Shown piece after piece: positions 1 to 49,802 of a stretch of DNA of 49,802 nucleotides. Location: IMG/VR virus record IMGVR_UViG_3300028802_000022, positions 1-49,802 of that record. The stretch is one strand, 5' to 3'. Origin of the DNA: a virus. The notes under the pieces are model-generated. The model did no database searches. It saw only the letters and a program-made list of their open reading frames with translations, and was not told the origin of the DNA. The translations under genes and the position numbers were made by a program. Position 1 is the stretch's first letter; each line of letters begins with the position of its first letter.

Positions 1-127
1 ATAGCCTCAAGGACTTCGTAGGTTACGCAACAATCTAAACCATTGTATACCCAGTCTTTTTCTATACCTTTAAGTTGAGCTGGGGTTATCTTGTCTGTCT
101 GGATGATTTTCATTCAAGGTCCTGTCG
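1..127. repeat. Terminal redundancy, left copy
   Basis: Bases 1-127 are identical to 49676-49802. The copy covers the first codons of the DNA polymerase (leftward) and the last codons of the HNH gene, so the two contig ends join into one continuous coding region. A length of exactly 127 matches a common maximum assembly k-mer. The repeat is therefore best read as the signature of a circular or circularly permuted assembly, not as a proven physical direct terminal repeat. Confidence 0.95.
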
Positions 128-442
128 TGAGCTTATGTGTCCGTGATGTACATGATCTATAACTTCAAGATTGTGTTTCTGATTATCCAGCACATCACCA
201 TTTATGTGATGAACATCCATATCAATAGGTGGATGACCAACGATTGCATGGTGCATCGTAACCTGCTTGGTCTTTTGTTTCCCGTCTAATTGTCTATAAC
301 TTATTCTAGTCTCAACTGCTTTGCCTTTGCCTTCCCTCTCTCTCATGTACCAAGAGTATCCAGCAAGCATGCTAAAATCTTCGTCATCAACTATAGCATA
401 GACTAGTCCATTATACCTTGATGTTACAGGTATCTTGCGCAT
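110..442 (-). CDS. HNH homing-type endonuclease lying inside the split polymerase locus
   Basis: A 110-aa small HNH nuclease. The N-terminal part resembles the DNA-binding region common in phage HNH/AP2 endonucleases (AIVDDEDFSMLAGYSWY, about residues 16-32). The nuclease motif follows at about residues 64-91: HH at 64-65, HHING at 78-82 and the DNQKHNL segment carrying the last Asn. Its ATG directly abuts the TGA of the UDG-exonuclease gene, and its own TGA overlaps the polymerase ATG (ATGA at 110-113). An AAGGA Shine-Dalgarno lies in the end of the upstream gene. Known HNH enzymes of this type nick or cut DNA and spread by homing. The position between Exo II and Exo III of a polymerase is the notable point. 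Target and activity are inferred. Confidence 0.88.
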   Translation of the reverse strand: MRKIPVTSRYNGLVYAIVDDEDFSMLAGYSWYMREREGKGKAVETRISYRQLDGKQKTKQVTMHHAIVGHPPIDMDVHHINGDVLDNQKHNLEVIDHVHHGHISSRQDLE

Positions 443-1453
443 TCAATCATCCTTCTTTATGGTTCCTATCTTCTCCCTCATTCCTTTCCATGCCCCTTCG
501 TTGGTATAGACAGAGCCAAGGAACCCTAAGGACTTTAGGCTCTCTGGATAGATCGCATGATGCAAGAGCATGGTATCTTCCTCGGCGTTCCTAACACCTA
601 TTCTCCAGGCTCGGTAGATGAAGGCGATATCGTAGAGTCCGTTTTGGAAAATCTTAGGGATTGGTCGCTGGAGAATGTCTTTAATAACTTTGTATACTTT
701 ACGCTCAACATCCACAGATGGCCAATAAGATCTCCCTGATCTACGGACGACAATTCCTGGAATGACAATAGCAATATCTTTTCTTGGGGCGAACCCAATG
801 CAGGTAATTGCTTTGCCTGAAGTTTCAATATCCACAGAAAGTCTTTCGCAGCTCCGGATATATCGTCGATCGAATTCATAGATATCCTCCAAGGTTGGTT
901 CAATCCAGATTTGTCGTTTGGGTAATTGGATTTCAGAGAACAGGGACTCTCGTTTACCTTTGATAAGATCCATTACAGTGACTGGACGCAATGACCATTG
1001 ACGGAAGATAGCCGCTGGATGGTAGGTTGGTAAGATCTTGTAGCCAGTTACTGTGTGGGTTGACATCTGAACTGTGCCGCGGATCTTTGAGATAGATGTC
1101 TTACCTAGCATTGCCCATGCAGCTGTGTTGCCCATGGCAATGATGACGTTTGGGTTTACTTCGTCGATCTCATCGGCAAGGCGCTCGAGTTCACCACGGA
1201 ATTGTTTATGGACGTAGCCCTGTTTGCCAATGGATGGATAGCCATAGATGCCCTCGGACTTGATACTACATAAGGCTTCGATCTTATTTCCAGGCGGGCG
1301 GAAGTTGAAGACGTTGGTTAAGAAGCAGTCGGATCGTTTGATCCCGGCCTCGTTGAGCATACGGTTAAGCTCCCAGCCTGTTGGACCGACGAAGGCCTTA
1401 CCTTCACGTTCTTCTTGCTCACCGTAAGCTTCGCCCAGTAGAACAATGCTCAT
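443..1453 (-). CDS. Uracil-DNA glycosylase-like domain fused to the N-terminal part of a 3'-5' exonuclease (Exo I and Exo II)
   Basis: 336 aa with two domains. Residues 1-165 look like a family 4/5 uracil-DNA glycosylase: GEAYGEQEEREGKAFVGPTG near the N terminus and TYHPAAI at 143-149. The N-terminal Fe-S cysteine cluster usual in family 4 is absent, and the usual Pro of GEAPG is Tyr, so glycosylase activity is uncertain. Residues 200-336 are the start of a DnaQ/DEDDy proofreading domain: Exo I SVDIET (D208, E210) and Exo II FQNGLYDIAF (N271, D275). The chain stops before Exo III, which is found instead in the downstream polymerase gene. UDG-exo-polymerase fusions as a single chain are known in phages (SPO1 polymerase). 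Here the fusion is cut by the HNH gene. The ATG lacks a clear SD and sits 7 nt past a UUCG hairpin. Confidence 0.88.
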   Translation of the reverse strand: MSIVLLGEAYGEQEEREGKAFVGPTGWELNRMLNEAGIKRSDCFLTNVFNFRPPGNKIEALCSIKSEGIYGYPSIGKQGYVHKQFRGELERLADEIDEVNPNVIIAMGNTAAWAMLGKTSISKIRGTVQMSTHTVTGYKILPTYHPAAIFRQWSLRPVTVMDLIKGKRESLFSEIQLPKRQIWIEPTLEDIYEFDRRYIRSCERLSVDIETSGKAITCIGFAPRKDIAIVIPGIVVRRSGRSYWPSVDVERKVYKVIKDILQRPIPKIFQNGLYDIAFIYRAWRIGVRNAEEDTMLLHHAIYPESLKSLGFLGSVYTNEGAWKGMREKIGTIKKDD

Positions 1454-1459
1454 GATAGT

Positions 1460-1483
1460 GGAGGGAGGCCGAAGCCCCCCTCC
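1460..1483 (-). promoter_or_regulatory. Intercistronic C(UUCG)G hairpin
   Basis: On the leftward transcript a 10-bp stem (GGAGGGGGGC with GCCTCCCTCC, one G-U pair) closes on a TTCG tetraloop (CGAA at 1470-1473 on the plus strand). It lies after the 1501-1983 gene and ends 7 nt before the ATG of the UDG-exo gene. No U tract follows, so it is more likely an mRNA-stabilising or translation-controlling stem than a Rho-independent terminator. Confidence 0.7.
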
Positions 1484-1500
1484 CTCCTAGTTAGAGTTGA

Positions 1501-1983
1501 TTAGTCTGCTGGTCCAGTCTTGTCGATGTTGGCGAACATCGTCTCGCCATCATCGGACGGGCTGTGCTTTATGTGAACAATACACTGACGACCTGGAGTC
1601 TGTTGCTCCATGTCACCAACGCTTTCATCACCTTCGGTCTCAAGACCAAGGTCCTTGAGGAACTTAACAAGACGCCAAAGGGAGTCTGGAGTGTGGTAGA
1701 AGGTCAGCCTCTGCATCTTCTCCCCAAGAGGAACGATGGTACCGTCCTTCTTAGTTAACCATTCTTGAAGAGCGTCCGCATCGACGTCGTCCAATGCTTC
1801 GAGAAGCCGCATTGCGTATTCAGAGAACGGAGTTCCCTTCTTGGTAGACTTATCATATCGAGGTAGGCCCACGACCATGGCGAGATAGCTTCCATGTGGT
1901 GCGGGCTTGGGCCTAGATATCTCAGACATCGGTGTGTCAAGGAGTGAGGCGAAGGTCTTAGGTGTGTCTTTCTCTTTAGCCAT
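1501..1983 (-). CDS. Putative ssDNA-binding accessory protein (DUF669-like)
   Basis: A 160-aa soluble protein. The central part (GSYLAMVVGLPRYD, then KKGTPFSEYAMRL) and the C-terminal PGRQCIVHIKHSPSDDGE resemble the OB-like layout of phage DUF669/SSB-type proteins, which usually sit beside Sak4-like recombinases. It lies two short genes from a RecA-fold ATPase and just before the replication polymerase locus, which fits a role in coating single strands. Start ATG with AGGA 9 nt upstream. The hairpin immediately downstream suggests the transcript is expressed strongly. The family call is by pattern and context only; it could be an unrelated conserved early protein. Confidence 0.5.
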   Translation of the reverse strand: MAKEKDTPKTFASLLDTPMSEISRPKPAPHGSYLAMVVGLPRYDKSTKKGTPFSEYAMRLLEALDDVDADALQEWLTKKDGTIVPLGEKMQRLTFYHTPDSLWRLVKFLKDLGLETEGDESVGDMEQQTPGRQCIVHIKHSPSDDGETMFANIDKTGPAD

Positions 1984-1995
1984 TGTGTGTGTATC

Positions 1996-2199
1996 CTATT
2001 TGTTTGTAGTTACCAGTTTGACGGCCCACATTGCAGCATCCTCGTAATGCGTCTGGGCCAATGCCGCAAGACGAGGGTCAAGGGACTTATGCTCTTCGCA
2101 TAGGTCTATTAGTCGGGCTGATAGTTCTTTGATTTGGTCGACTAGGTTGTCCGAGCTTGGATTGAACGACAGGCGGACTCGATCTGTCCCTAGACTCAT
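1996..2199 (-). CDS. Acb2/Tad1-hairpin-like small protein, candidate anti-CBASS cyclic nucleotide sponge
   Basis: 67 aa from ATG 2199, chosen over an upstream in-frame start at 2229 because AAAGGAG lies 7 nt before it. The sequence has the look of the Acb2-type (DUF7681) family: FNPSSDNLVDQIKELSARL, then a charged turn, DPR, and LAQTHYEDAAMWAVK, two amphipathic helices forming a hairpin. Acb2 proteins form oligomers that bind cyclic di- and trinucleotides and block CBASS immunity. The gene is overprinted on the last 113 nt of the Sak4-like gene in another frame. Family membership is judged by eye and sponge activity is inferred. Some family members may have only a structural role. Confidence 0.58.
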   Translation of the reverse strand: MSLGTDRVRLSFNPSSDNLVDQIKELSARLIDLCEEHKSLDPRLAALAQTHYEDAAMWAVKLVTTNK

Positions 2200-2992
2200 T
2201 TGGTTTCTCCTTTGCTTTGAGTACCTCAAAGAAATCTGCTAAACCACTTGAGATTGGGTACTCTTTCATCATCTCAAATGGCCTTGGGTTCTTAAGTTCT
2301 ATCTGTGGGGTTGAAGTTGTTCTGATGATCCGTTTACCTCCTGTTGTGGTTTCACATAGAGCCAGGGAATTGAAGTAAGCGCCTATCCAAGTTGATAAGG
2401 CCGAGCCTACTGACTTAGGATAGCCACGCTTGACTCCAGTTTCATCCTCGGAATAGTGGATATGAGTGAGGACAACGACGTTGGTGTGAAATGATTCAGA
2501 AGCTATGTTAGCCAGGGTCTTCTCGATTATCTTTTGGCTATCGTAATAGACTGCTCGTTGATCGTATTTCTTTCCTTCACCGACGATCAGTTGCTCTCGC
2601 CAATCGAATGCTGCCTTTGACATCATGGTAAGAGAGTCAATGACAAGAATCCATTCTGGTCCCCAATCTCCTGGTGCTCCTAGTTCGTGCCATTTATCTA
2701 AGAGTTTCATTCCATCTACGAATGCTCTGGCTGCGCCTATGATAGTTGGTCCTGCGGCGGTTGCTCTGTATTTATCTCGGAGGGTAACGTAGTGGACGTT
2801 GTGGAGTTTGTCTGGGCATTCATGCTTGATGAATTGAACTAAGGGATCGAGGCCGTTGTCGTAATCGAGGATGCCTAGGTGGTATCCGGCTTTGACCAAT
2901 GGAGTTAGGCCACCGGTTTTGCCTGAGCCAGGGTCACCTAACACCATCATCTTGGTGAAGTTATTGGACTGATGCTGATCTAGTGTTGGCAT
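2087..2992 (-). CDS. Sak4-like RecA-fold ATPase (phage nucleotide-binding protein)
   Basis: 301 aa from ATG 2992. A longer form from ATG 3073 is possible, but it would overlap the previous gene by 113 nt. Walker A GDPGSGKT lies about 20 residues in and Walker B ILVIDSLT in the middle; VVVLTHIHY before residue 200 resembles a RecA motif. Sak4-type proteins are short RecA relatives that work with an SSB in single-strand annealing recombination, and an SSB-like gene lies just downstream. The C-terminal tail (KPNESRDRSSPPVVQSKLGQ onward) is low-complexity. It is the part overprinted by the Acb2-like gene, so it is probably dispensable for the ATPase fold. Confidence 0.8.
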   Translation of the reverse strand: MPTLDQHQSNNFTKMMVLGDPGSGKTGGLTPLVKAGYHLGILDYDNGLDPLVQFIKHECPDKLHNVHYVTLRDKYRATAAGPTIIGAARAFVDGMKLLDKWHELGAPGDWGPEWILVIDSLTMMSKAAFDWREQLIVGEGKKYDQRAVYYDSQKIIEKTLANIASESFHTNVVVLTHIHYSEDETGVKRGYPKSVGSALSTWIGAYFNSLALCETTTGGKRIIRTTSTPQIELKNPRPFEMMKEYPISSGLADFFEVLKAKEKPNESRDRSSPPVVQSKLGQPSRPNQRTISPTNRPMRRA

Positions 2993-3167
2993 GTGTAAGC
3001 TCCGTGTATAGAGGAAGTGTATCGCCTGCTTTGATGTCGTGTATGAAGGGAAGGTGTATGGTTGCGTGGACATTCTTTCCTAGGTGTAAGGTAATTGCCA
3101 TTCCGGAGACATGAACTACTTCAAAGTCTCCTACGAATACTTTCAGCGGGGCTTGAGTGGGTTCCAT
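2961..3167 (-). CDS. Hypothetical small beta-rich protein
   Basis: 68 aa, predicted mostly beta (KVFVGDFEVVHVSGMAITLH). A strong AGGAGG lies 6 nt before ATG 3167. It overlaps the end of the nuclease gene by 25 nt and the start of the Sak4-like gene by 32 nt, so it is locked into the recombination cluster. No family is recognised. A role with its neighbours is only a contextual guess. Confidence 0.65.
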   Translation of the reverse strand: MEPTQAPLKVFVGDFEVVHVSGMAITLHLGKNVHATIHLPFIHDIKAGDTLPLYTELTHANTRSASVQ

Positions 3168-4096
3168 GGTTCCTCCTGGTTGAAGTCACCCTTAAGGAAA
3201 TGTTCACGAACTCCTGGGGATTTGGAGCAGATTTCCCTGAACTTACAGCCGCCATATTTATCACAGGCGGTATCGTTCATGGGCCAGTATTGGGCGGTGG
3301 CATACTCTTTGGCTTTGTCGAGCCATTGCGTTAGGTCAACAAGCCATTCGGCGATCTGATCGTCGGTTCGATAGGTAGTTCCTCGGGTGCATCGAGTGTC
3401 GTCGATCATGAGTTGGATCGAGTCAATCAATACACCCTTGATGTTTGTTTGAAAGATGATCTTGCCTGCCAAGGTATACAAGGACATCTGATTGTTAGGT
3501 TCAAACTGATTCCAGAAGTAAGAACCTGGAGTTGAGGTAGAAGACTTATAGTCTTCGGCGAAGATCTCACCCTGGAAGTCAACGACTCGATCGAGATGAC
3601 CGCAGAGCATATAGGGTTGGTCTTCGGTTGGTCCGTAGTCTAGCTCGAAGTTAAAGGATAGTTCAACTGCCGGTTTACCGTTGGCTTGCACGATAGTCTT
3701 AGCTGGGTCATGTTCGTACTGATCGAGGTAGCGGATCACGCTACGGATCAGAGTGAACCTGTTCTTGTACTTGTGATCGGTGTCCCAGTCTTCGACTCGG
3801 TAGAGTAGCTCTCGGATTACATGGAAGACTGCTTCATCGTGTTCGATGTTATCAGCTCTGACTAGGTGATACTGATGCATAGCTGTATGGAACTCTGCAC
3901 CCCAACGAAGATGAACGCTTTCATTCTTAGGTCGCCAGCCTTCTATCATTTCATATTGATAGAGTCTGGGGCAACGCTTGAATGACTCTAGAGATGTGGC
4001 ATCCCAAGCATATTGAATGAAGGTTCCTGGGATGAAGTTGCTTGGAACCAGGTCTGGTTCGTCGACGATCAATTCTGCTTGAGTTAGTTCGGTCAT
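3143..4096 (-). CDS. Cas4/RecB-like PD-(D/E)XK nuclease with an Fe-S cysteine set
   Basis: 317 aa from ATG 4096 (an upstream TTG at 4111 is less likely). The nuclease core is visible as GHLDRVVDF, then AEDYKSS: the Asp of GHLD and the D-x-K of EDYK form the usual PD-(D/E)XK centre near residues 168-184. One cysteine near the N terminus (KRCPRLYQ, about C42) plus three spaced C-terminal cysteines (CDKYGGC, then FREIC, about 278, 284 and 290) match the AddB/Cas4 pattern that holds a 4Fe-4S cluster. Such phage enzymes resect DNA ends for recombination. The gene lies between an SF1 helicase and a Sak4-like ATPase, completing a recombination set. Confidence 0.85.
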   Translation of the reverse strand: MTELTQAELIVDEPDLVPSNFIPGTFIQYAWDATSLESFKRCPRLYQYEMIEGWRPKNESVHLRWGAEFHTAMHQYHLVRADNIEHDEAVFHVIRELLYRVEDWDTDHKYKNRFTLIRSVIRYLDQYEHDPAKTIVQANGKPAVELSFNFELDYGPTEDQPYMLCGHLDRVVDFQGEIFAEDYKSSTSTPGSYFWNQFEPNNQMSLYTLAGKIIFQTNIKGVLIDSIQLMIDDTRCTRGTTYRTDDQIAEWLVDLTQWLDKAKEYATAQYWPMNDTACDKYGGCKFREICSKSPGVREHFLKGDFNQEEPWNPLKPR

Positions 4097-4135
4097 TGGA
4101 TTTTCCCACAAATTTCAGAAATCTCAGACCCATAC

Positions 4136-4384
4136 CTAAAGACGACGCAAGCCACCACCCTTGGTGGGCTTTGGCTTGGGCTTCGCTCCAGATTTGGCGT
4201 TGATATCTGCACTGATAGTGGCGAGGATTTTGGTCATGTCTACCTGTTCGGCTTCAGCTTTCTTAGGTTTGACTCCTGAGTCATAGAGAGATAATTGCTT
4301 ACGATAGTAGGCGATGATTTCGTCTACATCGGAGTCAATATGCTCTCCTGCCCATTTGTCCCATAGTCTGTTAATCTCGTTCAT
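4136..4384 (-). CDS. Hypothetical acidic/helical protein with basic C-terminal tail
   Basis: 82 aa. AAGGAG lies 9 nt before ATG 4384. The N-terminal half is helical and acidic, followed by a Lys/Pro/Gly-rich tail ending GGGLRRL. The same kind of RR-hydrophobic ending recurs in several unrelated proteins of this genome. It lies just before the nuclease gene; function unknown. Confidence 0.6.
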   Translation of the reverse strand: MNEINRLWDKWAGEHIDSDVDEIIAYYRKQLSLYDSGVKPKKAEAEQVDMTKILATISADINAKSGAKPKPKPTKGGGLRRL

Positions 4385-4532
4385 CGTAAGTCTCCTTATA
4401 GATGCGGTGTTGTCGCACCACTTCTCGGATCATTTCTGTGTAGCCTTGAGGGTAATGATCCCTAAACCATTCTACATCACGGGTGTATAAGTTTAGGGTA
4501 ATCTTGGTTATTGGCTCCGATACCGTCCGCAT
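4371..4532 (-). CDS. Small ribbon-helix-helix-like protein
   Basis: A 53-aa gene starting at ATG 4532 with GAGGAAAG directly upstream and ending in TAA at 4371-4373. The chain has a short strand (ITLNLYTRDVEWF), a turn HYPQGY and a helix TEMIREVVRQHRIYKE, resembling ribbon-helix-helix DNA-binding proteins. It overlaps the upstream gene by tens of bases and the downstream gene by 14 nt, and explains what would otherwise be a 92-nt gap. A regulator of early genes is a reasonable but unproved reading. Confidence 0.6.
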   Translation of the reverse strand: MRTVSEPITKITLNLYTRDVEWFRDHYPQGYTEMIREVVRQHRIYKETYDERD

Positions 4533-4716
4533 CTTTCCTCACTAACCAAATTTCGTCTTCCCTTTCTGGGAGGATCATCACGATTTCGTCAAGCTCGGGG
4601 TTGTTTGCCTCGGCCCGAGCTTTGTATAGGTGGTTGCGAAGTACATTTCGATTGTCGGTCTGGATTGCGATGCCGACTTCGGACTTAAGGGCGGCTTCCC
4701 AGAATTCTAAAAGCAT
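4477..4716 (-). CDS. Hypothetical small protein
   Basis: 79 aa from ATG 4716; a GTG at 4728 would add four residues and neither has a strong SD. The sequence GIAIQTDNRNVLRNHLYKAR followed by an acidic stretch and EDEIWLVRK resembles a small conserved phage protein that often occurs with replication genes. No function is assigned. Confidence 0.6.
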   Translation of the reverse strand: MLLEFWEAALKSEVGIAIQTDNRNVLRNHLYKARAEANNPELDEIVMILPEREDEIWLVRKDADGIGANNQDYPKLIHP

Positions 4717-4931
4717 TGGTCTGCCCACTTTCTACATGCATCTATTGCAGCTGTCATGCTTGGATAAGTTCCAAGGTCGTTCAGGGTTCCTTGGAATGGT
4801 AGAGATGGCATCAGCTTTGAAGAAGCTGAATAACCATCGTTGTCTTGTGTAATAATGTAGCCGTACTCGCCTTCTTTAGCAGCCCACATAGGCTGATCTG
4901 GGAACACTCGCTCTACTGGACTGAACATCAT
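4707..4931 (-). CDS. Hypothetical small protein
   Basis: 74 aa. Its ATG (4931-4929) overlaps the TGA of the previous lysine-rich gene as TGATG, so it is probably translated by coupling; its own SD is weak. It is aromatic-rich (MWAAKEGEYGYIITQDNDGY) and ends in a helix with one Cys pair (DACRKWADQCF). No family is recognised. Confidence 0.55.
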   Translation of the reverse strand: MMFSPVERVFPDQPMWAAKEGEYGYIITQDNDGYSASSKLMPSLPFQGTLNDLGTYPSMTAAIDACRKWADQCF

Positions 4932-5074
4932 CAGTGCACCATCATCTTCTTCTTGCGCTTAGATGGTTTCTTTTCCTTTGGTGGTTTCTTCATGATGTCA
5001 ACGCCTGGATGCTTCTTCTTGGTGACTTCCTTAAGCCGTTCGATTATAGCGGGGAGAATGGTTGTATAGGCCAT
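4931..5074 (-). CDS. Small lysine-rich protein
   Basis: A 47-aa gene. Strong AGGAGG lies 6 nt before ATG 5074, and the ATG overlaps the previous stop as TAATG. The first 20 residues form an amphipathic helix (TTILPAIIERLKEVTKKK). The rest is very basic (KKPPKEKKPSKRKKK), suggesting nucleic-acid binding. Function unknown. Confidence 0.6.
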   Translation of the reverse strand: MAYTTILPAIIERLKEVTKKKHPGVDIMKKPPKEKKPSKRKKKMMVH

Positions 5075-5499
5075 TAGATCCTCCTGAGCATTCTGCGGAT
5101 TGGTGCGGTTTCATGGATCGTAGGTCGCTCTGGTTCCTTGACGACCAAGGCAGTTTGAGTGAAAGCTAGTTCGGGTTCACTCTCGGGTTCGGTCAAGGAC
5201 TCGATCTCGAACTCTCTGGTGTCGATACGCTCGAGCCTGAGCCATGCGCAGTCTGGTGATTTACGAATTCGCATGGTGAGTTGGTCATAGACAGATCGGC
5301 CGTGCATTGGATGGCCGTGATCGTAGATGTCCTTGTTGTCGAGTCGATCTATCTTCCTAGCTGTATGAAGACGGATACGAAAGTGCCATGCATCTTCACC
5401 AGCGGCGAACTTGACCTTGATCCCTTTCTGATCGGCGATTGCCTTGTCCATTAGATCAAAGCAATCGCTATAGGCCAGTCTTGATGTTGAGGTTACCAT
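5074..5499 (-). CDS. Hypothetical protein
   Basis: 141 aa, starting 7 nt inside the end of the helicase gene with AAGGA upstream. The middle (EDAWHFRIRLHTARKIDR, then PDCAWLRLERID) is alpha/beta with many basic residues, followed by an acidic linker and a C-terminal RRMLRRI tail. No family is recognised. Coupling to the helicase suggests a replication or recombination accessory role. Confidence 0.6.
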   Translation of the reverse strand: MVTSTSRLAYSDCFDLMDKAIADQKGIKVKFAAGEDAWHFRIRLHTARKIDRLDNKDIYDHGHPMHGRSVYDQLTMRIRKSPDCAWLRLERIDTREFEIESLTEPESEPELAFTQTALVVKEPERPTIHETAPIRRMLRRI

Positions 5500-6935
5500 T
5501 GGAGTTCCTTAGTTGTGATTTCGAATAGCTCCTGCTTGGCCCGAGTTGTGATGACGTATTTGAGGTTTAGGTCTTGTTCCTCTTTCGAGAGCAGGTGCTT
5601 ATCGAGATGATAAACTGTGTCCCATTCTGCGCCCTTGGCTTTGTGGCCAGTGGTGAGTTTGATTGTTCCTTGTTGGCCGAAGATATGCTTGGCGTAACCG
5701 ACAGCTTGGTCAAAGGTGTTGCCCCAAGAGGCAAAGACTTTCATGCACTCGGCTTGGTCGAGGATCGTTTGCGGCGAGTTGGTCGATTGAAGCTGCTCGT
5801 CACACCAACCGTCGATTTTGAGCATGAGATCTTCGGAGGAATCTCCGCTAGTTCCGACTTTGCCCAGAAGTCGTAAGATCTTAGGACCAATATCGCTTCC
5901 TGCAACCTGCACCGATCGTTTCCTTGACAGCAGGGCGAAAGCTGCCCTAAAGAGCGGAGCGTTATTTCTACATATGATTGCTGCTCCGTTGGGAATGTCA
6001 GCAGGATCGAGTACTTGCAGCTCTTCATAAATTCCTCCGGTCTTGATCCATTTCATATGCGGAACATGCCAGTGAACAGCTCGAACGATTGCTTCAGGGC
6101 ATCGGAAGGAGTAGGAAAGAGGCATCTCATGCATGTTGAACTTGGCTTTAGAGGTTCTCATTCCATCGGTTTCAGCACCCCTGAAAGCATAAATTGCCTG
6201 CCATCTGTCTCCCACTTCAACGAGCCTACCACTGGTCTTGGGGATGAGTCTCTCAAGCAACGCAACGTTAGTTGGCGACAGGTCTTGCCTTTCGTCGACG
6301 TAAATAAGGGGAAATCTCTTATATGAACCCCCGAACAATGCGGGCATGTATATCTGATCGTCCAGATCAATTGCCCCAGCGTAAGCAGCTTTGATTGAAG
6401 CGAAGAGGACATTATCGACGACTTCGAGGCAGAGCGGCGAGAGACGGTTTTCGATCCTTGAACATAGGGTTTGGTGATCACAAAGTCGCCTAGCACTCGG
6501 GAATTTCCCTTCCGGGACGTAGCCCAGGTGCTTCGCCATGTGGATGGCTCCAGTGATATCCCACCATGAGTCGCTGAGTTCTTGCCTGTCCGTGCCTTTG
6601 TATTCATAGATAGCTACCTTTAGGAGTTCGTTGGTTTTCTTCAGGTTTACATCGGCCTTGCCATTGCCTTTCTTCCAGCATTCGTTTCCCATTGAGTTGA
6701 AGGTTCGGATTTCTACTCCAGATGGAAGACGTTCTTTGGCTTCTTTGACGACGTCTTTGTTGAAAGCCATGTATAGGGTTGGTTCGGAGGTTTTCTCCAT
6801 CATCATCTCGACAGTGGAGGTTTTGCCACCACCGGCTAGAGCGTTGACTTGAAGATTGCCTTTCTCTTTACGGACGTATTCACAGATTGCAACTTGTTCG
6901 TCTGTAGGTTTAGGTTTGTCCGGGCTGTTGTGCAT
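5493..6935 (-). CDS. SF1A (UvrD/Rep-type) DNA helicase
   Basis: 480 aa. Motif Q/I: DEQVAI, then ALAGGGKTST with the Walker Lys at residue 38. Motif II: IYVDERQD (214-218), an E-R-Q variant of DEAQD. Motif III: VGDRWQAIYAFRGA. Motif V: LTTGHKAKGAEWDTV. Motif VI: YVITTRAKQELFE. These are the ATPase and coupling motifs of UvrD/Rep-family 3'-5' helicases. It is shorter than bacterial UvrD, with reduced 1B/2B insertions. It sits upstream of the nuclease and Sak4-like genes, fitting strand unwinding in replication or recombination. AAGGA lies 9 nt before the ATG. Confidence 0.88.
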   Translation of the reverse strand: MHNSPDKPKPTDEQVAICEYVRKEKGNLQVNALAGGGKTSTVEMMMEKTSEPTLYMAFNKDVVKEAKERLPSGVEIRTFNSMGNECWKKGNGKADVNLKKTNELLKVAIYEYKGTDRQELSDSWWDITGAIHMAKHLGYVPEGKFPSARRLCDHQTLCSRIENRLSPLCLEVVDNVLFASIKAAYAGAIDLDDQIYMPALFGGSYKRFPLIYVDERQDLSPTNVALLERLIPKTSGRLVEVGDRWQAIYAFRGAETDGMRTSKAKFNMHEMPLSYSFRCPEAIVRAVHWHVPHMKWIKTGGIYEELQVLDPADIPNGAAIICRNNAPLFRAAFALLSRKRSVQVAGSDIGPKILRLLGKVGTSGDSSEDLMLKIDGWCDEQLQSTNSPQTILDQAECMKVFASWGNTFDQAVGYAKHIFGQQGTIKLTTGHKAKGAEWDTVYHLDKHLLSKEEQDLNLKYVITTRAKQELFEITTKELQW

Positions 6936-7308
6936 TGCAGCATCCTTTGGGTTCTATATTTTCATCAAGATCGAATATGTCTGGTAGACGTTCGTTTAGA
7001 CCGACGAAAAGACGACATCGGTAGGTCGATGGGCCTCCCCATTGGCAGTTTTCGCAGCGGACTTCTCGATCGACTAGGCCAGACTCTTCGGCGGTGACTA
7101 AGGACTCAGTTGGGTAACCGGAAGGTTGAGGTTCCCCATAGATGTAGAAACCACATGAAGCCGAGCCAGGAACTCGAACACGAGGGCCATGAATAGTGCA
7201 GCGGTTATCGCCTTTGACCCACATCTCACACGAAGAGCATTGGGCAAAGTCAGGAGTGTCTGGTTCGGGATTGAGATAAAGAAAAGCATCCCTCTCGACT
7301 TTGTTCAT
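6910..7308 (-). CDS. Cysteine-rich putative metal-binding protein
   Basis: 132 aa from ATG 7308, which overlaps the previous stop as ATGA and has AAGGA upstream; an in-frame start at 7380 is therefore rejected. It has two cysteine groups: CSSCEMWVKGDNRC with a later SCGFYIYG, and VRCENCQWGG with YRCRLF and KGCC near the C terminus. This looks like a duplicated Cys4 zinc-binding unit. Conserved in phages by impression only; function unknown. Confidence 0.68.
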   Translation of the reverse strand: MNKVERDAFLYLNPEPDTPDFAQCSSCEMWVKGDNRCTIHGPRVRVPGSASCGFYIYGEPQPSGYPTESLVTAEESGLVDREVRCENCQWGGPSTYRCRLFVGLNERLPDIFDLDENIEPKGCCNAQQPGQT

Positions 7309-7505
7309 TGAAGTCTTCCTTGAGCCAGAATAGTTAGGTGATGCTGCATTTTCTTCATATTTTCGCTTACCGCTAACCATGCTAATGCAAGCCTCGTGCT
7401 ATCGTTTGCTTGGAGAAGATGGGCCATCATTGCAGCTTCTTCTTGAGCTTTCCGAAGGTACTCAAGGAGTCTTGCGTAGGTTTCGCCTTGGGTTGGGATT
7501 GACAT
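7305..7505 (-). CDS. Hypothetical helical protein
   Basis: 66 aa, almost entirely helical (ARLLEYLRKAQEEAAMMAHL). ATG overlaps the previous TAA as TAATG, with CGGAG upstream. It resembles small phage proteins of unknown role that dimerise through a coiled coil. Confidence 0.6.
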   Translation of the reverse strand: MSIPTQGETYARLLEYLRKAQEEAAMMAHLLQANDSTRLALAWLAVSENMKKMQHHLTILAQGRLQ

Positions 7506-7792
7506 TAGAGTCTCCGTTTAAACTTGGTCATCATAGGCGAGACTATGCTCATGATGTTGAAGTTGGATTTAGGGGCCGAGCCAGTATCGACTTCGTAGTG
7601 GTCGGGCCAATCAGTCGGTGGGGGTCCAGGTGGTGGTACATCTAGCTTCCCAAGCGAGAGATGCCAATAGGGATAAGCCCTATGACCTGAGGTAGGAATG
7701 ATCCAGCCTTCTTCGTCGCCGATTTGAAGCTTCTCGGCAATGTCAAAGGCTGGTTCACCCCTGACCTTATGTAAGATCAGGTAAGCACTCAT
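7505..7792 (-). CDS. Conserved phage hypothetical protein
   Basis: 95 aa opening MSAYLILHKVRGEPAFDIAE and continuing GDEEGWIIPTSGHRAYPYWH, a layout seen in many podovirus early operons. A proline-rich turn follows, and the chain ends KFKRRL. ATG coupled to the upstream stop as ATGA. Function unknown. Confidence 0.68.
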   Translation of the reverse strand: MSAYLILHKVRGEPAFDIAEKLQIGDEEGWIIPTSGHRAYPYWHLSLGKLDVPPPGPPPTDWPDHYEVDTGSAPKSNFNIMSIVSPMMTKFKRRL

Positions 7793-8298
7793 TTACCATG
7801 AACCTTAAGGTAGGCAGTGACATCCTTTTGATGGTCGATCACTAACTGCCTTGTTTTCTTTTCATCCGTTGGGGTTTGGTTATAGATTTCCCTCATGAAG
7901 TCCCTGTGACGTTTCTGGACCAGTTGATACTTTGTTAGTTCAGCACGGGCGGGAGCAGCCCCAGAAAGCTTTAAGGCATCTTGGACGCTCATGTAGCCCG
8001 TTTCCTTAGCCAGTTCCATGATTTCTTTACGCTTCCCATAGAGTCGCATCCAATTACTGGCCGTGCTTTGGCTGAACTTGAAGTTATCTCTTAGCCACGG
8101 ACCCCACTTGCCACGAAACACTCTGTCCTTTGCTTTAAGTAGGTATCCGCCAGCGGCTATTGCGCTATTTAAAGCGTCGTGAGAAGAGTCAACTGCATCC
8201 CTTGCGCAGGTGCTGATCTTACTGGCCAATTCGGATAGCTCGATCCTATGCCTGTCTGTGGAGTAGACAACTTGTTCGGTACTTGTATGTATTTGCAT
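7789..8298 (-). CDS. DUF3102-like DNA-binding protein
   Basis: 169 aa from ATG 8298 (GAGGT 8 nt upstream); an in-frame GTG at 8325 has no SD. The middle carries AIAAGGYLLKAKDRVFRGKW, then GPWLRDNFKFSQSTASNWMR, the signature of DUF3102-type proteins: a helix-turn-helix-like segment (S-x-S-T-A-x-x-W-M-R-L) used by phages and plasmids in ParB/KorB-like contexts. A role in early gene control or partition-like DNA binding is inferred. The C terminus is a long basic helix. Confidence 0.7.
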   Translation of the reverse strand: MQIHTSTEQVVYSTDRHRIELSELASKISTCARDAVDSSHDALNSAIAAGGYLLKAKDRVFRGKWGPWLRDNFKFSQSTASNWMRLYGKRKEIMELAKETGYMSVQDALKLSGAAPARAELTKYQLVQKRHRDFMREIYNQTPTDEKKTRQLVIDHQKDVTAYLKVHGK

Positions 8299-8303
8299 TG
8301 GTT

Positions 8304-8372
8304 CTACCTCATCGGTACTTGACACTGGGTTAAGATTACGATTACGATCACCAGGAAGATTACCTTGTTCAT
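8304..8372 (-). CDS. 22-residue membrane or lipoprotein-like micro-gene
   Basis: ATG 8372 overlaps the previous TGA as ATGA, with AGGA 7 nt upstream; TAG at 8304-8306. The peptide starts MNK, then has an unbroken hydrophobic run (VIFLVIVIVIL) followed by TQC, so it resembles a minimal signal/lipobox peptide. The stop falls just before the SD of the next gene. Its position and coupling make it more than chance, but it may only serve translational coupling. Confidence 0.48.
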   Translation of the reverse strand: MNKVIFLVIVIVILTQCQVPMR

Positions 8373-8686
8373 ATCAATCCTAGCTTTCGTAAAGTCTCAC
8401 GTGCATTTATTATTTGCGCGGGCGTGAACTTAAGTTTCTCTTTAGGCCTACGAACCATAGACTCATCGTAGGAGATTTTCTCTATTTGGGCTTGGGTTGG
8501 TTCACCTTTAGAGCCTAGTTCGGCCTTAGCATCTCGAGATCGGGCGAGAACTAGGATTTTGTTAAGGCCAACAGAGTTGTTAGGGACCTTGACTGTATGG
8601 GTTGTATGCCCATTGATTGCTGGAAGCTCAGCGTAGATGTTATCTGAGTCAGACCAGATCGAGAATGCCCAAGGAGGTTTAATCAT
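8369..8686 (-). CDS. Hypothetical protein
   Basis: 105 aa: a beta-rich first half (WAFSIWSDSDNIYAELPAIN, then TVKVPNNSVGL) and a helical second half ending FTPAQIINARETLRKLGLI. Coupled to the upstream gene by ATGA. It resembles small conserved phage proteins of unknown function from podovirus early regions. Confidence 0.62.
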   Translation of the reverse strand: MIKPPWAFSIWSDSDNIYAELPAINGHTTHTVKVPNNSVGLNKILVLARSRDAKAELGSKGEPTQAQIEKISYDESMVRRPKEKLKFTPAQIINARETLRKLGLI

Positions 8687-8982
8687 GGCTCACCATCCCC
8701 ATCTACATCGCCATGATAACGCGCGAGTTGAGCGTCGGTCGGCTTGAGTTCCAACGAGCGCCGCAACGCTGCGTTTTCAATCCGTAGCCGGTCGATCTCG
8801 GCCTTCTGGCTGTCCTGAAGCTCCTTGTGCATCACAATCAGCCCGTCGCGGTTGCAGACCTTCTCTTGTAGACGTTCGACTTCGACTCGATCATATTTAC
8901 GAAGCTCACGGCAGGTTGCCAAGGCATCTTCGAGCTTTTGAATTTTCTCAGCCCATTCCTGAGCTATTGTTCGCTGGTTCAT
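8683..8982 (-). CDS. Coiled-coil protein
   Basis: 99 aa from ATG 8982, which overlaps the previous stop as ATGA and has TTGGAGG upstream. The longer in-frame reading from 9135 is rejected because it runs through the upstream gene. Residues 5-80 are heptad-rich (WAEKIQKLEDALATCREL, KAEIDRLRIENAALRRSLEL) and the tail is acidic. A scaffold-like or regulatory role is a guess. Confidence 0.62.
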   Translation of the reverse strand: MNQRTIAQEWAEKIQKLEDALATCRELRKYDRVEVERLQEKVCNRDGLIVMHKELQDSQKAEIDRLRIENAALRRSLELKPTDAQLARYHGDVDGDGEP

Positions 8983-9266
8983 AACCGCCTCCAAGACTTC
9001 CTCGGAGAATTCTCTAGTAGTTGTCCTGTTTCCGAATTGTAGTAGTACCACTTCCTGTTGTCCCAATCGAGGAACCAGGAAGTGTTGATGCGGTTTGCCG
9101 AGACAAACTCGGGAAACATCTGCCGATGACGGCAACTATCGCGAACACCAGCAGGACACTCACAAGTGCTTCGAGTAGTGATATATGAGCTTTCAACTTC
9201 GAAGTCCTCATCGAATTTGGTTATTCGGATTGCATCATCGACGGATTTGGCGGAATAGAGAGTCAT
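8979..9266 (-). CDS. SWIM-type zinc finger protein
   Basis: 95 aa with CECPAGVRDSCRH (CxC-x(8)-CxH), the defining SWIM zinc-binding pattern, usually used in DNA or protein contacts. A tryptophan/tyrosine-rich segment (WFLDWDNRKWYYYN) and a C-terminal SWRRL tail follow. GAGG before ATG; coupled by ATGA to the gene above. Function unknown. Confidence 0.68.
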   Translation of the reverse strand: MTLYSAKSVDDAIRITKFDEDFEVESSYITTRSTCECPAGVRDSCRHRQMFPEFVSANRINTSWFLDWDNRKWYYYNSETGQLLENSPRKSWRRL

Positions 9267-9481
9267 CGGAAGCCCTCGATGAAGCGTTTGGCTCCGTCAT
9301 AGTCATTGTTCATTGCATAGAACAGACCTAATGGAGCCATTTTCGCCTCGATGCCACTGAATTCTGGATGTTTGCCGAGGTCTGACATCATTGAGGCAAT
9401 TGCATCAGCGACCTTTCCTCGATTGAGATATTCTCTAGCTCGGGCTTTGCACCATTCCAGATGTTCTTCTCTGGTTTTCAT
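9263..9481 (-). CDS. Conserved small phage protein
   Basis: 72 aa opening MKTREEHLEWCKARAREYLN with ADAIASMMSDLGKHPE, a pattern widespread in phage early regions and of unknown function. It is all-helical and TPR-like in appearance. ATGA overlaps at both ends fix both boundaries. Confidence 0.75.
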   Translation of the reverse strand: MKTREEHLEWCKARAREYLNRGKVADAIASMMSDLGKHPEFSGIEAKMAPLGLFYAMNNDYDGAKRFIEGFR

Positions 9482-9735
9482 GACTTCGGCCCTTGAGTGA
9501 CGGCCTTAGGCATTTGCTCATCTAAGCGAGGCTCCTGGCGTGGCATGTATTGTTGGAGTTTCGCTCGTTCTTGATCTAAGGCAGTATATTCACGCTCGAA
9601 CATGTTTACGATTTCCATTAATCTCTTGGCTCGCTCAACACCTTCCTTGTAGATTTCACGTCGCCATTCTTCGTTGTCGGCCCGCATGTTCTGCGAAAGT
9701 CGCATCAAGAGTTCTATCCGATCTATATCAGCCAT
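9478..9735 (-). CDS. Coiled-coil hypothetical protein
   Basis: 85 aa, charged helices throughout (LLMRLSQNMRADNEEWRREI, ERAKRLMEIVNMFEREYTAL) with a proline-rich C-terminal tail. Its ATG abuts the TAA of the upstream gene. No family is recognised. Confidence 0.6.
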   Translation of the reverse strand: MADIDRIELLMRLSQNMRADNEEWRREIYKEGVERAKRLMEIVNMFEREYTALDQERAKLQQYMPRQEPRLDEQMPKAVTQGPKS

Positions 9736-10062
9736 TTAGTCCTCCATGATTTTAGCTACGTTCGTGCTGTCAATTGAGACGGTGGTATATTCAGTTCGGA
9801 AGCTTAGGCCCCAATCGGTTGCTTGCTTTCGCATTTCGGCAACTCGTTGATTGGAGAGAGGCTGAAACATCCAGAACTTATCAATGAAAGCTGTGCCACA
9901 AGGGGTCAGGCCTTTGACGAACCATTTGCCGCATAGAGGTTCGATCGGCGAGATCAGGAGATCGATTCCTGGGCCTGGACGTGCGCCGAGGATCGAGAAG
10001 GCTCGCTCTTCGTTGTTCTTTGCGTATGCGGCGAGGGTCTTAACGAGTGACTTTAATGACAT
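9736..10062 (-). CDS. Hypothetical protein
   Basis: 108 aa from ATG 10062 with CGGAG 8 nt upstream; a longer reading from 10275 would lie over the upstream zinc-finger gene and is rejected. It has an N-terminal helix (LKSLVKTLAAYAKNNEERA) and a C-terminal alpha/beta part (GKWFVKGLTPCGTAFIDKFW). Function unknown. Confidence 0.58.
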   Translation of the reverse strand: MSLKSLVKTLAAYAKNNEERAFSILGARPGPGIDLLISPIEPLCGKWFVKGLTPCGTAFIDKFWMFQPLSNQRVAEMRKQATDWGLSFRTEYTTVSIDSTNVAKIMED

Positions 10063-10345
10063 GAAACGGACTCCGTTTGGCTTCAGCTTGGCATTTCTTC
10101 GAACACCACTTAGGTTTGAAACGAAGCATGTGCATTGTGTGCCTCGTTCGTGGGTTGTAACTCGGAAAGAATCTTTGCTTGCAGGTTTCGCAGTACAATG
10201 GTCTTTGTTTGGCCTTGCCGGCAGCAATTCTTCGATCTCTTTCCTTTCGGTATTGGTATTCAACATAACAATCATGAGAGCAGGTCAACAATCTACCTTC
10301 CGGGAGATCGTCTTCGCAGATCACACATTCCGTTTGCTTAGACAT
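10040..10345 (-). CDS. Zinc-ribbon protein, first gene of the early operon
   Basis: 101 aa from ATG 10345, about 24 nt after the predicted early transcription start. Three Cys pairs: CVICEDDLPEGRLLTCSHDC, YCETC and WCSKKC, joined by a basic helix (YQYRKERDRRIAAGKAKQR). The spacing suggests two zinc ribbons and nucleic-acid binding. The HNH catalytic histidines are not clear, so it is not called a nuclease. As the first early gene it may act on host or phage transcription; this is inference. Confidence 0.65.
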   Translation of the reverse strand: MSKQTECVICEDDLPEGRLLTCSHDCYVEYQYRKERDRRIAAGKAKQRPLYCETCKQRFFPSYNPRTRHTMHMLRFKPKWCSKKCQAEAKRSPFHVIKVTR

Positions 10346-10375
10346 GTCTTGTGTATACCTGGTGGCCCAGTATAC

Positions 10376-10404
10376 AGTATAGCACAACCCTCATGACTTT
10401 TCAA
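10376..10404 (-). promoter_or_regulatory. Leftward early promoter (sigma70-like)
   Basis: On the minus strand TTGAAA (10399-10404) and TATACT (10376-10381) are separated by 17 nt. The -10 lies in an 11-bp near-perfect palindrome (TATACTGTATA), which may be an operator. A 25-base core around the -10 is identical to the late promoter at 16.6 kb. Transcription would begin near 10369, just before the first early gene. Confidence 0.75.
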
Positions 10405-10701
10405 GGAGAAATTTGATCGTCCAGCAAGAGAATCTTGCCGAGTTAGAGAGAAACCTTGATGGGATTTAAAAGTTCGTAGGTTGAATGCCCTAAGGGAATT
10501 GTATATTTTCCCAAGGATTTTTTTGTTGCACCGCACCGGCTGCGGAACGAAACGAGAACGAACCGAGAACGAACCGTGACCGCTATGCGTTTTTTGCATG
10601 GCTGCTATGCGCCACAAAATGACCTTTTTTTCGCCACAATTTCGCCACAATTTTGTGGGACAATACCCAAGCCTACAGACACAACCCAAGGACAGATCCC
10701 A
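10405..10701. promoter_or_regulatory. Intergenic control region between divergent operons, with 11-bp-phased repeats
   Basis: No gene is seen here. Tandem CGAGAACGAAC copies lie at 10553 and 10564. CTATGCG lies at 10583 and 10605. CGCCACAAAA/CGCCACAATT lie at 10610, 10632 and 10643, followed by an inverted TTTTGTGGG (10651-10659). Spacings of 11 or 22 put copies on one face of the helix. The region is an operator, promoter or origin candidate for the rightward genes. No clear -35/-10 pair was found. Confidence 0.6.
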
Positions 10702-10911
10702 ATGACAAACACCCGAGCAGCAGCCCTTGTAGTCCAAGCGATAGTCGAGACTATTGAGGAAACCGGAGACAATGGCGCACCATTGGGGATTATGTATGCA
10801 GCCCTGATGGGAATGATCTCTTACGAGAGCTTTATGAATGTAATCAGTGCCCTGGCGCAAGCCGGGGTTATTCGTGTTAGCAATCACGTAGCATATGCGG
10901 TGAAGTCATGA
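10702..10911 (+). CDS. Small winged-helix-like protein
   Basis: 69 aa from ATG 10702 with AAGGA 9 nt upstream; an in-frame start at 10576 lies in the repeat region and is rejected. GDNGAPLGIMYAALMGMISY followed by ALAQAGVIRVSNHVAY matches a common small phage protein with a wHTH-like fold. First gene of the rightward accessory module. A DNA-binding role is inferred. Confidence 0.68.
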   Translation: MTNTRAAALVVQAIVETIEETGDNGAPLGIMYAALMGMISYESFMNVISALAQAGVIRVSNHVAYAVKS

Positions 10912-11090
10912 AACATATCCTTGTGTTTGACCATGCTTTCCGGCTTGGGCAATACATTACCAAGTGCATCGGGCCATTCGATACCATTGAGGAGGCAGAG
11001 CAATGGTATTTCAATGCCAAGAAGACTTGGGCGATGCACGAAGAATTGCCCCATGTCGAGGTAGAGACAATCTTGGACAAGGATAGCTGA
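10908..11090 (+). CDS. Hypothetical protein
   Basis: 60 aa, start coupled to the previous stop as ATGA. Compact alpha/beta (ILVFDHAFRLGQYITK, then EEAEQWYFNAKKTW). No family is recognised. Confidence 0.55.
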   Translation: MKHILVFDHAFRLGQYITKCIGPFDTIEEAEQWYFNAKKTWAMHEELPHVEVETILDKDS

Positions 11091-11091
11091 T

Positions 11092-11298
11092 ATGGATATC
11101 CCTGAAGACTATTCAGTGCCAGAGAATGCTATCCATTGGGGTACAAATTGGTTTGACCCCAATATCGTGTATGGTCCAGAGGGATGCTTATATGATTATA
11201 GGCATTTGCCTACGACGGAAGTGACGAATGCCTTGGCTATGCCCTATGAAAGGGTTATGCCTTTTGTTAAGCTCATGATATTGAGGAGGAAGTCATGA
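11092..11298 (+). CDS. Hypothetical protein
   Basis: 68 aa, one base after the previous stop. Aromatic-rich N-terminal half (NAIHWGTNWFDPNIVYG), basic end MILRRKS. Function unknown. Confidence 0.55.
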   Translation: MDIPEDYSVPENAIHWGTNWFDPNIVYGPEGCLYDYRHLPTTEVTNALAMPYERVMPFVKLMILRRKS

Positions 11299-11489
11299 AG
11301 CCCGGCGCAGTCAAGATGAGATATCCTGGGGGTGACCCAGAGAATGGTCCGGCTTATATGCAGCAATGGACAGGGGAAGTATGGCAATGTCTTGTCCATA
11401 GGCCTGTTCGGGATCAGGCAGACGAGGACTTGTATTGTAAGAATTGCGGAGTATATCTCTGTGATAGCGATGGGAAAAGGAGGAAGTGA
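11295..11489 (+). CDS. Small zinc-ribbon-like protein
   Basis: 64 aa, ATGA coupled. WQCLVHRP, then DEDLYCKNCGVYLC give four spaced cysteines with a nearby His, typical of a single zinc site. Very basic last residues. Function unknown. Confidence 0.58.
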   Translation: MKPGAVKMRYPGGDPENGPAYMQQWTGEVWQCLVHRPVRDQADEDLYCKNCGVYLCDSDGKRRK

Positions 11490-11492
11490 CAA

Positions 11493-11639
11493 ATGGAGAA
11501 TAGCACGATTTACAAAGGCTACACCATTACACGACATAAGAAAGAGGGTTATGTCGTGTCTAAAAATGGTGTTGTTGTAACTTCACAACCATCAATTCAA
11601 TTCGCCATGAAGTTTATTGATGGTGCAACGAAGGAATAA
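11493..11639 (+). CDS. Small hypothetical protein
   Basis: 48 aa. AAGGAGG lies 8 nt before ATG 11493; TAA at 11637-11639. The sequence YKGYTITRHKKEGYVVSKNG reads like a small beta-hairpin protein of the kind many phages carry (strand-turn-strand, then a helix). Function unknown. Confidence 0.6.
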   Translation: MENSTIYKGYTITRHKKEGYVVSKNGVVVTSQPSIQFAMKFIDGATKE

Positions 11640-11640
11640 G

Positions 11641-11680
11641 ATTGCTTCCTGTGCCCTTCAAGGAGGGCACTAGTGGCAAT
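11641..11680 (+). terminator. Two-step hairpin (possible attenuator or terminator)
   Basis: Outer arms ATTGC/GCAAT, symmetric 5x5 internal loop, inner arms GTGCCCT/AGGGCAC with a TCAAGG loop. No U tract follows, so Rho-independent termination is doubtful. It separates two parts of the accessory module. Confidence 0.5.
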
Positions 11681-11772
11681 CCCAGCCAAACCAGAGTGAG
11701 CAATGACTAATGGATGCATACATATGGTCAGGATCACCTGTTATGATGATATCATCAATGGAGAATAAGCAG

Positions 11773-12414
11773 ATGACTATGGAAGCAGAAGCAGAAGTAC
11801 CCAGCACCACTCTCATGGTGCCTGTGACTAAGGCCAAGGGTTCAATCGAGATCGACACAGGTATGCTCCCCGAGCATGTCTATCGAGAGATCATTATCCA
11901 AGGCTGCAAGGTGTTGATTAACCGTGGTATGACCAAGCTTACCAAGGAAGCGTATCCAGACGCCGATCTTCTCAAGGCTGCGGCCATGGAGAAGGCAGAG
12001 GAAACTCTCCAGAATATGTACGATGGTAAGATCCGTATCATGGGCGGGGCCAAGAGCGATAAGGTTCCCCGTGAAGTCATGACCGAAGCCCGACGGATCG
12101 CTAGGGCATTGGTTAAGGACGGGCTTAAGCGAGCTGGTGTGAAGATCAGCTATGTGGAAAGCTCCGAGATTACCAAAGCTGCCAATGTTCTCTTGGCAGA
12201 TCAGCCTACAATCCTCGAACAAGCAAAGGAGGAAGTCGAGCGGCGAGCGAAGGCCGCAAGCAAGGTCACTATCGACGTCAAGGCCATCCCTATCTCTGAG
12301 AAGAGAAAGGCAGCGGCTGAGGCTGCGGCAGCGGCTAAGAAAGCCGATAAGACACTATCGGCGGCCAAGGCAGGGAAAGTCGCTACCCGAGCCCGGCCCG
12401 GACTGAACGCCTAA
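11773..12414 (+). CDS. Hypothetical protein with Ala/Lys-rich tail
   Basis: 213 aa from ATG 11773 (GGAG 9 nt upstream); in-frame ATGs at 11758 and 11710 lack an SD. The first 130 residues are a compact domain (IEIDTGMLPEHVYREIIIQG, then KLTKEAYPDADLLKAAAMEK). The last 70 are Ala/Lys-rich (KRKAAAEAAAAAKKADK) and probably a disordered or helical basic tail that could bind nucleic acid. Flanked by hairpins on both sides, it looks like a strongly expressed single-gene unit. Not recognised. Confidence 0.65.
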   Translation: MTMEAEAEVPSTTLMVPVTKAKGSIEIDTGMLPEHVYREIIIQGCKVLINRGMTKLTKEAYPDADLLKAAAMEKAEETLQNMYDGKIRIMGGAKSDKVPREVMTEARRIARALVKDGLKRAGVKISYVESSEITKAANVLLADQPTILEQAKEEVERRAKAASKVTIDVKAIPISEKRKAAAEAAAAAKKADKTLSAAKAGKVATRARPGLNA

Positions 12415-12421
12415 AGCAATA

Positions 12422-12445
12422 GGGGGAGGGCTTAGGCTCTCCCCC
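12422..12445 (+). terminator. Hairpin after the Ala/Lys-rich gene
   Basis: GGGGGAGGGC and GCTCTCCCCC pair over 10 bp with one G-U pair and a TTAG loop, 8 nt after the stop. The following bases are CA-rich, not a U tract. It may terminate weakly or protect the 3' end. Confidence 0.55.
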
Positions 12446-12474
12446 ACACCCACACACAGATAGGACTTACACAC

Positions 12475-13038
12475 ATGTCTATCGTATCGGAGACTGAGAT
12501 GAAAGAGTTCTTCCAACGGCTTATCGACAGTGTTGCGGAGCTTAGCACACAGGCGAGCAAGGTGGATGGACTAGTCGAACAAGTTCAGCGGCTTAGTGAG
12601 CGGCTGAACAACGTCGAGCAAGAGAATCACAATCTGCATAGCCAGGTTGCTGATGCAAACAATACCGTTGCCCGCATGGACAGCGAGATTAATATTCTGC
12701 GTATCCAAATCGAAAACGAACGGGCTGTTAATCAGTCCCTTCGTGATACCATTGTTCAGCGTGATGCAGGAGTGCAGAGCCTTGAGCAAAGCTTTCGCCA
12801 AGAACAAGACAGCCATAAGATCACCACAAGTGAAAGGGATGATGCAAGGCAGAAGGTCAATGAACTCGAAAGAGTTATCAACGAAGCCAATGACCGGGTT
12901 GCCCAGCTTAGTAGTGATCGAGACAATTGGCGTAACAAGGCCGATGACCTCGATCGAGAAGCTACTGAACTCCGCCAGCGGCTTAATCGAGTCCAAGCAG
13001 TCCTTCAGCCCCTACAGGCTGTCGCAGAAGTGGCCTAG
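12475..13038 (+). CDS. Long coiled-coil protein
   Basis: 187 aa, almost wholly heptad coiled coil (VEQVQRLSERLNNVEQENHN, then EATELRQRLNRVQAVLQPLQ). AGGA lies about 9 nt before the ATG. No enzymatic motif. It may form a rod-like dimer acting as a scaffold or inhibitor. Unrecognised. Confidence 0.65.
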   Translation: MSIVSETEMKEFFQRLIDSVAELSTQASKVDGLVEQVQRLSERLNNVEQENHNLHSQVADANNTVARMDSEINILRIQIENERAVNQSLRDTIVQRDAGVQSLEQSFRQEQDSHKITTSERDDARQKVNELERVINEANDRVAQLSSDRDNWRNKADDLDREATELRQRLNRVQAVLQPLQAVAEVA

Positions 13039-13047
13039 GAGAGGGTT

Positions 13048-13248
13048 ATGCCTCAAATAAACCCTAACATAGACATCATGTCTGTGACTAAGCCAATCGC
13101 ACAGAAGGATTATCCTTGTGTTTGGGGACATGAGCACCCTCATGTTATCCCCAAAGGTAGGAAATATGTGCGGGTGGTCTACGAAGATGAGGGCGGAGAG
13201 GTACAATCCGACCACATCTGCATAGAGTGTTGGACTAAACCGGTCTGA
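13048..13248 (+). CDS. Small Cys-containing protein
   Basis: 66 aa, AGGAG before ATG 13048; an internal ATG 30 nt later is a possible alternative. DYPCVWGHEHPHVIPKGRKY, then HICIECW: one N-terminal Cys/His group and one CxxC group, like a single zinc site. Function unknown. Confidence 0.6.
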   Translation: MPQINPNIDIMSVTKPIAQKDYPCVWGHEHPHVIPKGRKYVRVVYEDEGGEVQSDHICIECWTKPV

Positions 13249-13251
13249 GTC

Positions 13252-13288
13252 AAGAAGGGGCGAGGTCTGATCAACCTCGCCTATTCTT
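13252..13288 (+). terminator. Terminator-like hairpin
   Basis: Arms GGCGAGGT/ACCTCGCC with a CTGATCA loop, extended by flanking AAGAA/TTCTT. It begins 4 nt after the stop of the previous gene. This is the most terminator-like of the small-gene hairpins, with a T-containing 3' side. Confidence 0.6.
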
Positions 13289-13310
13289 GTATCTAAATGG
13301 AGGATAGGAC

Positions 13311-13469
13311 ATGACTGAATTTCGCTGGCATACGGTGTTGTATGATCTCGATGATAAAGTCTTAGACATAATCGAGACTACTACCCTAGACCGTGCTCTT
13401 GCCATGATAAAGGAAGCCTCTTATGAAGTGCATAGGATTACAATGGTTTACATGGAGGAAGTGTCATGA
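13311..13469 (+). CDS. Small hypothetical protein
   Basis: 52 aa. GGAGG lies 8 nt before ATG 13311; the stop overlaps the next ATG as ATGA. RWHTVLYDLDDKVLDIIETT followed by a helix reads as a small alpha/beta fold. No family recognised. Confidence 0.58.
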   Translation: MTEFRWHTVLYDLDDKVLDIIETTTLDRALAMIKEASYEVHRITMVYMEEVS

Positions 13470-13699
13470 CAATGTTCGCATGGAAGGACCAGGAGGAAGC
13501 CTTTGGAGCATTTCCGCCCTGTGAAATACTCCATACAAGCCTACACAAAGCTAAGATTCGCCAACATATCTGTAGCGAATGCTTTGCCCCAATCCATATC
13601 AATGAACTCTATACCTGTACGGTCTATAAAGAGACTGACACAGGTAAGATGTCACAGTTCAAGTGTCATGTAACTTGCCCTTATGAGGATGTGTTATGA
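13466..13699 (+). CDS. Small zinc-finger-like protein
   Basis: 77 aa, ATGA coupled at both ends. HICSECFAPIHINELYTC, then FKCHVTC: two CxxC-type groups plus histidines. A metal-binding small protein; function unknown. Confidence 0.58.
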   Translation: MTMFAWKDQEEAFGAFPPCEILHTSLHKAKIRQHICSECFAPIHINELYTCTVYKETDTGKMSQFKCHVTCPYEDVL

Positions 13700-13776
13700 C
13701 AGACGAAACCTTGTTCTTTCTCAACCTAGCAGGCATCGCAATTGGTCTAGTCTTGACGTTCCTATATGGAGTCTAG
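13696..13776 (+). CDS. 26-residue single-span membrane peptide
   Basis: ATG 13696 overlaps the previous stop as ATGA with GAGG 8 nt upstream; TAG at 13774-13776. Short acidic start (MTDE), then one hydrophobic helix (FFLNLAGIAIGLVLTFLYGV). Probably an inner-membrane peptide. Followed 3 nt later by a second one. Confidence 0.5.
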   Translation: MTDETLFFLNLAGIAIGLVLTFLYGV

Positions 13777-13778
13777 CT

Positions 13779-13886
13779 ATGGCTTGGCATTTCCCCTGGA
13801 ATTGGGATGTCTATGATTGGTTTGGCCTAAGCGTAGTCTTAGGCTGGCTAACAGTGGTCTGGATAATAGAAAGGACTAAGCTATGA
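13779..13886 (+). CDS. 35-residue tryptophan-rich membrane peptide
   Basis: ATG 13779 with GGAG 8 nt upstream; stop overlaps the next ATG (ATGA). The peptide has several Trp in its first 15 residues, then a transmembrane run (LSVVLGWLTVVWII) and a basic end (ERTKL). A longer reading from 13683 lies over the two previous genes and is rejected. With its neighbour it forms a pair of tiny membrane proteins. Confidence 0.52.
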   Translation: MAWHFPWNWDVYDWFGLSVVLGWLTVVWIIERTKL

Positions 13887-14071
13887 CCTACCATCAAGCA
13901 GGCGAAATCGAGATAGACATGCATCGTGGTGTAGTCTATTTCCATTCTGCAACAGGGATAACTCTACTGCGAATCTGTGGCCTAGAGTTTCCTAAGGACT
14001 ACGATCCACAAATAGACCAAACGGATATAACCCTTAGGCAACCTGCTAGCTATACGAGGAACAAGCTATGA
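13883..14071 (+). CDS. Hypothetical protein
   Basis: 62 aa, ATGA coupled at both ends. Mostly beta (EIEIDMHRGVVYFHSATG). Function unknown. Confidence 0.58.
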   Translation: MTYHQAGEIEIDMHRGVVYFHSATGITLLRICGLEFPKDYDPQIDQTDITLRQPASYTRNKL

Positions 14072-14316
14072 CCTATTCAGTCTGGTACTTCTCAAACGAA
14101 GACCTAGGCGATCTCCAAGAGCTTGAATACTCTGGGGAAGACTTCGAAATAGCTTGTAAATTGTTTCGCCATCACACGACTAATGTAGCAGCTCGAGTTG
14201 GCTGGACCAAGCGAGTAATCATCACAGACTCAGATGATTGCATCTTGACAGAATGGAAATACGGCCAGGGGATCACTTGGCCTAAGGAAGACAATTCGGA
14301 AGGAAATCTCAAATGA
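14068..14316 (+). CDS. Small protein, paralog A of a duplicated pair
   Basis: 82 aa. MTYSVWYFSN, LFRHHTTNVAARVGWTKRV and DSD...EWKYGQGI align with the 15450-15677 product over most of its length. The last residues (SEGNLK) are encoded by the AAGGAAATCTCAAATG cassette that also starts the next gene. Function unknown. Confidence 0.65.
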   Translation: MTYSVWYFSNEDLGDLQELEYSGEDFEIACKLFRHHTTNVAARVGWTKRVIITDSDDCILTEWKYGQGITWPKEDNSEGNLK

Positions 14317-14507
14317 GATACTCTCTCACAGTCACTCTCAACTATCCTACCGAAACCAAGGAAGCACCATTTGCCAAGCTAACTCAACGGCAGATGATGG
14401 AGATAGCTCAAGACTATCTCAATGATCCTGAGCTAACCTCTGTTATCTTCACAGTTGTACCCTTGAGGAACCTACCATGGAGACCTTCACCGGGAATGGA
14501 CAAATGA
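14313..14507 (+). CDS. Hypothetical protein
   Basis: 64 aa, start inside an AAGGAAATCTCAAATG cassette and ATGA-coupled. A strand (YSLTVTLNYP), then a helix (LTQRQMMEIAQDYL) and a strand. Unrecognised. Confidence 0.58.
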   Translation: MRYSLTVTLNYPTETKEAPFAKLTQRQMMEIAQDYLNDPELTSVIFTVVPLRNLPWRPSPGMDK

Positions 14508-14562
14508 ATCAATCTCAATCAAGGCAATCTCAAGTCAATCTCAACCGAGGAAATCTCAAATG
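14507..14562 (+). repeat. Four tandem imperfect copies of the AATCTCAA cassette
   Basis: Approximate units at 14507-14520, 14521-14534 (AAGGCAATCTCAAG), 14535-14546 and 14547-14562 (AGGAAATCTCAAATG). The last supplies both the SD and the ATG of the next gene. The array looks like slippage expansion of a ribosome-binding cassette. Confidence 0.8.
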
Positions 14563-14871
14563 AATCTTGAATGGGAAATGTTACATCCTCAAATAACCAT
14601 CGAACATCTAGGATATATCCCTTATTGGCTATCCCTAGATAACCCCAAGTCAGCAAGGGAACAGCTTAACGATGGTTATGCCTATGGTGGCTGGCAACCG
14701 TTCGAAGGGTTTAAGCTTAGGGCAGATAATTCCCTAATCTATCCTAATGATCCACCAGTGGTTCCCTTAGCTCAAGCTAAGCTCAGAGACGAGCTTATAG
14801 TATTCTATCCTCACTCATGGATAGCTGTGATCCAGCCTGATCGCAGCTTCGAAGTATGTAGGATGGATTAA
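14560..14871 (+). CDS. Conserved phage hypothetical protein
   Basis: 103 aa. HLGYIPYWLSLDNPKSAREQ, YAYGGWQPFEGF, YPNDPPVVPLA and IQPDRSFEVCRMD form a pattern seen in many phages of this kind. Start set by the repeat cassette. Function unknown. Confidence 0.7.
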   Translation: MNLEWEMLHPQITIEHLGYIPYWLSLDNPKSAREQLNDGYAYGGWQPFEGFKLRADNSLIYPNDPPVVPLAQAKLRDELIVFYPHSWIAVIQPDRSFEVCRMD

Positions 14872-14889
14872 CTCGGAAGGAAATCTCAA

Positions 14890-15204
14890 ATGATTAAGCC
14901 CCATCAAGCTTTCGACTTTCACCGAGCCGATGAAGTAGCAGAATGTTGGGATGGAATAGGCCACGACCTCTATGCCAAGCTATGGAATGAAATAGTAATC
15001 CTTCAAAAGCCTATCCCTAACCTCGAAGACTCCGGCCCTCATGACCATATAGGCTTCGAAAGCCTTGCTTCGCATTGGGATATTCTCACCGAGGCCGAAC
15101 AAGTCTATCTCAATTCCCTTGCTGTTAAACGTGATGAAGAATGGCAAACATCATGGAAGGCAATCTCAAGTAAAGGCAATCTCAAGGATATCTCAAATGA
15201 GTGA
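14890..15204 (+). CDS. Hypothetical protein with repeat-encoded C terminus
   Basis: 104 aa, starting in an AAGGAAATCTCAAATG cassette (14877-14892). The main part is acidic-helical (FHRADEVAECWDGIGHDLYA). Its last 17 residues (AISSKGNLKDISNE and just before) are translated from three copies of the same cassette, so a regulatory repeat has grown into coding sequence. Stop overlaps the next start. Confidence 0.6.
   Translation: MIKPHQAFDFHRADEVAECWDGIGHDLYAKLWNEIVILQKPIPNLEDSGPHDHIGFESLASHWDILTEAEQVYLNSLAVKRDEEWQTSWKAISSKGNLKDISNE
15157..15199 (+). repeat. Three-copy RBS cassette array
   Basis: AAGGCAATCTCAAG at 15157-15170 and 15173-15186, then AAGGATATCTCAAATG at 15184-15199, whose ATG starts the next gene. 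A further exact 14-mer lies at 15430-15443. Confidence 0.8.
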
Positions 15205-15448
15205 ACTCCGTAGAGACTTACGCAAGCGAATATACAATCGCTTAGTCCTATGGCATACAGACTCACTCAGTCTATATGAAATGGGCGAACTACATCCTCA
15301 AGAAGCCATAGATGATATCTATACAGTAATGCTAAACTGCATCCTCACAATATCCCAAGCAATGGACATGGATGCCGATAAGCTTTGCTATATAATCCGT
15401 AAGGCCTACGCTGATAGAGAGGCTAACTCAAGGCAATCTCAAGGCTAA
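15197..15448 (+). CDS. Hypothetical helical protein
   Basis: 83 aa from ATG 15197 (cassette start); the reading from 15065 is rejected. Helical (SELRRDLRKRIYNRLVLWHT, ILTISQAMDMDADKLCYIIR). The last residues (SRQSQG) come from another cassette copy. Function unknown. Confidence 0.58.
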   Translation: MSELRRDLRKRIYNRLVLWHTDSLSLYEMGELHPQEAIDDIYTVMLNCILTISQAMDMDADKLCYIIRKAYADREANSRQSQG

Positions 15449-15449
15449 C

Positions 15450-15677
15450 ATGTCCTATTCAGTATGGTGTTATCTCCGAGGCTTCAGTGAATGCCAAGCT
15501 CAAGGCGTAAGCTTCACTGAAGCCTCTAAACTATTCAGGCTTCATACAACCAATGCCTTCGCTAAGGCTGGGCTTACCACTATGGTTAGGCTATTCGACT
15601 CTGACTATAACACAATCGCTGAATGGAGATACCGCCTAGGCATAGTATTTGGAGAGATGCCTTCTACCAAGGGTTAA
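15450..15677 (+). CDS. Small protein, paralog B of a duplicated pair
   Basis: 75 aa. MSYSVWCYLR, KLFRLHTTNAFAKAGLTTMV and DSDYNTIAEWRYRLGI match the 14068-14316 product. Last gene before the non-coding inverted-repeat region. Function unknown. Confidence 0.62.
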   Translation: MSYSVWCYLRGFSECQAQGVSFTEASKLFRLHTTNAFAKAGLTTMVRLFDSDYNTIAEWRYRLGIVFGEMPSTKG

Positions 15678-15747
15678 TCTCTCCCCTTTTCCATATCAAT
15701 AACCAATTCCCTTCGCCTAAGATATCCCTTATGGACTCAAGTTTCCT

Positions 15748-15888
15748 TATAGCCTCATCCTAGGGGGGGGTACGTACCTCGACCGGGATATCCCTTGGTT
15801 GTCTATATAAAAAAAAAAATATACATCTATCATCGCTATCCACACCCTAGTCGCCAAGGTATGTACCCCCCCCTGGCTAGAGGCTATA
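15748..15888. repeat. 32-bp imperfect inverted repeat around an A11 tract
   Basis: The left arm (15748-15779) begins TATAGCCTC and runs through eight G into TACGTACCT. The right arm (15857-15888) is its complement with about 5 mismatches, mostly one 5-base block. Inside, CGAC/GTCG, GGG/CCC and GATA/TATC extend the pairing, and TATAT/ATATA flanks an A tract at 15809-15819. A cruciform or long RNA stem is expected. Confidence 0.75.
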
Positions 15889-16032
15889 AGATTACTTGAG
15901 GCCATCAGGGTATTCCTAGACCAACGCAGGTTTGCGGCCCTAGCCGTTGGGCCTGGCTTTATCAATCTCTGAAACATCCCGTGAAGCCCTCGCGAAGCAC
16001 GAAGCCTAGTCCTAGTCTATACCCCCGAGGGA

Positions 16033-16086
16033 TGCCACAAAATGACCTTGAAATGACCTTATTTCGAACAAAATTCCGCCACAATT
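16033..16086. repeat. Iterons shared with the 10.6-kb control region
   Basis: GCCACAAAATGACCTT (16034-16049) is identical to 10611-10626. AAATGACCTT recurs 11 bases later (16051-16060), and CGCCACAATT at 16077 equals the motifs at 10632 and 10643. Spacings are multiples of 11. Confidence 0.7.
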
Positions 16087-16152
16087 GGGGCGCCTCATGC
16101 GAACCGCCGATCGGCAGCCGCCGACGGCATTGTCCAGAAAGGACCCCAAGCC

Positions 16153-16419
16153 ATGGCTATCCTCCAAGACCAGACAGCCTCCCTCCAAGCCCAGCTTGCC
16201 AAGCTTAAGGCCGAGAATGAAGCCCTGAAGGCCAAGGCAATGGCACGGCAGACCATCACGTTCAAGGTCTCGGCTGAGAAGGGCTGTCTGTCAGTCTACG
16301 GCCTAGGCCGTTTCCCGGTAACCCTGTACGGTGGCCAGTGGCTACGCCTGGCCAAGGCCATCCCCCAGCTGCTCGAGTTCATCGAAGAGAACCGGGACAG
16401 CATGTCCTGGAAGGACTAG
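16153..16419 (+). CDS. Conserved small phage protein with N-terminal coiled coil
   Basis: 88 aa. Heptad helix (LQAQLAKLKAENEALKAKAM), then a beta/alpha domain with SVYGLGRFPVTLYGGQWLRL, a pattern recognisable in many phages and in single-gene units. AAGGA about 10 nt before the ATG; own upstream iterons and a strong terminator after it, so it is probably a separately regulated transcript. Function unknown. Confidence 0.75.
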   Translation: MAILQDQTASLQAQLAKLKAENEALKAKAMARQTITFKVSAEKGCLSVYGLGRFPVTLYGGQWLRLAKAIPQLLEFIEENRDSMSWKD

Positions 16420-16450
16420 GCATCCCCTACCCTAGTACCACCTAGCCTAG

Positions 16451-16487
16451 GCCCCCCGGGTACACCCACCCGGGGGGCTAAAATTTT
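16451..16487 (+). terminator. Rho-independent terminator
   Basis: Perfect 11-bp stem GCCCCCCGGGT/ACCCGGGGGGC, loop ACACCC, followed by TAAAATTTT. The strongest terminator in the window. It insulates the accessory module from the late promoter. Confidence 0.88.
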
Positions 16488-16578
16488 GTCTGCCGGCGCG
16501 GCGCAAAGGACCCCCGAGCATTTTCTATGCTTTCTCACACCCATACCTAAATCCTGTATACACGGAAAGAAAAGGCGG

Positions 16579-16607
16579 TTGACTTAGGGACGATGTTGTG
16601 CTATACT
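16579..16607 (+). promoter_or_regulatory. Rightward late promoter (sigma70-like)
   Basis: TTGACT (16579-16584), 17-nt spacer, TATACT (16602-16607). The -10 lies in the TATACTGTATA palindrome. The 25-base core around it is identical to the leftward early promoter. Transcription would begin near 16614, about 24 nt before the TerS ATG. Confidence 0.82.
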
Positions 16608-16637
16608 GTATACTGGGCCGAAGTGTAAGGGAAGGTC

Positions 16638-17279
16638 ATGCTTGGTCGGGGTCGGAAGGGCATTAAGCCTGGGATTGGCGGAGTGAGGGAATTGACTCGA
16701 GCGGAATTGGCTTCGCCCCGGGCGAAAGCACAGCCAACTCAGAAGTTTCGGGACTCCCATCATCGGATGGCGAGGTTGTTTGCGTCGGGGTTGAGAGTCG
16801 GCGAAGTTGCGGAGCTGACGGGGTATAGTGTATCTAGGGTCTCGTTGTTTCATTCGAGTCCAGCCTTCCAGGAACTGATCGCCGAGAAGCGAAAGGTCGA
16901 AGACGAAATCGCCCGGGATGCCATTACACAGTACAATCAATTGATCCTGAGTAATGGCATGAAGGCCGAGCGAAAGCTGGCGGATAAGCTGGACGACGAT
17001 GATGACAACGAGGAAATGTCGGTACGGGAATTGATAAGCATAGCTAGGGATGCAGCCGATCGAGTTGGCCTGAGCAAGCGAAGCATTCAGACCAACGTCA
17101 ACATGGACTTCGCTCAGATGCTTGATCGAGCAATTAAGCGAAGCGAAGATGTATTGAGATTGCCTTCCGACTTGAGATTGCCTTCCGAATCTTCTTTACC
17201 CTTACTCCCTCGGTCTGGTGAGCTGAAACTGGTCTCCACGGTTAAGCCTCCGGGCCGGGGTTTTCTTCGGAGGCTCTAA
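16638..17279 (+). CDS. Terminase small subunit
   Basis: 213 aa, first gene of the late operon. HTH region MARLFASGLRVGEVAELTGY followed by SVSRVSLFHSSPAFQELIAE is typical of TerS proteins that bind the packaging site. A helical middle (AERKLADKLDDDDDNEEMSV) may drive oligomerisation. The C terminus ends GRGFLRRL. Although TerL is four genes downstream, position and domain layout support TerS. SD AAGGG/GGAAGG just before ATG. Confidence 0.78.
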   Translation: MLGRGRKGIKPGIGGVRELTRAELASPRAKAQPTQKFRDSHHRMARLFASGLRVGEVAELTGYSVSRVSLFHSSPAFQELIAEKRKVEDEIARDAITQYNQLILSNGMKAERKLADKLDDDDDNEEMSVRELISIARDAADRVGLSKRSIQTNVNMDFAQMLDRAIKRSEDVLRLPSDLRLPSESSLPLLPRSGELKLVSTVKPPGRGFLRRL

Positions 17280-17795
17280 GTGGATCAGTGCGACAACTGT
17301 AAGTTCTATAGGGTTATGACTAGGGTTGTAAGTGGAACTCCGACTCCGCCGCCAGTGTTGATTCCGGAGTGTAGGTTCAGCGATCCGTTTATGAATGGTT
17401 GGCCGCAGGTGAAGCCAGATGACTGGTGTGGAAAATATGTGGTGATTGGAGTAGGGTTGACTAATCAATACATTAACGGAACCGCCTTGGCCTCGGACAC
17501 AGAGCCACATCCGTTGTTGGTTAAGGCCGAGGTCGGGATCTTCAATGTTGTGATCATGCGTGGTTGTCAGTTGATTAATACTTCGACCAAGGAAGACTGC
17601 CTAGTGGAATTTCTTGATGGAAATGATCCGGATAAGCCATTAGGTTATGCTGGTTGTGGAGCTTATGAGACTAGGGATTTTGTGTTCGACCCTGGAATTA
17701 GGGCAAGTATAGGAAATGATATTTGGGTTAAGGCAGGTTCGGCGGTGCCTTCAGGATTAAGTATAGCTGCACAAGGCTTTGTGCTAAGGGGTTAG
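17280..17795 (+). CDS. Cys-motif plus beta-domain protein
   Basis: 171 aa, GTG start with GGAGG 8 nt upstream, abutting the TerS stop. The N-terminal 50 residues hold CDNCKFYR, a later CRFSDP and KPDDWCGKY, a four-Cys putative metal site common as a stand-alone phage protein. The remaining 120 residues are Gly-rich beta (IDGN-type turns, AGSAVPSGLSIAAQGFVLRG), resembling a small virion or decoration domain. It looks like a fusion of the two; function unknown. Confidence 0.6.
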   Translation: MDQCDNCKFYRVMTRVVSGTPTPPPVLIPECRFSDPFMNGWPQVKPDDWCGKYVVIGVGLTNQYINGTALASDTEPHPLLVKAEVGIFNVVIMRGCQLINTSTKEDCLVEFLDGNDPDKPLGYAGCGAYETRDFVFDPGIRASIGNDIWVKAGSAVPSGLSIAAQGFVLRG

Positions 17796-17797
17796 CC

Positions 17798-17965
17798 ATG
17801 TCTATAGGACTCTTGTTCTGGGTGCTCATGATTCTTTGGATCGTCTCGTGGATCGGCACACGTTGGGGGCCATACACGACGTATATCTATGCTAGCGAGT
17901 TTCTATTCTTCGTGCTGTTGTTTCTCTTAGGGTGGCATGCTTTCGGATTCATCATTCATGCTTGA
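17798..17965 (+). CDS. Two-span small membrane protein (holin candidate)
   Basis: 55 aa from ATG 17798 to TGA 17963-17965. Two hydrophobic helices (LLFWVLMILWIVSWIG and SEFLFFVLLFLLGWHAFGFI) with a short Tyr/Gly turn. It lies two overlapping genes before a lytic transglycosylase, so holin or antiholin is a reasonable contextual call. Confidence 0.55.
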   Translation: MSIGLLFWVLMILWIVSWIGTRWGPYTTYIYASEFLFFVLLFLLGWHAFGFIIHA

Positions 17966-18077
17966 TTGGGATACATCGACCAAATGGGCAATCGCAGCCT
18001 TTGCGTGTGTGGTAGCGTTCATCCTGATCTTGGCCTTCTACGGATACCTTAGCGGAGCTTGGGATGCCCACGGGTGA
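17958..18077 (+). CDS. Single-span small membrane protein
   Basis: 39 aa from ATG 17958 (overlaps the previous gene by 8 nt) to TGA 18075-18077 (overlaps the transglycosylase gene by 14 nt). One hydrophobic helix (WAIAAFACVVAFILILAFYG). Possible second holin-type or pinholin component. Confidence 0.52.
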   Translation: MLDWDTSTKWAIAAFACVVAFILILAFYGYLSGAWDAHG

Positions 18078-18822
18078 TCCAGAAGACGAAGCTAGACATA
18101 AGGAGACAATGGGCCCCAAGAAGCGAGCCGGTCGCTTCGACGACATAATCGAGAAGCATGCTAAGCGAGTTGGCCTCGATCCGGAGTACATGAAGCGAGT
18201 TATGAAGATTGAATCAGGCGGCGATCCACAGAACGTAACCGGCCGATACCACGGGTTGTTTCAGCTCGACGAGAAAGAGTTTAGGGCCCATGGTGGAAGT
18301 GGCTCGAGGTTTGACCCAGAGCAGAACACCATGGCTGCGGCGAATATGTTCGCCAAGCAACAATTGGCTTTCAAGGAAAAGTACGGCCGAGAGATGAAGC
18401 CAATCGACCGATACATGATTCATCAACAAGGGGCCGCTGGGTACTCGGCCCATTTGGCCGATCCAGACCAACCGGCCTGGAAGAACGTGAGGGAATATTA
18501 TGGATCTGATGAAATGGCCAAGAAAGCCATATGGGGAAACGTACCCGATAAGGATAAGACGAAGTTCGGCTCGGTCGAGAACGTCACTTCCAAGCAATTC
18601 GTCAGCGACGTCTGGGCCCCTAGGGTCGAAGGCGGTGAGCCAGAATTCGGCGGTACAGCCACGGCCGGATGGCGAAGCAAAACTCGAGAAGGCTCCAACG
18701 CAAAGCTAGACTTCCTCGAGGCCTCGGATAGGCCAAAGAAGAAATCAAGCGTAATCAACGAAGGATTTGAACCAATCAATGTTCAGATCCCAAACCTCGT
18801 ACCAAGGTTCTCTATAGGATGA
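18064..18822 (+). CDS. SLT-type lytic transglycosylase
   Basis: 252 aa. GLDPEYMKRVMKIESGGDPQ carries the catalytic Glu (E50) of soluble lytic transglycosylases, followed by GRYHGLFQLDEKEF and an AANMFAKQQL helix typical of the fold. These enzymes cut the MurNAc-GlcNAc bond with anhydro product. The C-terminal 90 residues are disordered-looking and basic. GGAG 8 nt before ATG. Encoded between two membrane proteins and TerL, it may be a second endolysin or a virion-borne wall-opening enzyme. Confidence 0.8.
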   Translation: MPTGDPEDEARHKETMGPKKRAGRFDDIIEKHAKRVGLDPEYMKRVMKIESGGDPQNVTGRYHGLFQLDEKEFRAHGGSGSRFDPEQNTMAAANMFAKQQLAFKEKYGREMKPIDRYMIHQQGAAGYSAHLADPDQPAWKNVREYYGSDEMAKKAIWGNVPDKDKTKFGSVENVTSKQFVSDVWAPRVEGGEPEFGGTATAGWRSKTREGSNAKLDFLEASDRPKKKSSVINEGFEPINVQIPNLVPRFSIG

Positions 18823-20345
18823 ATACACAGCTCCTAGAATGGCTAGGCGGAGTTTCGAAGGATCCCTTAGCCTTCGTGATGGGAGCATTCCCTTGGGGCG
18901 AGAAGGATACTCGATTAGAGCAATTCCCAAATGGACCCGAGCCATGGCAGAAGGAAATCCTAGGCCTGATCAAAGCAGGTCTTCTGAATATCAACCAAGC
19001 TATCCAATTAGCGGTGGCTTCAGGCCACGGGATCGGGAAGACTGCTCTGGTTTCCTGGATCATCCTGTGGGCCATATCCACGAAGCCGGATTCTCGTGGA
19101 GTTGTCACCGCTAACACCGAAACGCAATTGAAGACCAAGACCTGGGCCGAACTGGGCAAATGGTTTCATATGTTTATCGCCAAGGATTTCTTCTCGCTTA
19201 CGGCCACGGCCCTGTTCGCTAAGGATTCCGCCCATGAGCGAACCTGGCGTATTGACATGGTCCCATGGTCTGAGAGGAACACCGAAGCATTCGCTGGGTT
19301 GCATAATAAGGAAAGACGGATTCTTGTGGTATTTGATGAAGCATCAGCAATTCCTGACATTATCTGGGAGACTACCGAAGGTGCTCTTACCGATGCTAAC
19401 ACAGAAATTATTTGGTGTGTATTCGGAAACCCAACCAGAAATACGGGCCGATTCCGTGAATGCTTTCCTGGCCAGCGGCATGCCAGAGCCTGGAAGACTA
19501 AGCAAGTCGATTCCCGTGAGGTATCCCTCACCAATAAAGACCAAATCCAAAGCTGGATCGACGCCTATGGCGAAGACTCGGACTTCGTTCGGATTCGTGT
19601 CCGTGGCGTATTCCCCCGGACAGGCGAGATGGAGTTCATATCCGCGGAAGACGTTTCCGAGGCGGCGTCGAGGGATTCCGACAGCCATCCGCATGATCCG
19701 CTAGTGATAGGAGTCGACGTTGCACGGTATGGAGCAAATGAGACTGTTATCTTCTTCCGCAAGGGAAGAGATGCAAGATCGATCCCGCCGGTCAGACTCC
19801 GAGGAGCTTCGGTCGTCCAAGTCGCCACCAAGGTTTCGGAGGTTTGTTCAACTTATCATATTGATGCTGTGTTCGTTGACGGTGGTGGGGTTGGCGGTGG
19901 AGTTGTTGATAATTTACGGGCTTTACACGTTCATTGCTTCGATATCCAGTTCGGAGGAAAAGCCGAGGCTATGGGATTCGCCTGGGGTACCGAAGGCGAG
20001 CGCTACGCCAACAAGCGAGCGGAGATTTGGGGATCGATGAGATCTTGGATAAAGTCCGGAGCTATTCCGTACGAATCAGACCTTATGGCCCAATTAATTG
20101 GCCCGACGTATACTTACAATCTCAAGAATGAAATCCTCTTAGAGAAGAAAGAGGAAATGATGAAACGTGGACTGGATTCCCCTGACTTGGCCGATGCCCT
20201 TGCGTTGACCTTCTCTATGCCAGTGCAGAAGCATGCTCACGCTGGCTCTGACGGTCCGCAGAAGCCTTTGGTCGAAAGCGAATATAATCCATTCGCATCA
20301 AGAAGTATCTATGGCGAAATGCCTGACGATAGGAGGGTAGCCTAA
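18819..20345 (+). CDS. Terminase large subunit
   Basis: 508 aa, ATGA coupled to the previous gene. Walker A ASGHGIGKTA (K74), Walker B RRILVVFDEAS (D173, E174). The RNase H-like nuclease has GVDVARYGANET, DAVFVDGGGVGGGVVDNLR and PDLADALALTF supplying the acidic residues. It packages DNA through the portal and cuts it. Full length for the family. Confidence 0.93.
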   Translation: MNTQLLEWLGGVSKDPLAFVMGAFPWGEKDTRLEQFPNGPEPWQKEILGLIKAGLLNINQAIQLAVASGHGIGKTALVSWIILWAISTKPDSRGVVTANTETQLKTKTWAELGKWFHMFIAKDFFSLTATALFAKDSAHERTWRIDMVPWSERNTEAFAGLHNKERRILVVFDEASAIPDIIWETTEGALTDANTEIIWCVFGNPTRNTGRFRECFPGQRHARAWKTKQVDSREVSLTNKDQIQSWIDAYGEDSDFVRIRVRGVFPRTGEMEFISAEDVSEAASRDSDSHPHDPLVIGVDVARYGANETVIFFRKGRDARSIPPVRLRGASVVQVATKVSEVCSTYHIDAVFVDGGGVGGGVVDNLRALHVHCFDIQFGGKAEAMGFAWGTEGERYANKRAEIWGSMRSWIKSGAIPYESDLMAQLIGPTYTYNLKNEILLEKKEEMMKRGLDSPDLADALALTFSMPVQKHAHAGSDGPQKPLVESEYNPFASRSIYGEMPDDRRVA

Positions 20346-20641
20346 TGGGCTTTGTCCAGCGAATGTTTACCCCACCTGGAACTGGGGGTAGGGAAGCAGC
20401 AATGCAGCAGGCCCAGACAGATCTGAAGAATGCTACCACCCAGCTTCAGGAAACTAAGCCACCGCCAGCAGCACCGACTATGGCATCAATGGGCACAGCG
20501 CCAAATGCCCCTGGTGTGTTTGTTCCGGGCCAAGCACCTGGAGCTAAGAAAGCTGGAGGCATGGCAACTGCGCCAACCTCGATGCTTGGCGCTGCCGCTG
20601 CGGCCGGATCGCAAGCCAAGAAAAGCCTATTGGGTCAGTGA
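20345..20641 (+). CDS. Ala/Pro-rich hypothetical virion-region protein
   Basis: 98 aa, TAATG overlap with TerL. Short helix, then Pro/Ala/Gly-rich low-complexity sequence (PPAAPTMASMGTAPNAPGVF). Of the type often encoded between terminase and portal in podoviruses. Function unknown. Confidence 0.6.
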   Translation: MGFVQRMFTPPGTGGREAAMQQAQTDLKNATTQLQETKPPPAAPTMASMGTAPNAPGVFVPGQAPGAKKAGGMATAPTSMLGAAAAAGSQAKKSLLGQ

Positions 20642-21072
20642 TGGCTAGACGAGAAGATTACCAATTCGACTACCCAGAGAAGTCTTGGTCCGAAGGCAAG
20701 ATGCGTAAGAAAGGCGATCAGTACGCTAAAATGGATCGACTTCAACGGACTCTTCCAGGCGAGGGAGGTCAATTGGCCGAAATGGATCGAGCCGCAGGCA
20801 TGGGCATAGCTGCTCGAGGCGGACCGACTGGAACTCTTCAGGTGCCAGGTACCATCCCTATAGCTAAGATCACTGGTAACGTCACTAACGATATTATAGC
20901 TAACCACAAGGACCAACTTCAGCAGGGTATGAATCAACTGGCCGAAGGATCCATGACTCCAGATGCGCTCAAACGAATGATGAAGCAATTCGGTTGGGGC
21001 GGTGATCCTGACAAAGGTAAGTTTCTCGATCCTAATGGACAGCCACATATAATCGAGGCGGAGGCAAAATAA
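20641..21072 (+). CDS. Hypothetical protein
   Basis: 143 aa, ATG 20641 overlapping the previous TGA. Charged N terminus, a Gly-rich middle (GMGIAARGGPTGTLQVPGTI) and a helical end. Probably a minor head-assembly protein by position only. Confidence 0.58.
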   Translation: MARREDYQFDYPEKSWSEGKMRKKGDQYAKMDRLQRTLPGEGGQLAEMDRAAGMGIAARGGPTGTLQVPGTIPIAKITGNVTNDIIANHKDQLQQGMNQLAEGSMTPDALKRMMKQFGWGGDPDKGKFLDPNGQPHIIEAEAK

Positions 21073-21299
21073 TGCCAACAGTTCCTCTTTCGTCAGGCAC
21101 TAGAGCACAGCTCGGGGCTCAAGAAGACCAAAAGCCTACTCCTGAGCGACTCTTAATGACCGCAGCCGACATGCATGCTCGGGGACAACTAACCGAGCAT
21201 CCATCTAACTTTGGTAATCCTGGGGCCGATCTGAGGCTCCCATTCGCAGGCGGTGGACGTGGCACAAGACCTACAGGGCCGAAAGGTAAGCGACGCTGA
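21072..21299 (+). CDS. Small basic hypothetical protein
   Basis: 75 aa, TAATG start. Helical middle (PERLLMTAADMHARGQLTEH), Gly-rich basic end (GPKGKRR). Its last 47 nt overlap the start of the portal gene in another frame. Confidence 0.55.
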   Translation: MPTVPLSSGTRAQLGAQEDQKPTPERLLMTAADMHARGQLTEHPSNFGNPGADLRLPFAGGGRGTRPTGPKGKRR

Positions 21300-23010
21300 C
21301 GTCGAGCTCCATCGGCACGTCAACGAACGCTTACTAGGCCTTAGAGTCAATCGTTATTCGTGGTGGGTCCACGCAAGGGAACTCGCTGACTTCCTGCTGC
21401 CCAGAAGGTACAAATGGTTAATCACCCCTAACCAGATGACCCGAGGGTCGCCAATAAACCAACATATCCTCGATTCGACTGGCACCATCGCGGCGAGGAA
21501 CTTAGCATCGGGGATGATGAGTGGAATCTCATCGCCAACACGTCCCTGGTTCCGGCTTAAGATAGGCCGGATTGATTCCACTCAAACATCCCCGATCTCT
21601 TTGTGGCTCGCCGAATGCGAACGGCTGATGATGTTAGTCTTTCAGGAAAGTAATTTCTACAACTCCATTGCAGTGATCTATTTCGATTTGGTTATCTTCG
21701 GCACGGCCGTAATGCTGATCTACGAAGACTTCGACAACGTCATCCATTGCTACAATCCTTGCTTCGGCGAATACTACGTCGATAGCGACGGCAAGTTCCA
21801 GCCAGTGATATTCTTCCGTGAATTTACCATGACGATCGCTCAAGTCGTCGATCAATTCGGCCGAGAGAACTGTTCAACGAACGTCCAGAGGCTTTACGAC
21901 GAAGGCAAAGCTGGCCTAACTCGAGAGATCATTGTCGCTCATGCGATTGAGCCTAATACCGACAATCGAAAGTTCGGCATCCCAGCGAGGTTCAAGTATC
22001 GAGAAGTCTACTGGGAATGGGGCGGATCGGCCTCGCCACAAGGAGGGATTAGTGGAACTCCAGGGTTTCTTCGCAAGCGAGGATTCCACGAAGCTCCACA
22101 CATCGCTGTTAGATGGGACCTTGTTAGTAACGATGCATACGGCCGAAGCCCTGGTATGGACGCTTTGCCGGATATCAAACAGCTTCAACAGGAAGTTCGA
22201 AGAAAAGCTCAAGCAATTGATAAGTCAGTCAATCCTCCAATGGTAGCAGACATCCAACTCAAGAACCAGCCCGCGAGTCTCTTACCTGGAGGAACCACTT
22301 ACATCGCAGGAATGATGCAAACTGGCAACGCTGGCTTCGCCCCGGTCTATGGAAATTGGCGTCCAGGCATCGCCGAAATCTCTGAAGACCTTAACGAGAT
22401 TCGGGCCAGGATCAAGACCATCTTCTTTAACGATCTATTCCAAGTAATCTCTCAATTCCAGACTCGCTCGAACGTTTCTGCTACGGAGATCGACGCTCGG
22501 CGCAGCGAAGCCATGGTCATGATTGGCCCAGTTCTAGAAAGGATCCAATATGAACTACTCGACCCAATCATCGACAGAACCTTCTCAGTTATGTCTAGAG
22601 CTGGGGTCTTGCCACCACCCCCGGAGGAAATCGCAGGACAGAATATTGACATTGAGTATGTTTCTATGCTCCTTACCGCCCAACTCGCCTCAGCAACCAG
22701 CGGTATTGAAAGAACTCTCCAACTCGTTGGGGGCTTGGTCGGAGTCGATCCCGGAGTTATGGACAACATCGACGTAGACTTCGCAGTCCAGAAATACTCG
22801 AATCTAATGAACAACGACCCGAAACTGATCCGAAGCCCAGAGGCCCTTAAGCAAATGCGGGATCAGCGGGCTCAGCAGGCTGCTCAACAGCAACAAGCAG
22901 CGCAAGCCGAGCAAGCTTCGAAGATGGCCCAAGGGGCGAAGACCCTAAGCGAAACAGACGTCGGTGGCGGTCAGAATGCCATGGCTGCTATGGTCGGAGG
23001 CGGGCCATGA
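21253..23010 (+). CDS. Portal (head-to-tail connector) protein
   Basis: 585 aa, GTG start with AGG-like SD. NRYSWWVHARELADFLLPRR, then STGTIAARNLASGMMSGISS and PTRPWFRL are the conserved N-terminal features of T7-type head-tail connectors (Head-tail_con family). SPGMDALPDIKQLQQEVRRK is the clip/stem region and the C terminus is Gln/Ala-rich. It forms the dodecameric vertex used in packaging and ejection. Confidence 0.92.
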   Translation: MDVAQDLQGRKVSDADVELHRHVNERLLGLRVNRYSWWVHARELADFLLPRRYKWLITPNQMTRGSPINQHILDSTGTIAARNLASGMMSGISSPTRPWFRLKIGRIDSTQTSPISLWLAECERLMMLVFQESNFYNSIAVIYFDLVIFGTAVMLIYEDFDNVIHCYNPCFGEYYVDSDGKFQPVIFFREFTMTIAQVVDQFGRENCSTNVQRLYDEGKAGLTREIIVAHAIEPNTDNRKFGIPARFKYREVYWEWGGSASPQGGISGTPGFLRKRGFHEAPHIAVRWDLVSNDAYGRSPGMDALPDIKQLQQEVRRKAQAIDKSVNPPMVADIQLKNQPASLLPGGTTYIAGMMQTGNAGFAPVYGNWRPGIAEISEDLNEIRARIKTIFFNDLFQVISQFQTRSNVSATEIDARRSEAMVMIGPVLERIQYELLDPIIDRTFSVMSRAGVLPPPPEEIAGQNIDIEYVSMLLTAQLASATSGIERTLQLVGGLVGVDPGVMDNIDVDFAVQKYSNLMNNDPKLIRSPEALKQMRDQRAQQAAQQQQAAQAEQASKMAQGAKTLSETDVGGGQNAMAAMVGGGP

Positions 23011-23231
23011 TAAGACAGCCAGAAATAGTCTCAGTTAGATTGACTGAACTCGAGCTTCTATTCCTTGATGCTATTTGTACAAAGAACAATCTCAACCGAC
23101 ACGAATATGTCCGGTCGATTGTGATAGATGCTCTGATAGAGGATGGTTACGATGCCTTACGATGCAGGGAATCGGAAGGACGTGAAGGAAGCAGAGAAAA
23201 CCGCAAAACTTGCGGAGCAACAACGTCGTGA
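23007..23231 (+). CDS. Ribbon-helix-helix protein
   Basis: 74 aa, ATGA coupled to the portal gene. VSVRLTELELLFLDAICTKN followed by NRHEYVRSIVIDALIEDGY is a clear strand-helix-helix RHH fold. The C-terminal 25 residues are overprinted by the next gene. A DNA-binding regulator inside the head cluster is unusual. Confidence 0.65.
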   Translation: MIRQPEIVSVRLTELELLFLDAICTKNNLNRHEYVRSIVIDALIEDGYDALRCRESEGREGSRENRKTCGATTS

Positions 23232-23589
23232 GATCGTCACAGGAATTATGTCAGTTGCCCCCGGCCGATCGTGGATGTGCGACATCCTCGAGTCTTGTCA
23301 TATCTTCGCGACTTCCTATAACGACATCGGCTTTCGGATGGCGTTCATGGAAGGTCAGCGAGAAGTGGGAATCAGGCTCCTCACGGATATCATGGGAGCC
23401 TGTCCAGATCAATATGTTCTAATGATGAGGGAACGAAATGAGCGAAACGCAGCCCACGACGCCAGAAGGAGTCGCAAGGACACCGACGGGCGAGATAGCC
23501 AATCAGGGTCAGACGACGTCATCTGGCACGACTCCCCAGACGTCGACGACGCCGACGGAGACGCCGAGCATAGCGAACCAGCCCGGTGA
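23152..23589 (+). CDS. Bbp19-like structural protein
   Basis: 145 aa from ATG 23152 (MPYDAGNRKDVKEAEK; GAGG 10 nt upstream). GRSWMCDILESCHIFATSYN and MAFMEGQREVGIRLLTDIM match the Bbp19 family of podovirus head proteins. The C-terminal 50 residues are an Arg/Asp-rich tail overprinted by the scaffold gene for 152 nt, so the tail is probably not part of the ancestral fold. Confidence 0.75.
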   Translation: MPYDAGNRKDVKEAEKTAKLAEQQRREIVTGIMSVAPGRSWMCDILESCHIFATSYNDIGFRMAFMEGQREVGIRLLTDIMGACPDQYVLMMRERNERNAAHDARRSRKDTDGRDSQSGSDDVIWHDSPDVDDADGDAEHSEPAR

Positions 23590-24121
23590 GTCCGTCGCGA
23601 ATCAGAAACCGACGACCGAAGGTGGAGCACCAGAAGCCTATGCTACCTGGAACGTTCCTGAAGGTTTTCAACTGGACGAAAGCGTTTCTAAAGAGATTGG
23701 TGGACTCTTCAAAGGGATGAACCTTTCCCAAGAGCAAGGCCAGAAGCTTGTTGACTTCTATACAGCCAAGACTGCCGAGTCGGCCAATCAGCCTTATCAG
23801 GTCTGGCAGGAGACTCAGGAAGCTTGGGTTAAGGAGGTCAAAGCCGATCGAGAGATTGGGCCTCGGCTAAACGAAGTCAAGACTACCATCTCTAAAGCCA
23901 TCGACGGGTTGAACGACCCGAAGCTTGCCAGAGACTTCCGAGAAGCTATGGATTACACAGGCGCTGGGAACAATCCCGCCTTTATCAAAGCTTTCTGGAA
24001 GCTGGCTCAGATGGTAACAGAAGGTGGTCATGTTGCCGGTAGTGGTCCATCGGCAGCAAGCCAGAAGAGAGCTGGGGAAGTGCCCAGTGCTGCCAGAGCT
24101 ATGTACCCTAACCTACCATAA
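23438..24121 (+). CDS. Head scaffolding protein
   Basis: 227 aa; GAGGGA SD in the previous gene. N-terminal 65 residues are Thr/Pro/Gln-rich and disordered, then an EGFQLDESVSKEIGGLFKGM and LSQEQGQKLVDFYTAKTAES segment and a helical C terminus typical of capsid scaffolds. Directly before the major capsid gene, as expected. Confidence 0.78.
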   Translation: MSETQPTTPEGVARTPTGEIANQGQTTSSGTTPQTSTTPTETPSIANQPGESVANQKPTTEGGAPEAYATWNVPEGFQLDESVSKEIGGLFKGMNLSQEQGQKLVDFYTAKTAESANQPYQVWQETQEAWVKEVKADREIGPRLNEVKTTISKAIDGLNDPKLARDFREAMDYTGAGNNPAFIKAFWKLAQMVTEGGHVAGSGPSAASQKRAGEVPSAARAMYPNLP

Positions 24122-24199
24122 GCCCAGCCACAGACCGTGGATGAATCGAGATGGGTGATTGGCCACAAAGGAGTTAAACCGACTGTTTAGGAGGCCATC

Positions 24200-25243
24200 A
24201 TGGCCACAATTGGGGCAACTGCCCTAACCTACGCTGACTGGGCTAAGCGAATGGACGACGGTTATCACGTAGCCGTTATCATCGAGCTACTCAGTCAAAC
24301 TAACGAGATTCTCGATGATATGCTCGTGGTCGAAGGCAACCTACCCACCGGACACAAGACAACGGTCCGAACTGGTCTGCCTCAAGCAACGTGGCGTCTA
24401 CTCAATACAGGCGTCCCGAACGCTAAGTCGACTACAGCTCAGATTGTTGATACATGCGGAAACCTCGAAACCTATTCCGTTATCGACAAAGATGTGGCTG
24501 ATCTCAATGGCAATACTGCTGACTTTAGACTTTCTGAGGTCAAAGCCTTCCTTGAGGGGATGAGTCAGCAGGTCGCCGCTACCCTGATCTATGGGAATCA
24601 GTTCATCAATCCAGAACGGTTTTCTGGCCTTGCCCCTAGGTATTCTACGAAGAATGCCGCTCTATCCCAGACCGCAGCCAACGTACTTGACGGTGGCGGT
24701 CTAGCATCCACGAATACAAGTCTTTGGATTGTGGTCTGGGGCCCTGATACCTACCATGCAACATTCCCCAAGGGCAAGGTAACTGGCCTTCAACATAGGG
24801 ACATGGGCGAGTGGCCCGTGCAAGATGGTGGTGGAAACACCTATCAAGCCTATCGAGATCACTTCAAATGGGAAATCGGACTCGTTGCCCGAGACTGGCG
24901 TTACGCAGTCAGGATCGCCAACATTGACATCACCCAGCTTTCTGGTGTCAATGCAGCCAATCTCATTAACCTGCTCGTGCGCGGCTTGTACCGTCTCCCG
25001 ACAGCTCCAGCAGGTGCTACAACGATCCAAACTTCGGACACCCCTGAGGTTAGGGCAAATATGGGTCGAACCGTTATCTACTGCAACCGTGTCATCCGGA
25101 CGTACCTCGACCTCCAAGCGATGAACAAAACCAACGTACTTCTCCGGATTGAGGAGTTCGATGGCAAGCCCGTCACTACCTTCAGGAGCATTCCTGTTAG
25201 GACCTGTGATGCGATCCTCAACAATGAAGCACAGGTGGTGTAA
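24200..25243 (+). CDS. Major capsid protein
   Basis: 347 aa; TAGGAGG 7 nt before ATG, the strongest SD in the head cluster. TALTYADWAKRMDDGY, LPTGHKTTVRTGLPQATWRL and NPERFSGLAPRY are typical of podovirus capsid proteins of the BPP-1-like type with an HK97 fold. Neighbouring scaffold and cement genes support this. Confidence 0.9.
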   Translation: MATIGATALTYADWAKRMDDGYHVAVIIELLSQTNEILDDMLVVEGNLPTGHKTTVRTGLPQATWRLLNTGVPNAKSTTAQIVDTCGNLETYSVIDKDVADLNGNTADFRLSEVKAFLEGMSQQVAATLIYGNQFINPERFSGLAPRYSTKNAALSQTAANVLDGGGLASTNTSLWIVVWGPDTYHATFPKGKVTGLQHRDMGEWPVQDGGGNTYQAYRDHFKWEIGLVARDWRYAVRIANIDITQLSGVNAANLINLLVRGLYRLPTAPAGATTIQTSDTPEVRANMGRTVIYCNRVIRTYLDLQAMNKTNVLLRIEEFDGKPVTTFRSIPVRTCDAILNNEAQVV

Positions 25244-25245
25244 TC

Positions 25246-25767
25246 ATGATTCTCGACGGTCTACTCCAATTCAGTGGCCCCACAGGCGATGCACCGACGG
25301 CTACTGGCGTTTCCACAAACATCATCGACTTGCACATGGCTGGCATTCCTGTCCTGGCTTCTGGGCAAGGCGCTAGAGATATGGGCATCGGCGATGATCC
25401 GGCCCTCAAACTCTTGGTTCTCGTTACCACAGCTTTCACAGGTCTGACTAGCCTTGCCGTAGCCCTTCAAGGGGCTGTCGACAATGGCGCAGGGTTGCCT
25501 GCGGCGTTTACAACGTGGTGGACAGGTCCTGCCGTTGCCTTGGCTAGTTTGACAGCGGGCGCACGGCTATACGACATGGATATGCCTCGGCCTCCTGCCG
25601 GTGTAGCCGTGCCCCGCTTCCTTCAGATGTCCTATACTATCGCTGGTACAGGCACTGGTGGAGTCATCAAAGCCTACATTGTCATCGATCGCCACGATCA
25701 GATGTACAATTCAACCAACAACGCAATCCATGGCGGATACCCCGCCGGGATCGTTATCACTAACTAA
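25246..25767 (+). CDS. Bbp16-like capsid cement protein
   Basis: 173 aa. MILDGLLQFSG, then STNIIDLHMAG and ARDMGIGDDPALKLLVLVTT match the Bbp16 family that stabilises BPP-1-type capsids. Starts 2 nt after the capsid gene. Confidence 0.82.
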   Translation: MILDGLLQFSGPTGDAPTATGVSTNIIDLHMAGIPVLASGQGARDMGIGDDPALKLLVLVTTAFTGLTSLAVALQGAVDNGAGLPAAFTTWWTGPAVALASLTAGARLYDMDMPRPPAGVAVPRFLQMSYTIAGTGTGGVIKAYIVIDRHDQMYNSTNNAIHGGYPAGIVITN

Positions 25768-25777
25768 GGAGGCACCG

Positions 25778-26200
25778 ATGCGCAAGTTCCTATCCGCCGC
25801 ATGTCTAGGGCTTGCGCTGGCTGGGTCAGTGGGTAACGCACCGCTGGCCCAGCCTGTCGGCCCTCCGAATGAGATCCAATGCAACAGGGTCAACAACAGT
25901 TCCTCTGGAGCAACCACCAGCACTGCGGTAGCGGCAATAACAGGTCGGTTGATTTCTGTCTGCGGCTATAGCGCTTCTGCTGGAGCAGCAGCCGGGACCT
26001 TCCAGTTGATCACTGGGCAAGGTGCAACTTGTGGCACTCAAACAGCAACTATAACGCCAGTGGTGCCACTTCCAATAAATGGGACTGTAGTTGACCATAC
26101 CTCAGCTGCTTGGGTTACATTGCCATCTTTAGGCAATCTCTGTGTAGCAATAACTGGAACTGGGCCAGTAAGCTACAATATCTATTACTCACAGTTCTAG
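25778..26200 (+). CDS. Sec-secreted protein with four cysteines
   Basis: 140 aa from ATG 25778 with AAGGAGG 5 nt upstream. A clear signal peptide: basic MRK, hydrophobic FLSAACLGLALAGSVG, likely cleavage after APLA. The mature part is Thr/Gly-rich beta with four Cys (CNRV, CGYS, CGTQ, CVAI), consistent with disulfides formed in the periplasm. It sits between capsid cement and tail genes, where cytosolic virion proteins are expected. It may remodel the cell surface, block receptors or be a late envelope factor; no family recognised. Confidence 0.72.
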   Translation: MRKFLSAACLGLALAGSVGNAPLAQPVGPPNEIQCNRVNNSSSGATTSTAVAAITGRLISVCGYSASAGAAAGTFQLITGQGATCGTQTATITPVVPLPINGTVVDHTSAAWVTLPSLGNLCVAITGTGPVSYNIYYSQF

Positions 26201-26209
26201 GAGGCCTTA

Positions 26210-26452
26210 ATGGCTAGATTTAGTTCAACTGTTGCATTCGTCGTTGGTGGCAAACGGTACAAGGCCGGAACGACTTTCTGTGACACTAAAGCCAATCAAC
26301 TCGCTGGCGATATCATCTGGGCAGGAATGAGTACTACGAGTATGTCCCCAGGACTCGTCCCTCTTGATGGCACTGCAACGACAATGAAAGCCGGTTCGGT
26401 CCATGCGGGCAAGACCACCGTCATTGACGGAGCTAACTCAATAGAAGGATAA
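26210..26452 (+). CDS. Small beta-rich virion-region protein
   Basis: 80 aa, TAGGAGG before ATG. STVAFVVGGKRYKAGTTFCD, then Ser/Thr-Gly-rich turns. May decorate the head or adapt the tail. Unrecognised. Confidence 0.6.
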   Translation: MARFSSTVAFVVGGKRYKAGTTFCDTKANQLAGDIIWAGMSTTSMSPGLVPLDGTATTMKAGSVHAGKTTVIDGANSIEG

Positions 26453-26456
26453 AGCC

Positions 26457-26993
26457 ATGGCTAGATGGAGACTTACTGACTCTCATTACCTTGCTGTCGA
26501 AGGCACGGAATGGGAGTACAAGGAACAGAATCGTGAGACTGGGAGGCAAGCTAGAAAGGTCTATGAAGTACCGATGTATCTTAACCCTAAGGATAATGCT
26601 GATTGGAATTATCCTAGGGATGAAGCCATCATTGTTTCGAATAAGTTTGATCCTGCTCATCCGAGGGACATCGTATTCAGAGGCACGCCTACGCCTGATA
26701 TGGAACCTTTGGATGATGAAGCGCACGCTATCTCTGATGCGGAACGGAAGAACTGGATTCATCCAATCGAAGCCTTGAATATGACCTATTCAGAGTCTCG
26801 GCTAAGCGAGTTCGAGCGAGGCATCGCAGAACTCCTGGCCAAAGGCGTTCCAAAGATGACCCATGCCCCACAGACAACGTCTCTTTCAGGGATCGATCCT
26901 GAAGCCTTTGATAAGCTTCAGCAGCAGGTCGCTACTCTTATGGAACGTAATGCAGAACTAGAGAAAGCTACCAAGACAGTAAGGCGACTCTAA
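26457..26993 (+). CDS. Structural-region protein
   Basis: 178 aa. N-terminal WRLTDSHYLAVEGTEWEYKE, with VPMYLNPKDNADWNYP and DIVFRGTPTPDMEPLDDEA, is a conserved pattern near capsid genes of podoviruses. A C-terminal coiled coil (AFDKLQQQVATLMERNAELE) ends KTVRRL. Probably a virion protein. Confidence 0.65.
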   Translation: MARWRLTDSHYLAVEGTEWEYKEQNRETGRQARKVYEVPMYLNPKDNADWNYPRDEAIIVSNKFDPAHPRDIVFRGTPTPDMEPLDDEAHAISDAERKNWIHPIEALNMTYSESRLSEFERGIAELLAKGVPKMTHAPQTTSLSGIDPEAFDKLQQQVATLMERNAELEKATKTVRRL

Positions 26994-29569
26994 TGAATAC
27001 GATCGTCGACACCGACAAGAGCGGCCATGGCTTTCAGAAGCAGAAGGTTTGGCTTGGGCCGAGTCTTGGTTGGTCAGAAGAGTACGTTCAGCCATCAAGC
27101 TTGATCACTACTCCTGGCACCTATCTTGTACAGCCAGGTGATGGCATACTCCTTGTCGATGTCGCCGGTCCTATAACTATCCAACTTCCAGATGTCAGGC
27201 TGTGGTTTCAGCAGCCTGCTACACAGCCTGCAACTGGATGGAATAGGCAACTTTGTATCAAAGACTTCGGCGGAGGGGCCCAAGCAAACAACATTGTCGT
27301 TCAGCCATTTGGTGGACAAAGGATCGATAAGAACCTTGGCCCAGTTGCGATCACTGTAAACAATGCTATCTTTCTGTTAGTTCCTAACGTCGACTTAACT
27401 GGTTGGGTTATTGCAGCTGGAACTACCACTGTTCAATTGCCAGTAGGAACATTCCTGCCTGTACATAATCCACGTGCGACGGGAGTATTAACAGTAGGCG
27501 ATCCTGGCGGTGACATCGCTGCCATTCAAGGACTTGCGGCTGGGCAACAGGGTGTGATCTATGGTGTCGATGCTGCCAGTGCTGATGATGCTGTAAACAT
27601 CCATCTGATTCCAAAGGGTTTTGGTGGCACTCTTCTATATTCCAATGATTCATTACAGATGCAGATCTCTGGACCGGCCAACGCTACTGAGTATCTCGTA
27701 GTCTCTGGTGCAAATGGCCTTGATGACCCACTTATCGCCAATGCCTCTGGTCAAGCAATCCGTATGTCCAGTGAAATCCTTGTTGGTCCATCTGGAGGAA
27801 ACTTCGCTGGACTTCAAGGAAGTCCCGCAGGTGCGCAGTCTGTAGCGGTGAGGGCTGATAGTGTTGCCAATCCAGATGCTGATATCAACATCACCTTAGT
27901 TCCCAAGGGAATCGGCGGGTGTGCTTTCTGGTCGAGTGGTTCGTTGCAGGCATTTGTTAGTGGGCCAGCAGCAACGACACGCTACATTCAGATGTCAGGT
28001 TCGGTTAGTGGAAATCCACTGATCCAAGCAGCCTTCGGCGGTGTGATTGAGATTCCTAACCTTAACATGACTGGAGTTCCAACAGCACCTACAGCTGCGC
28101 CTGGAACGAACACGACTCAGGTTGCGACCACAGCATTTGCCTTAGCCAACAGCGTATCCCTCAGTGGCAATAACACTTTCACTGGCATAAATCAGTTCAA
28201 TGGCCAAACCTTTGCAGTAACTCTACCCATAACCGACTCCGGTGCAGGCGTTGCAACAACTGAGTTTGTTCAAGAGCTGCTATTAGCCAATGCGCCACCA
28301 ATAAACGCACAGTACATAACATCGGCTGCAAATGTCGACTTGACCGCTGAGCGTGTTCTAACAAATACAGCGACAATCACTTGGGACTTCACGACGCCTG
28401 GGCAAGCTAAAGCCAATTCTGTTGGTGGTGGCAGTGGCAACGTCAGTAATTCTGGCACACCGACAATTGGGCAATATGGAAAATGGGTAACTGCGACGAC
28501 GATTCAAGGCGTTGCTCCTGCCACAGTGCTGAGTGATATTGGTGCGCAGCCGCTCGACGCTGATCTGACTGCCCTTGCAGCACTTAGTGGCACTAACACA
28601 ATCTATTACCGTTCGGCGGCTAATGTATGGTCGCCTGTTACATTCAGTGGCTTGACGTTTAGTGGTGGTGTGCTTACCGCGACGGCTTCTGGCGGTGATG
28701 TATTCCTAGCCAATGCCAATATCTTTACCAACACCAATACGTTTCAGGGTGGTGGGACGACGATACAGGGTTTAACTGGTGGTAACGCCAGTGTCGCCTT
28801 GCAGAACTTCCAGGCTGGTACAGGATCGCCTCAGGTTAATCAACAGCACAGCCGTGGCACGACGTTAGGTTCTCACGTTGTCCTCAATGCTGCTGATCAG
28901 CTTGGGCAGAACAATTTCAAAGGCAGCGACGGCAGTGCTTTTGTCTTCGGCGCAAGTATTCAGGTTTTTTGCGAGTCAGCGCCAACGGCTGGTCATGTTC
29001 CGAGCTATATGACTTTTTCCACTGACAATGGAACAGCTTTCGCAGAACGTATTCGTCTGAACGCTAATGGTACCTTCAGTCCACTTACTGTGCAGCCAAC
29101 TGGTTCTGATGGCATACAGCTAACTGGAGTTGCAGGAAACGCTCGACTTGTTGCGACGGGCGCCTCCGCTGATATTGGTATGCAACGTACAACCAAAGGC
29201 ATAGGGGCGCATTACTTCTACACAGCTAATTTCGTCAACCTGCAAGCTTCAATCATTAATCAGGCCGTAGCTGGGTATGTTCAAATCGGTGGTGGCGACG
29301 GTGGTGTTAACCTTGCATTGGCGGGCGGTGCCTCTGGTAACAGATTAGGAGTTCAAAATTCCAATTTACTCGGCACAGCACGACTTCAAACCTACGCTGT
29401 TGCGGCTTTGCCAACAGGCTCTGTGGGCGATTTGGCCTATTGCAATAACTGTCGTGTCTTCAACGGTGCGGGTGTGCAAGAAGGCGCAGGGGCAGGCACA
29501 GGTGGTCTTGTCACCCATAACGGAACGGCGTGGAAGATTGCTGGAACCAACGTTACGGCAGTGGCATAA
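26993..29569 (+). CDS. Modular tail fiber / receptor-binding protein
   Basis: 858 aa, TAATG start. N-terminal 150 residues attach to the tail. Two tandem units of about 85-90 residues follow (motifs NIHLIPKGFGGTLLYSNDSL and NITLVPKGIGGCAFWSSGSL, each before SGPA...YI/YL...SG), then fiber linkers (APTAAPGTNTTQVATTAFAL, LPITDSGAGVATTEF). A domain with RGTTLGSHVVLNAADQLGQN and DGSAFVFGASIQVFCE is widespread in phage fibers. The C-terminal tip ends VTHNGTAWKIAGTNVTAVA. A trimeric beta-rich host-recognition fiber is inferred. Confidence 0.8.
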   Translation: MNTIVDTDKSGHGFQKQKVWLGPSLGWSEEYVQPSSLITTPGTYLVQPGDGILLVDVAGPITIQLPDVRLWFQQPATQPATGWNRQLCIKDFGGGAQANNIVVQPFGGQRIDKNLGPVAITVNNAIFLLVPNVDLTGWVIAAGTTTVQLPVGTFLPVHNPRATGVLTVGDPGGDIAAIQGLAAGQQGVIYGVDAASADDAVNIHLIPKGFGGTLLYSNDSLQMQISGPANATEYLVVSGANGLDDPLIANASGQAIRMSSEILVGPSGGNFAGLQGSPAGAQSVAVRADSVANPDADINITLVPKGIGGCAFWSSGSLQAFVSGPAATTRYIQMSGSVSGNPLIQAAFGGVIEIPNLNMTGVPTAPTAAPGTNTTQVATTAFALANSVSLSGNNTFTGINQFNGQTFAVTLPITDSGAGVATTEFVQELLLANAPPINAQYITSAANVDLTAERVLTNTATITWDFTTPGQAKANSVGGGSGNVSNSGTPTIGQYGKWVTATTIQGVAPATVLSDIGAQPLDADLTALAALSGTNTIYYRSAANVWSPVTFSGLTFSGGVLTATASGGDVFLANANIFTNTNTFQGGGTTIQGLTGGNASVALQNFQAGTGSPQVNQQHSRGTTLGSHVVLNAADQLGQNNFKGSDGSAFVFGASIQVFCESAPTAGHVPSYMTFSTDNGTAFAERIRLNANGTFSPLTVQPTGSDGIQLTGVAGNARLVATGASADIGMQRTTKGIGAHYFYTANFVNLQASIINQAVAGYVQIGGGDGGVNLALAGGASGNRLGVQNSNLLGTARLQTYAVAALPTGSVGDLAYCNNCRVFNGAGVQEGAGAGTGGLVTHNGTAWKIAGTNVTAVA

Positions 29570-29580
29570 AGGAAACTGGT

Positions 29581-30006
29581 ATGACAGTCAGCACCACTTC
29601 TTTCAAGGCCGTGTACGATGGGAATGGTTCGCAGACGATCTGGGGCTTTTCATTTGCTTGTCCAGATACAAAGAGTATCGTTGTAACTATTAAAGACACC
29701 ACTAGTGGTGGTATACTTGTGATACCACCTGGAGGATTTGCTGTTTCATTGAACCCTCCACTTGGTGCAAATCCAACTCCGGTTGGTGGCACTGTTACCT
29801 ATCCATTGTCTGGCGCACCACTTGCTGTTGGATTTCAGATATCAATAGTTAGAAGCTTAGCATTCATACAGCCAGTTTCGTTGGCTAATCAGAGTATCAT
29901 CTATCCCGCTGTAGTCGAAAAGGCCCTTGACTATCTGACCATGCTCATTCAAGAGGGCCAACCACTACTTATCCCAACACCATTCGAGGAGGGTGACGAT
30001 GCCTAG
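29581..30006 (+). CDS. T7 gp17-N-terminal-like tail fiber adaptor
   Basis: 141 aa from ATG 29581 (AAGGA 9 nt upstream). The first 60 residues read SFKAVYDGNGSQTIWGFSFA, CPDTKSIVVTIKD, like the N-terminal domain with which T7-type fibers bind the tail. Here it is a separate short protein without a fiber shaft, so it probably adapts another fiber to the tail. Confidence 0.65.
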   Translation: MTVSTTSFKAVYDGNGSQTIWGFSFACPDTKSIVVTIKDTTSGGILVIPPGGFAVSLNPPLGANPTPVGGTVTYPLSGAPLAVGFQISIVRSLAFIQPVSLANQSIIYPAVVEKALDYLTMLIQEGQPLLIPTPFEEGDDA

Positions 30007-30175
30007 TTCATCCCCAAAGCAAGCCAGAACAATGGCAGGTGCTGCGCATGACCCAAAGTTCGCTAAGAAGGTTGGGATCCCACAGAGTGTTGCCAAAGAG
30101 TTCAACCAAGCCGACAAGCGAACCGGGATCCTTCGAAAGAAGAAGCAGTCAAATAGGACCGGGGACAATGACTGA
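29999..30175 (+). CDS. Conserved small basic phage protein
   Basis: 58 aa from ATG 29999. PSSSPKQARTMAGAAHDPKF, AKKVGIPQSVAKEFNQADK is a widespread small phage protein next to tail genes. Overlaps the previous gene by 8 nt. Function unknown. Confidence 0.75.
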   Translation: MPSSSPKQARTMAGAAHDPKFAKKVGIPQSVAKEFNQADKRTGILRKKKQSNRTGDND

Positions 30176-30395
30176 ACACGATCGTAAAGTACCTCCAGGG
30201 ATTATGTTAATGACTCACCATTACCATAATCTGATCTATATTCGTCATTTCTGGGAAGAACAAGGTCAACAAACTCCCCGGTGGGTAGGGAAGGAGATGG
30301 CGAGAATGGATAAAATTCTTCAACAGGAACTGGAAAGGGAAGAGGGCCAAGGTGGCCTTTTACGTGGAGATGAAGATGAAACAAGGAAAAAGTAG
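30168..30395 (+). CDS. Hypothetical helical protein
   Basis: 75 aa from ATG 30168; the reading from 30039 is rejected. HHYHNLIYIRHFWEEQGQQ, then charged helices. Tail-region accessory protein by position only. Confidence 0.55.
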   Translation: MTEHDRKVPPGIMLMTHHYHNLIYIRHFWEEQGQQTPRWVGKEMARMDKILQQELEREEGQGGLLRGDEDETRKK

Positions 30396-30600
30396 TGACA
30401 CTGACTTTCGAAAGCGTGAGCCAATCCCTAAGGCAGTTCATGAGACGGCTGTATCCGAACTCGGCCGAGCTGTCCAATACACTAAATCCCCCTTCTATGG
30501 GGGCAAAGGTCTCGGACATTCCAACCCCAGTCCATCCCGTGCCGGGCCAGGGGGAGGCAGGACAGTTCACCCGCACGGAACACAAGGAAAGCACAAATGA
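30376..30600 (+). CDS. Small Gly/Pro-rich protein
   Basis: 74 aa from ATG 30376 (GGAG 6 nt upstream). FYGGKGLGHSNPSPSRAGPG, GGRTVHPHGTQGKHK: the GP-G-x-TV-H-x-G-x-Q ending is shared with the 30998-31258 product, suggesting related tail or ejection accessory proteins. A competing frame at 30395-30604 is rejected. Confidence 0.6.
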   Translation: MKQGKSSDTDFRKREPIPKAVHETAVSELGRAVQYTKSPFYGGKGLGHSNPSPSRAGPGGGRTVHPHGTQGKHK

Positions 30601-30998
30601 CTGATCCAATTAAGGAAGACCCTGCGCCGAAACTCAAGATCGTTCCAGTGGAAGATCTTGATAAGATCGAGAAGCTTCTCGATGTTGCCCTCAGCTGCGT
30701 ACAAACACCCAATCTTCCTGCGATCAAAGCAGCCTGTATGGGTGAGCTAGTTGGGATCGATAGTTTACTTGCTGAGCAGCAAGCAAAAGCCCAGGAAGAA
30801 TACCGAGTTGCCCTTGCTGAGTACGACGCCAAGCGATTGAAAAGAGCTGAAGAAGAGCGCAAGAAGGTCGACGAAGAGAACAAGAAGCGAGACGAGGAAG
30901 CCAGGAAACGTGGATATCCTGATACTATCGCAGGTTCTCCAAGGGATACCATGGCTATGCCTCGTGATCCTTCGAATGGAATTGAAAGGAGAATCTAA
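30597..30998 (+). CDS. Coiled-coil virion accessory protein
   Basis: 133 aa, ATGA start. Long charged coiled coil in the second half (AEEERKKVDEENKKRDEEAR), ending ERRI. Tail or ejection-region assembly protein by context. Confidence 0.58.
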   Translation: MTDPIKEDPAPKLKIVPVEDLDKIEKLLDVALSCVQTPNLPAIKAACMGELVGIDSLLAEQQAKAQEEYRVALAEYDAKRLKRAEEERKKVDEENKKRDEEARKRGYPDTIAGSPRDTMAMPRDPSNGIERRI

Positions 30999-31258
30999 TG
31001 GCTCGTGATATTCTCTCTGAGTTCGGCAAGGATAGCTCGAATCCACAAGCCGCTAGAGCGACCTCCGGCGGAGTAAAGGAAGCCAAGCCTATCTCGAACT
31101 ACAAGGCTCCACAGGGGCCGACTAATATCAACGACCCGAAGAGTCCGAGTCTCCATGGAACTAATCTCGGAAGTTGCCCACAGCCCAGTGGCATATCTAC
31201 TTCTGGGGGTCCTGGTCTTGGTGGCACTGTTCATCGCAGTGGGTCACAACGAGGATGA
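30998..31258 (+). CDS. Small Gly/Ser-rich protein
   Basis: 86 aa, TAATG start. C terminus GGPGLGGTVHRSGSQRG resembles the ending of the 30376-30600 protein. Typical of short proteins encoded just before tail tube A in podoviruses. Function unknown. Confidence 0.62.
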   Translation: MARDILSEFGKDSSNPQAARATSGGVKEAKPISNYKAPQGPTNINDPKSPSLHGTNLGSCPQPSGISTSGGPGLGGTVHRSGSQRG

Positions 31259-32067
31259 CGGCCGAGGTTGACATTGCGAATCGAGCTCTGAGTGCTATCG
31301 GAACCCGATCGCAGATCGCCGATCTTTCAGAGGACTCCAATGAGGCTCGCCAGTGCAAGCTTCTATTGGAGCCTTTGCGGGATGAGTTGTTGAGGATGGC
31401 ACCGTGGAACTGTGCCCTTAACTTCAACAACTTATCCCTGATCTGTTCGGCACCAGGAACCCCAGAGAATCCAACTGCCGGATTAAGTGTCTGGGGAAAA
31501 GGTATTCCTGCACCACCATGGAGTTACGAGTATGCCTATCCTTCGGATTGCCTCCGTCCCATCTACGTGGTTCCCCAATTCACGACAGGTTTTACTTCTG
31601 GCGTCCCCATTACAACCGCCGTTACTGGTGGTGCACCAGCATTCTGGAATGGTCCACCTGTACGATTTAAAGTGGCCATTGACCAAATCGACCCCAACAC
31701 AGGAAAGCCAGGTCCCAACGGAGCAGACCAAAGAGTAATCCTAACTAATCAAGAGCAAGCTCTCTTGGCCTATATCAAACGAGTGACTAACCCTGATGTC
31801 TGGGACGACCAGTTCCAACAGGCCTTCGTAGCCGCCCTTGCTGGAAGACTTGTCATAGCTCTCACAGGTGATAAGGGCTTAGCTCAGCTTTCGCTAAGTC
31901 AAGCCAACCAATACATTACCTTAGCCCGACAGACCGATGGCAATGAAGGATTGACCGTCAATGATGTAACTCCAGATTGGATCAGAACCCGAGGAATCTC
32001 TTATCAGGCCTGGGAATTCTCGCCGAACATTATGTTCGATTGGGGCCCAATGCTAAGCATGTACTAA
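31255..32067 (+). CDS. Tail tubular protein A (T7 gp11-like)
   Basis: 270 aa from ATG 31255 (ATGA with the previous stop); a reading from 31174 is rejected. MTAEVDIANRALSAIGTRSQ, ARQCKLLLEPLRDELLRMAP and the SYEYAYPSDCLRP segment are characteristic of gp11-type adaptor proteins that link portal to nozzle. Confidence 0.85.
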   Translation: MTAEVDIANRALSAIGTRSQIADLSEDSNEARQCKLLLEPLRDELLRMAPWNCALNFNNLSLICSAPGTPENPTAGLSVWGKGIPAPPWSYEYAYPSDCLRPIYVVPQFTTGFTSGVPITTAVTGGAPAFWNGPPVRFKVAIDQIDPNTGKPGPNGADQRVILTNQEQALLAYIKRVTNPDVWDDQFQQAFVAALAGRLVIALTGDKGLAQLSLSQANQYITLARQTDGNEGLTVNDVTPDWIRTRGISYQAWEFSPNIMFDWGPMLSMY

Positions 32068-32068
32068 G

Positions 32069-34699
32069 ATGTCAGACAATGTTATCCAGACCTCATTCTC
32101 CGCTGGCGAATTCTCCCCGAACATGTTTGCTCGGGTCGACTTCGCTAAGTACCGGAGCGGTGCTGCCACGATGCGTAATTTCTTCGTGGATTATCGCTCT
32201 GGAGCAAGCACTCGAACCGGTACGGAATACATCAGACCAGCAAAGTTTGGAGCCAAGAAAATTCGACTGGTCAAGTTTCAACAATCCTCTACAGTCACCT
32301 ATGTCTTAGAATTCGGTCAAGGTTACATTAGGTTTATTGCCAACGGAGCATCCGTAGTCGAGCCACCTTTCGCCATTACGAACATTACTAAGGGTGGTTT
32401 AACACGAGTCACAGGAACACATAACTTCGCTAGTCACGATTTGATATTTGTCTCTGGCGTTGCTGGAATGCCAGAGGTTAATAACCGATACTTTATGGCT
32501 GAAAGCGTTGATGCCACTGGGTATTATCTATTCGATCCCTATACTGATACTGCAATTGATTCCACTAACTGGGTGGGTACATATGGTGGTGGTGGTTTCG
32601 CTCAAAGAGTATATACTATAATTACTCCTTATCAGGAGAGTGAACTAGCTTTGCTGAAGTTCTCACAGAATGCATCTGTGATGAACATAACCCATATTGC
32701 TCATCCTCCGGCGACTTTGACTTTGATCTCTGCAACCAATTGGGTCTATGCTACAATTACTGTTGGATCGACTATTGTGGGGCCTACGATTCAATCGATT
32801 ACTCCATCCCCAAATCCTATTGGTCCAGTAGCATACAAGTACATAGCTACGTCTGTTGATGCCAATAATCAAGAAAGTCCTCCTGGCAATCCAGGGATTT
32901 ATACAGGCGCTCCTGATCTACGGGTGACTCAAGGAACAAACTATATTACTTGGAATTTAATACCCGGGGCAGCTAGCTATAACATCTATGCGGCTGCACC
33001 AACTTATGCCTTAGGGAGCTTAACCTTTGACGCCGGTGCGGTAGGTATCATTGCAACTCTTCCAGGTAATGTAGGTGCATTGAGCGATTCTAACATATCT
33101 CCAGATTACTCACAGACTCCTCCTGTTCATGAAGATCCATTTATTGCCACAGGAGTCTACCCTGGCGTTTCTAGTTATTTCCAACAGCGTCTCTGTTATG
33201 CCAATGCTGGTGGACAATATGTTTCGACGTTCTGGTTGAGCAAGGTCGGAGCACCTTATAACTTCGATGTGTCTAATCCAAGTCAGGCTAACGATGCGAT
33301 CACAGGAACCTTGGTTAGCCTTGAAGTCAATGAGATCAAATCTTTGATCCCGATGCCGACTGGGTTGGTTGTGCTTACTACCCATGGTGCTTGGATATTA
33401 AACGGTGGACAAGGTGGTGTTGCTACTCAGGGTGGACCGATTACCCCAACCACAGCAACCGCAACTCCGCAAGCTTATATCGGAGCCAACGATGTTCCTC
33501 CAATTGTGCTCAATTATGATATCCTGTTTGTTCAACAGAAGGGTTCTATTGTCAGAGACTTAACCTTTAACATCTACGCAAACATCTATACTGGCAATGA
33601 TATCTCAGTTCTCTCTAGTCATTTGTTTTATGACCATCAAGTTCTAGAGTGGGCTTATGCAGAAGAGCCATTTAAGGTCATTTGGGTTGTTCGGGAAGAT
33701 GGAATACTCCTGTCCCTAACTGTGGTTAAAGAACAGGATATGTATGGTTGGGCTAGGCATGATACTTTAGGGAACTTTACATCGGTTGCTACTGTTACTG
33801 AAGGACACCTTGATGCTACTTACTTTGCGGTCGAGCGACCTACCATGATTGCTGGTGGTAATAATCTAATGATAGAGCGCTTAGTCGATCGACAGTTTCC
33901 GATCGGGGCAGAGGATGCTTGGTGTGTAGATTCTGGAGTAGGCACGATTCCAAATGAGCCAGCTTCACTCCTTGTCATTGGTATATTCCCAGGAAATCCT
34001 AATACTGTTCCATTAACTACTGTTCCTGGAGTATTCATACCTGAGATGCTTGGTTGGATCATAAGAGTCGGCGGTGGAATTCTTAAGCTTACATTAATCT
34101 CCGATGCAAGTAGTGCATTGGCCGAGGTCATTCAGCCAATAACAGATGTGTTTCCAGACGATCCAAAGCATAGATACAAAGATGCACCGGCAGGAACTTG
34201 GTCACTCGATCAACCAATCACTAAGGTATTTGGTTTAGACCATCTCGAGGGTCAGGCCGTTTCAGTTCTAGCTGATGGAGGGGTAGTTAATGGAATGGTT
34301 GTTCAAGGTGGATCGATTACCTTGCCTGCGCCGGCTACCAAGATTGTAGCTGGTCTAGGCTTTCAGGCGCAGCTTCAGACCATGCCACTAGACCTAGGTA
34401 ACGAAGTCAATACTGTTCAAGGCAAGAGAAAGAAAGTCGCTGCATTAACTGTTAGGGTCAAGGACAGCCGGGGAGTAAAGGCTGGAAGAACTTTCGGAAC
34501 TGTAACTCCTATAAAGGAACTTAATCGAACTACTGTTATGGGCCTTGCTATACCATTGATTACCGCCGACGAACGAATTGTTATGGACCCTCTATGGGAC
34601 GTTCCAGGGCAAATCTGTCTTCAGGTAGACGATCCACTCCCAGCGACTGTCTTGGGTGTTATCCCAGAGGTTATAGTAGGGGATTCCGGTGGAAAGTAA
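32069..34699 (+). CDS. Tail tubular protein B (nozzle, T7 gp12-like)
   Basis: 876 aa. TSFSAGEFSPNMFARVDFAK, MRNFFVDYRSGASTRTGTEY at the N terminus, and repeated FHIA-like beta segments (TWVVREDGILLSLTVVKEQD, MYGWARHD) are typical of podovirus nozzle beta-propeller proteins. It directly follows tail tube A. Confidence 0.85.
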   Translation: MSDNVIQTSFSAGEFSPNMFARVDFAKYRSGAATMRNFFVDYRSGASTRTGTEYIRPAKFGAKKIRLVKFQQSSTVTYVLEFGQGYIRFIANGASVVEPPFAITNITKGGLTRVTGTHNFASHDLIFVSGVAGMPEVNNRYFMAESVDATGYYLFDPYTDTAIDSTNWVGTYGGGGFAQRVYTIITPYQESELALLKFSQNASVMNITHIAHPPATLTLISATNWVYATITVGSTIVGPTIQSITPSPNPIGPVAYKYIATSVDANNQESPPGNPGIYTGAPDLRVTQGTNYITWNLIPGAASYNIYAAAPTYALGSLTFDAGAVGIIATLPGNVGALSDSNISPDYSQTPPVHEDPFIATGVYPGVSSYFQQRLCYANAGGQYVSTFWLSKVGAPYNFDVSNPSQANDAITGTLVSLEVNEIKSLIPMPTGLVVLTTHGAWILNGGQGGVATQGGPITPTTATATPQAYIGANDVPPIVLNYDILFVQQKGSIVRDLTFNIYANIYTGNDISVLSSHLFYDHQVLEWAYAEEPFKVIWVVREDGILLSLTVVKEQDMYGWARHDTLGNFTSVATVTEGHLDATYFAVERPTMIAGGNNLMIERLVDRQFPIGAEDAWCVDSGVGTIPNEPASLLVIGIFPGNPNTVPLTTVPGVFIPEMLGWIIRVGGGILKLTLISDASSALAEVIQPITDVFPDDPKHRYKDAPAGTWSLDQPITKVFGLDHLEGQAVSVLADGGVVNGMVVQGGSITLPAPATKIVAGLGFQAQLQTMPLDLGNEVNTVQGKRKKVAALTVRVKDSRGVKAGRTFGTVTPIKELNRTTVMGLAIPLITADERIVMDPLWDVPGQICLQVDDPLPATVLGVIPEVIVGDSGGK

Positions 34700-35135
34700 A
34701 GTTGTAGAAATCAGAAGAGTGAATGCCAGTGAAGCCGAAAGGCTAATGAGAGGTATGGCTCTCGATGATATTGGCACGAAGACCATGGAATTTTGTTTGT
34801 TAATGAGTACGAATATGTGGGCGTGTTTTATGCATGGAGAGCTAGCTGGTATTTGGGGAGTTATTCCTCCAAGCTTGATGTCTGATCAGGCCTATGCTTG
34901 GTTAAATACCACTGAGGCTCTTAAGGGACATGAGTTTGTATTCGTAAGACATTCTCAGATGGTCTTCGATGAGCTTCTTGAAGAGTATCCTTCGGTTGTA
35001 GGCCATGTTATAATTGGTTCTGACAAAGCTTACCGTTGGCTTAAATGGCTCGGGGCGGAATTTGGTCCACCACAAGGGAAGGTAGTTCCATATAGAATAA
35101 CCAAGCATGATCGAAAGGTCTACGGTCATGGTTGA
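34689..35135 (+). CDS. T7 gp13-like internal virion protein / GNAT-fold
   Basis: 148 aa, GTG start overlapping the nozzle gene by 11 nt with AGGGG upstream. WACFMHGELAGIWGVIPPS, then EYPSVVGHVIIGSDKAYRWL and KWLGAEFGPP follow the acetyltransferase-like fold of T7 gp13-type proteins. A catalytic role is doubtful; position before the ejection proteins fits gp13. Confidence 0.65.
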   Translation: MESKVVEIRRVNASEAERLMRGMALDDIGTKTMEFCLLMSTNMWACFMHGELAGIWGVIPPSLMSDQAYAWLNTTEALKGHEFVFVRHSQMVFDELLEEYPSVVGHVIIGSDKAYRWLKWLGAEFGPPQGKVVPYRITKHDRKVYGHG

Positions 35136-35844
35136 AACCGCAGCAATGATGGGAGCAGTAAGTCTTGGCTCCAGCATTCTGGGTGGAGTCTCTAAGGTTG
35201 GATCGTCTATTGTTAATGCAGAGGCTCAGAAGATTGGCATTCAAGGCCAGATGCTTCAGACCATGGGTCAGGCATTTGGGTTCAAGGCTCAGGCTCAGCA
35301 AAGTCGATACACGGCCAATATCAATAAATACCAGGCTAACGTAGCTGACCTTAACAAGGAGATTTCCAAGGCTAATGCTAATTACTCCCGAGATTTAGGC
35401 GAGGTTGAAGCTAGCCAAGCTGGCATGAAAGCCCACGCTGATCTCGGGGAAATGATAGCGCATCAAGGATCATCAGGGATAGCTGTTAGCTCTGGGTCTT
35501 CGGCCAAGGTTCGAGAAAGTATGGTCGAGATCGGAAAGTACACTCAAGATGTTATTAGGGGGAGTGCAGCCAAGAAAGCTTACGGATACGAAGTTGAAGC
35601 TGTTCAATACGGTGCTCAAGCTGACGTCTACAGATACACTGCGGAGCAGAATGAGGCCCAGGCCGAGAATGCAATGACTGCTGCTGGGATAACTGAGAAG
35701 AGTCTTGATCTTCAGAAGTCGTCGATGGGTCTAGTCGACACAGCCAAGACAGTTAACATAATGGGTTCCTTGGTCGGTACCGCTGGGAGTGTTGCGGATA
35801 AATGGACCGAGGGAGCATTTAAAGGATTGAAGTTTAATGCCTAG
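35128..35844 (+). CDS. Internal virion / ejection protein (gp14-like)
   Basis: 238 aa from ATG 35128 (AAGG 10 nt upstream); ATG 35107 lacks an SD. Hydrophobic Gly-rich N terminus (MMGAVSLGSSILGGVSKVGS), then long Ala/Gln helices (QAQQSRYTANINKYQANVAD). This layout matches gp14-type proteins that enter the outer membrane during ejection. Confidence 0.7.
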   Translation: MVETAAMMGAVSLGSSILGGVSKVGSSIVNAEAQKIGIQGQMLQTMGQAFGFKAQAQQSRYTANINKYQANVADLNKEISKANANYSRDLGEVEASQAGMKAHADLGEMIAHQGSSGIAVSSGSSAKVRESMVEIGKYTQDVIRGSAAKKAYGYEVEAVQYGAQADVYRYTAEQNEAQAENAMTAAGITEKSLDLQKSSMGLVDTAKTVNIMGSLVGTAGSVADKWTEGAFKGLKFNA

Positions 35845-37813
35845 GGCAGATTACGTTCCATATTCAACCGTCAAGCCCGAGGAACTTCGTAGGGCTGACG
35901 AAAAGGTACAGATTGGCTTCCCTGGGGTTGAGTTCCATAACTCTATTGGCCAAGCCGTAGCTGGCGTTGGCCGCGGAATGGAAACAGTTAGTCATGCGAC
36001 CAAGCTAGTAGCGGATTCATTTGATAATCTTGGCGCAAACTTTTCTAAGGTCGGGGAAACTCTCTGGAACCGAGCTATTGGTCTACAGGATGTCCAGAAT
36101 CAAACTACTCAGACCAAGGCCGAGATCGAATACGATAAATATGTTGGCGAGAAACAGATAGCCTTTAATAAGCTCCAAGGCGACGCTGCTAATGAAGGGG
36201 CTTTGAAAGCTCATCTGAAGGATATTGAAGACGCACGTACGAAGATGCTAAAGAATCTTCCGAACGAAGCTGTAAAGAAAGGATTCGAGCGAAGCACAGC
36301 TAGCTCTATTGGCCGAGTTGGAATGCAAGCTGCGGAGCATGCTGCTAAGGAAACAAGGAGATCATATATAGAATCTTCTGAAGCCAGGGTAGATCAGCTT
36401 CAAGATCAGATATCCAAGGAAACTGGTATTAAGGAAACCGCAGATAAAGCTAAGAAAGTCCATGATGAAATTTTTGGTAAGCAAGCCCCAGCTAAGGGAT
36501 GGACCTTAGATGTAGCCAATAACAACTTCAGGAAGGTCCTCGGTGATGCCTATGCTTCACAGATTGCAACAATTGCCAGGGATGATCCAACTCTTGCTCT
36601 GAAGATGTTACGGACTGAAGAGAATAAGGCCTTGATTCCACAACCTAAGTACGACGGGTTAATGGAACATATTCTAGGGATGGAGAGAGTACAAGTATCT
36701 AGGAATATTGGTAATAAAATCCAGGATGAAAACCCAGATGGTACATTGGAAGAGAAGAAGGCAAAGGCCAAGGAAATGGCTGATAAATATCCACATCAGC
36801 CACTTCTTGCCGACGATGCAGTTAGAGTAGTTGAGCAAAGGCATGAGGCTCATCGGAGAGAGATTAGACAACAAGAAGAGAGAGATAAAGAAACTGTAGA
36901 ACAAGAGCTGTATGGCTTCGGTAACAAGGAAGGAAAGATTCCAACTAAGGTTGAAGACCTCTGGGCTAATCCAGAAACTCGAAAGGCTTGGGAAAGATTA
37001 TCTCCAAAGGATAAGAATCGAGTTGCCCAAATTCTAGCTAGGTCAGCTAAGGGAGACTACCCAGACACCCCGATGGCTAGGACCAGGATGTGGGAACTTC
37101 AGGGGATGCATGTAAATGACCCTGCTAGATTCAGGGACCTTGATTTGCTTCAGGAAGAAATCCCTTGGACGATGAGAACTCAACTTAGGGACCTGCAACT
37201 TAAGGTAATCAAGGAAGGAATCAAACTTGAGAACGATCCAAAGACCACTGCTGCTATAGCTAAGATGCGTGATATCCTTCCAAAGGACATTACTCCGGCA
37301 CATAAAGACAAATGGAACACATTCACTGGGTTGGTTCGTGAGGGCTTAAAAGCTGAGTATGAGCGGAGAGGGTACGATAAGCCATTGAGCGAAGAGGAAA
37401 TAAGAACTCTTGGTAAGACCTTACTAGAGAAGATGCCTGGAACAGCTGGTTGGTGGTTTGGATCAGATAAGCCACTGTGGCAGACCCTTAAAGAAATTCC
37501 TGAGGCTACTCTAGATGGAATGAGAGAAAGATGGCCTAATGAATCTGTGGAGCAGCTTGCTCAAAGATATCGACGAACGATAATCGCCGATGAATATCAA
37601 AAATATACCACTACCAAGACTCAACCGAAGCCTCCGGTGGTTACGGCTAAGCCTCCGCCTGAGCCACCTAAGCCTCCGCCTGAGGAACAGCAAGGGCCGC
37701 AGAAGCCAGCAGAGAAACGTGGGGAATATCTTGCTAGAAAGGCAGCTGAGTTTAGAAGTCGTCTGATTGGTGCTGATCGACGTGCGCGAGAGGAAGAGGC
37801 TAAGAACAAGTAA
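35837..37813 (+). CDS. Internal virion / ejection protein (gp15-like)
   Basis: 658 aa, mostly helical. Repeated charged helices (DEAHRREIRQQEERDKETVE-like region near residue 350) and a proline-rich segment near residues 595-625 (KPPPEPPKPPPEEQQ). Second of three ejection-protein genes by order; likely forms a periplasmic tube with the giant protein. Confidence 0.7.
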   Translation: MPRADYVPYSTVKPEELRRADEKVQIGFPGVEFHNSIGQAVAGVGRGMETVSHATKLVADSFDNLGANFSKVGETLWNRAIGLQDVQNQTTQTKAEIEYDKYVGEKQIAFNKLQGDAANEGALKAHLKDIEDARTKMLKNLPNEAVKKGFERSTASSIGRVGMQAAEHAAKETRRSYIESSEARVDQLQDQISKETGIKETADKAKKVHDEIFGKQAPAKGWTLDVANNNFRKVLGDAYASQIATIARDDPTLALKMLRTEENKALIPQPKYDGLMEHILGMERVQVSRNIGNKIQDENPDGTLEEKKAKAKEMADKYPHQPLLADDAVRVVEQRHEAHRREIRQQEERDKETVEQELYGFGNKEGKIPTKVEDLWANPETRKAWERLSPKDKNRVAQILARSAKGDYPDTPMARTRMWELQGMHVNDPARFRDLDLLQEEIPWTMRTQLRDLQLKVIKEGIKLENDPKTTAAIAKMRDILPKDITPAHKDKWNTFTGLVREGLKAEYERRGYDKPLSEEEIRTLGKTLLEKMPGTAGWWFGSDKPLWQTLKEIPEATLDGMRERWPNESVEQLAQRYRRTIIADEYQKYTTTKTQPKPPVVTAKPPPEPPKPPPEEQQGPQKPAEKRGEYLARKAAEFRSRLIGADRRAREEEAKNK

Positions 37814-40800
37814 TGCCTATTGATAACGCTAGAATTTTTGACTTGATGGATGAGCAGTTTAAATCTGAAGGAAGGTACGACGTTGTCAAAGGCATAGAGG
37901 GAGATAAGAAGAAAGCCGCGGAATCTATAGCTATCGAGAATGATACCGGAGCGGACTCCAAGAGGGTTTATGGTGATTATGATAGCTTCAGCAAGAGAAG
38001 AAAGTCTGAGATAGCTCAAACTCTTGTTGAGGATGACAAGTGGCTGTTAGAGTATGTTAAGAAGAATCCGTTAGCTAGCACTGTTAGCAATGATGATTGG
38101 CATAATCTTAGTAACTTCACCAGCACAGCAAGGAGACTTGTAGAAGTAAATCCAATTATTAAGCTTTATAAGAATGCAAGATATCTTTATGATATAATCT
38201 ATCCTGGGGATTCTTCCTACTTCATGCGTGGGTTTGTAACAGGGCTAACCCAGAATAATCCCGATCTAGGTGCTGAATTCGTCGAAGGCATGAGCTATAA
38301 CATGCCTGAGTTCTTTCAACCGAAGATGTTCTCTGGGGCGAAAGCAATTAGAGACTTTGCTGCCTCAATTAAGCCCGAGGGATATGAACGATCCACTACG
38401 GATATGTGGAATGTTCATGGTGTTGGTGATGCATTTGCTTTTGGAATGGAAGCATTTGGCGAAGCTGTTTCATCGATGGTTCCTGGAGCTATAGGTGGCC
38501 TTGCTGGAACAGCTGCTGGTGCTGCTACGCCTGTTCCCGGCGGTGCCCTTATAGGTGGTATAGCTGGATTAGGGAGTGTATCCTATGCAATGGGATATGG
38601 AGAGCTTTATAAAGCTCTTAAGGCCGAAGGAATAGACCCTGCGATAGCTTCTAAATACTCAACGGCATTTGCCGTCCCGATTGCTGCTCTAGATGCAATC
38701 AGCATGAAGATGATTGGTCTTAAAGCTCTTACAGCGGGTATGAAGAAGGACCTAACAAAGTATGTAGCTGTAAGGATTGCTAAGGAAGTTGCTAAGGGTG
38801 CAACAACAGAAGGCCTTACTGAGACTGCTCAAGAGATTATCAAGGACGCTGTAGTTTCCTATGCGGCCGATAAGCAATTTGGAACCGAGGAACAGATCAA
38901 AGGCTGGATTGAGTCTGGTGTTATCGGCGGTTTGACTGGCGGAATTATTCAAGGAGGGGCTGCTGGAGTAACTGGACGAAGGGATGTTAATAAAGACCTT
39001 CAAGATGTCAGAAAGACTGCGGATGCGACCAAACGAGTTATAGAGAATGCTGATCCGTGGATCAAGGCCGGGCAGAAGCCGCCGATAGGGCTTGATCCTG
39101 TCATTGACCATATGCTTATGCTAGACTCCAAGGAGAGATTGGAAGTTCTAGATGCTATTATAGAGGATGGTGATAAGGCCGAGACTAAAGAACTCAGCCC
39201 TACCTTATGGCAAGAGCTCAATAAGATCATCTTTGAGAAGAAACAAATTGAGATTCGGTGGGACGCTGTCAAGTCCATGTACGGGGACAAGCTACCCGAG
39301 GCCGATGATAAGCTCTTAGGGTTTGTTCCAAATATCCAACAGCAGTTTGCTAATTCAAATCTCACCGGTGAGTCTATCAAGGTCGACATTGCTGATTGGG
39401 TTGGTAAGGTCGATCCTGAAGTCAATAGGATGCTTCATGACGACTTGGCATTCTCAGATGGAATGTCTATCAATGAGGCTAATACTAAGCCTAAGGTAGA
39501 AGACATCTCTGAAATCCCTGAGACGGAAATCCCTGGTCTGTCTCAAGAGCTTGATAAGCCTTATAGCCTCAAGAAAGGCGAAGAGGGGGTTTATGACATT
39601 CTAGATGAGCATGGAGCCTTGGCGACTCGGGTTAGAGTCGTCGAGAATGAAGGAGGCAAGAATCTTCATATTCACTTTAGAACAGGGCAGATTGACGTAG
39701 CTGGGCTTCGGACCTTGATGAAGCAGCTGAAGGAAGAGTTTCCAGATGCTGAAACTATAACAAGCCCGAAGATGCCTGGGGTGGAAGCTCTAAGAAGAGG
39801 ACTCGAAGGAAGTAATATCACCGTAGGTATGCCATTTAGGGTTAAGGAATCGACGGTCGATATAGTACGAAGGTCCGCAGGTTTAGAACCCTTATTTGAC
39901 CTGCCTAGAGAGGGGCCCAGGGCTGTTAGGCTTGTTAGAAATAAGGGCATACCCATTGCTCGTGGCGATGTTAACTTTACTATAACCGATGAGGTCGGCA
40001 ATCCTATTGGTGAAGTCACAGGTGCTTTAAGGCAAAAGGGAAGGGATTATTATATAGACTGGATTGGTGCTCCGTTAGATGATCGAGAGGTTGGTAGTAA
40101 TCTTGTCAATAAGCTTGGGCCGAAGTTGATTAGAGGTTTGTTTAGAGAATTCAAGAGAGAACTTCCAGGGGTAAAAACTTTAACTGGCTTTAGGGTCACA
40201 GGTGCCAGAGGAACTTATAGCCAAGGGGAAGTTGTTCAGATTAATCTTGCTAGGCTTATGGAGGAACAAGAGAAGGCTCCGGCTGGATGGGAGGGCGTAG
40301 AGCCAGCGGGTCCTGAAACTCAGAAGCTAGTCGATCTCACTCAAGGTTATACACAGTTTGGTCCTAAGCTCTGGGCTCAGAGATCAAGAGAATGGACCCC
40401 GCAGGAACTGGCCCTTGAGAAGAAGATCACTAAGCTGATGGACAAGATCGTTCCTCGGGAGGTCAGAGTCTACGGTGCTGAGGATATTCGAATAGGTTCA
40501 GGCCATCGCCGAATCTCTGGTGTGTTTCAGGCATTCCATGATCGGCGACCATTGATTATGTGGTCACTGCCTGATCCCGAAGGCTTTGCTGGGGAACATC
40601 CAGAAGGAACGGCAAGGCATGAGGCACTACATTTCCTTAGGCAATATGGATATATTAGAGAGAATGAATGGAAGATCCTAGAGAAGCTTGTTAAGGACAA
40701 CAATCTAATTAAGAAGCATGGGATTGACACTAGGTATTGGTATGCTGATGAAGAAATTCAAATAGAAGAAGCCATTGCTGAGGAATTCAGGACATGGGAA

Positions 40801-43800
40801 GGCAGAGGGTCTGATCCTGAGCATTGGGGAGCCAAGGTATTTCAGAGGATACGGGAAATCCTTGATGCAATTAAGTCTGCCTACAGGGAATATCTTGGCC
40901 GAGAGCCAACTGTCAATGACATCTTCAGGGACATTGATATCGGCCGAACCGGAAGGAGGACTCCAACAGCGGGTCCGATGGCAGGCCGATTTGGAGACCC
41001 GGGGTTACATCGAACTGTTAATATTCAGCCGAAGGCGATGGAGCCAATAGGTAAGCCCGAAGATATTCTTCGAGATGTTGGCTTTACTGATAGTGAGATC
41101 AGGCGTGGAATTAGCGCGGAGCAGCAGGAGAAGGTACAAGAAGGATATTTGTTCTGGGGTGGAAGCTTGACAAAGGCTACTCCTGAGCTACTGGAACAGT
41201 TTAAGAAAGAGGCAGCTGAGGATGTAAAGAGGAAGGCCGAAGACACAAAGAAACTGAACGCTGCATTTGCTCAGAAGGCAGCGTATCCACCATTAGGCCA
41301 TATCTTAGGTTCTGATTGGGGAGCAGGAAGCAAAGGAAATACTCCCAAGGAATATAGAGATACGGCATATCGAACCCTGGAGCAGAAATATAGCTTCAAT
41401 CAAATAATGGTCGGGAAGGTCGAGCGTGCCCTAGCTCGACAGCCTGCGCCATATGCCCCAGGCGGACCGGTTGAAGGAGAGGTCCCGACCTTTGAGCCTG
41501 GGGCCATTATGGATAAGGCTCGATATGCCAAATACATGAGGCATATCAACGAGAGAAATAATGAAGATGCCCAGAAAGAACTTGAGGATGCAGAGAGGGA
41601 GGTCCGACGAAAGCAGAAGCCCGAGTGGAAGGCTAAAGAAGCCGAGATGAGGATTGAGGTTACTAAGGAAATTGCCAATAGACCAGATTGGAAGGTTAGT
41701 CAGTTCTTCCGTAACGGAATGTTCTTTGGGATGGACTCTAAGTACCGCCCGAAGCTCGATCCTCAGTTCCTTACTCCAGAGCAAGCCGCAGGTTTGCCTG
41801 ATGGATTTATTCGTAAGGGTGGGATGGACCCTGATATGCTTGCCGGAAGCTTTGGGTATTCTTCTGGACAGGCCATGGTCAATCGTATGGTCGAGTTCGA
41901 GCGAGTCAAAGGCAAGCTCGGTCCGAAGGAATTCTTCGATGAGATGGTTAAGCAAGAAACCAATCGAAGGATGGAGCTTAAGTATGGAAAGCTGGCCGAG
42001 GAAGTTCTTAAGGAGGCCATGGATCATGTTATTGGCACTACCCAGATGGACCTTCTTCATGAAGAAACAATGGCATTGGCCCTAAGGGCTGGGCAAGAAT
42101 TCTCATTAACTAAGGAAGACTTTAGAGATCAGGCAGCATTAAGATTCCATGAAGAAACTGCTTCTCAAATATCCATGCGTGGGTACTTTAGGGAAATGTA
42201 TCGGGCTGGCAAGGCAGCTGAACTAGCGTTTCTTAATGGCGATTTTGTTGAGGCATTCAAGCAGAAGCAACAGCAGGTTCATCTGTTTACCTTGGCGGAG
42301 ATGGCCAAGAAGTTCGAGAAGACTCAGAAACAGCTCGATGAAATAATCAAGAGGTATAATAAGCGAGATCATGATGTAAACAAGATTCCTCCAGAATTTG
42401 TAGAATGGATTCATTCGATTCTGTTTCAGATCAATCGGCCGCCCAGGAGACTCCCAGAGGATCTGGCTAGGTTGATTGCAACCAGGGATTCCAAGTCACT
42501 TGAGGCCTTTGTTAACGATAAGAACTACATTGTAAGTGGTAATGAAGAGTTTGAGACTGAGGTTAATCCCAAGCTGGTAGTCTGGGATAGGCTAATGGAG
42601 GTTGATCAAAATGGGATTCCTACTTACAGCAAGAAATTCGATGAGCTTACAGTAGGTGAGGTTAAGCTCATCAATATAAGCTTGCAGAGCTTGAATAAGA
42701 TTGGTAGGGATGAAGGAAAGTATAATACACAATATGAATCTAGAGTCAAGAGAGACTTAATTGGTCAGATGAAGAATCAGTTATCGAGACTGAGAGAGAA
42801 AGCCGAAACAAAGGAAGGGAGTATAAGGGCTGGATTGCAGTGGATACATGGTGGATTGGTTCAGCTAGAAGGTTTGTTCGATCGTTGGGATAAGGGTAAT
42901 AGAAGTGGATTGTTTACGAAGATGTTCTCGTTTCCATTGTCTAAGGCCTCGGATGACTTCTCTGTTATGCAGAGAGAATTTGCCAGAAGGATAGTGGCGC
43001 TAGATAAGAAACTCGGATTGACCTGGAAAGAGATGAGAAGGCTGGTTGATAACGATGTGTTTTATAACCCTAAATGGATGGAGCTTGATGAGAATAAGAA
43101 GCTAATAGACAATGGCAAATGGCTACAGATGACTAAGCAGCATGTCCGTGGAGTATTGTTGAATTGGGGCAATCCAAGTAATAGAAAGAGGCTAGCTGAG
43201 GGATATTTTACTACTGAGGAAAAGATACAAGCTTGGCTTGATAAGGTTGCTGACAAGAGAGACTACGATTGGGCCGCAGCGGTTGGAGAGATGTATAAAG
43301 ATATTCAGAAAGACTCCGATGAGATGACTTATCGAATGTCTGGGACTCTGATAGAGTTGCTGCCTTTGCCTAAATTCCAAACTCCACATGGGGAGTATCG
43401 AGGGTATTACTATCCGATTATCTATGATAGATCATTGGAGGGTGGTCCTAGGCTAGCAGAAGAAAGACCTCCACCGACAGTGCAATTGACTTACACTGGA
43501 TGGCAGCGGAAGCGAACTGGATCAGCCGGGCCACTGGATTTAAGCATAGGAGAGATGGGTAATCATATTTCGAGAAGATTGAAGGACAATGCATTTAGAG
43601 AGGTTCTACATAATATACATAAGATATGGTCCGATAAGGAATTTAGAAAGGCTGTTAGAAGGTATCATGGGGATTACGCTGTTAATATATTGGATTCGGC
43701 ATATAAAGATTTCGCAGGACATACAGGTATAACATCTGGTGTATCTAATGCAGCCAATAAATTTGCTGAGATGATTCGGCAGAATACGATAGGGGCATTG

Positions 43801-44907
43801 ATTGGTCTGAACCCTGGGACTGTAGCTAAGCATGGACTTTCGGCCCTGCTACAGAGTTGGAAGGAGGCTGGGATACTCAAGGAGGATTTTTATAAGTCTA
43901 TGGTTCTATTGAGTACTCCAGGTGTTCGAGATAAATATGTAAAGTTCATGATGGAAGGGGGAATGGTTGGGGATCTTGACTTCAAGGGATCAGGTACCCT
44001 TCAGCGAAGACATCAGCATTATCAAGAAACTATAGGTGGCGCTGGGGATATTCAGTTACGGAGTTTGACCTTAAGGGAGAAGTCCCTTCGAATAGGGTCA
44101 ATGCCAGTAGCTATGTCGGATATGTATTCTTCGCAGATTCTGTGGCATGCTACGTATACCAAGATAATGGATAAGCTTGATGGCACAATGTCAATTGAAG
44201 AAGCTCATGTTCAGGCTGAAGAGCAAGCGAACTATGCTGTAAGAAGAACCCATGGATCGACGGCTATTACCAGTCGACCTGAGTTCATGCGAAGCCAATC
44301 GGCTATGACGAGGTACTTGACTTCGTTGTATGGATTCTTCAATCATATTTATAATCGATTCTATCGTATGGCATGGACAGCGAAGGACTTGAGATATGAT
44401 TGGTGGCACCAGGAGAAAACTAGAACGGAAGTCTTGAAAGGAGCAGCTGATCTGACTACCGATTTCATGATGTATATTGTTGGTCCGGCTTTAATTGAGA
44501 CAATAGTGGTTGAAGCTGCGATGAGTGCTGACTGGGAAGATATGGGCATTGGAGATTTGTTACAGAAGGGGATGGTTCATACAGTATCTGCCTCTGTTCC
44601 ATTGGTTAGAGAAGTAGTTCATGCTGTTGTAACTGGGCATGATCCAGCGGCAGGTTTGATTGGAACAGCCATGAAGGGATTCACTGATGTGGCTAGGGAC
44701 TGGACTAAGGAAGAAATGGATAATGGAAAAGCCATTCAGCATGGCCTTACATTGCTTGCGATTTCGACTGGATTAGGTAGTACGCAGGTTGCTAGGTGGG
44801 CGAGGTTCTTCTACGATCTTCAGACTGGCGAGCAGGAGCCACAGGACTTCGAGGAATACTATAGGGCATTTAGGTCTGGTTCTATAGAAATGAGGAAAGG
44901 ACACTAA
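37813..44907 (+). CDS. Giant internal virion protein with HExxH zincin motif (gp16-like, polyvalent)
   Basis: 2364 aa, TAATG start. Residues about 222-265 form a Gly-zipper membrane-active region (GAIGGLAGTAAGAATPVPGG). Near residues 930-1000 a metallopeptidase motif is visible: GTARHEALHFLRQ (H936, E937, H940) followed by IEEAIAEEF as probable third-ligand helix, then AYREYLGREPTVNDIFRDI, typical of large polyvalent phage proteins. Long helical stretches follow. The C-terminal 300 residues have hydrophobic helices (FMMYIVGPALIETIVVEAAM). Position fits T7 gp16. The protease may cleave virion or host proteins after ejection; this is inference. Confidence 0.8.
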   Translation: MPIDNARIFDLMDEQFKSEGRYDVVKGIEGDKKKAAESIAIENDTGADSKRVYGDYDSFSKRRKSEIAQTLVEDDKWLLEYVKKNPLASTVSNDDWHNLSNFTSTARRLVEVNPIIKLYKNARYLYDIIYPGDSSYFMRGFVTGLTQNNPDLGAEFVEGMSYNMPEFFQPKMFSGAKAIRDFAASIKPEGYERSTTDMWNVHGVGDAFAFGMEAFGEAVSSMVPGAIGGLAGTAAGAATPVPGGALIGGIAGLGSVSYAMGYGELYKALKAEGIDPAIASKYSTAFAVPIAALDAISMKMIGLKALTAGMKKDLTKYVAVRIAKEVAKGATTEGLTETAQEIIKDAVVSYAADKQFGTEEQIKGWIESGVIGGLTGGIIQGGAAGVTGRRDVNKDLQDVRKTADATKRVIENADPWIKAGQKPPIGLDPVIDHMLMLDSKERLEVLDAIIEDGDKAETKELSPTLWQELNKIIFEKKQIEIRWDAVKSMYGDKLPEADDKLLGFVPNIQQQFANSNLTGESIKVDIADWVGKVDPEVNRMLHDDLAFSDGMSINEANTKPKVEDISEIPETEIPGLSQELDKPYSLKKGEEGVYDILDEHGALATRVRVVENEGGKNLHIHFRTGQIDVAGLRTLMKQLKEEFPDAETITSPKMPGVEALRRGLEGSNITVGMPFRVKESTVDIVRRSAGLEPLFDLPREGPRAVRLVRNKGIPIARGDVNFTITDEVGNPIGEVTGALRQKGRDYYIDWIGAPLDDREVGSNLVNKLGPKLIRGLFREFKRELPGVKTLTGFRVTGARGTYSQGEVVQINLARLMEEQEKAPAGWEGVEPAGPETQKLVDLTQGYTQFGPKLWAQRSREWTPQELALEKKITKLMDKIVPREVRVYGAEDIRIGSGHRRISGVFQAFHDRRPLIMWSLPDPEGFAGEHPEGTARHEALHFLRQYGYIRENEWKILEKLVKDNNLIKKHGIDTRYWYADEEIQIEEAIAEEFRTWEGRGSDPEHWGAKVFQRIREILDAIKSAYREYLGREPTVNDIFRDIDIGRTGRRTPTAGPMAGRFGDPGLHRTVNIQPKAMEPIGKPEDILRDVGFTDSEIRRGISAEQQEKVQEGYLFWGGSLTKATPELLEQFKKEAAEDVKRKAEDTKKLNAAFAQKAAYPPLGHILGSDWGAGSKGNTPKEYRDTAYRTLEQKYSFNQIMVGKVERALARQPAPYAPGGPVEGEVPTFEPGAIMDKARYAKYMRHINERNNEDAQKELEDAEREVRRKQKPEWKAKEAEMRIEVTKEIANRPDWKVSQFFRNGMFFGMDSKYRPKLDPQFLTPEQAAGLPDGFIRKGGMDPDMLAGSFGYSSGQAMVNRMVEFERVKGKLGPKEFFDEMVKQETNRRMELKYGKLAEEVLKEAMDHVIGTTQMDLLHEETMALALRAGQEFSLTKEDFRDQAALRFHEETASQISMRGYFREMYRAGKAAELAFLNGDFVEAFKQKQQQVHLFTLAEMAKKFEKTQKQLDEIIKRYNKRDHDVNKIPPEFVEWIHSILFQINRPPRRLPEDLARLIATRDSKSLEAFVNDKNYIVSGNEEFETEVNPKLVVWDRLMEVDQNGIPTYSKKFDELTVGEVKLINISLQSLNKIGRDEGKYNTQYESRVKRDLIGQMKNQLSRLREKAETKEGSIRAGLQWIHGGLVQLEGLFDRWDKGNRSGLFTKMFSFPLSKASDDFSVMQREFARRIVALDKKLGLTWKEMRRLVDNDVFYNPKWMELDENKKLIDNGKWLQMTKQHVRGVLLNWGNPSNRKRLAEGYFTTEEKIQAWLDKVADKRDYDWAAAVGEMYKDIQKDSDEMTYRMSGTLIELLPLPKFQTPHGEYRGYYYPIIYDRSLEGGPRLAEERPPPTVQLTYTGWQRKRTGSAGPLDLSIGEMGNHISRRLKDNAFREVLHNIHKIWSDKEFRKAVRRYHGDYAVNILDSAYKDFAGHTGITSGVSNAANKFAEMIRQNTIGALIGLNPGTVAKHGLSALLQSWKEAGILKEDFYKSMVLLSTPGVRDKYVKFMMEGGMVGDLDFKGSGTLQRRHQHYQETIGGAGDIQLRSLTLREKSLRIGSMPVAMSDMYSSQILWHATYTKIMDKLDGTMSIEEAHVQAEEQANYAVRRTHGSTAITSRPEFMRSQSAMTRYLTSLYGFFNHIYNRFYRMAWTAKDLRYDWWHQEKTRTEVLKGAADLTTDFMMYIVGPALIETIVVEAAMSADWEDMGIGDLLQKGMVHTVSASVPLVREVVHAVVTGHDPAAGLIGTAMKGFTDVARDWTKEEMDNGKAIQHGLTLLAISTGLGSTQVARWARFFYDLQTGEQEPQDFEEYYRAFRSGSIEMRKGH

Positions 44908-46461
44908 ATGAAAATAGTCATCAGCAGCGGGCATGGGAAGTACATCTCTGGGGCCGTTGGTCCATCGCCATGGGGCTTGCATGAGCATACGGAAGCTGTG
45001 AAGGTCGTGAATCAGGCGGCGGCGGTGATGGAATCAATGGGTGTCGACGTAGTCGCCTACGAAGACACCGTGAGTAAGTCAGTGAACGAGAACCTTGACC
45101 GTATCTGTAACTTCCACAATGCGCAGGGCAAGCATGACTTGGATGTGTCGGTACATTTCAATTCTACTGATCCACAACCAACTGGGCCGGTTGGTAGTGA
45201 GGTATTCTACACGTCTTCGACTGGCCAGAAGGTGGCCAAGGCGACAGTAGATAAGATATGTGCTGCCTCTGGGTTGAAGAATCGTGGGCCAAAGCCAACA
45301 GACAGTCTAGCGTTTCTTAATAATACTAATGCACCGGCAGTGCTAGTGGAGGTTTGCTTTGTAAACTCACATCCCGATGTAGACATATATCATGACAGGT
45401 TCTCTGAGATTTGTACTGCCATCGCCGAAGGTCTGACTGGTGAGCAGGCTGGTCCACAGCCTGAGCCAGGGCCAGAAGAGCCACCGACTCTGCGGAAGGG
45501 GGACGTGGGACCGTGGGTAACCGAGCTTCAAGATGATCTCAACAGTCAACTTGCTGGTTGTAGTCTCGACAATGATGGGGACTTTGGATCAAAGACAGAT
45601 TCCGCAGTCAGGGACTATCAACGAACTAGGGGGCTGGATGCTGATGGCATCGTTGGACCAAATACTTGGGCTGCACTCGATGGTAATGCTCCGCCAGTTC
45701 CTGAGCCAGTGATTCCTGGGGAATTGCCAGTAGAGCAGCAAGAGGATGTAAGAGATATTGCGGAGACGTCAGACATCGCTAAGTACTCTTGGAAGGATAG
45801 AGGCGTAGCTCCTGCTGGATACATACAAGGAATGGCATTGGCATTTGCTACGAGCTACAACAGGCTTAAGGCAGGTGATAGTATTGGGATTGAGATGGCT
45901 AAGGCTAACACCGGCAACTCTGACTACGATGCATTAAGCTGGTATGCTGGGGTCTTTAACAGCATGGGAATGTCAAATGAAACCGCCGGACCAGATACCT
46001 TGCGACATCTCTACGTTCTATTGTTGGGTCTTGGTATGCGGGAGTCCTCAGGAAAGCACTGTGAAGGACGAGATATGTCTGCGACAAACACTACTTCGGA
46101 TACGTGTGAGGCCGGATTGTTCCAGACCAGTTACAACGCCCATTCTTGCAGTGATGAATTTGATAAGCTCTTCGATCAAGCCTGTTCGGGAAAGTCCCCA
46201 TGCTATCTAGAGACATTCAAGCAGGGGGTAAGCTGCTCATCGAGTTCATGGAGTTGCTATGGCAGTGGTAACGGTTTCAAGTTTCAAGAACTATGTAAGT
46301 CTTGCCCAACATTTGCCGCTGAAACCTGCGCAATCACTCTACGCAATCTTCGGAAGCACTATGGGCCAATCAACGAGAGAGCAGCTGAAATTAAGACTCA
46401 GGCCGATCAGATGTTCCTTCAGATACAGGAGTATCTTGATGAGATGGAAGCCATAGCATGA
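44908..46461 (+). CDS. Bifunctional endolysin: amidase, PG-binding and lysozyme-like domains
   Basis: 517 aa. Residues 1-176: N-acetylmuramoyl-L-alanine amidase (Amidase_3) with zinc ligands H9 (SSGHG), E29, H83 (SVHFN) and E148 (LVEVCF). A Pro/Glu linker leads to a PG_binding_1 repeat at about 195-256 (FGSKTDSAVRDYQRTRGLDA, GIVGPNTW). Residues 285-517 are lysozyme/SLT-like: GLGMRESSGKHCEGRD with E379 as catalytic candidate, and EAGLFQTSYNAHSC, resembling goose-type lysozyme, with many Cys. Two bond specificities in one chain. Followed by holin-like and lipoprotein genes. Confidence 0.85.
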   Translation: MKIVISSGHGKYISGAVGPSPWGLHEHTEAVKVVNQAAAVMESMGVDVVAYEDTVSKSVNENLDRICNFHNAQGKHDLDVSVHFNSTDPQPTGPVGSEVFYTSSTGQKVAKATVDKICAASGLKNRGPKPTDSLAFLNNTNAPAVLVEVCFVNSHPDVDIYHDRFSEICTAIAEGLTGEQAGPQPEPGPEEPPTLRKGDVGPWVTELQDDLNSQLAGCSLDNDGDFGSKTDSAVRDYQRTRGLDADGIVGPNTWAALDGNAPPVPEPVIPGELPVEQQEDVRDIAETSDIAKYSWKDRGVAPAGYIQGMALAFATSYNRLKAGDSIGIEMAKANTGNSDYDALSWYAGVFNSMGMSNETAGPDTLRHLYVLLLGLGMRESSGKHCEGRDMSATNTTSDTCEAGLFQTSYNAHSCSDEFDKLFDQACSGKSPCYLETFKQGVSCSSSSWSCYGSGNGFKFQELCKSCPTFAAETCAITLRNLRKHYGPINERAAEIKTQADQMFLQIQEYLDEMEAIA

Positions 46462-46658
46462 ACCTGACTAGCCGAGAACTCGAGGTCGCTGATCTTGTTG
46501 CGCAAGCTATGAGCAATAAAGACATTGCTCGTCGGCTTGGGATTGGTGTTGGTACAGTCAAGGCGTACCTGCATAGTATCTACGATAAGCTTGGCGTTCG
46601 TAGTCGTGTGCAATTAGCAGTGCTCATGATTAATGCTAGTCAGGAGTGCACAATATGA
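46458..46658 (+). CDS. Stand-alone LuxR-type HTH protein
   Basis: 66 aa, ATGA coupled to the endolysin. LTSRELEVADLVAQAMSNKD, IARRLGIGVGTVKAYLHSIY and DKLGVRSRVQLAVLM make a complete GerE/LuxR four-helix DNA-binding domain with no receiver or sensor domain. It may time lysis or act on host promoters. Confidence 0.8.
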   Translation: MNLTSRELEVADLVAQAMSNKDIARRLGIGVGTVKAYLHSIYDKLGVRSRVQLAVLMINASQECTI

Positions 46659-46867
46659 TGAACCCAGGGATCGGAGAAGAAGTCGGTCAGACTGCCCGAA
46701 GCTTGATTACAGGACTTAGCTCAACACCAATGATACTCGCTGTGCTAATCTTTAATCTTCTGTTCATCTTCATGATTGGCTACGTGGTAATCAAAGCTAG
46801 TGAACGGTGGGATAAGGAAATCGAGCGGTGGGAAAAGTTAGTGCAGGCTTGTCAGGTTGCAAAGTAG
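46655..46867 (+). CDS. Holin-like single-span membrane protein
   Basis: 70 aa from ATG 46655 (AGGAG upstream, ATGA with LuxR stop). Residues about 28-48 are one transmembrane helix (MILAVLIFNLLFIFMIGYVV) followed by a charged helix (ERWDKEIERWEKL). Size and layout resemble T7 gp17.5 holin. Overlaps the lipoprotein gene by 40 nt. Confidence 0.62.
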   Translation: MMNPGIGEEVGQTARSLITGLSSTPMILAVLIFNLLFIFMIGYVVIKASERWDKEIERWEKLVQACQVAK

Positions 46868-47175
46868 GGTTGGTCCTTGGGCTTGTGGGCTGTTGTCCGG
46901 CTAACATCCAGGACATTGGATTTGAGATGGCTGCTGCTGAGACAACAGCGGTGTTATGTGCTGATGCAGCGACTCGGGAGAAGGTCCGTGGGATTATGAT
47001 GGATGCGCTGGACGATGCATTGAAAAATCATATTGTGCATATGTTTGAAGTCTGGATGCGGGATGATCGAGGTCAGCCGGAGAGAGCAAGGACTGGAGTA
47101 GTTAACGGTATCTCTGCGTATATCAAGGCAGGTAAGTCAGTTCAGGTCTGGGCCCCGCCAGATTGTCCGGGCTAA
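46828..47175 (+). CDS. Putative lipoprotein lysis protein
   Basis: 115 aa, GTG start with AAGGA 9 nt upstream, overlapping the holin-like gene in another frame as spanin pairs often do. Hydrophobic N terminus ending in a lipobox-like LVGC (VGLVLGLVGCC). Mature part LDDALKNHIVHMFEVWMRDD and GVVNGISAYIKAGK is conserved near podovirus lysis genes by impression. An outer-membrane spanin role is possible. Confidence 0.58.
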   Translation: MGKVSAGLSGCKVGLVLGLVGCCPANIQDIGFEMAAAETTAVLCADAATREKVRGIMMDALDDALKNHIVHMFEVWMRDDRGQPERARTGVVNGISAYIKAGKSVQVWAPPDCPG

Positions 47176-48425
47176 GGTGCAGTGAACTGTCGCATCCCTT
47201 GGCGATTGATGTGGTTACAGATAATCATTCTTGAACCTATTAATGTATCAAGCATCGGCCTAACTGACATCGACGAAGTACGTTCTCTCATGAAGTTGAT
47301 TATTAGATGCTCATCAACTGGGCCTTTGTGATTACGAACGAAGTGAACGACTTCGTCCATTACTCTAGAGTCTGGTGCTATTGATCCAGTTTGGAATATC
47401 AAAGGCATTTGTTTCTCTGACTGAAGCAACCAGCCCATTGCCCTGTTGAAGTCTTCAACCTCAAGGATAAGGTCGTTGGTTCGATCTACAGAAGCGATCA
47501 TAGTTAGCTTAAGTAGATGCGCCCACCTGCGGGTATTGTAGTGGGTCAGCTTCGGATGGTCTGGAATAGGTGGTTGGCCTAGGAGCTTCCAGTTATGCAT
47601 AGCCTTGGCGAAGTCTGGGGTGAAACGGAACTCCCCTATCAAAGTGCTGATGATCTTGATATCGTGGATTAGGTTAACTGGCTTGGGCATAGGCGGAGTG
47701 TTGAATACATCTATCACTGGGCGCTCTGAAGCGTAGACCATGAGGACCCTAGACATGAGTCCTTGTTCCCAGACGTAGTCCTTTAGAGTATGGATAAGGT
47801 TTGAAGGGGTGGAACCAGAGAGGATGTTAAGTTGTGGCCTGGGGATTTTAATTCTGATGTTAGATACTCTTCGGCCTTCGGAGTAAGGATTGACATCATA
47901 GAATTCTACAAGCGAAGCTACTAAGGCTGAGTCATACTCAGACATAAATGCAGAGAACTCATCAGCTACGGCTACGAGGGAATTGTATTCAATTGGCGGA
48001 TGAGGAATGTTTGCAATGAATCGTTTGGCCTCGTTCATGTAATCGCTTAGGGCTGCTTTGGTCATTGAGGTAGCGCCCCAGTAGGTTTCGGGCAGAGCTT
48101 CACGGACTATGTTAGAGGCAGACATGATAGCTCGAGACTTCCCCAAGCCTGGGTTGCCTACGAGGAAGGTGTAGATATTCGGATAGATAATCGATCCGGT
48201 ATTAGCCCATACCTTTTGTTCCAAGGTAGCCGCAACCATTGTGATCGCAGACCATCGTCGCCAGATCTCAGGCGACTCGAGATTAGCTGTATGCTCTACG
48301 AAGCTTTCGATCCAAGAATGGCATCGGCGGCGTCCTGCGGCGTTTGTCGCCGGGGCTATATCCTTTGAGTCCGTCTGGATTTGCTTCACCGAAATCGCCC
48401 CAGTTCCAACCGGTTTTACAGCCAT
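47172..48425 (-). CDS. DUF3987-like replicative helicase/primase-type ATPase
   Basis: 417 aa from ATG 48425. An in-frame GTG at 48389 with GGGGCG upstream would give 405 aa. SWIESFVEHTANLESPEIWR, RWSAITMVAATLEQKVW, then Walker A LVGNPGLGKSR and Walker B-like SLVAVADEFSAF are typical of DUF3987 phage ATPases placed next to polymerases, probably the replicative helicase. The N-terminal codons overprint the last 143 nt of the polymerase gene. Its stop overlaps the convergent late operon stop. Confidence 0.8.
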   Translation of the reverse strand: MAVKPVGTGAISVKQIQTDSKDIAPATNAAGRRRCHSWIESFVEHTANLESPEIWRRWSAITMVAATLEQKVWANTGSIIYPNIYTFLVGNPGLGKSRAIMSASNIVREALPETYWGATSMTKAALSDYMNEAKRFIANIPHPPIEYNSLVAVADEFSAFMSEYDSALVASLVEFYDVNPYSEGRRVSNIRIKIPRPQLNILSGSTPSNLIHTLKDYVWEQGLMSRVLMVYASERPVIDVFNTPPMPKPVNLIHDIKIISTLIGEFRFTPDFAKAMHNWKLLGQPPIPDHPKLTHYNTRRWAHLLKLTMIASVDRTNDLILEVEDFNRAMGWLLQSEKQMPLIFQTGSIAPDSRVMDEVVHFVRNHKGPVDEHLIINFMRERTSSMSVRPMLDTLIGSRMIICNHINRQGMRQFTAP

Positions 48426-49788
48426 AAGGAATCTCTAACATTCTGTTGTGTTTAAGGGGGATGGCGTGTCGAAGTTGGTTCAGGATTTTTGGAACGATCT
48501 CATCTTCTTTCTTTTCTGGATACTGTACTAGGATCGAGTCGTGATTTTGCATTAGGAGTTGGCAGTCATTGGCACGAAAGACGTTGAGCATTCCTTGGTT
48601 GACGATGTCTGATAGAGAACCTTGTGGATCGAAGTCTAGGGCTTGGCGAACCACATCATCGGAGTCTCGGCGCCCAAAGAAGTAGCGCTCACGACCGGTG
48701 AGGGAGACTAGTCGGCCGTGTGCTCTGATCTGTTCCTCGATGTAGGTGTGCCATATTCGATGAGCAGGGAAGGCTTTGAAGTATTTCTGTTGGAAGTCTA
48801 TGATGATCGCAATGTCAGTCTTAGTTTGAGTGGAGAGTGTCTGAGGTCTGCCTCCATAATTAGAGCCATGCCCAATGATCTTGCACATGTGGCGCCTAGA
48901 GTGATGTCGATAATATGGTTGTTCGGCGAGTTCTCTATCTCCTTCCAGGTCCCCAGGCCAAGGAAGATTGGGCCAACATATTCTGGCGACAGCCGTGTGT
49001 AGGTCTCCTGACTCACAGGCATCAAGATAATCGCCTCGTTTGAAGAGGTTCCATTCGATTGCTCCGATGACACGAGACTCTCCTTGTTCTGCATCAAAGT
49101 TCCCGAGCTTCATTCCATCATCGGCGATGAACATCGAGCGAAGCCCTTCCTCGATATTCTGTAGGTTGCCTCCGGTTCCGAACTCAGAAAAGGACGAAGA
49201 GAACCTACCGGTGGTGGTACCAGCGATGTTGTAGGAAGTTCTCATTCGACCGTCGGAGTCGATGGCGGTCTTGATTACTTCGAGGCGTTTCTTTAGATCA
49301 CGCATGTAGGTCATGTATTCGATTATGGTTCTGGCTATCGAGTAGGACTCCATACTTTCTAGAGCATCTCGATTGACTGAAGGTGCTCCAGTTTTAGTTC
49401 TATGTCTTCCGACCGGGATACGAAAGATATCATAGAAGAGACGACATAAGTCGGCGGAGCTTCGCCAGTTGAAACCAACAAAGCCACAACCCTCGCGGAC
49501 TATCCGTTCTAGGCGAGCCTCGGCTTCGTCGAGCTTGGCAAAGTATTCTTCTCTGACTTCGGCCCGACGCCATTCGTCGATCTTCACTCCACGTATTCGC
49601 ATCTCTAGGACAGGGCCTTGCAAGGCTCGGGAGAAGGCGTAGGTTCTAGAAGTGTAGTCGTTGAGTTGAGGAAGGATAGCCTCAAGGACTTCGTAGGTTA
49701 CGCAACAATCTAAACCATTGTATACCCAGTCTTTTTCTATACCTTTAAGTTGAGCTGGGGTTATCTTGTCTGTCTGGATGATTTTCAT
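48283..49788 (-). CDS. Family A DNA polymerase carrying only Exo III of the proofreading domain
   Basis: 501 aa. An Exo III motif WVYNGLDCCVTYEV (Y23, D27) opens the chain, while Exo I and II are in the separate UDG-exo gene. Polymerase motifs: A GNFDAEQGESR (D232), B RHMCKIIGHGSNYGG (R299, K303, Y311; the Pol I Phe762 position is H307), C MQNHDSILVQ (H416, D417). Start ATG shares ATGA with the HNH stop and has AGGA 6 nt upstream. The C-terminal 35 residues beyond WNWGDFGE are basic and overprinted on the helicase start. Replicative polymerase; proofreading would require assembly with the first polypeptide. Confidence 0.92.
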   Translation of the reverse strand: MKIIQTDKITPAQLKGIEKDWVYNGLDCCVTYEVLEAILPQLNDYTSRTYAFSRALQGPVLEMRIRGVKIDEWRRAEVREEYFAKLDEAEARLERIVREGCGFVGFNWRSSADLCRLFYDIFRIPVGRHRTKTGAPSVNRDALESMESYSIARTIIEYMTYMRDLKKRLEVIKTAIDSDGRMRTSYNIAGTTTGRFSSSFSEFGTGGNLQNIEEGLRSMFIADDGMKLGNFDAEQGESRVIGAIEWNLFKRGDYLDACESGDLHTAVARICWPNLPWPGDLEGDRELAEQPYYRHHSRRHMCKIIGHGSNYGGRPQTLSTQTKTDIAIIIDFQQKYFKAFPAHRIWHTYIEEQIRAHGRLVSLTGRERYFFGRRDSDDVVRQALDFDPQGSLSDIVNQGMLNVFRANDCQLLMQNHDSILVQYPEKKEDEIVPKILNQLRHAIPLKHNRMLEIPYGCKTGWNWGDFGEANPDGLKGYSPGDKRRRTPPMPFLDRKLRRAYS

Positions 49789-49802
49789 TCAAGGTCCTGT
49801 CG
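49676..49802. repeat. Terminal redundancy, right copy
   Basis: Identical to 1-127. Joining the two ends makes the HNH, UDG-exo and polymerase genes contiguous in one leftward operon. Confidence 0.95.

Follow-up and report, generated by a model that had tools for sequence, protein, structure and literature searches.

A phage family-A DNA polymerase apparently shared out between two chains within its proofreading fold, with changing gene cargo at the boundary

Introduction

Split phage enzymes tend to be explained as the chance result of a single homing insertion. In Aeh1, an HNH gene (mobE) lies with coupled junctions between nrdA-a and nrdA-b, the halves of one enzyme, and the split NrdA enzyme is active (PMC2988022); MobE is inferred to have caused that split, whereas at the locus described here the relatives show that the HNH gene did not. 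A replicative polymerase is likewise split in Aeromonas phage 25, where the nuclease gene seg43 lies between gp43A and gp43B, and in 44RR, where a non-coding spacer (IC-UTS) takes its place. In phage 25 the gene may have been split before the nuclease invaded it, and the gp43A and gp43B halves co-purify and are active (PMC2988022). These polymerases of T4-like myophages belong to family B, whereas the present one is of family A. OM43 phages MEP401 and MEP402, and most members of their group, have been reported to encode a family-A polymerase as two ORFs with a small gene of unknown function between them, but there the cut is inside the polymerase domain, no uracil-DNA glycosylase (UDG) domain is mentioned, and each exonuclease motif keeps to one chain (PMC10580990). 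ExnV1 (PDB 7r0t), from a thermophilic virus metagenome, is likewise a stand-alone PolA-type exonuclease chain, probably a truncated Pol I, and unlike the chain described below it carries the equivalent of Klenow Asp501 (Exo III) itself.

A UDG-containing phage Pol I has been described for PaBG (PMC7412058). Single-chain UDG-exo-PolA enzymes of this type, including the phiLo polymerase (PDB 9qhs) and that of Microcystis phage Mel-JY34, have the same domain order and motifs as the split pair treated here. They are, however, one polypeptide, whereas the pair is cut before Exo III and has an added Pol N-terminus of about 20 residues and a TIKRED-type C-terminus on the other chain. The phage group with the split polymerase is large and mostly uncultured. 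Phage Kuura is a cultured member, in whose description the split goes unmentioned (PMC9959647) and whose UDG-exo half is annotated as a hypothetical protein, an annotation that can now be corrected. In the literature, of which coverage was incomplete, no earlier report was found of a PolA cut inside the exonuclease fold. As described below, it is quite probable that UDG-exo and Pol form an obligate two-subunit enzyme with a DEDDy site completed in trans. The boundary between their genes gathers cargo, and the HNH gene now found there was not the cause of the split.

Organisation of the locus

The window (the whole stretch analysed, 49 802 nt of IMG/VR record IMGVR_UViG_3300028802_000022) carries a row of three minus-strand genes encoding a UDG-exonuclease protein (UDG-exo), an HNH endonuclease and a family-A DNA polymerase (Pol), the last being reached from the UDG-exo/HNH end across a 127-bp circular overlap (Table 1). 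Because the repeat is exact, the HNH-polymerase junction is continuous at both ends of the window. The same gene order, with other cargo, occurs in the independent contigs L001, L002, L003 and L034, which together with the overlap rules out an assembly artefact at the contig ends.

The UDG-exo stop codon is followed directly, in the same frame, by the HNH start codon (TGA-ATG), and the 3′-end of the HNH gene shares an ATGA with the start of the polymerase gene. Of the three proofreading motifs, two are on one chain and one on the other, with Exo I and Exo II on UDG-exo and Exo III on the polymerase. The initial annotation had given this arrangement, i.e. the motif positions, the HNH gene between the halves, both junctions and the separate Shine-Dalgarno-like sites, and it had named an assembly error near the contig ends as a finding that would refute it; the sequence bears out the former, and the latter is excluded as described above.

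Table 1. Features of the split polymerase locus (positions in the window).
Feature	Position	Strand	Remarks
Exact terminal repeat	1-127 = 49676-49802		Circular or permuted assembly; connects HNH to polymerase
HNH endonuclease gene, 110 aa, slot cargo	110-442	-	HNH_3 E 0.0012; catalytic HHINGDVLDNQKHNL intact
Shine-Dalgarno-like AGGA for polymerase gene	120-123	-	From sequence
UDG-exo subunit, 336 aa	443-1453	-	N-terminal UDG-superfamily domain (~1-170) and first part of DEDDy 3′-5′ exonuclease (~200-336)
Shine-Dalgarno-like AAGGA for next gene (HNH)	450-454	-	Within UDG-exo C-terminus (..TIKKDD-stop); from sequence
Exo II motif NGLYD (D275)	629-643	-	Asp without exception (124/124 split, 9/9 fused homologues)
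Exo I motif SVDIET (D208, E210)	821-838	-	Invariant in 121/121 covering distinct split loci and 9 fused homologues
Family-A polymerase subunit, 501 aa	48283-49788	-	N-terminus with Exo III; first 37 codons repeated at 1-113
Exo III motif YNGLD (Y23, D27)	49708-49722, same bases 33-47	-	Both residues without exception (124/124 split, 9/9 fused homologues)

Split and fused relatives

The wider scan gave at least 162 split loci, of which at least 124 were distinct. Among the distinct loci, 31 have a slot of at most 2 bp between the halves, two have slots of 29 and 56 bp, and 91 have slots of 134-1671 bp that are occupied by unrelated inserts. Slot-free loci such as L004/L011, L015/L016 and L017/L018 join the halves by ATGA, TGATG or TAATG overlaps. 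In the closest relatives of the window, the sisters L001 and L002, the two genes are likewise separate, and the slot holds unrelated ORFs of 132 and 116 amino acids. Single-chain homologues, expected from the initial annotation, do exist: at least nine were recovered (including Mel-JY34, MW202489, L182-L184, L187 and L188), all more distant, among the best 80 matches per query to the split proteins, a search in which near fused relatives could be missed.

On a tree of 109 rows (quick IQ-TREE search, LG+G4, SH-aLRT, without bootstraps), the split/fused label changes once, with an SH-aLRT of 100, the fused rows being distant and on long branches, some of them joined by possible long-branch effects. 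Empty and occupied slots interchange at least 20 times on the same tree. HNH cargo is scattered over nine separate rows, and HNH-less split relatives stand on both sides of the window. As judged from these comparisons, the split is old and common to the group and the cargo is recent and changing. Since this one old split exists in more than a hundred natural versions, some carrying cargo and some not, cause and occupancy can be separated.

Cargo of the slot

The HNH protein of the window scores 18.9 bits against HNH_3, below the Pfam cut-off of 24.8, and nine of the 11 PHROG families listed as its matches are annotated as HNH endonuclease. The gene is absent from the slot of all near relatives, and one partial relative was found in IMG/VR. 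It is probably of the free-standing intercistronic homing type.

Pfam searches of 101 slot ORFs gave HNH_3 (14), DUF7768 (12), DUF1937 (6), DUF4406 (4) and KTSC (3), and single matches to GIY-YIG, Endonuclease_7, methyltransferase and HTH families. In blastp, 52 of the 101 were singletons. A homologue of the L037 cargo gene lies outside the slot in the window, at 7789-8325.

Per unit length, the slot contains about 17 times as many HNH_3 genes as the rest of these genomes, as counted with Pfam HNH_3 on 48 whole records of at least 15 kb, the window excluded. Four of 25 matches fall into the slots, although these account for just 0.95% of the total length (binomial p 9e-5 on length alone, the tolerance of sites to inserts not being weighed), and with matches over the cut-off the count is 3/21 (p 0.001). 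A very strong enrichment obtained with an HNH profile built on slot sequences was discarded as circular.

Two neighbouring boundaries served as controls. Between the upstream 160-aa gene and UDG-exo, more than 100 bp was found in 51/80 loci, compared with 56/80 for the slot, whereas the polymerase and DUF3987 genes nearly always overlap (more than 100 bp in 2/80 loci). The slot thus behaves, HNH over-representation aside, as an ordinary gene boundary, because the upstream boundary gathers genes about equally often. The exact fit of the HNH gene to the gap was likewise rejected as proof of causation, since other inserts fit as exactly. The boundary between the 160-aa gene (1501-1983) and UDG-exo is itself a second cargo-accepting site, of up to 3.6 kb in relatives.

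The over-representation of HNH_3, which is also the commonest Pfam family among the slot ORFs, would fit a history in which an HNH or other homing endonuclease split the ancestral gene and was then lost or replaced, related nucleases continuing to re-invade their target. We rate this as somewhat less likely than not: the deepest occupied split rows carry non-HNH cargo and L176 is empty, the p-value ignores where inserts can survive, and 87 of the 101 slot ORFs are not HNH_3. The reading preferred here is that the UDG-exo/Pol boundary takes up cargo genes that come and go, an HNH endonuclease being the present occupant in the window.

The UDG-exo and polymerase subunits

UDG-exo matches the UDG family PF03167 (3.2e-22, 79.6 bits), with E8, G11, H145 and P146, of the motifs GE..G..E and HP, conserved as in the UDG superfamily (family 4-like). 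The four-Cys Fe-S cluster of family 4 is incomplete, as just two Cys columns are common (109/124 and 82/124 loci). The protein also matches phrog_17, DNA polymerase (3.2e-27), which covers both UDG-exo and polymerase as halves of one family, and Pfam and PHROG assignments are concordant. An AF2 model of the chain alone (mean pLDDT 80.8, residues 296-336 below 50) retrieved UDGs with Foldseek and, more weakly, the Klenow exonuclease 1kln. The match to exonuclease family PF01612 (0.038, 14.2 bits) lies below the cut-off of 23.6, as is expected because the domain is without its last motif.

In most split forms the canonical family-4 GEAPG reads GEA(W/Y)G, the Pro being kept in fused forms. The UDG domain may be a base reader instead of an active glycosylase.

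The polymerase matches PF00476 (DNA_pol_A, 3.8e-36), D232, D417 and K303, tested as catalytic-aspartate and O-helix positions of the palm/fingers/thumb domain, are invariant wherever covered, and its AF2 model (mean pLDDT 81.6, residues 24-31 below 50) retrieved KlenTaq/Bst with Foldseek (1e-19). Compared with the fused forms, it has about 20 extra residues (MKII.T...) ahead of Exo III.

Two further observations concern this subunit. Where E. coli Pol I has Phe762 in its O-helix, the window has His (H307, ~48868-48870, minus strand), as do all split (114/114) and fused (8/8) UDG-type polymerases covered; the literature found on this position describes Phe, Tyr and Leu classes only. The polymerase gene also overlaps the downstream DUF3987 gene in a different frame (48283-48425). 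The conserved DUF3987 motif SWIxxF begins, at the median, 23 nt ahead of the polymerase stop codon and is inside the polymerase ORF in 64/87 loci scored, so that some of the shared stretch apparently codes in both frames.

A probable proofreading site shared by two chains

A complete DEDDy fold was found on neither chain alone; the fold is shared out, and the D and E of Exo I, the D of Exo II and the Y...D of Exo III occur across the two chains. Wherever they are covered, these catalytic residues never vary, either in the split forms (124 distinct pairs) or in the nine fused ones, and N24 is as invariant as Y23 and D27 in the 124 loci. Such invariance favours a site completed in trans, because the lone Exo III on the polymerase chain would be useless without the other chain. 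The cut lies between the UDG-exo tail WK.MR..TIKRED and the Pol segment EKDWVYNGLDCC. In the single-chain AF2 models the UDG and polymerase folds are good and confidence drops at the two stretches where the partner should complete the fold, although with the shallow alignments used (16 and 14 rows) low pLDDT at the cut can also reflect shallowness. On this evidence the split enzyme looks real and conserved.

We propose that the ancestor had a single-chain UDG-exo-polymerase gene, which underwent one cut in the loop that leads into the Exo III helix. From that time on, a single message would have given two chains by coupled re-initiation, namely UDG-exo with Exo I and II, and Pol with Exo III, thumb, palm and fingers. 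The chains would associate so that D208, E210 and D275 of UDG-exo meet Y23 and D27 of Pol, and the replicative polymerase of this podovirus-like phage group would be a two-subunit family-A enzyme. The association and the exonuclease activity are, like homing by the HNH nuclease, inferred.

If the exonuclease were dead, or the halves acted apart, with UDG-exo as a repair factor and Pol without proofreading, the split would still be real. The PF01612 score below cut-off and the known divergent phage PolA forms without exonuclease (PMC11348598) are compatible with such a loss, but it appears unlikely, as Exo I and II residues are invariant wherever covered and the Exo III residues have stayed so in all loci though useless without Exo I and II. 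The in-trans site is thus retained as the preferred reading. A fuller version of it is favoured by a small measure: an uncultured podovirus-like lineage would have an obligate heterodimeric PolA whose proofreading site is complete only when the chains meet, kept from a single ancestral split; it would have evolved new termini that serve association and translational coupling, and HNH nucleases would have come to favour the boundary. Should the proofreading site indeed be formed by both chains, polymerase and exonuclease would be separately tunable by translation, and the pair would be a ready-made two-part polymerase for enzymology.

Translation of the two halves

UDG-exo ends in a conserved TIK(R/K)(D/E)(D/E). 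Its terminal codons contain a core Shine-Dalgarno sequence in 93/124 loci (background 0.207), and Arg is encoded there by AGR (AGA/AGG) at a frequency of 0.67, compared with 0.27 elsewhere in the gene. The core sequence and the AGR enrichment indicate that the conserved TIKRED-like tail also provides the ribosome-binding site for whichever gene comes next, polymerase or cargo. In slot-free loci, a core Shine-Dalgarno sequence just upstream of the polymerase start is missing in 12/31.

The polymerase stands in the same -1 relation in 27 of the 31 slot-free loci, which could point to recoding, by frameshift or stop read-through, of both frames into one chain. This is very improbable, because slot-free overlaps vary in frame relation and stop codon (all three of each occur); moreover, the 91 loci with long inserts often have whole genes between the halves, and genes coupled by re-initiation commonly overlap by -1 or -4. 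Two separately translated chains therefore remain the preferred reading.

The HNH gene and the origin of the split

The initial annotation took the locus for a homing insertion that had become a stable split enzyme. The part that stands is a split inside the proofreading fold with halves that look stable and functional; the part that falls is the HNH insertion as its cause. That the HNH gene homed into an intact UDG-exo-polymerase gene is suggested by its place exactly at the split point, with coupled junctions, and phage genes split by homing insertions are known (PMC2988022). We give this hardly any credence, because relatives without the HNH gene are split identically, the split is one ancestral change and HNH genes are sporadic. 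The annotation had itself named close relatives with the same two genes but no HNH gene as evidence against its model, and the slot-free loci L004/L011, L015/L016 and L017/L018 are such relatives; the sisters L001 and L002 carry unrelated genes in the slot. An uninterrupted gene in nuclease-free relatives, the mark of a homing endonuclease that split its host, was not seen, HNH-less relatives being split at the same point.

A self-splicing element (group I intron or split intein) in place of a plain gene boundary can be dismissed, for although introns and inteins with HNH nucleases do occur in phage polymerases (SPO1/HMU type; MIJ3 PolB, PMC6892783), no Rfam intron-family match, and no group I intron core, was found in 1-2000, the slot contents are unrelated ORFs, and slot-free relatives have no room for an element and contain none, which excludes an intein.

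Elsewhere in the window, the structural module contains a single ORF of 2364 amino acids (37813-44907), probably encoding a large internal virion or ejection protein.

Follow-up and report, generated by a model that had tools for sequence, protein, structure and literature searches.

The hairpin gene and its surroundings

The window, the whole analyzed stretch of 49,802 nucleotides of viral DNA, carries a gene for an Acb2-type hairpin protein at 1996-2199 on the minus strand. Translation runs from an ATG at 2199 to a stop codon at 1998-1996 and yields a product of 67 residues (MSLGTDRVRLSFNPSSDNLVDQIKELSARLIDLCEEHKSLDPRLAALAQTHYEDAAMWAVKLVTTNK). An earlier sequence-only reading had placed a 67-residue product here without naming a strand. 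The plus strand over 1996-2199 is interrupted by stops, and the hairpin frame is confirmed on the minus strand. The strong ribosome-binding site of that reading is the motif AAAGGAG at 2207-2213 (minus strand), 7 nt upstream of the ATG. The reported overlap of 113 nt with a neighboring recombinase gene is exact: the 5′ half of the hairpin gene, and only this half, shares positions 2087-2199 (minus strand) with the 3′ end of the Sak4-like gene, in the +1 frame relative to it.

The overlapping partner is a Sak4-like recombinase/AAA ATPase gene (2087-3073, minus strand). Its identification as Sak4-like holds: the product matches phrog_124 with an E-value of 6.7e-9, the label of PHROG 124 being 'Sak4-like ssDNA annealing protein', and AAA_24 scores slightly below the cut-off. 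The frame is open from an ATG at 3073, and the ATG at 2992, where the alignment of most relatives begins, is the likely start. On the other side of the hairpin gene lies an SSB-like gene (1501-1983, minus strand) with a weak match to phrog_378 (phage SSB, E 0.05). It adjoins sak4 in relatives too and is a conserved neighbor, forming the second border of the cargo slot described below. Upstream in the same gene run, 3143-4111 (minus strand) encodes a PD-(D/E)XK exonuclease (PF12705, 68.9 bits).

Positions 1-127 of the window are repeated exactly at 49676-49802. Given this 127-nt terminal direct repeat, the contig probably represents a whole genome. The DNA polymerase gene is seemingly split on the minus strand, with a UDG and exonuclease half at 443-1453 and a polymerase half at 48283-49788; an HNH-like ORF (110-442) lies between the halves, across the contig ends. 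The region 18819-25243 suggests a proteobacterial host: its capsid protein shares 51-54% identity with the capsid proteins of phiV10/Salmonella 66FD-type phages, and its terminase shares 49% with that of a Pseudomonas phage. At the DNA level, the first 25 kb of the window resemble no record of the phage collection.

The hairpin frame is under selection

Relatives of the hairpin protein occur in 60 viral contigs, at 40-79% identity. Compared with its relatives, the window gene differs at 33-52 third codon positions per relative, against 15-21 first and 10-16 second positions. Synonymous changes in the hairpin frame are present both within the sak4 overlap and beyond it. The codon pattern indicates that the frame is under purifying selection, outside the overlap as well. 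Together with the family score given below and the spread of relatives, the third-position differences argue that this is not a chance ORF.

We also considered that the overprinted newcomer could be the Sak4 tail, i.e. its last 37 residues, rather than the hairpin. The tail is indeed a poorly conserved frame, but its basic tip (RRA, RRTA, RRSL) is also found in relatives that have no hairpin gene. At the C-terminus of Sak4 (window 2087-2098), this tip, in the variants RRA, RRTA, KRTA, RRSL and FARR, is kept even under a different overlapping hairpin gene. Its persistence under varied hairpin genes hints at selection acting on both frames.

The protein belongs to the Acb2/Tad1 hairpin family

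Profile comparisons clearly place the window protein in the Acb2/Tad1 hairpin family, in line with the sequence-only reading. It scores 48.7 bits against PF24729 (cut-off 27), and all 45 of the aligned relatives match the same profile (E ≤ 0.01). In addition, 39 of the 45 match phrog_717, in which Jenson et al. placed the homologues of T4 Vs.4 (PMC10097602). When the whole PDB is searched with a profile of the 45 relatives, T4 Vs.4 (Acb2) ranks first (E 0.007), followed by Tad1 entries (E about 0.4); the C-terminal end that had been read as typical of the family does carry its motif. Sequence identity to Vs.4 is too low for pairwise BLAST, which gives no match, and phmmer of the window protein against the PDB returns chance coiled coils only. 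NCBIfam has no match to the protein and PADLOC gives a chance match only. The subfamily of the window hairpin has its own conserved N-terminal motif, G-x-x-R-V-R-x-x-F-N-P-S. Among bacterial genomes, a scan with the single window protein finds none, and the subfamily profile finds nine, in Hyphomicrobiaceae, Bradyrhizobium, Chitinophagaceae, Dyadobacter and others.

In Acb2, a short N-terminal helix is accompanied by two long helices that run antiparallel (PMC10419184). The AF2 model of the window protein (pLDDT 94.7) has helices at residues 3-7, 18-36 and 42-64, predicting the same arrangement of a short helix and a long helical hairpin. The two-helix layout noted from the sequence is thus reproduced in the prediction. 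The model contains no β-strand, and the 67 residues lack the N-terminal β-sheet domain of the Tad1 type. Of the earlier designation 'Acb2/Tad1', the Acb2 part therefore stands in size and layout, while the protein is not a Tad1. Among predicted viral structures, the two proteins that match the model best both bear the name Acb2/Tad1 hairpin (TM 0.88). Foldseek finds nothing significant for the model in the PDB, which is not surprising for a hairpin of 67 residues. Among solved structures, Acb2 (8h2j) is found at Z 4.6 and rank 30, under many unrelated helical proteins, so that structural comparison would not by itself establish the identity.

Residues of the interface and the pocket

Residue equivalences to Vs.4 were taken from a HMMER alignment of the relatives' profile with the PDB sequence, and conservation was assessed over the 45 relatives. 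Vs.4 residues A66, T68, A73, A77 and R79 correspond to A48, T50, A55, A59 and K61 of the window protein, each of which is either invariant or conserved to at least 90%. In Vs.4, A66, A73 and A77 belong to the interface, and mutants at these positions lose both the hexamer and the binding of cGAMP (PMC10097602); T68M reduces binding (PMC12657230). Of the corresponding hexamer-interface alanines, A48 is invariant and A55 and A59 are at least 90% conserved.

Of the ligand residues of Vs.4, several are kept and two are lost. The cGAMP contacts H11 and F82 of Vs.4 are not retained (S15 and T64 in the window protein); PaMx35 Acb2 likewise has no C-terminal aromatic at the F82 position. The replacements of the stacking tyrosine Y8 by F12 and of R79 by K61 are conservative. 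F12 adjoins the first residue aligned by the Pfam profile and occupies the position of the stacking tyrosine (Y8 in Vs.4, Y9 in the homologue from locus L137). Matched by eye, K24 probably takes the place of Vs.4 K23; the spacing from the aromatic to this candidate lysine is 12 residues, compared with 15 in Vs.4. A hexamer with a ligand pocket is plausible from these residues, which do not allow the ligand to be predicted.

The sak4-ssb interval is a cargo slot

We define the slot as the DNA that separates sak4 from the SSB-like gene. Its content was compared first among related loci and afterwards across a broader scan with a Sak4 profile. The count covers 60 non-redundant Sak4 loci, excluding the window and loci L044-L057, which had been fetched through the hairpin. 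An Acb2-type hairpin occupies the slot in 10 of these, 28 slots are empty (gap of at most 80 nt), and the content of the remaining 22 is of another kind or unresolved. The slot accounts for 5% of the bases around the 60 loci and contains 10 of the 11 hairpin genes there (binomial P about 1e-12). Hairpins were detected with profiles of the window's type (A1) and of a second type (A2) and with a two-sequence PaMx seed, so other types may be missed.

Three hairpin subfamilies occupy the slot. The window's type is present in the window itself, L178, L044-L046, L050, L052 and L057. The second type, with the motif YLKPT...AMWANVAITR, is found in L067, L147, L152, L188-L192, L196 and L200; its PF24729 scores include 35.4 bits (L067) and 20.3 bits, under the cut-off (L196). 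The third, in L137, resembles PaMx Acb2, with a PF24729 score of 47.4 bits and 50% identity to PaMx35 Acb2 over 24 residues. Compared with solved structures, a model of the second type has Vs.4 as its top-ranked match (Z 7.0), tied with an unrelated chain. The A2 profile finds no Acb2 among PDB sequences, and a profile-profile comparison of A1 with A2 is not significant (probability 5%). The two types are linked only via PF24729 and the models, which argues for a shared family, not for close kinship.

Other cargo of the slot includes HNH endonuclease genes (L118:2526-2996, L166:3880-4323), a possible route for cargo entry and exit, and a gene for an N4 gp49/Sf6 gene 66-like protein (L197). Small slot ORFs of about 58-68 residues (L044:761-967, L045:3216-3419, L050:3240-3422, L170:4167-4343, L183:1231-1431, L185:3863-4060) carry acidic, SSB-like tips (EDEIPF, EDKIPF, NEEIPF, NDDIPF, DDDIPY, DKAPF). 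Such tips match 6 of 4199 ORFs, and all 6 are located in the sak4-ssb slot. The window's own SSB-like protein has no such tip. To judge from these motifs, the acidic-tip ORFs may mimic or supply an SSB tail.

Hairpins are exchanged between related phages

The nearest Sak4 relative of the window, L067, has a Sak4 that is about 81-90% identical, and the flanking DNA aligns well. The hairpin genes of the two phages begin at the same start-codon position and both overlap the sak4 tail, yet they cannot be aligned with each other. L067 has AAAGGA at the position of the window's ribosome-binding site. L065 and L066 carry the same genes and no hairpin, and the slot of L119 is empty as well. A second swap is seen elsewhere in the Sak4 tree, between L178 (window type) and L196/L200 (second type). 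Over the tree, the hairpin has changed between presence and absence at least 11 times. The tree of the 67-residue hairpins themselves has few columns and many unresolved forks, and the exact place of the window in it carries no conclusion.

Most relatives of the window hairpin have no Sak4 nearby. Their neighbors elsewhere include terminase, portal, head-tail adaptor and exonuclease genes, and in Flavobacterium phages the hairpin of this subfamily lies near an SSB or ERF gene. The window-subfamily hairpin thus behaves as independent cargo. In the open-access papers searched, we found no account of recurrent exchange of Acb2-type subfamilies at one overlap site. The protein is a newcomer to a known family; its location in the slot and its exchange there are the new part.

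A putative sponge for cyclic oligonucleotides

We consider it probable (about 0.76) that the hairpin gene encodes an Acb2-type cyclic-oligonucleotide sponge. Most likely, this soil phage uses the protein to soak up the bacterial cyclic-nucleotide alarm molecules that trigger anti-phage suicide. Since the hairpin start lies inside the sak4 tail, the protein would presumably be translated from the mRNA of the replication and recombination operon, using its own ribosome-binding site. Its second helix, lined with alanines, most likely serves as the interface of a hexamer. The hexamer would hold cyclic di- and/or trinucleotides produced by CBASS or related systems, and with the signal sequestered, the suicide effector of the host would stay off. 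The counter-defense role proposed by the sequence-only reading gains support from the swapping of this hairpin with other Acb2-type hairpins in the slot, including the PaMx-Acb2-like one: that such hairpins take its place at this site argues for an equivalent function. The pattern of presence and absence argues against a core role in replication. Both fit an exchangeable accessory counter-defense gene, not a replication gene.

A related but rather doubtful reading keeps the family and fold and changes the ligand: the protein would bind a signal other than cGAMP or cA3, i.e. another cyclic nucleotide or an NAD-derived molecule, and counter a defense other than classical CBASS. The pocket differs from that of Vs.4 at S15 and T64 and in the shorter aromatic-to-lysine spacing, the subfamily has its own N-terminal motif, and swapping of subtypes in one slot would be sensible if each suited another signal. 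However, Acb2 itself is broad, binding several CDNs and CTNs, and the example of PaMx35 Acb2 implies that a different pocket does not have to come with a different ligand. For gcADPR, moreover, the β-sheet part of the Tad1 pocket is missing in the window protein. In a wider form of the same idea, the slot would be a dedicated swap site that matches sponge subfamilies to the signals of the hosts (and to traps such as Panoptes), with the window's subfamily sequestering a signal beyond those of known Acb2; we hold this as a tentative proposal, no more probable than the changed ligand.

The position of the gene, between the recombinase gene and the SSB-like gene and overlapping the former, could point to a small auxiliary protein working with the recombination machinery, a partner of Sak4 or SSB and no defense antagonist, and the Flavobacterium phage relatives near an SSB gene or ERF are in keeping with this. 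A true partner would be expected to track Sak4, whereas most relatives have no Sak4 nearby and lie beside terminase, portal or head-tail adaptor genes, and close Sak4 relatives have either no hairpin (L065, L119 and other empty slots) or one of another type (L067). Such a role is therefore improbable. Even less credible is a degenerate, non-functional protein retained merely through the sak4 overlap: some pocket residues do differ from Vs.4, but the purifying selection on the hairpin frame extends beyond the overlap, of the two frames it is that of the Sak4 tail that is poorly conserved, and the ribosome-binding site is good.

Among related phages, the slot is a natural exchange site, filled by one of three hairpin subfamilies or by another small gene, or left empty. 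If the hairpins are indeed sponges, the matched pairs (window and L067; L178 and L196/L200) offer a way to ask which ligand each sponge type binds and why the types are swapped. The other small cargo genes of the slot become candidate counter-defense proteins.

Comparison with known systems

Tad1, the anti-Thoeris sponge (7uav, 8kbf), is similar in its hairpin with the T-H-x-E-x-A-x-M-W motif. It differs in having an N-terminal β-sheet domain, which is missing in the window protein; in Tad1 this domain helps to build the gcADPR pocket. Hypothetical proteins of the Flavobacterium phages FCV-1 and elemo and of Providencia phage PS3 belong to the same subfamily as the window protein, with about 40-54% identity to the query or the subfamily consensus, and the PS3 protein ranks second among the structural matches to the window model. 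These phages are unrelated to the window phage, and no sak4 overlap is seen in them.

T4 Acb2/Vs.4 (PDB 7uq2) is also a small, single-domain helical hairpin. The interface alanines, T68, the basic position of R79 and an aromatic residue at the Y8 position are kept, while the window protein is 21 residues shorter, has no equivalent of H11 or F82 and differs in the aromatic-to-lysine spacing (12 versus 15). The Acb2 of PaMx-type Pseudomonas phages (PDB 8h2j/8h2x) is of a different subfamily, with 93 residues and a longer inter-helix loop. It shares the Pfam hairpin family and the helix order with the window protein, and its homologue in L137 fills the same slot in a relative of the window phage.
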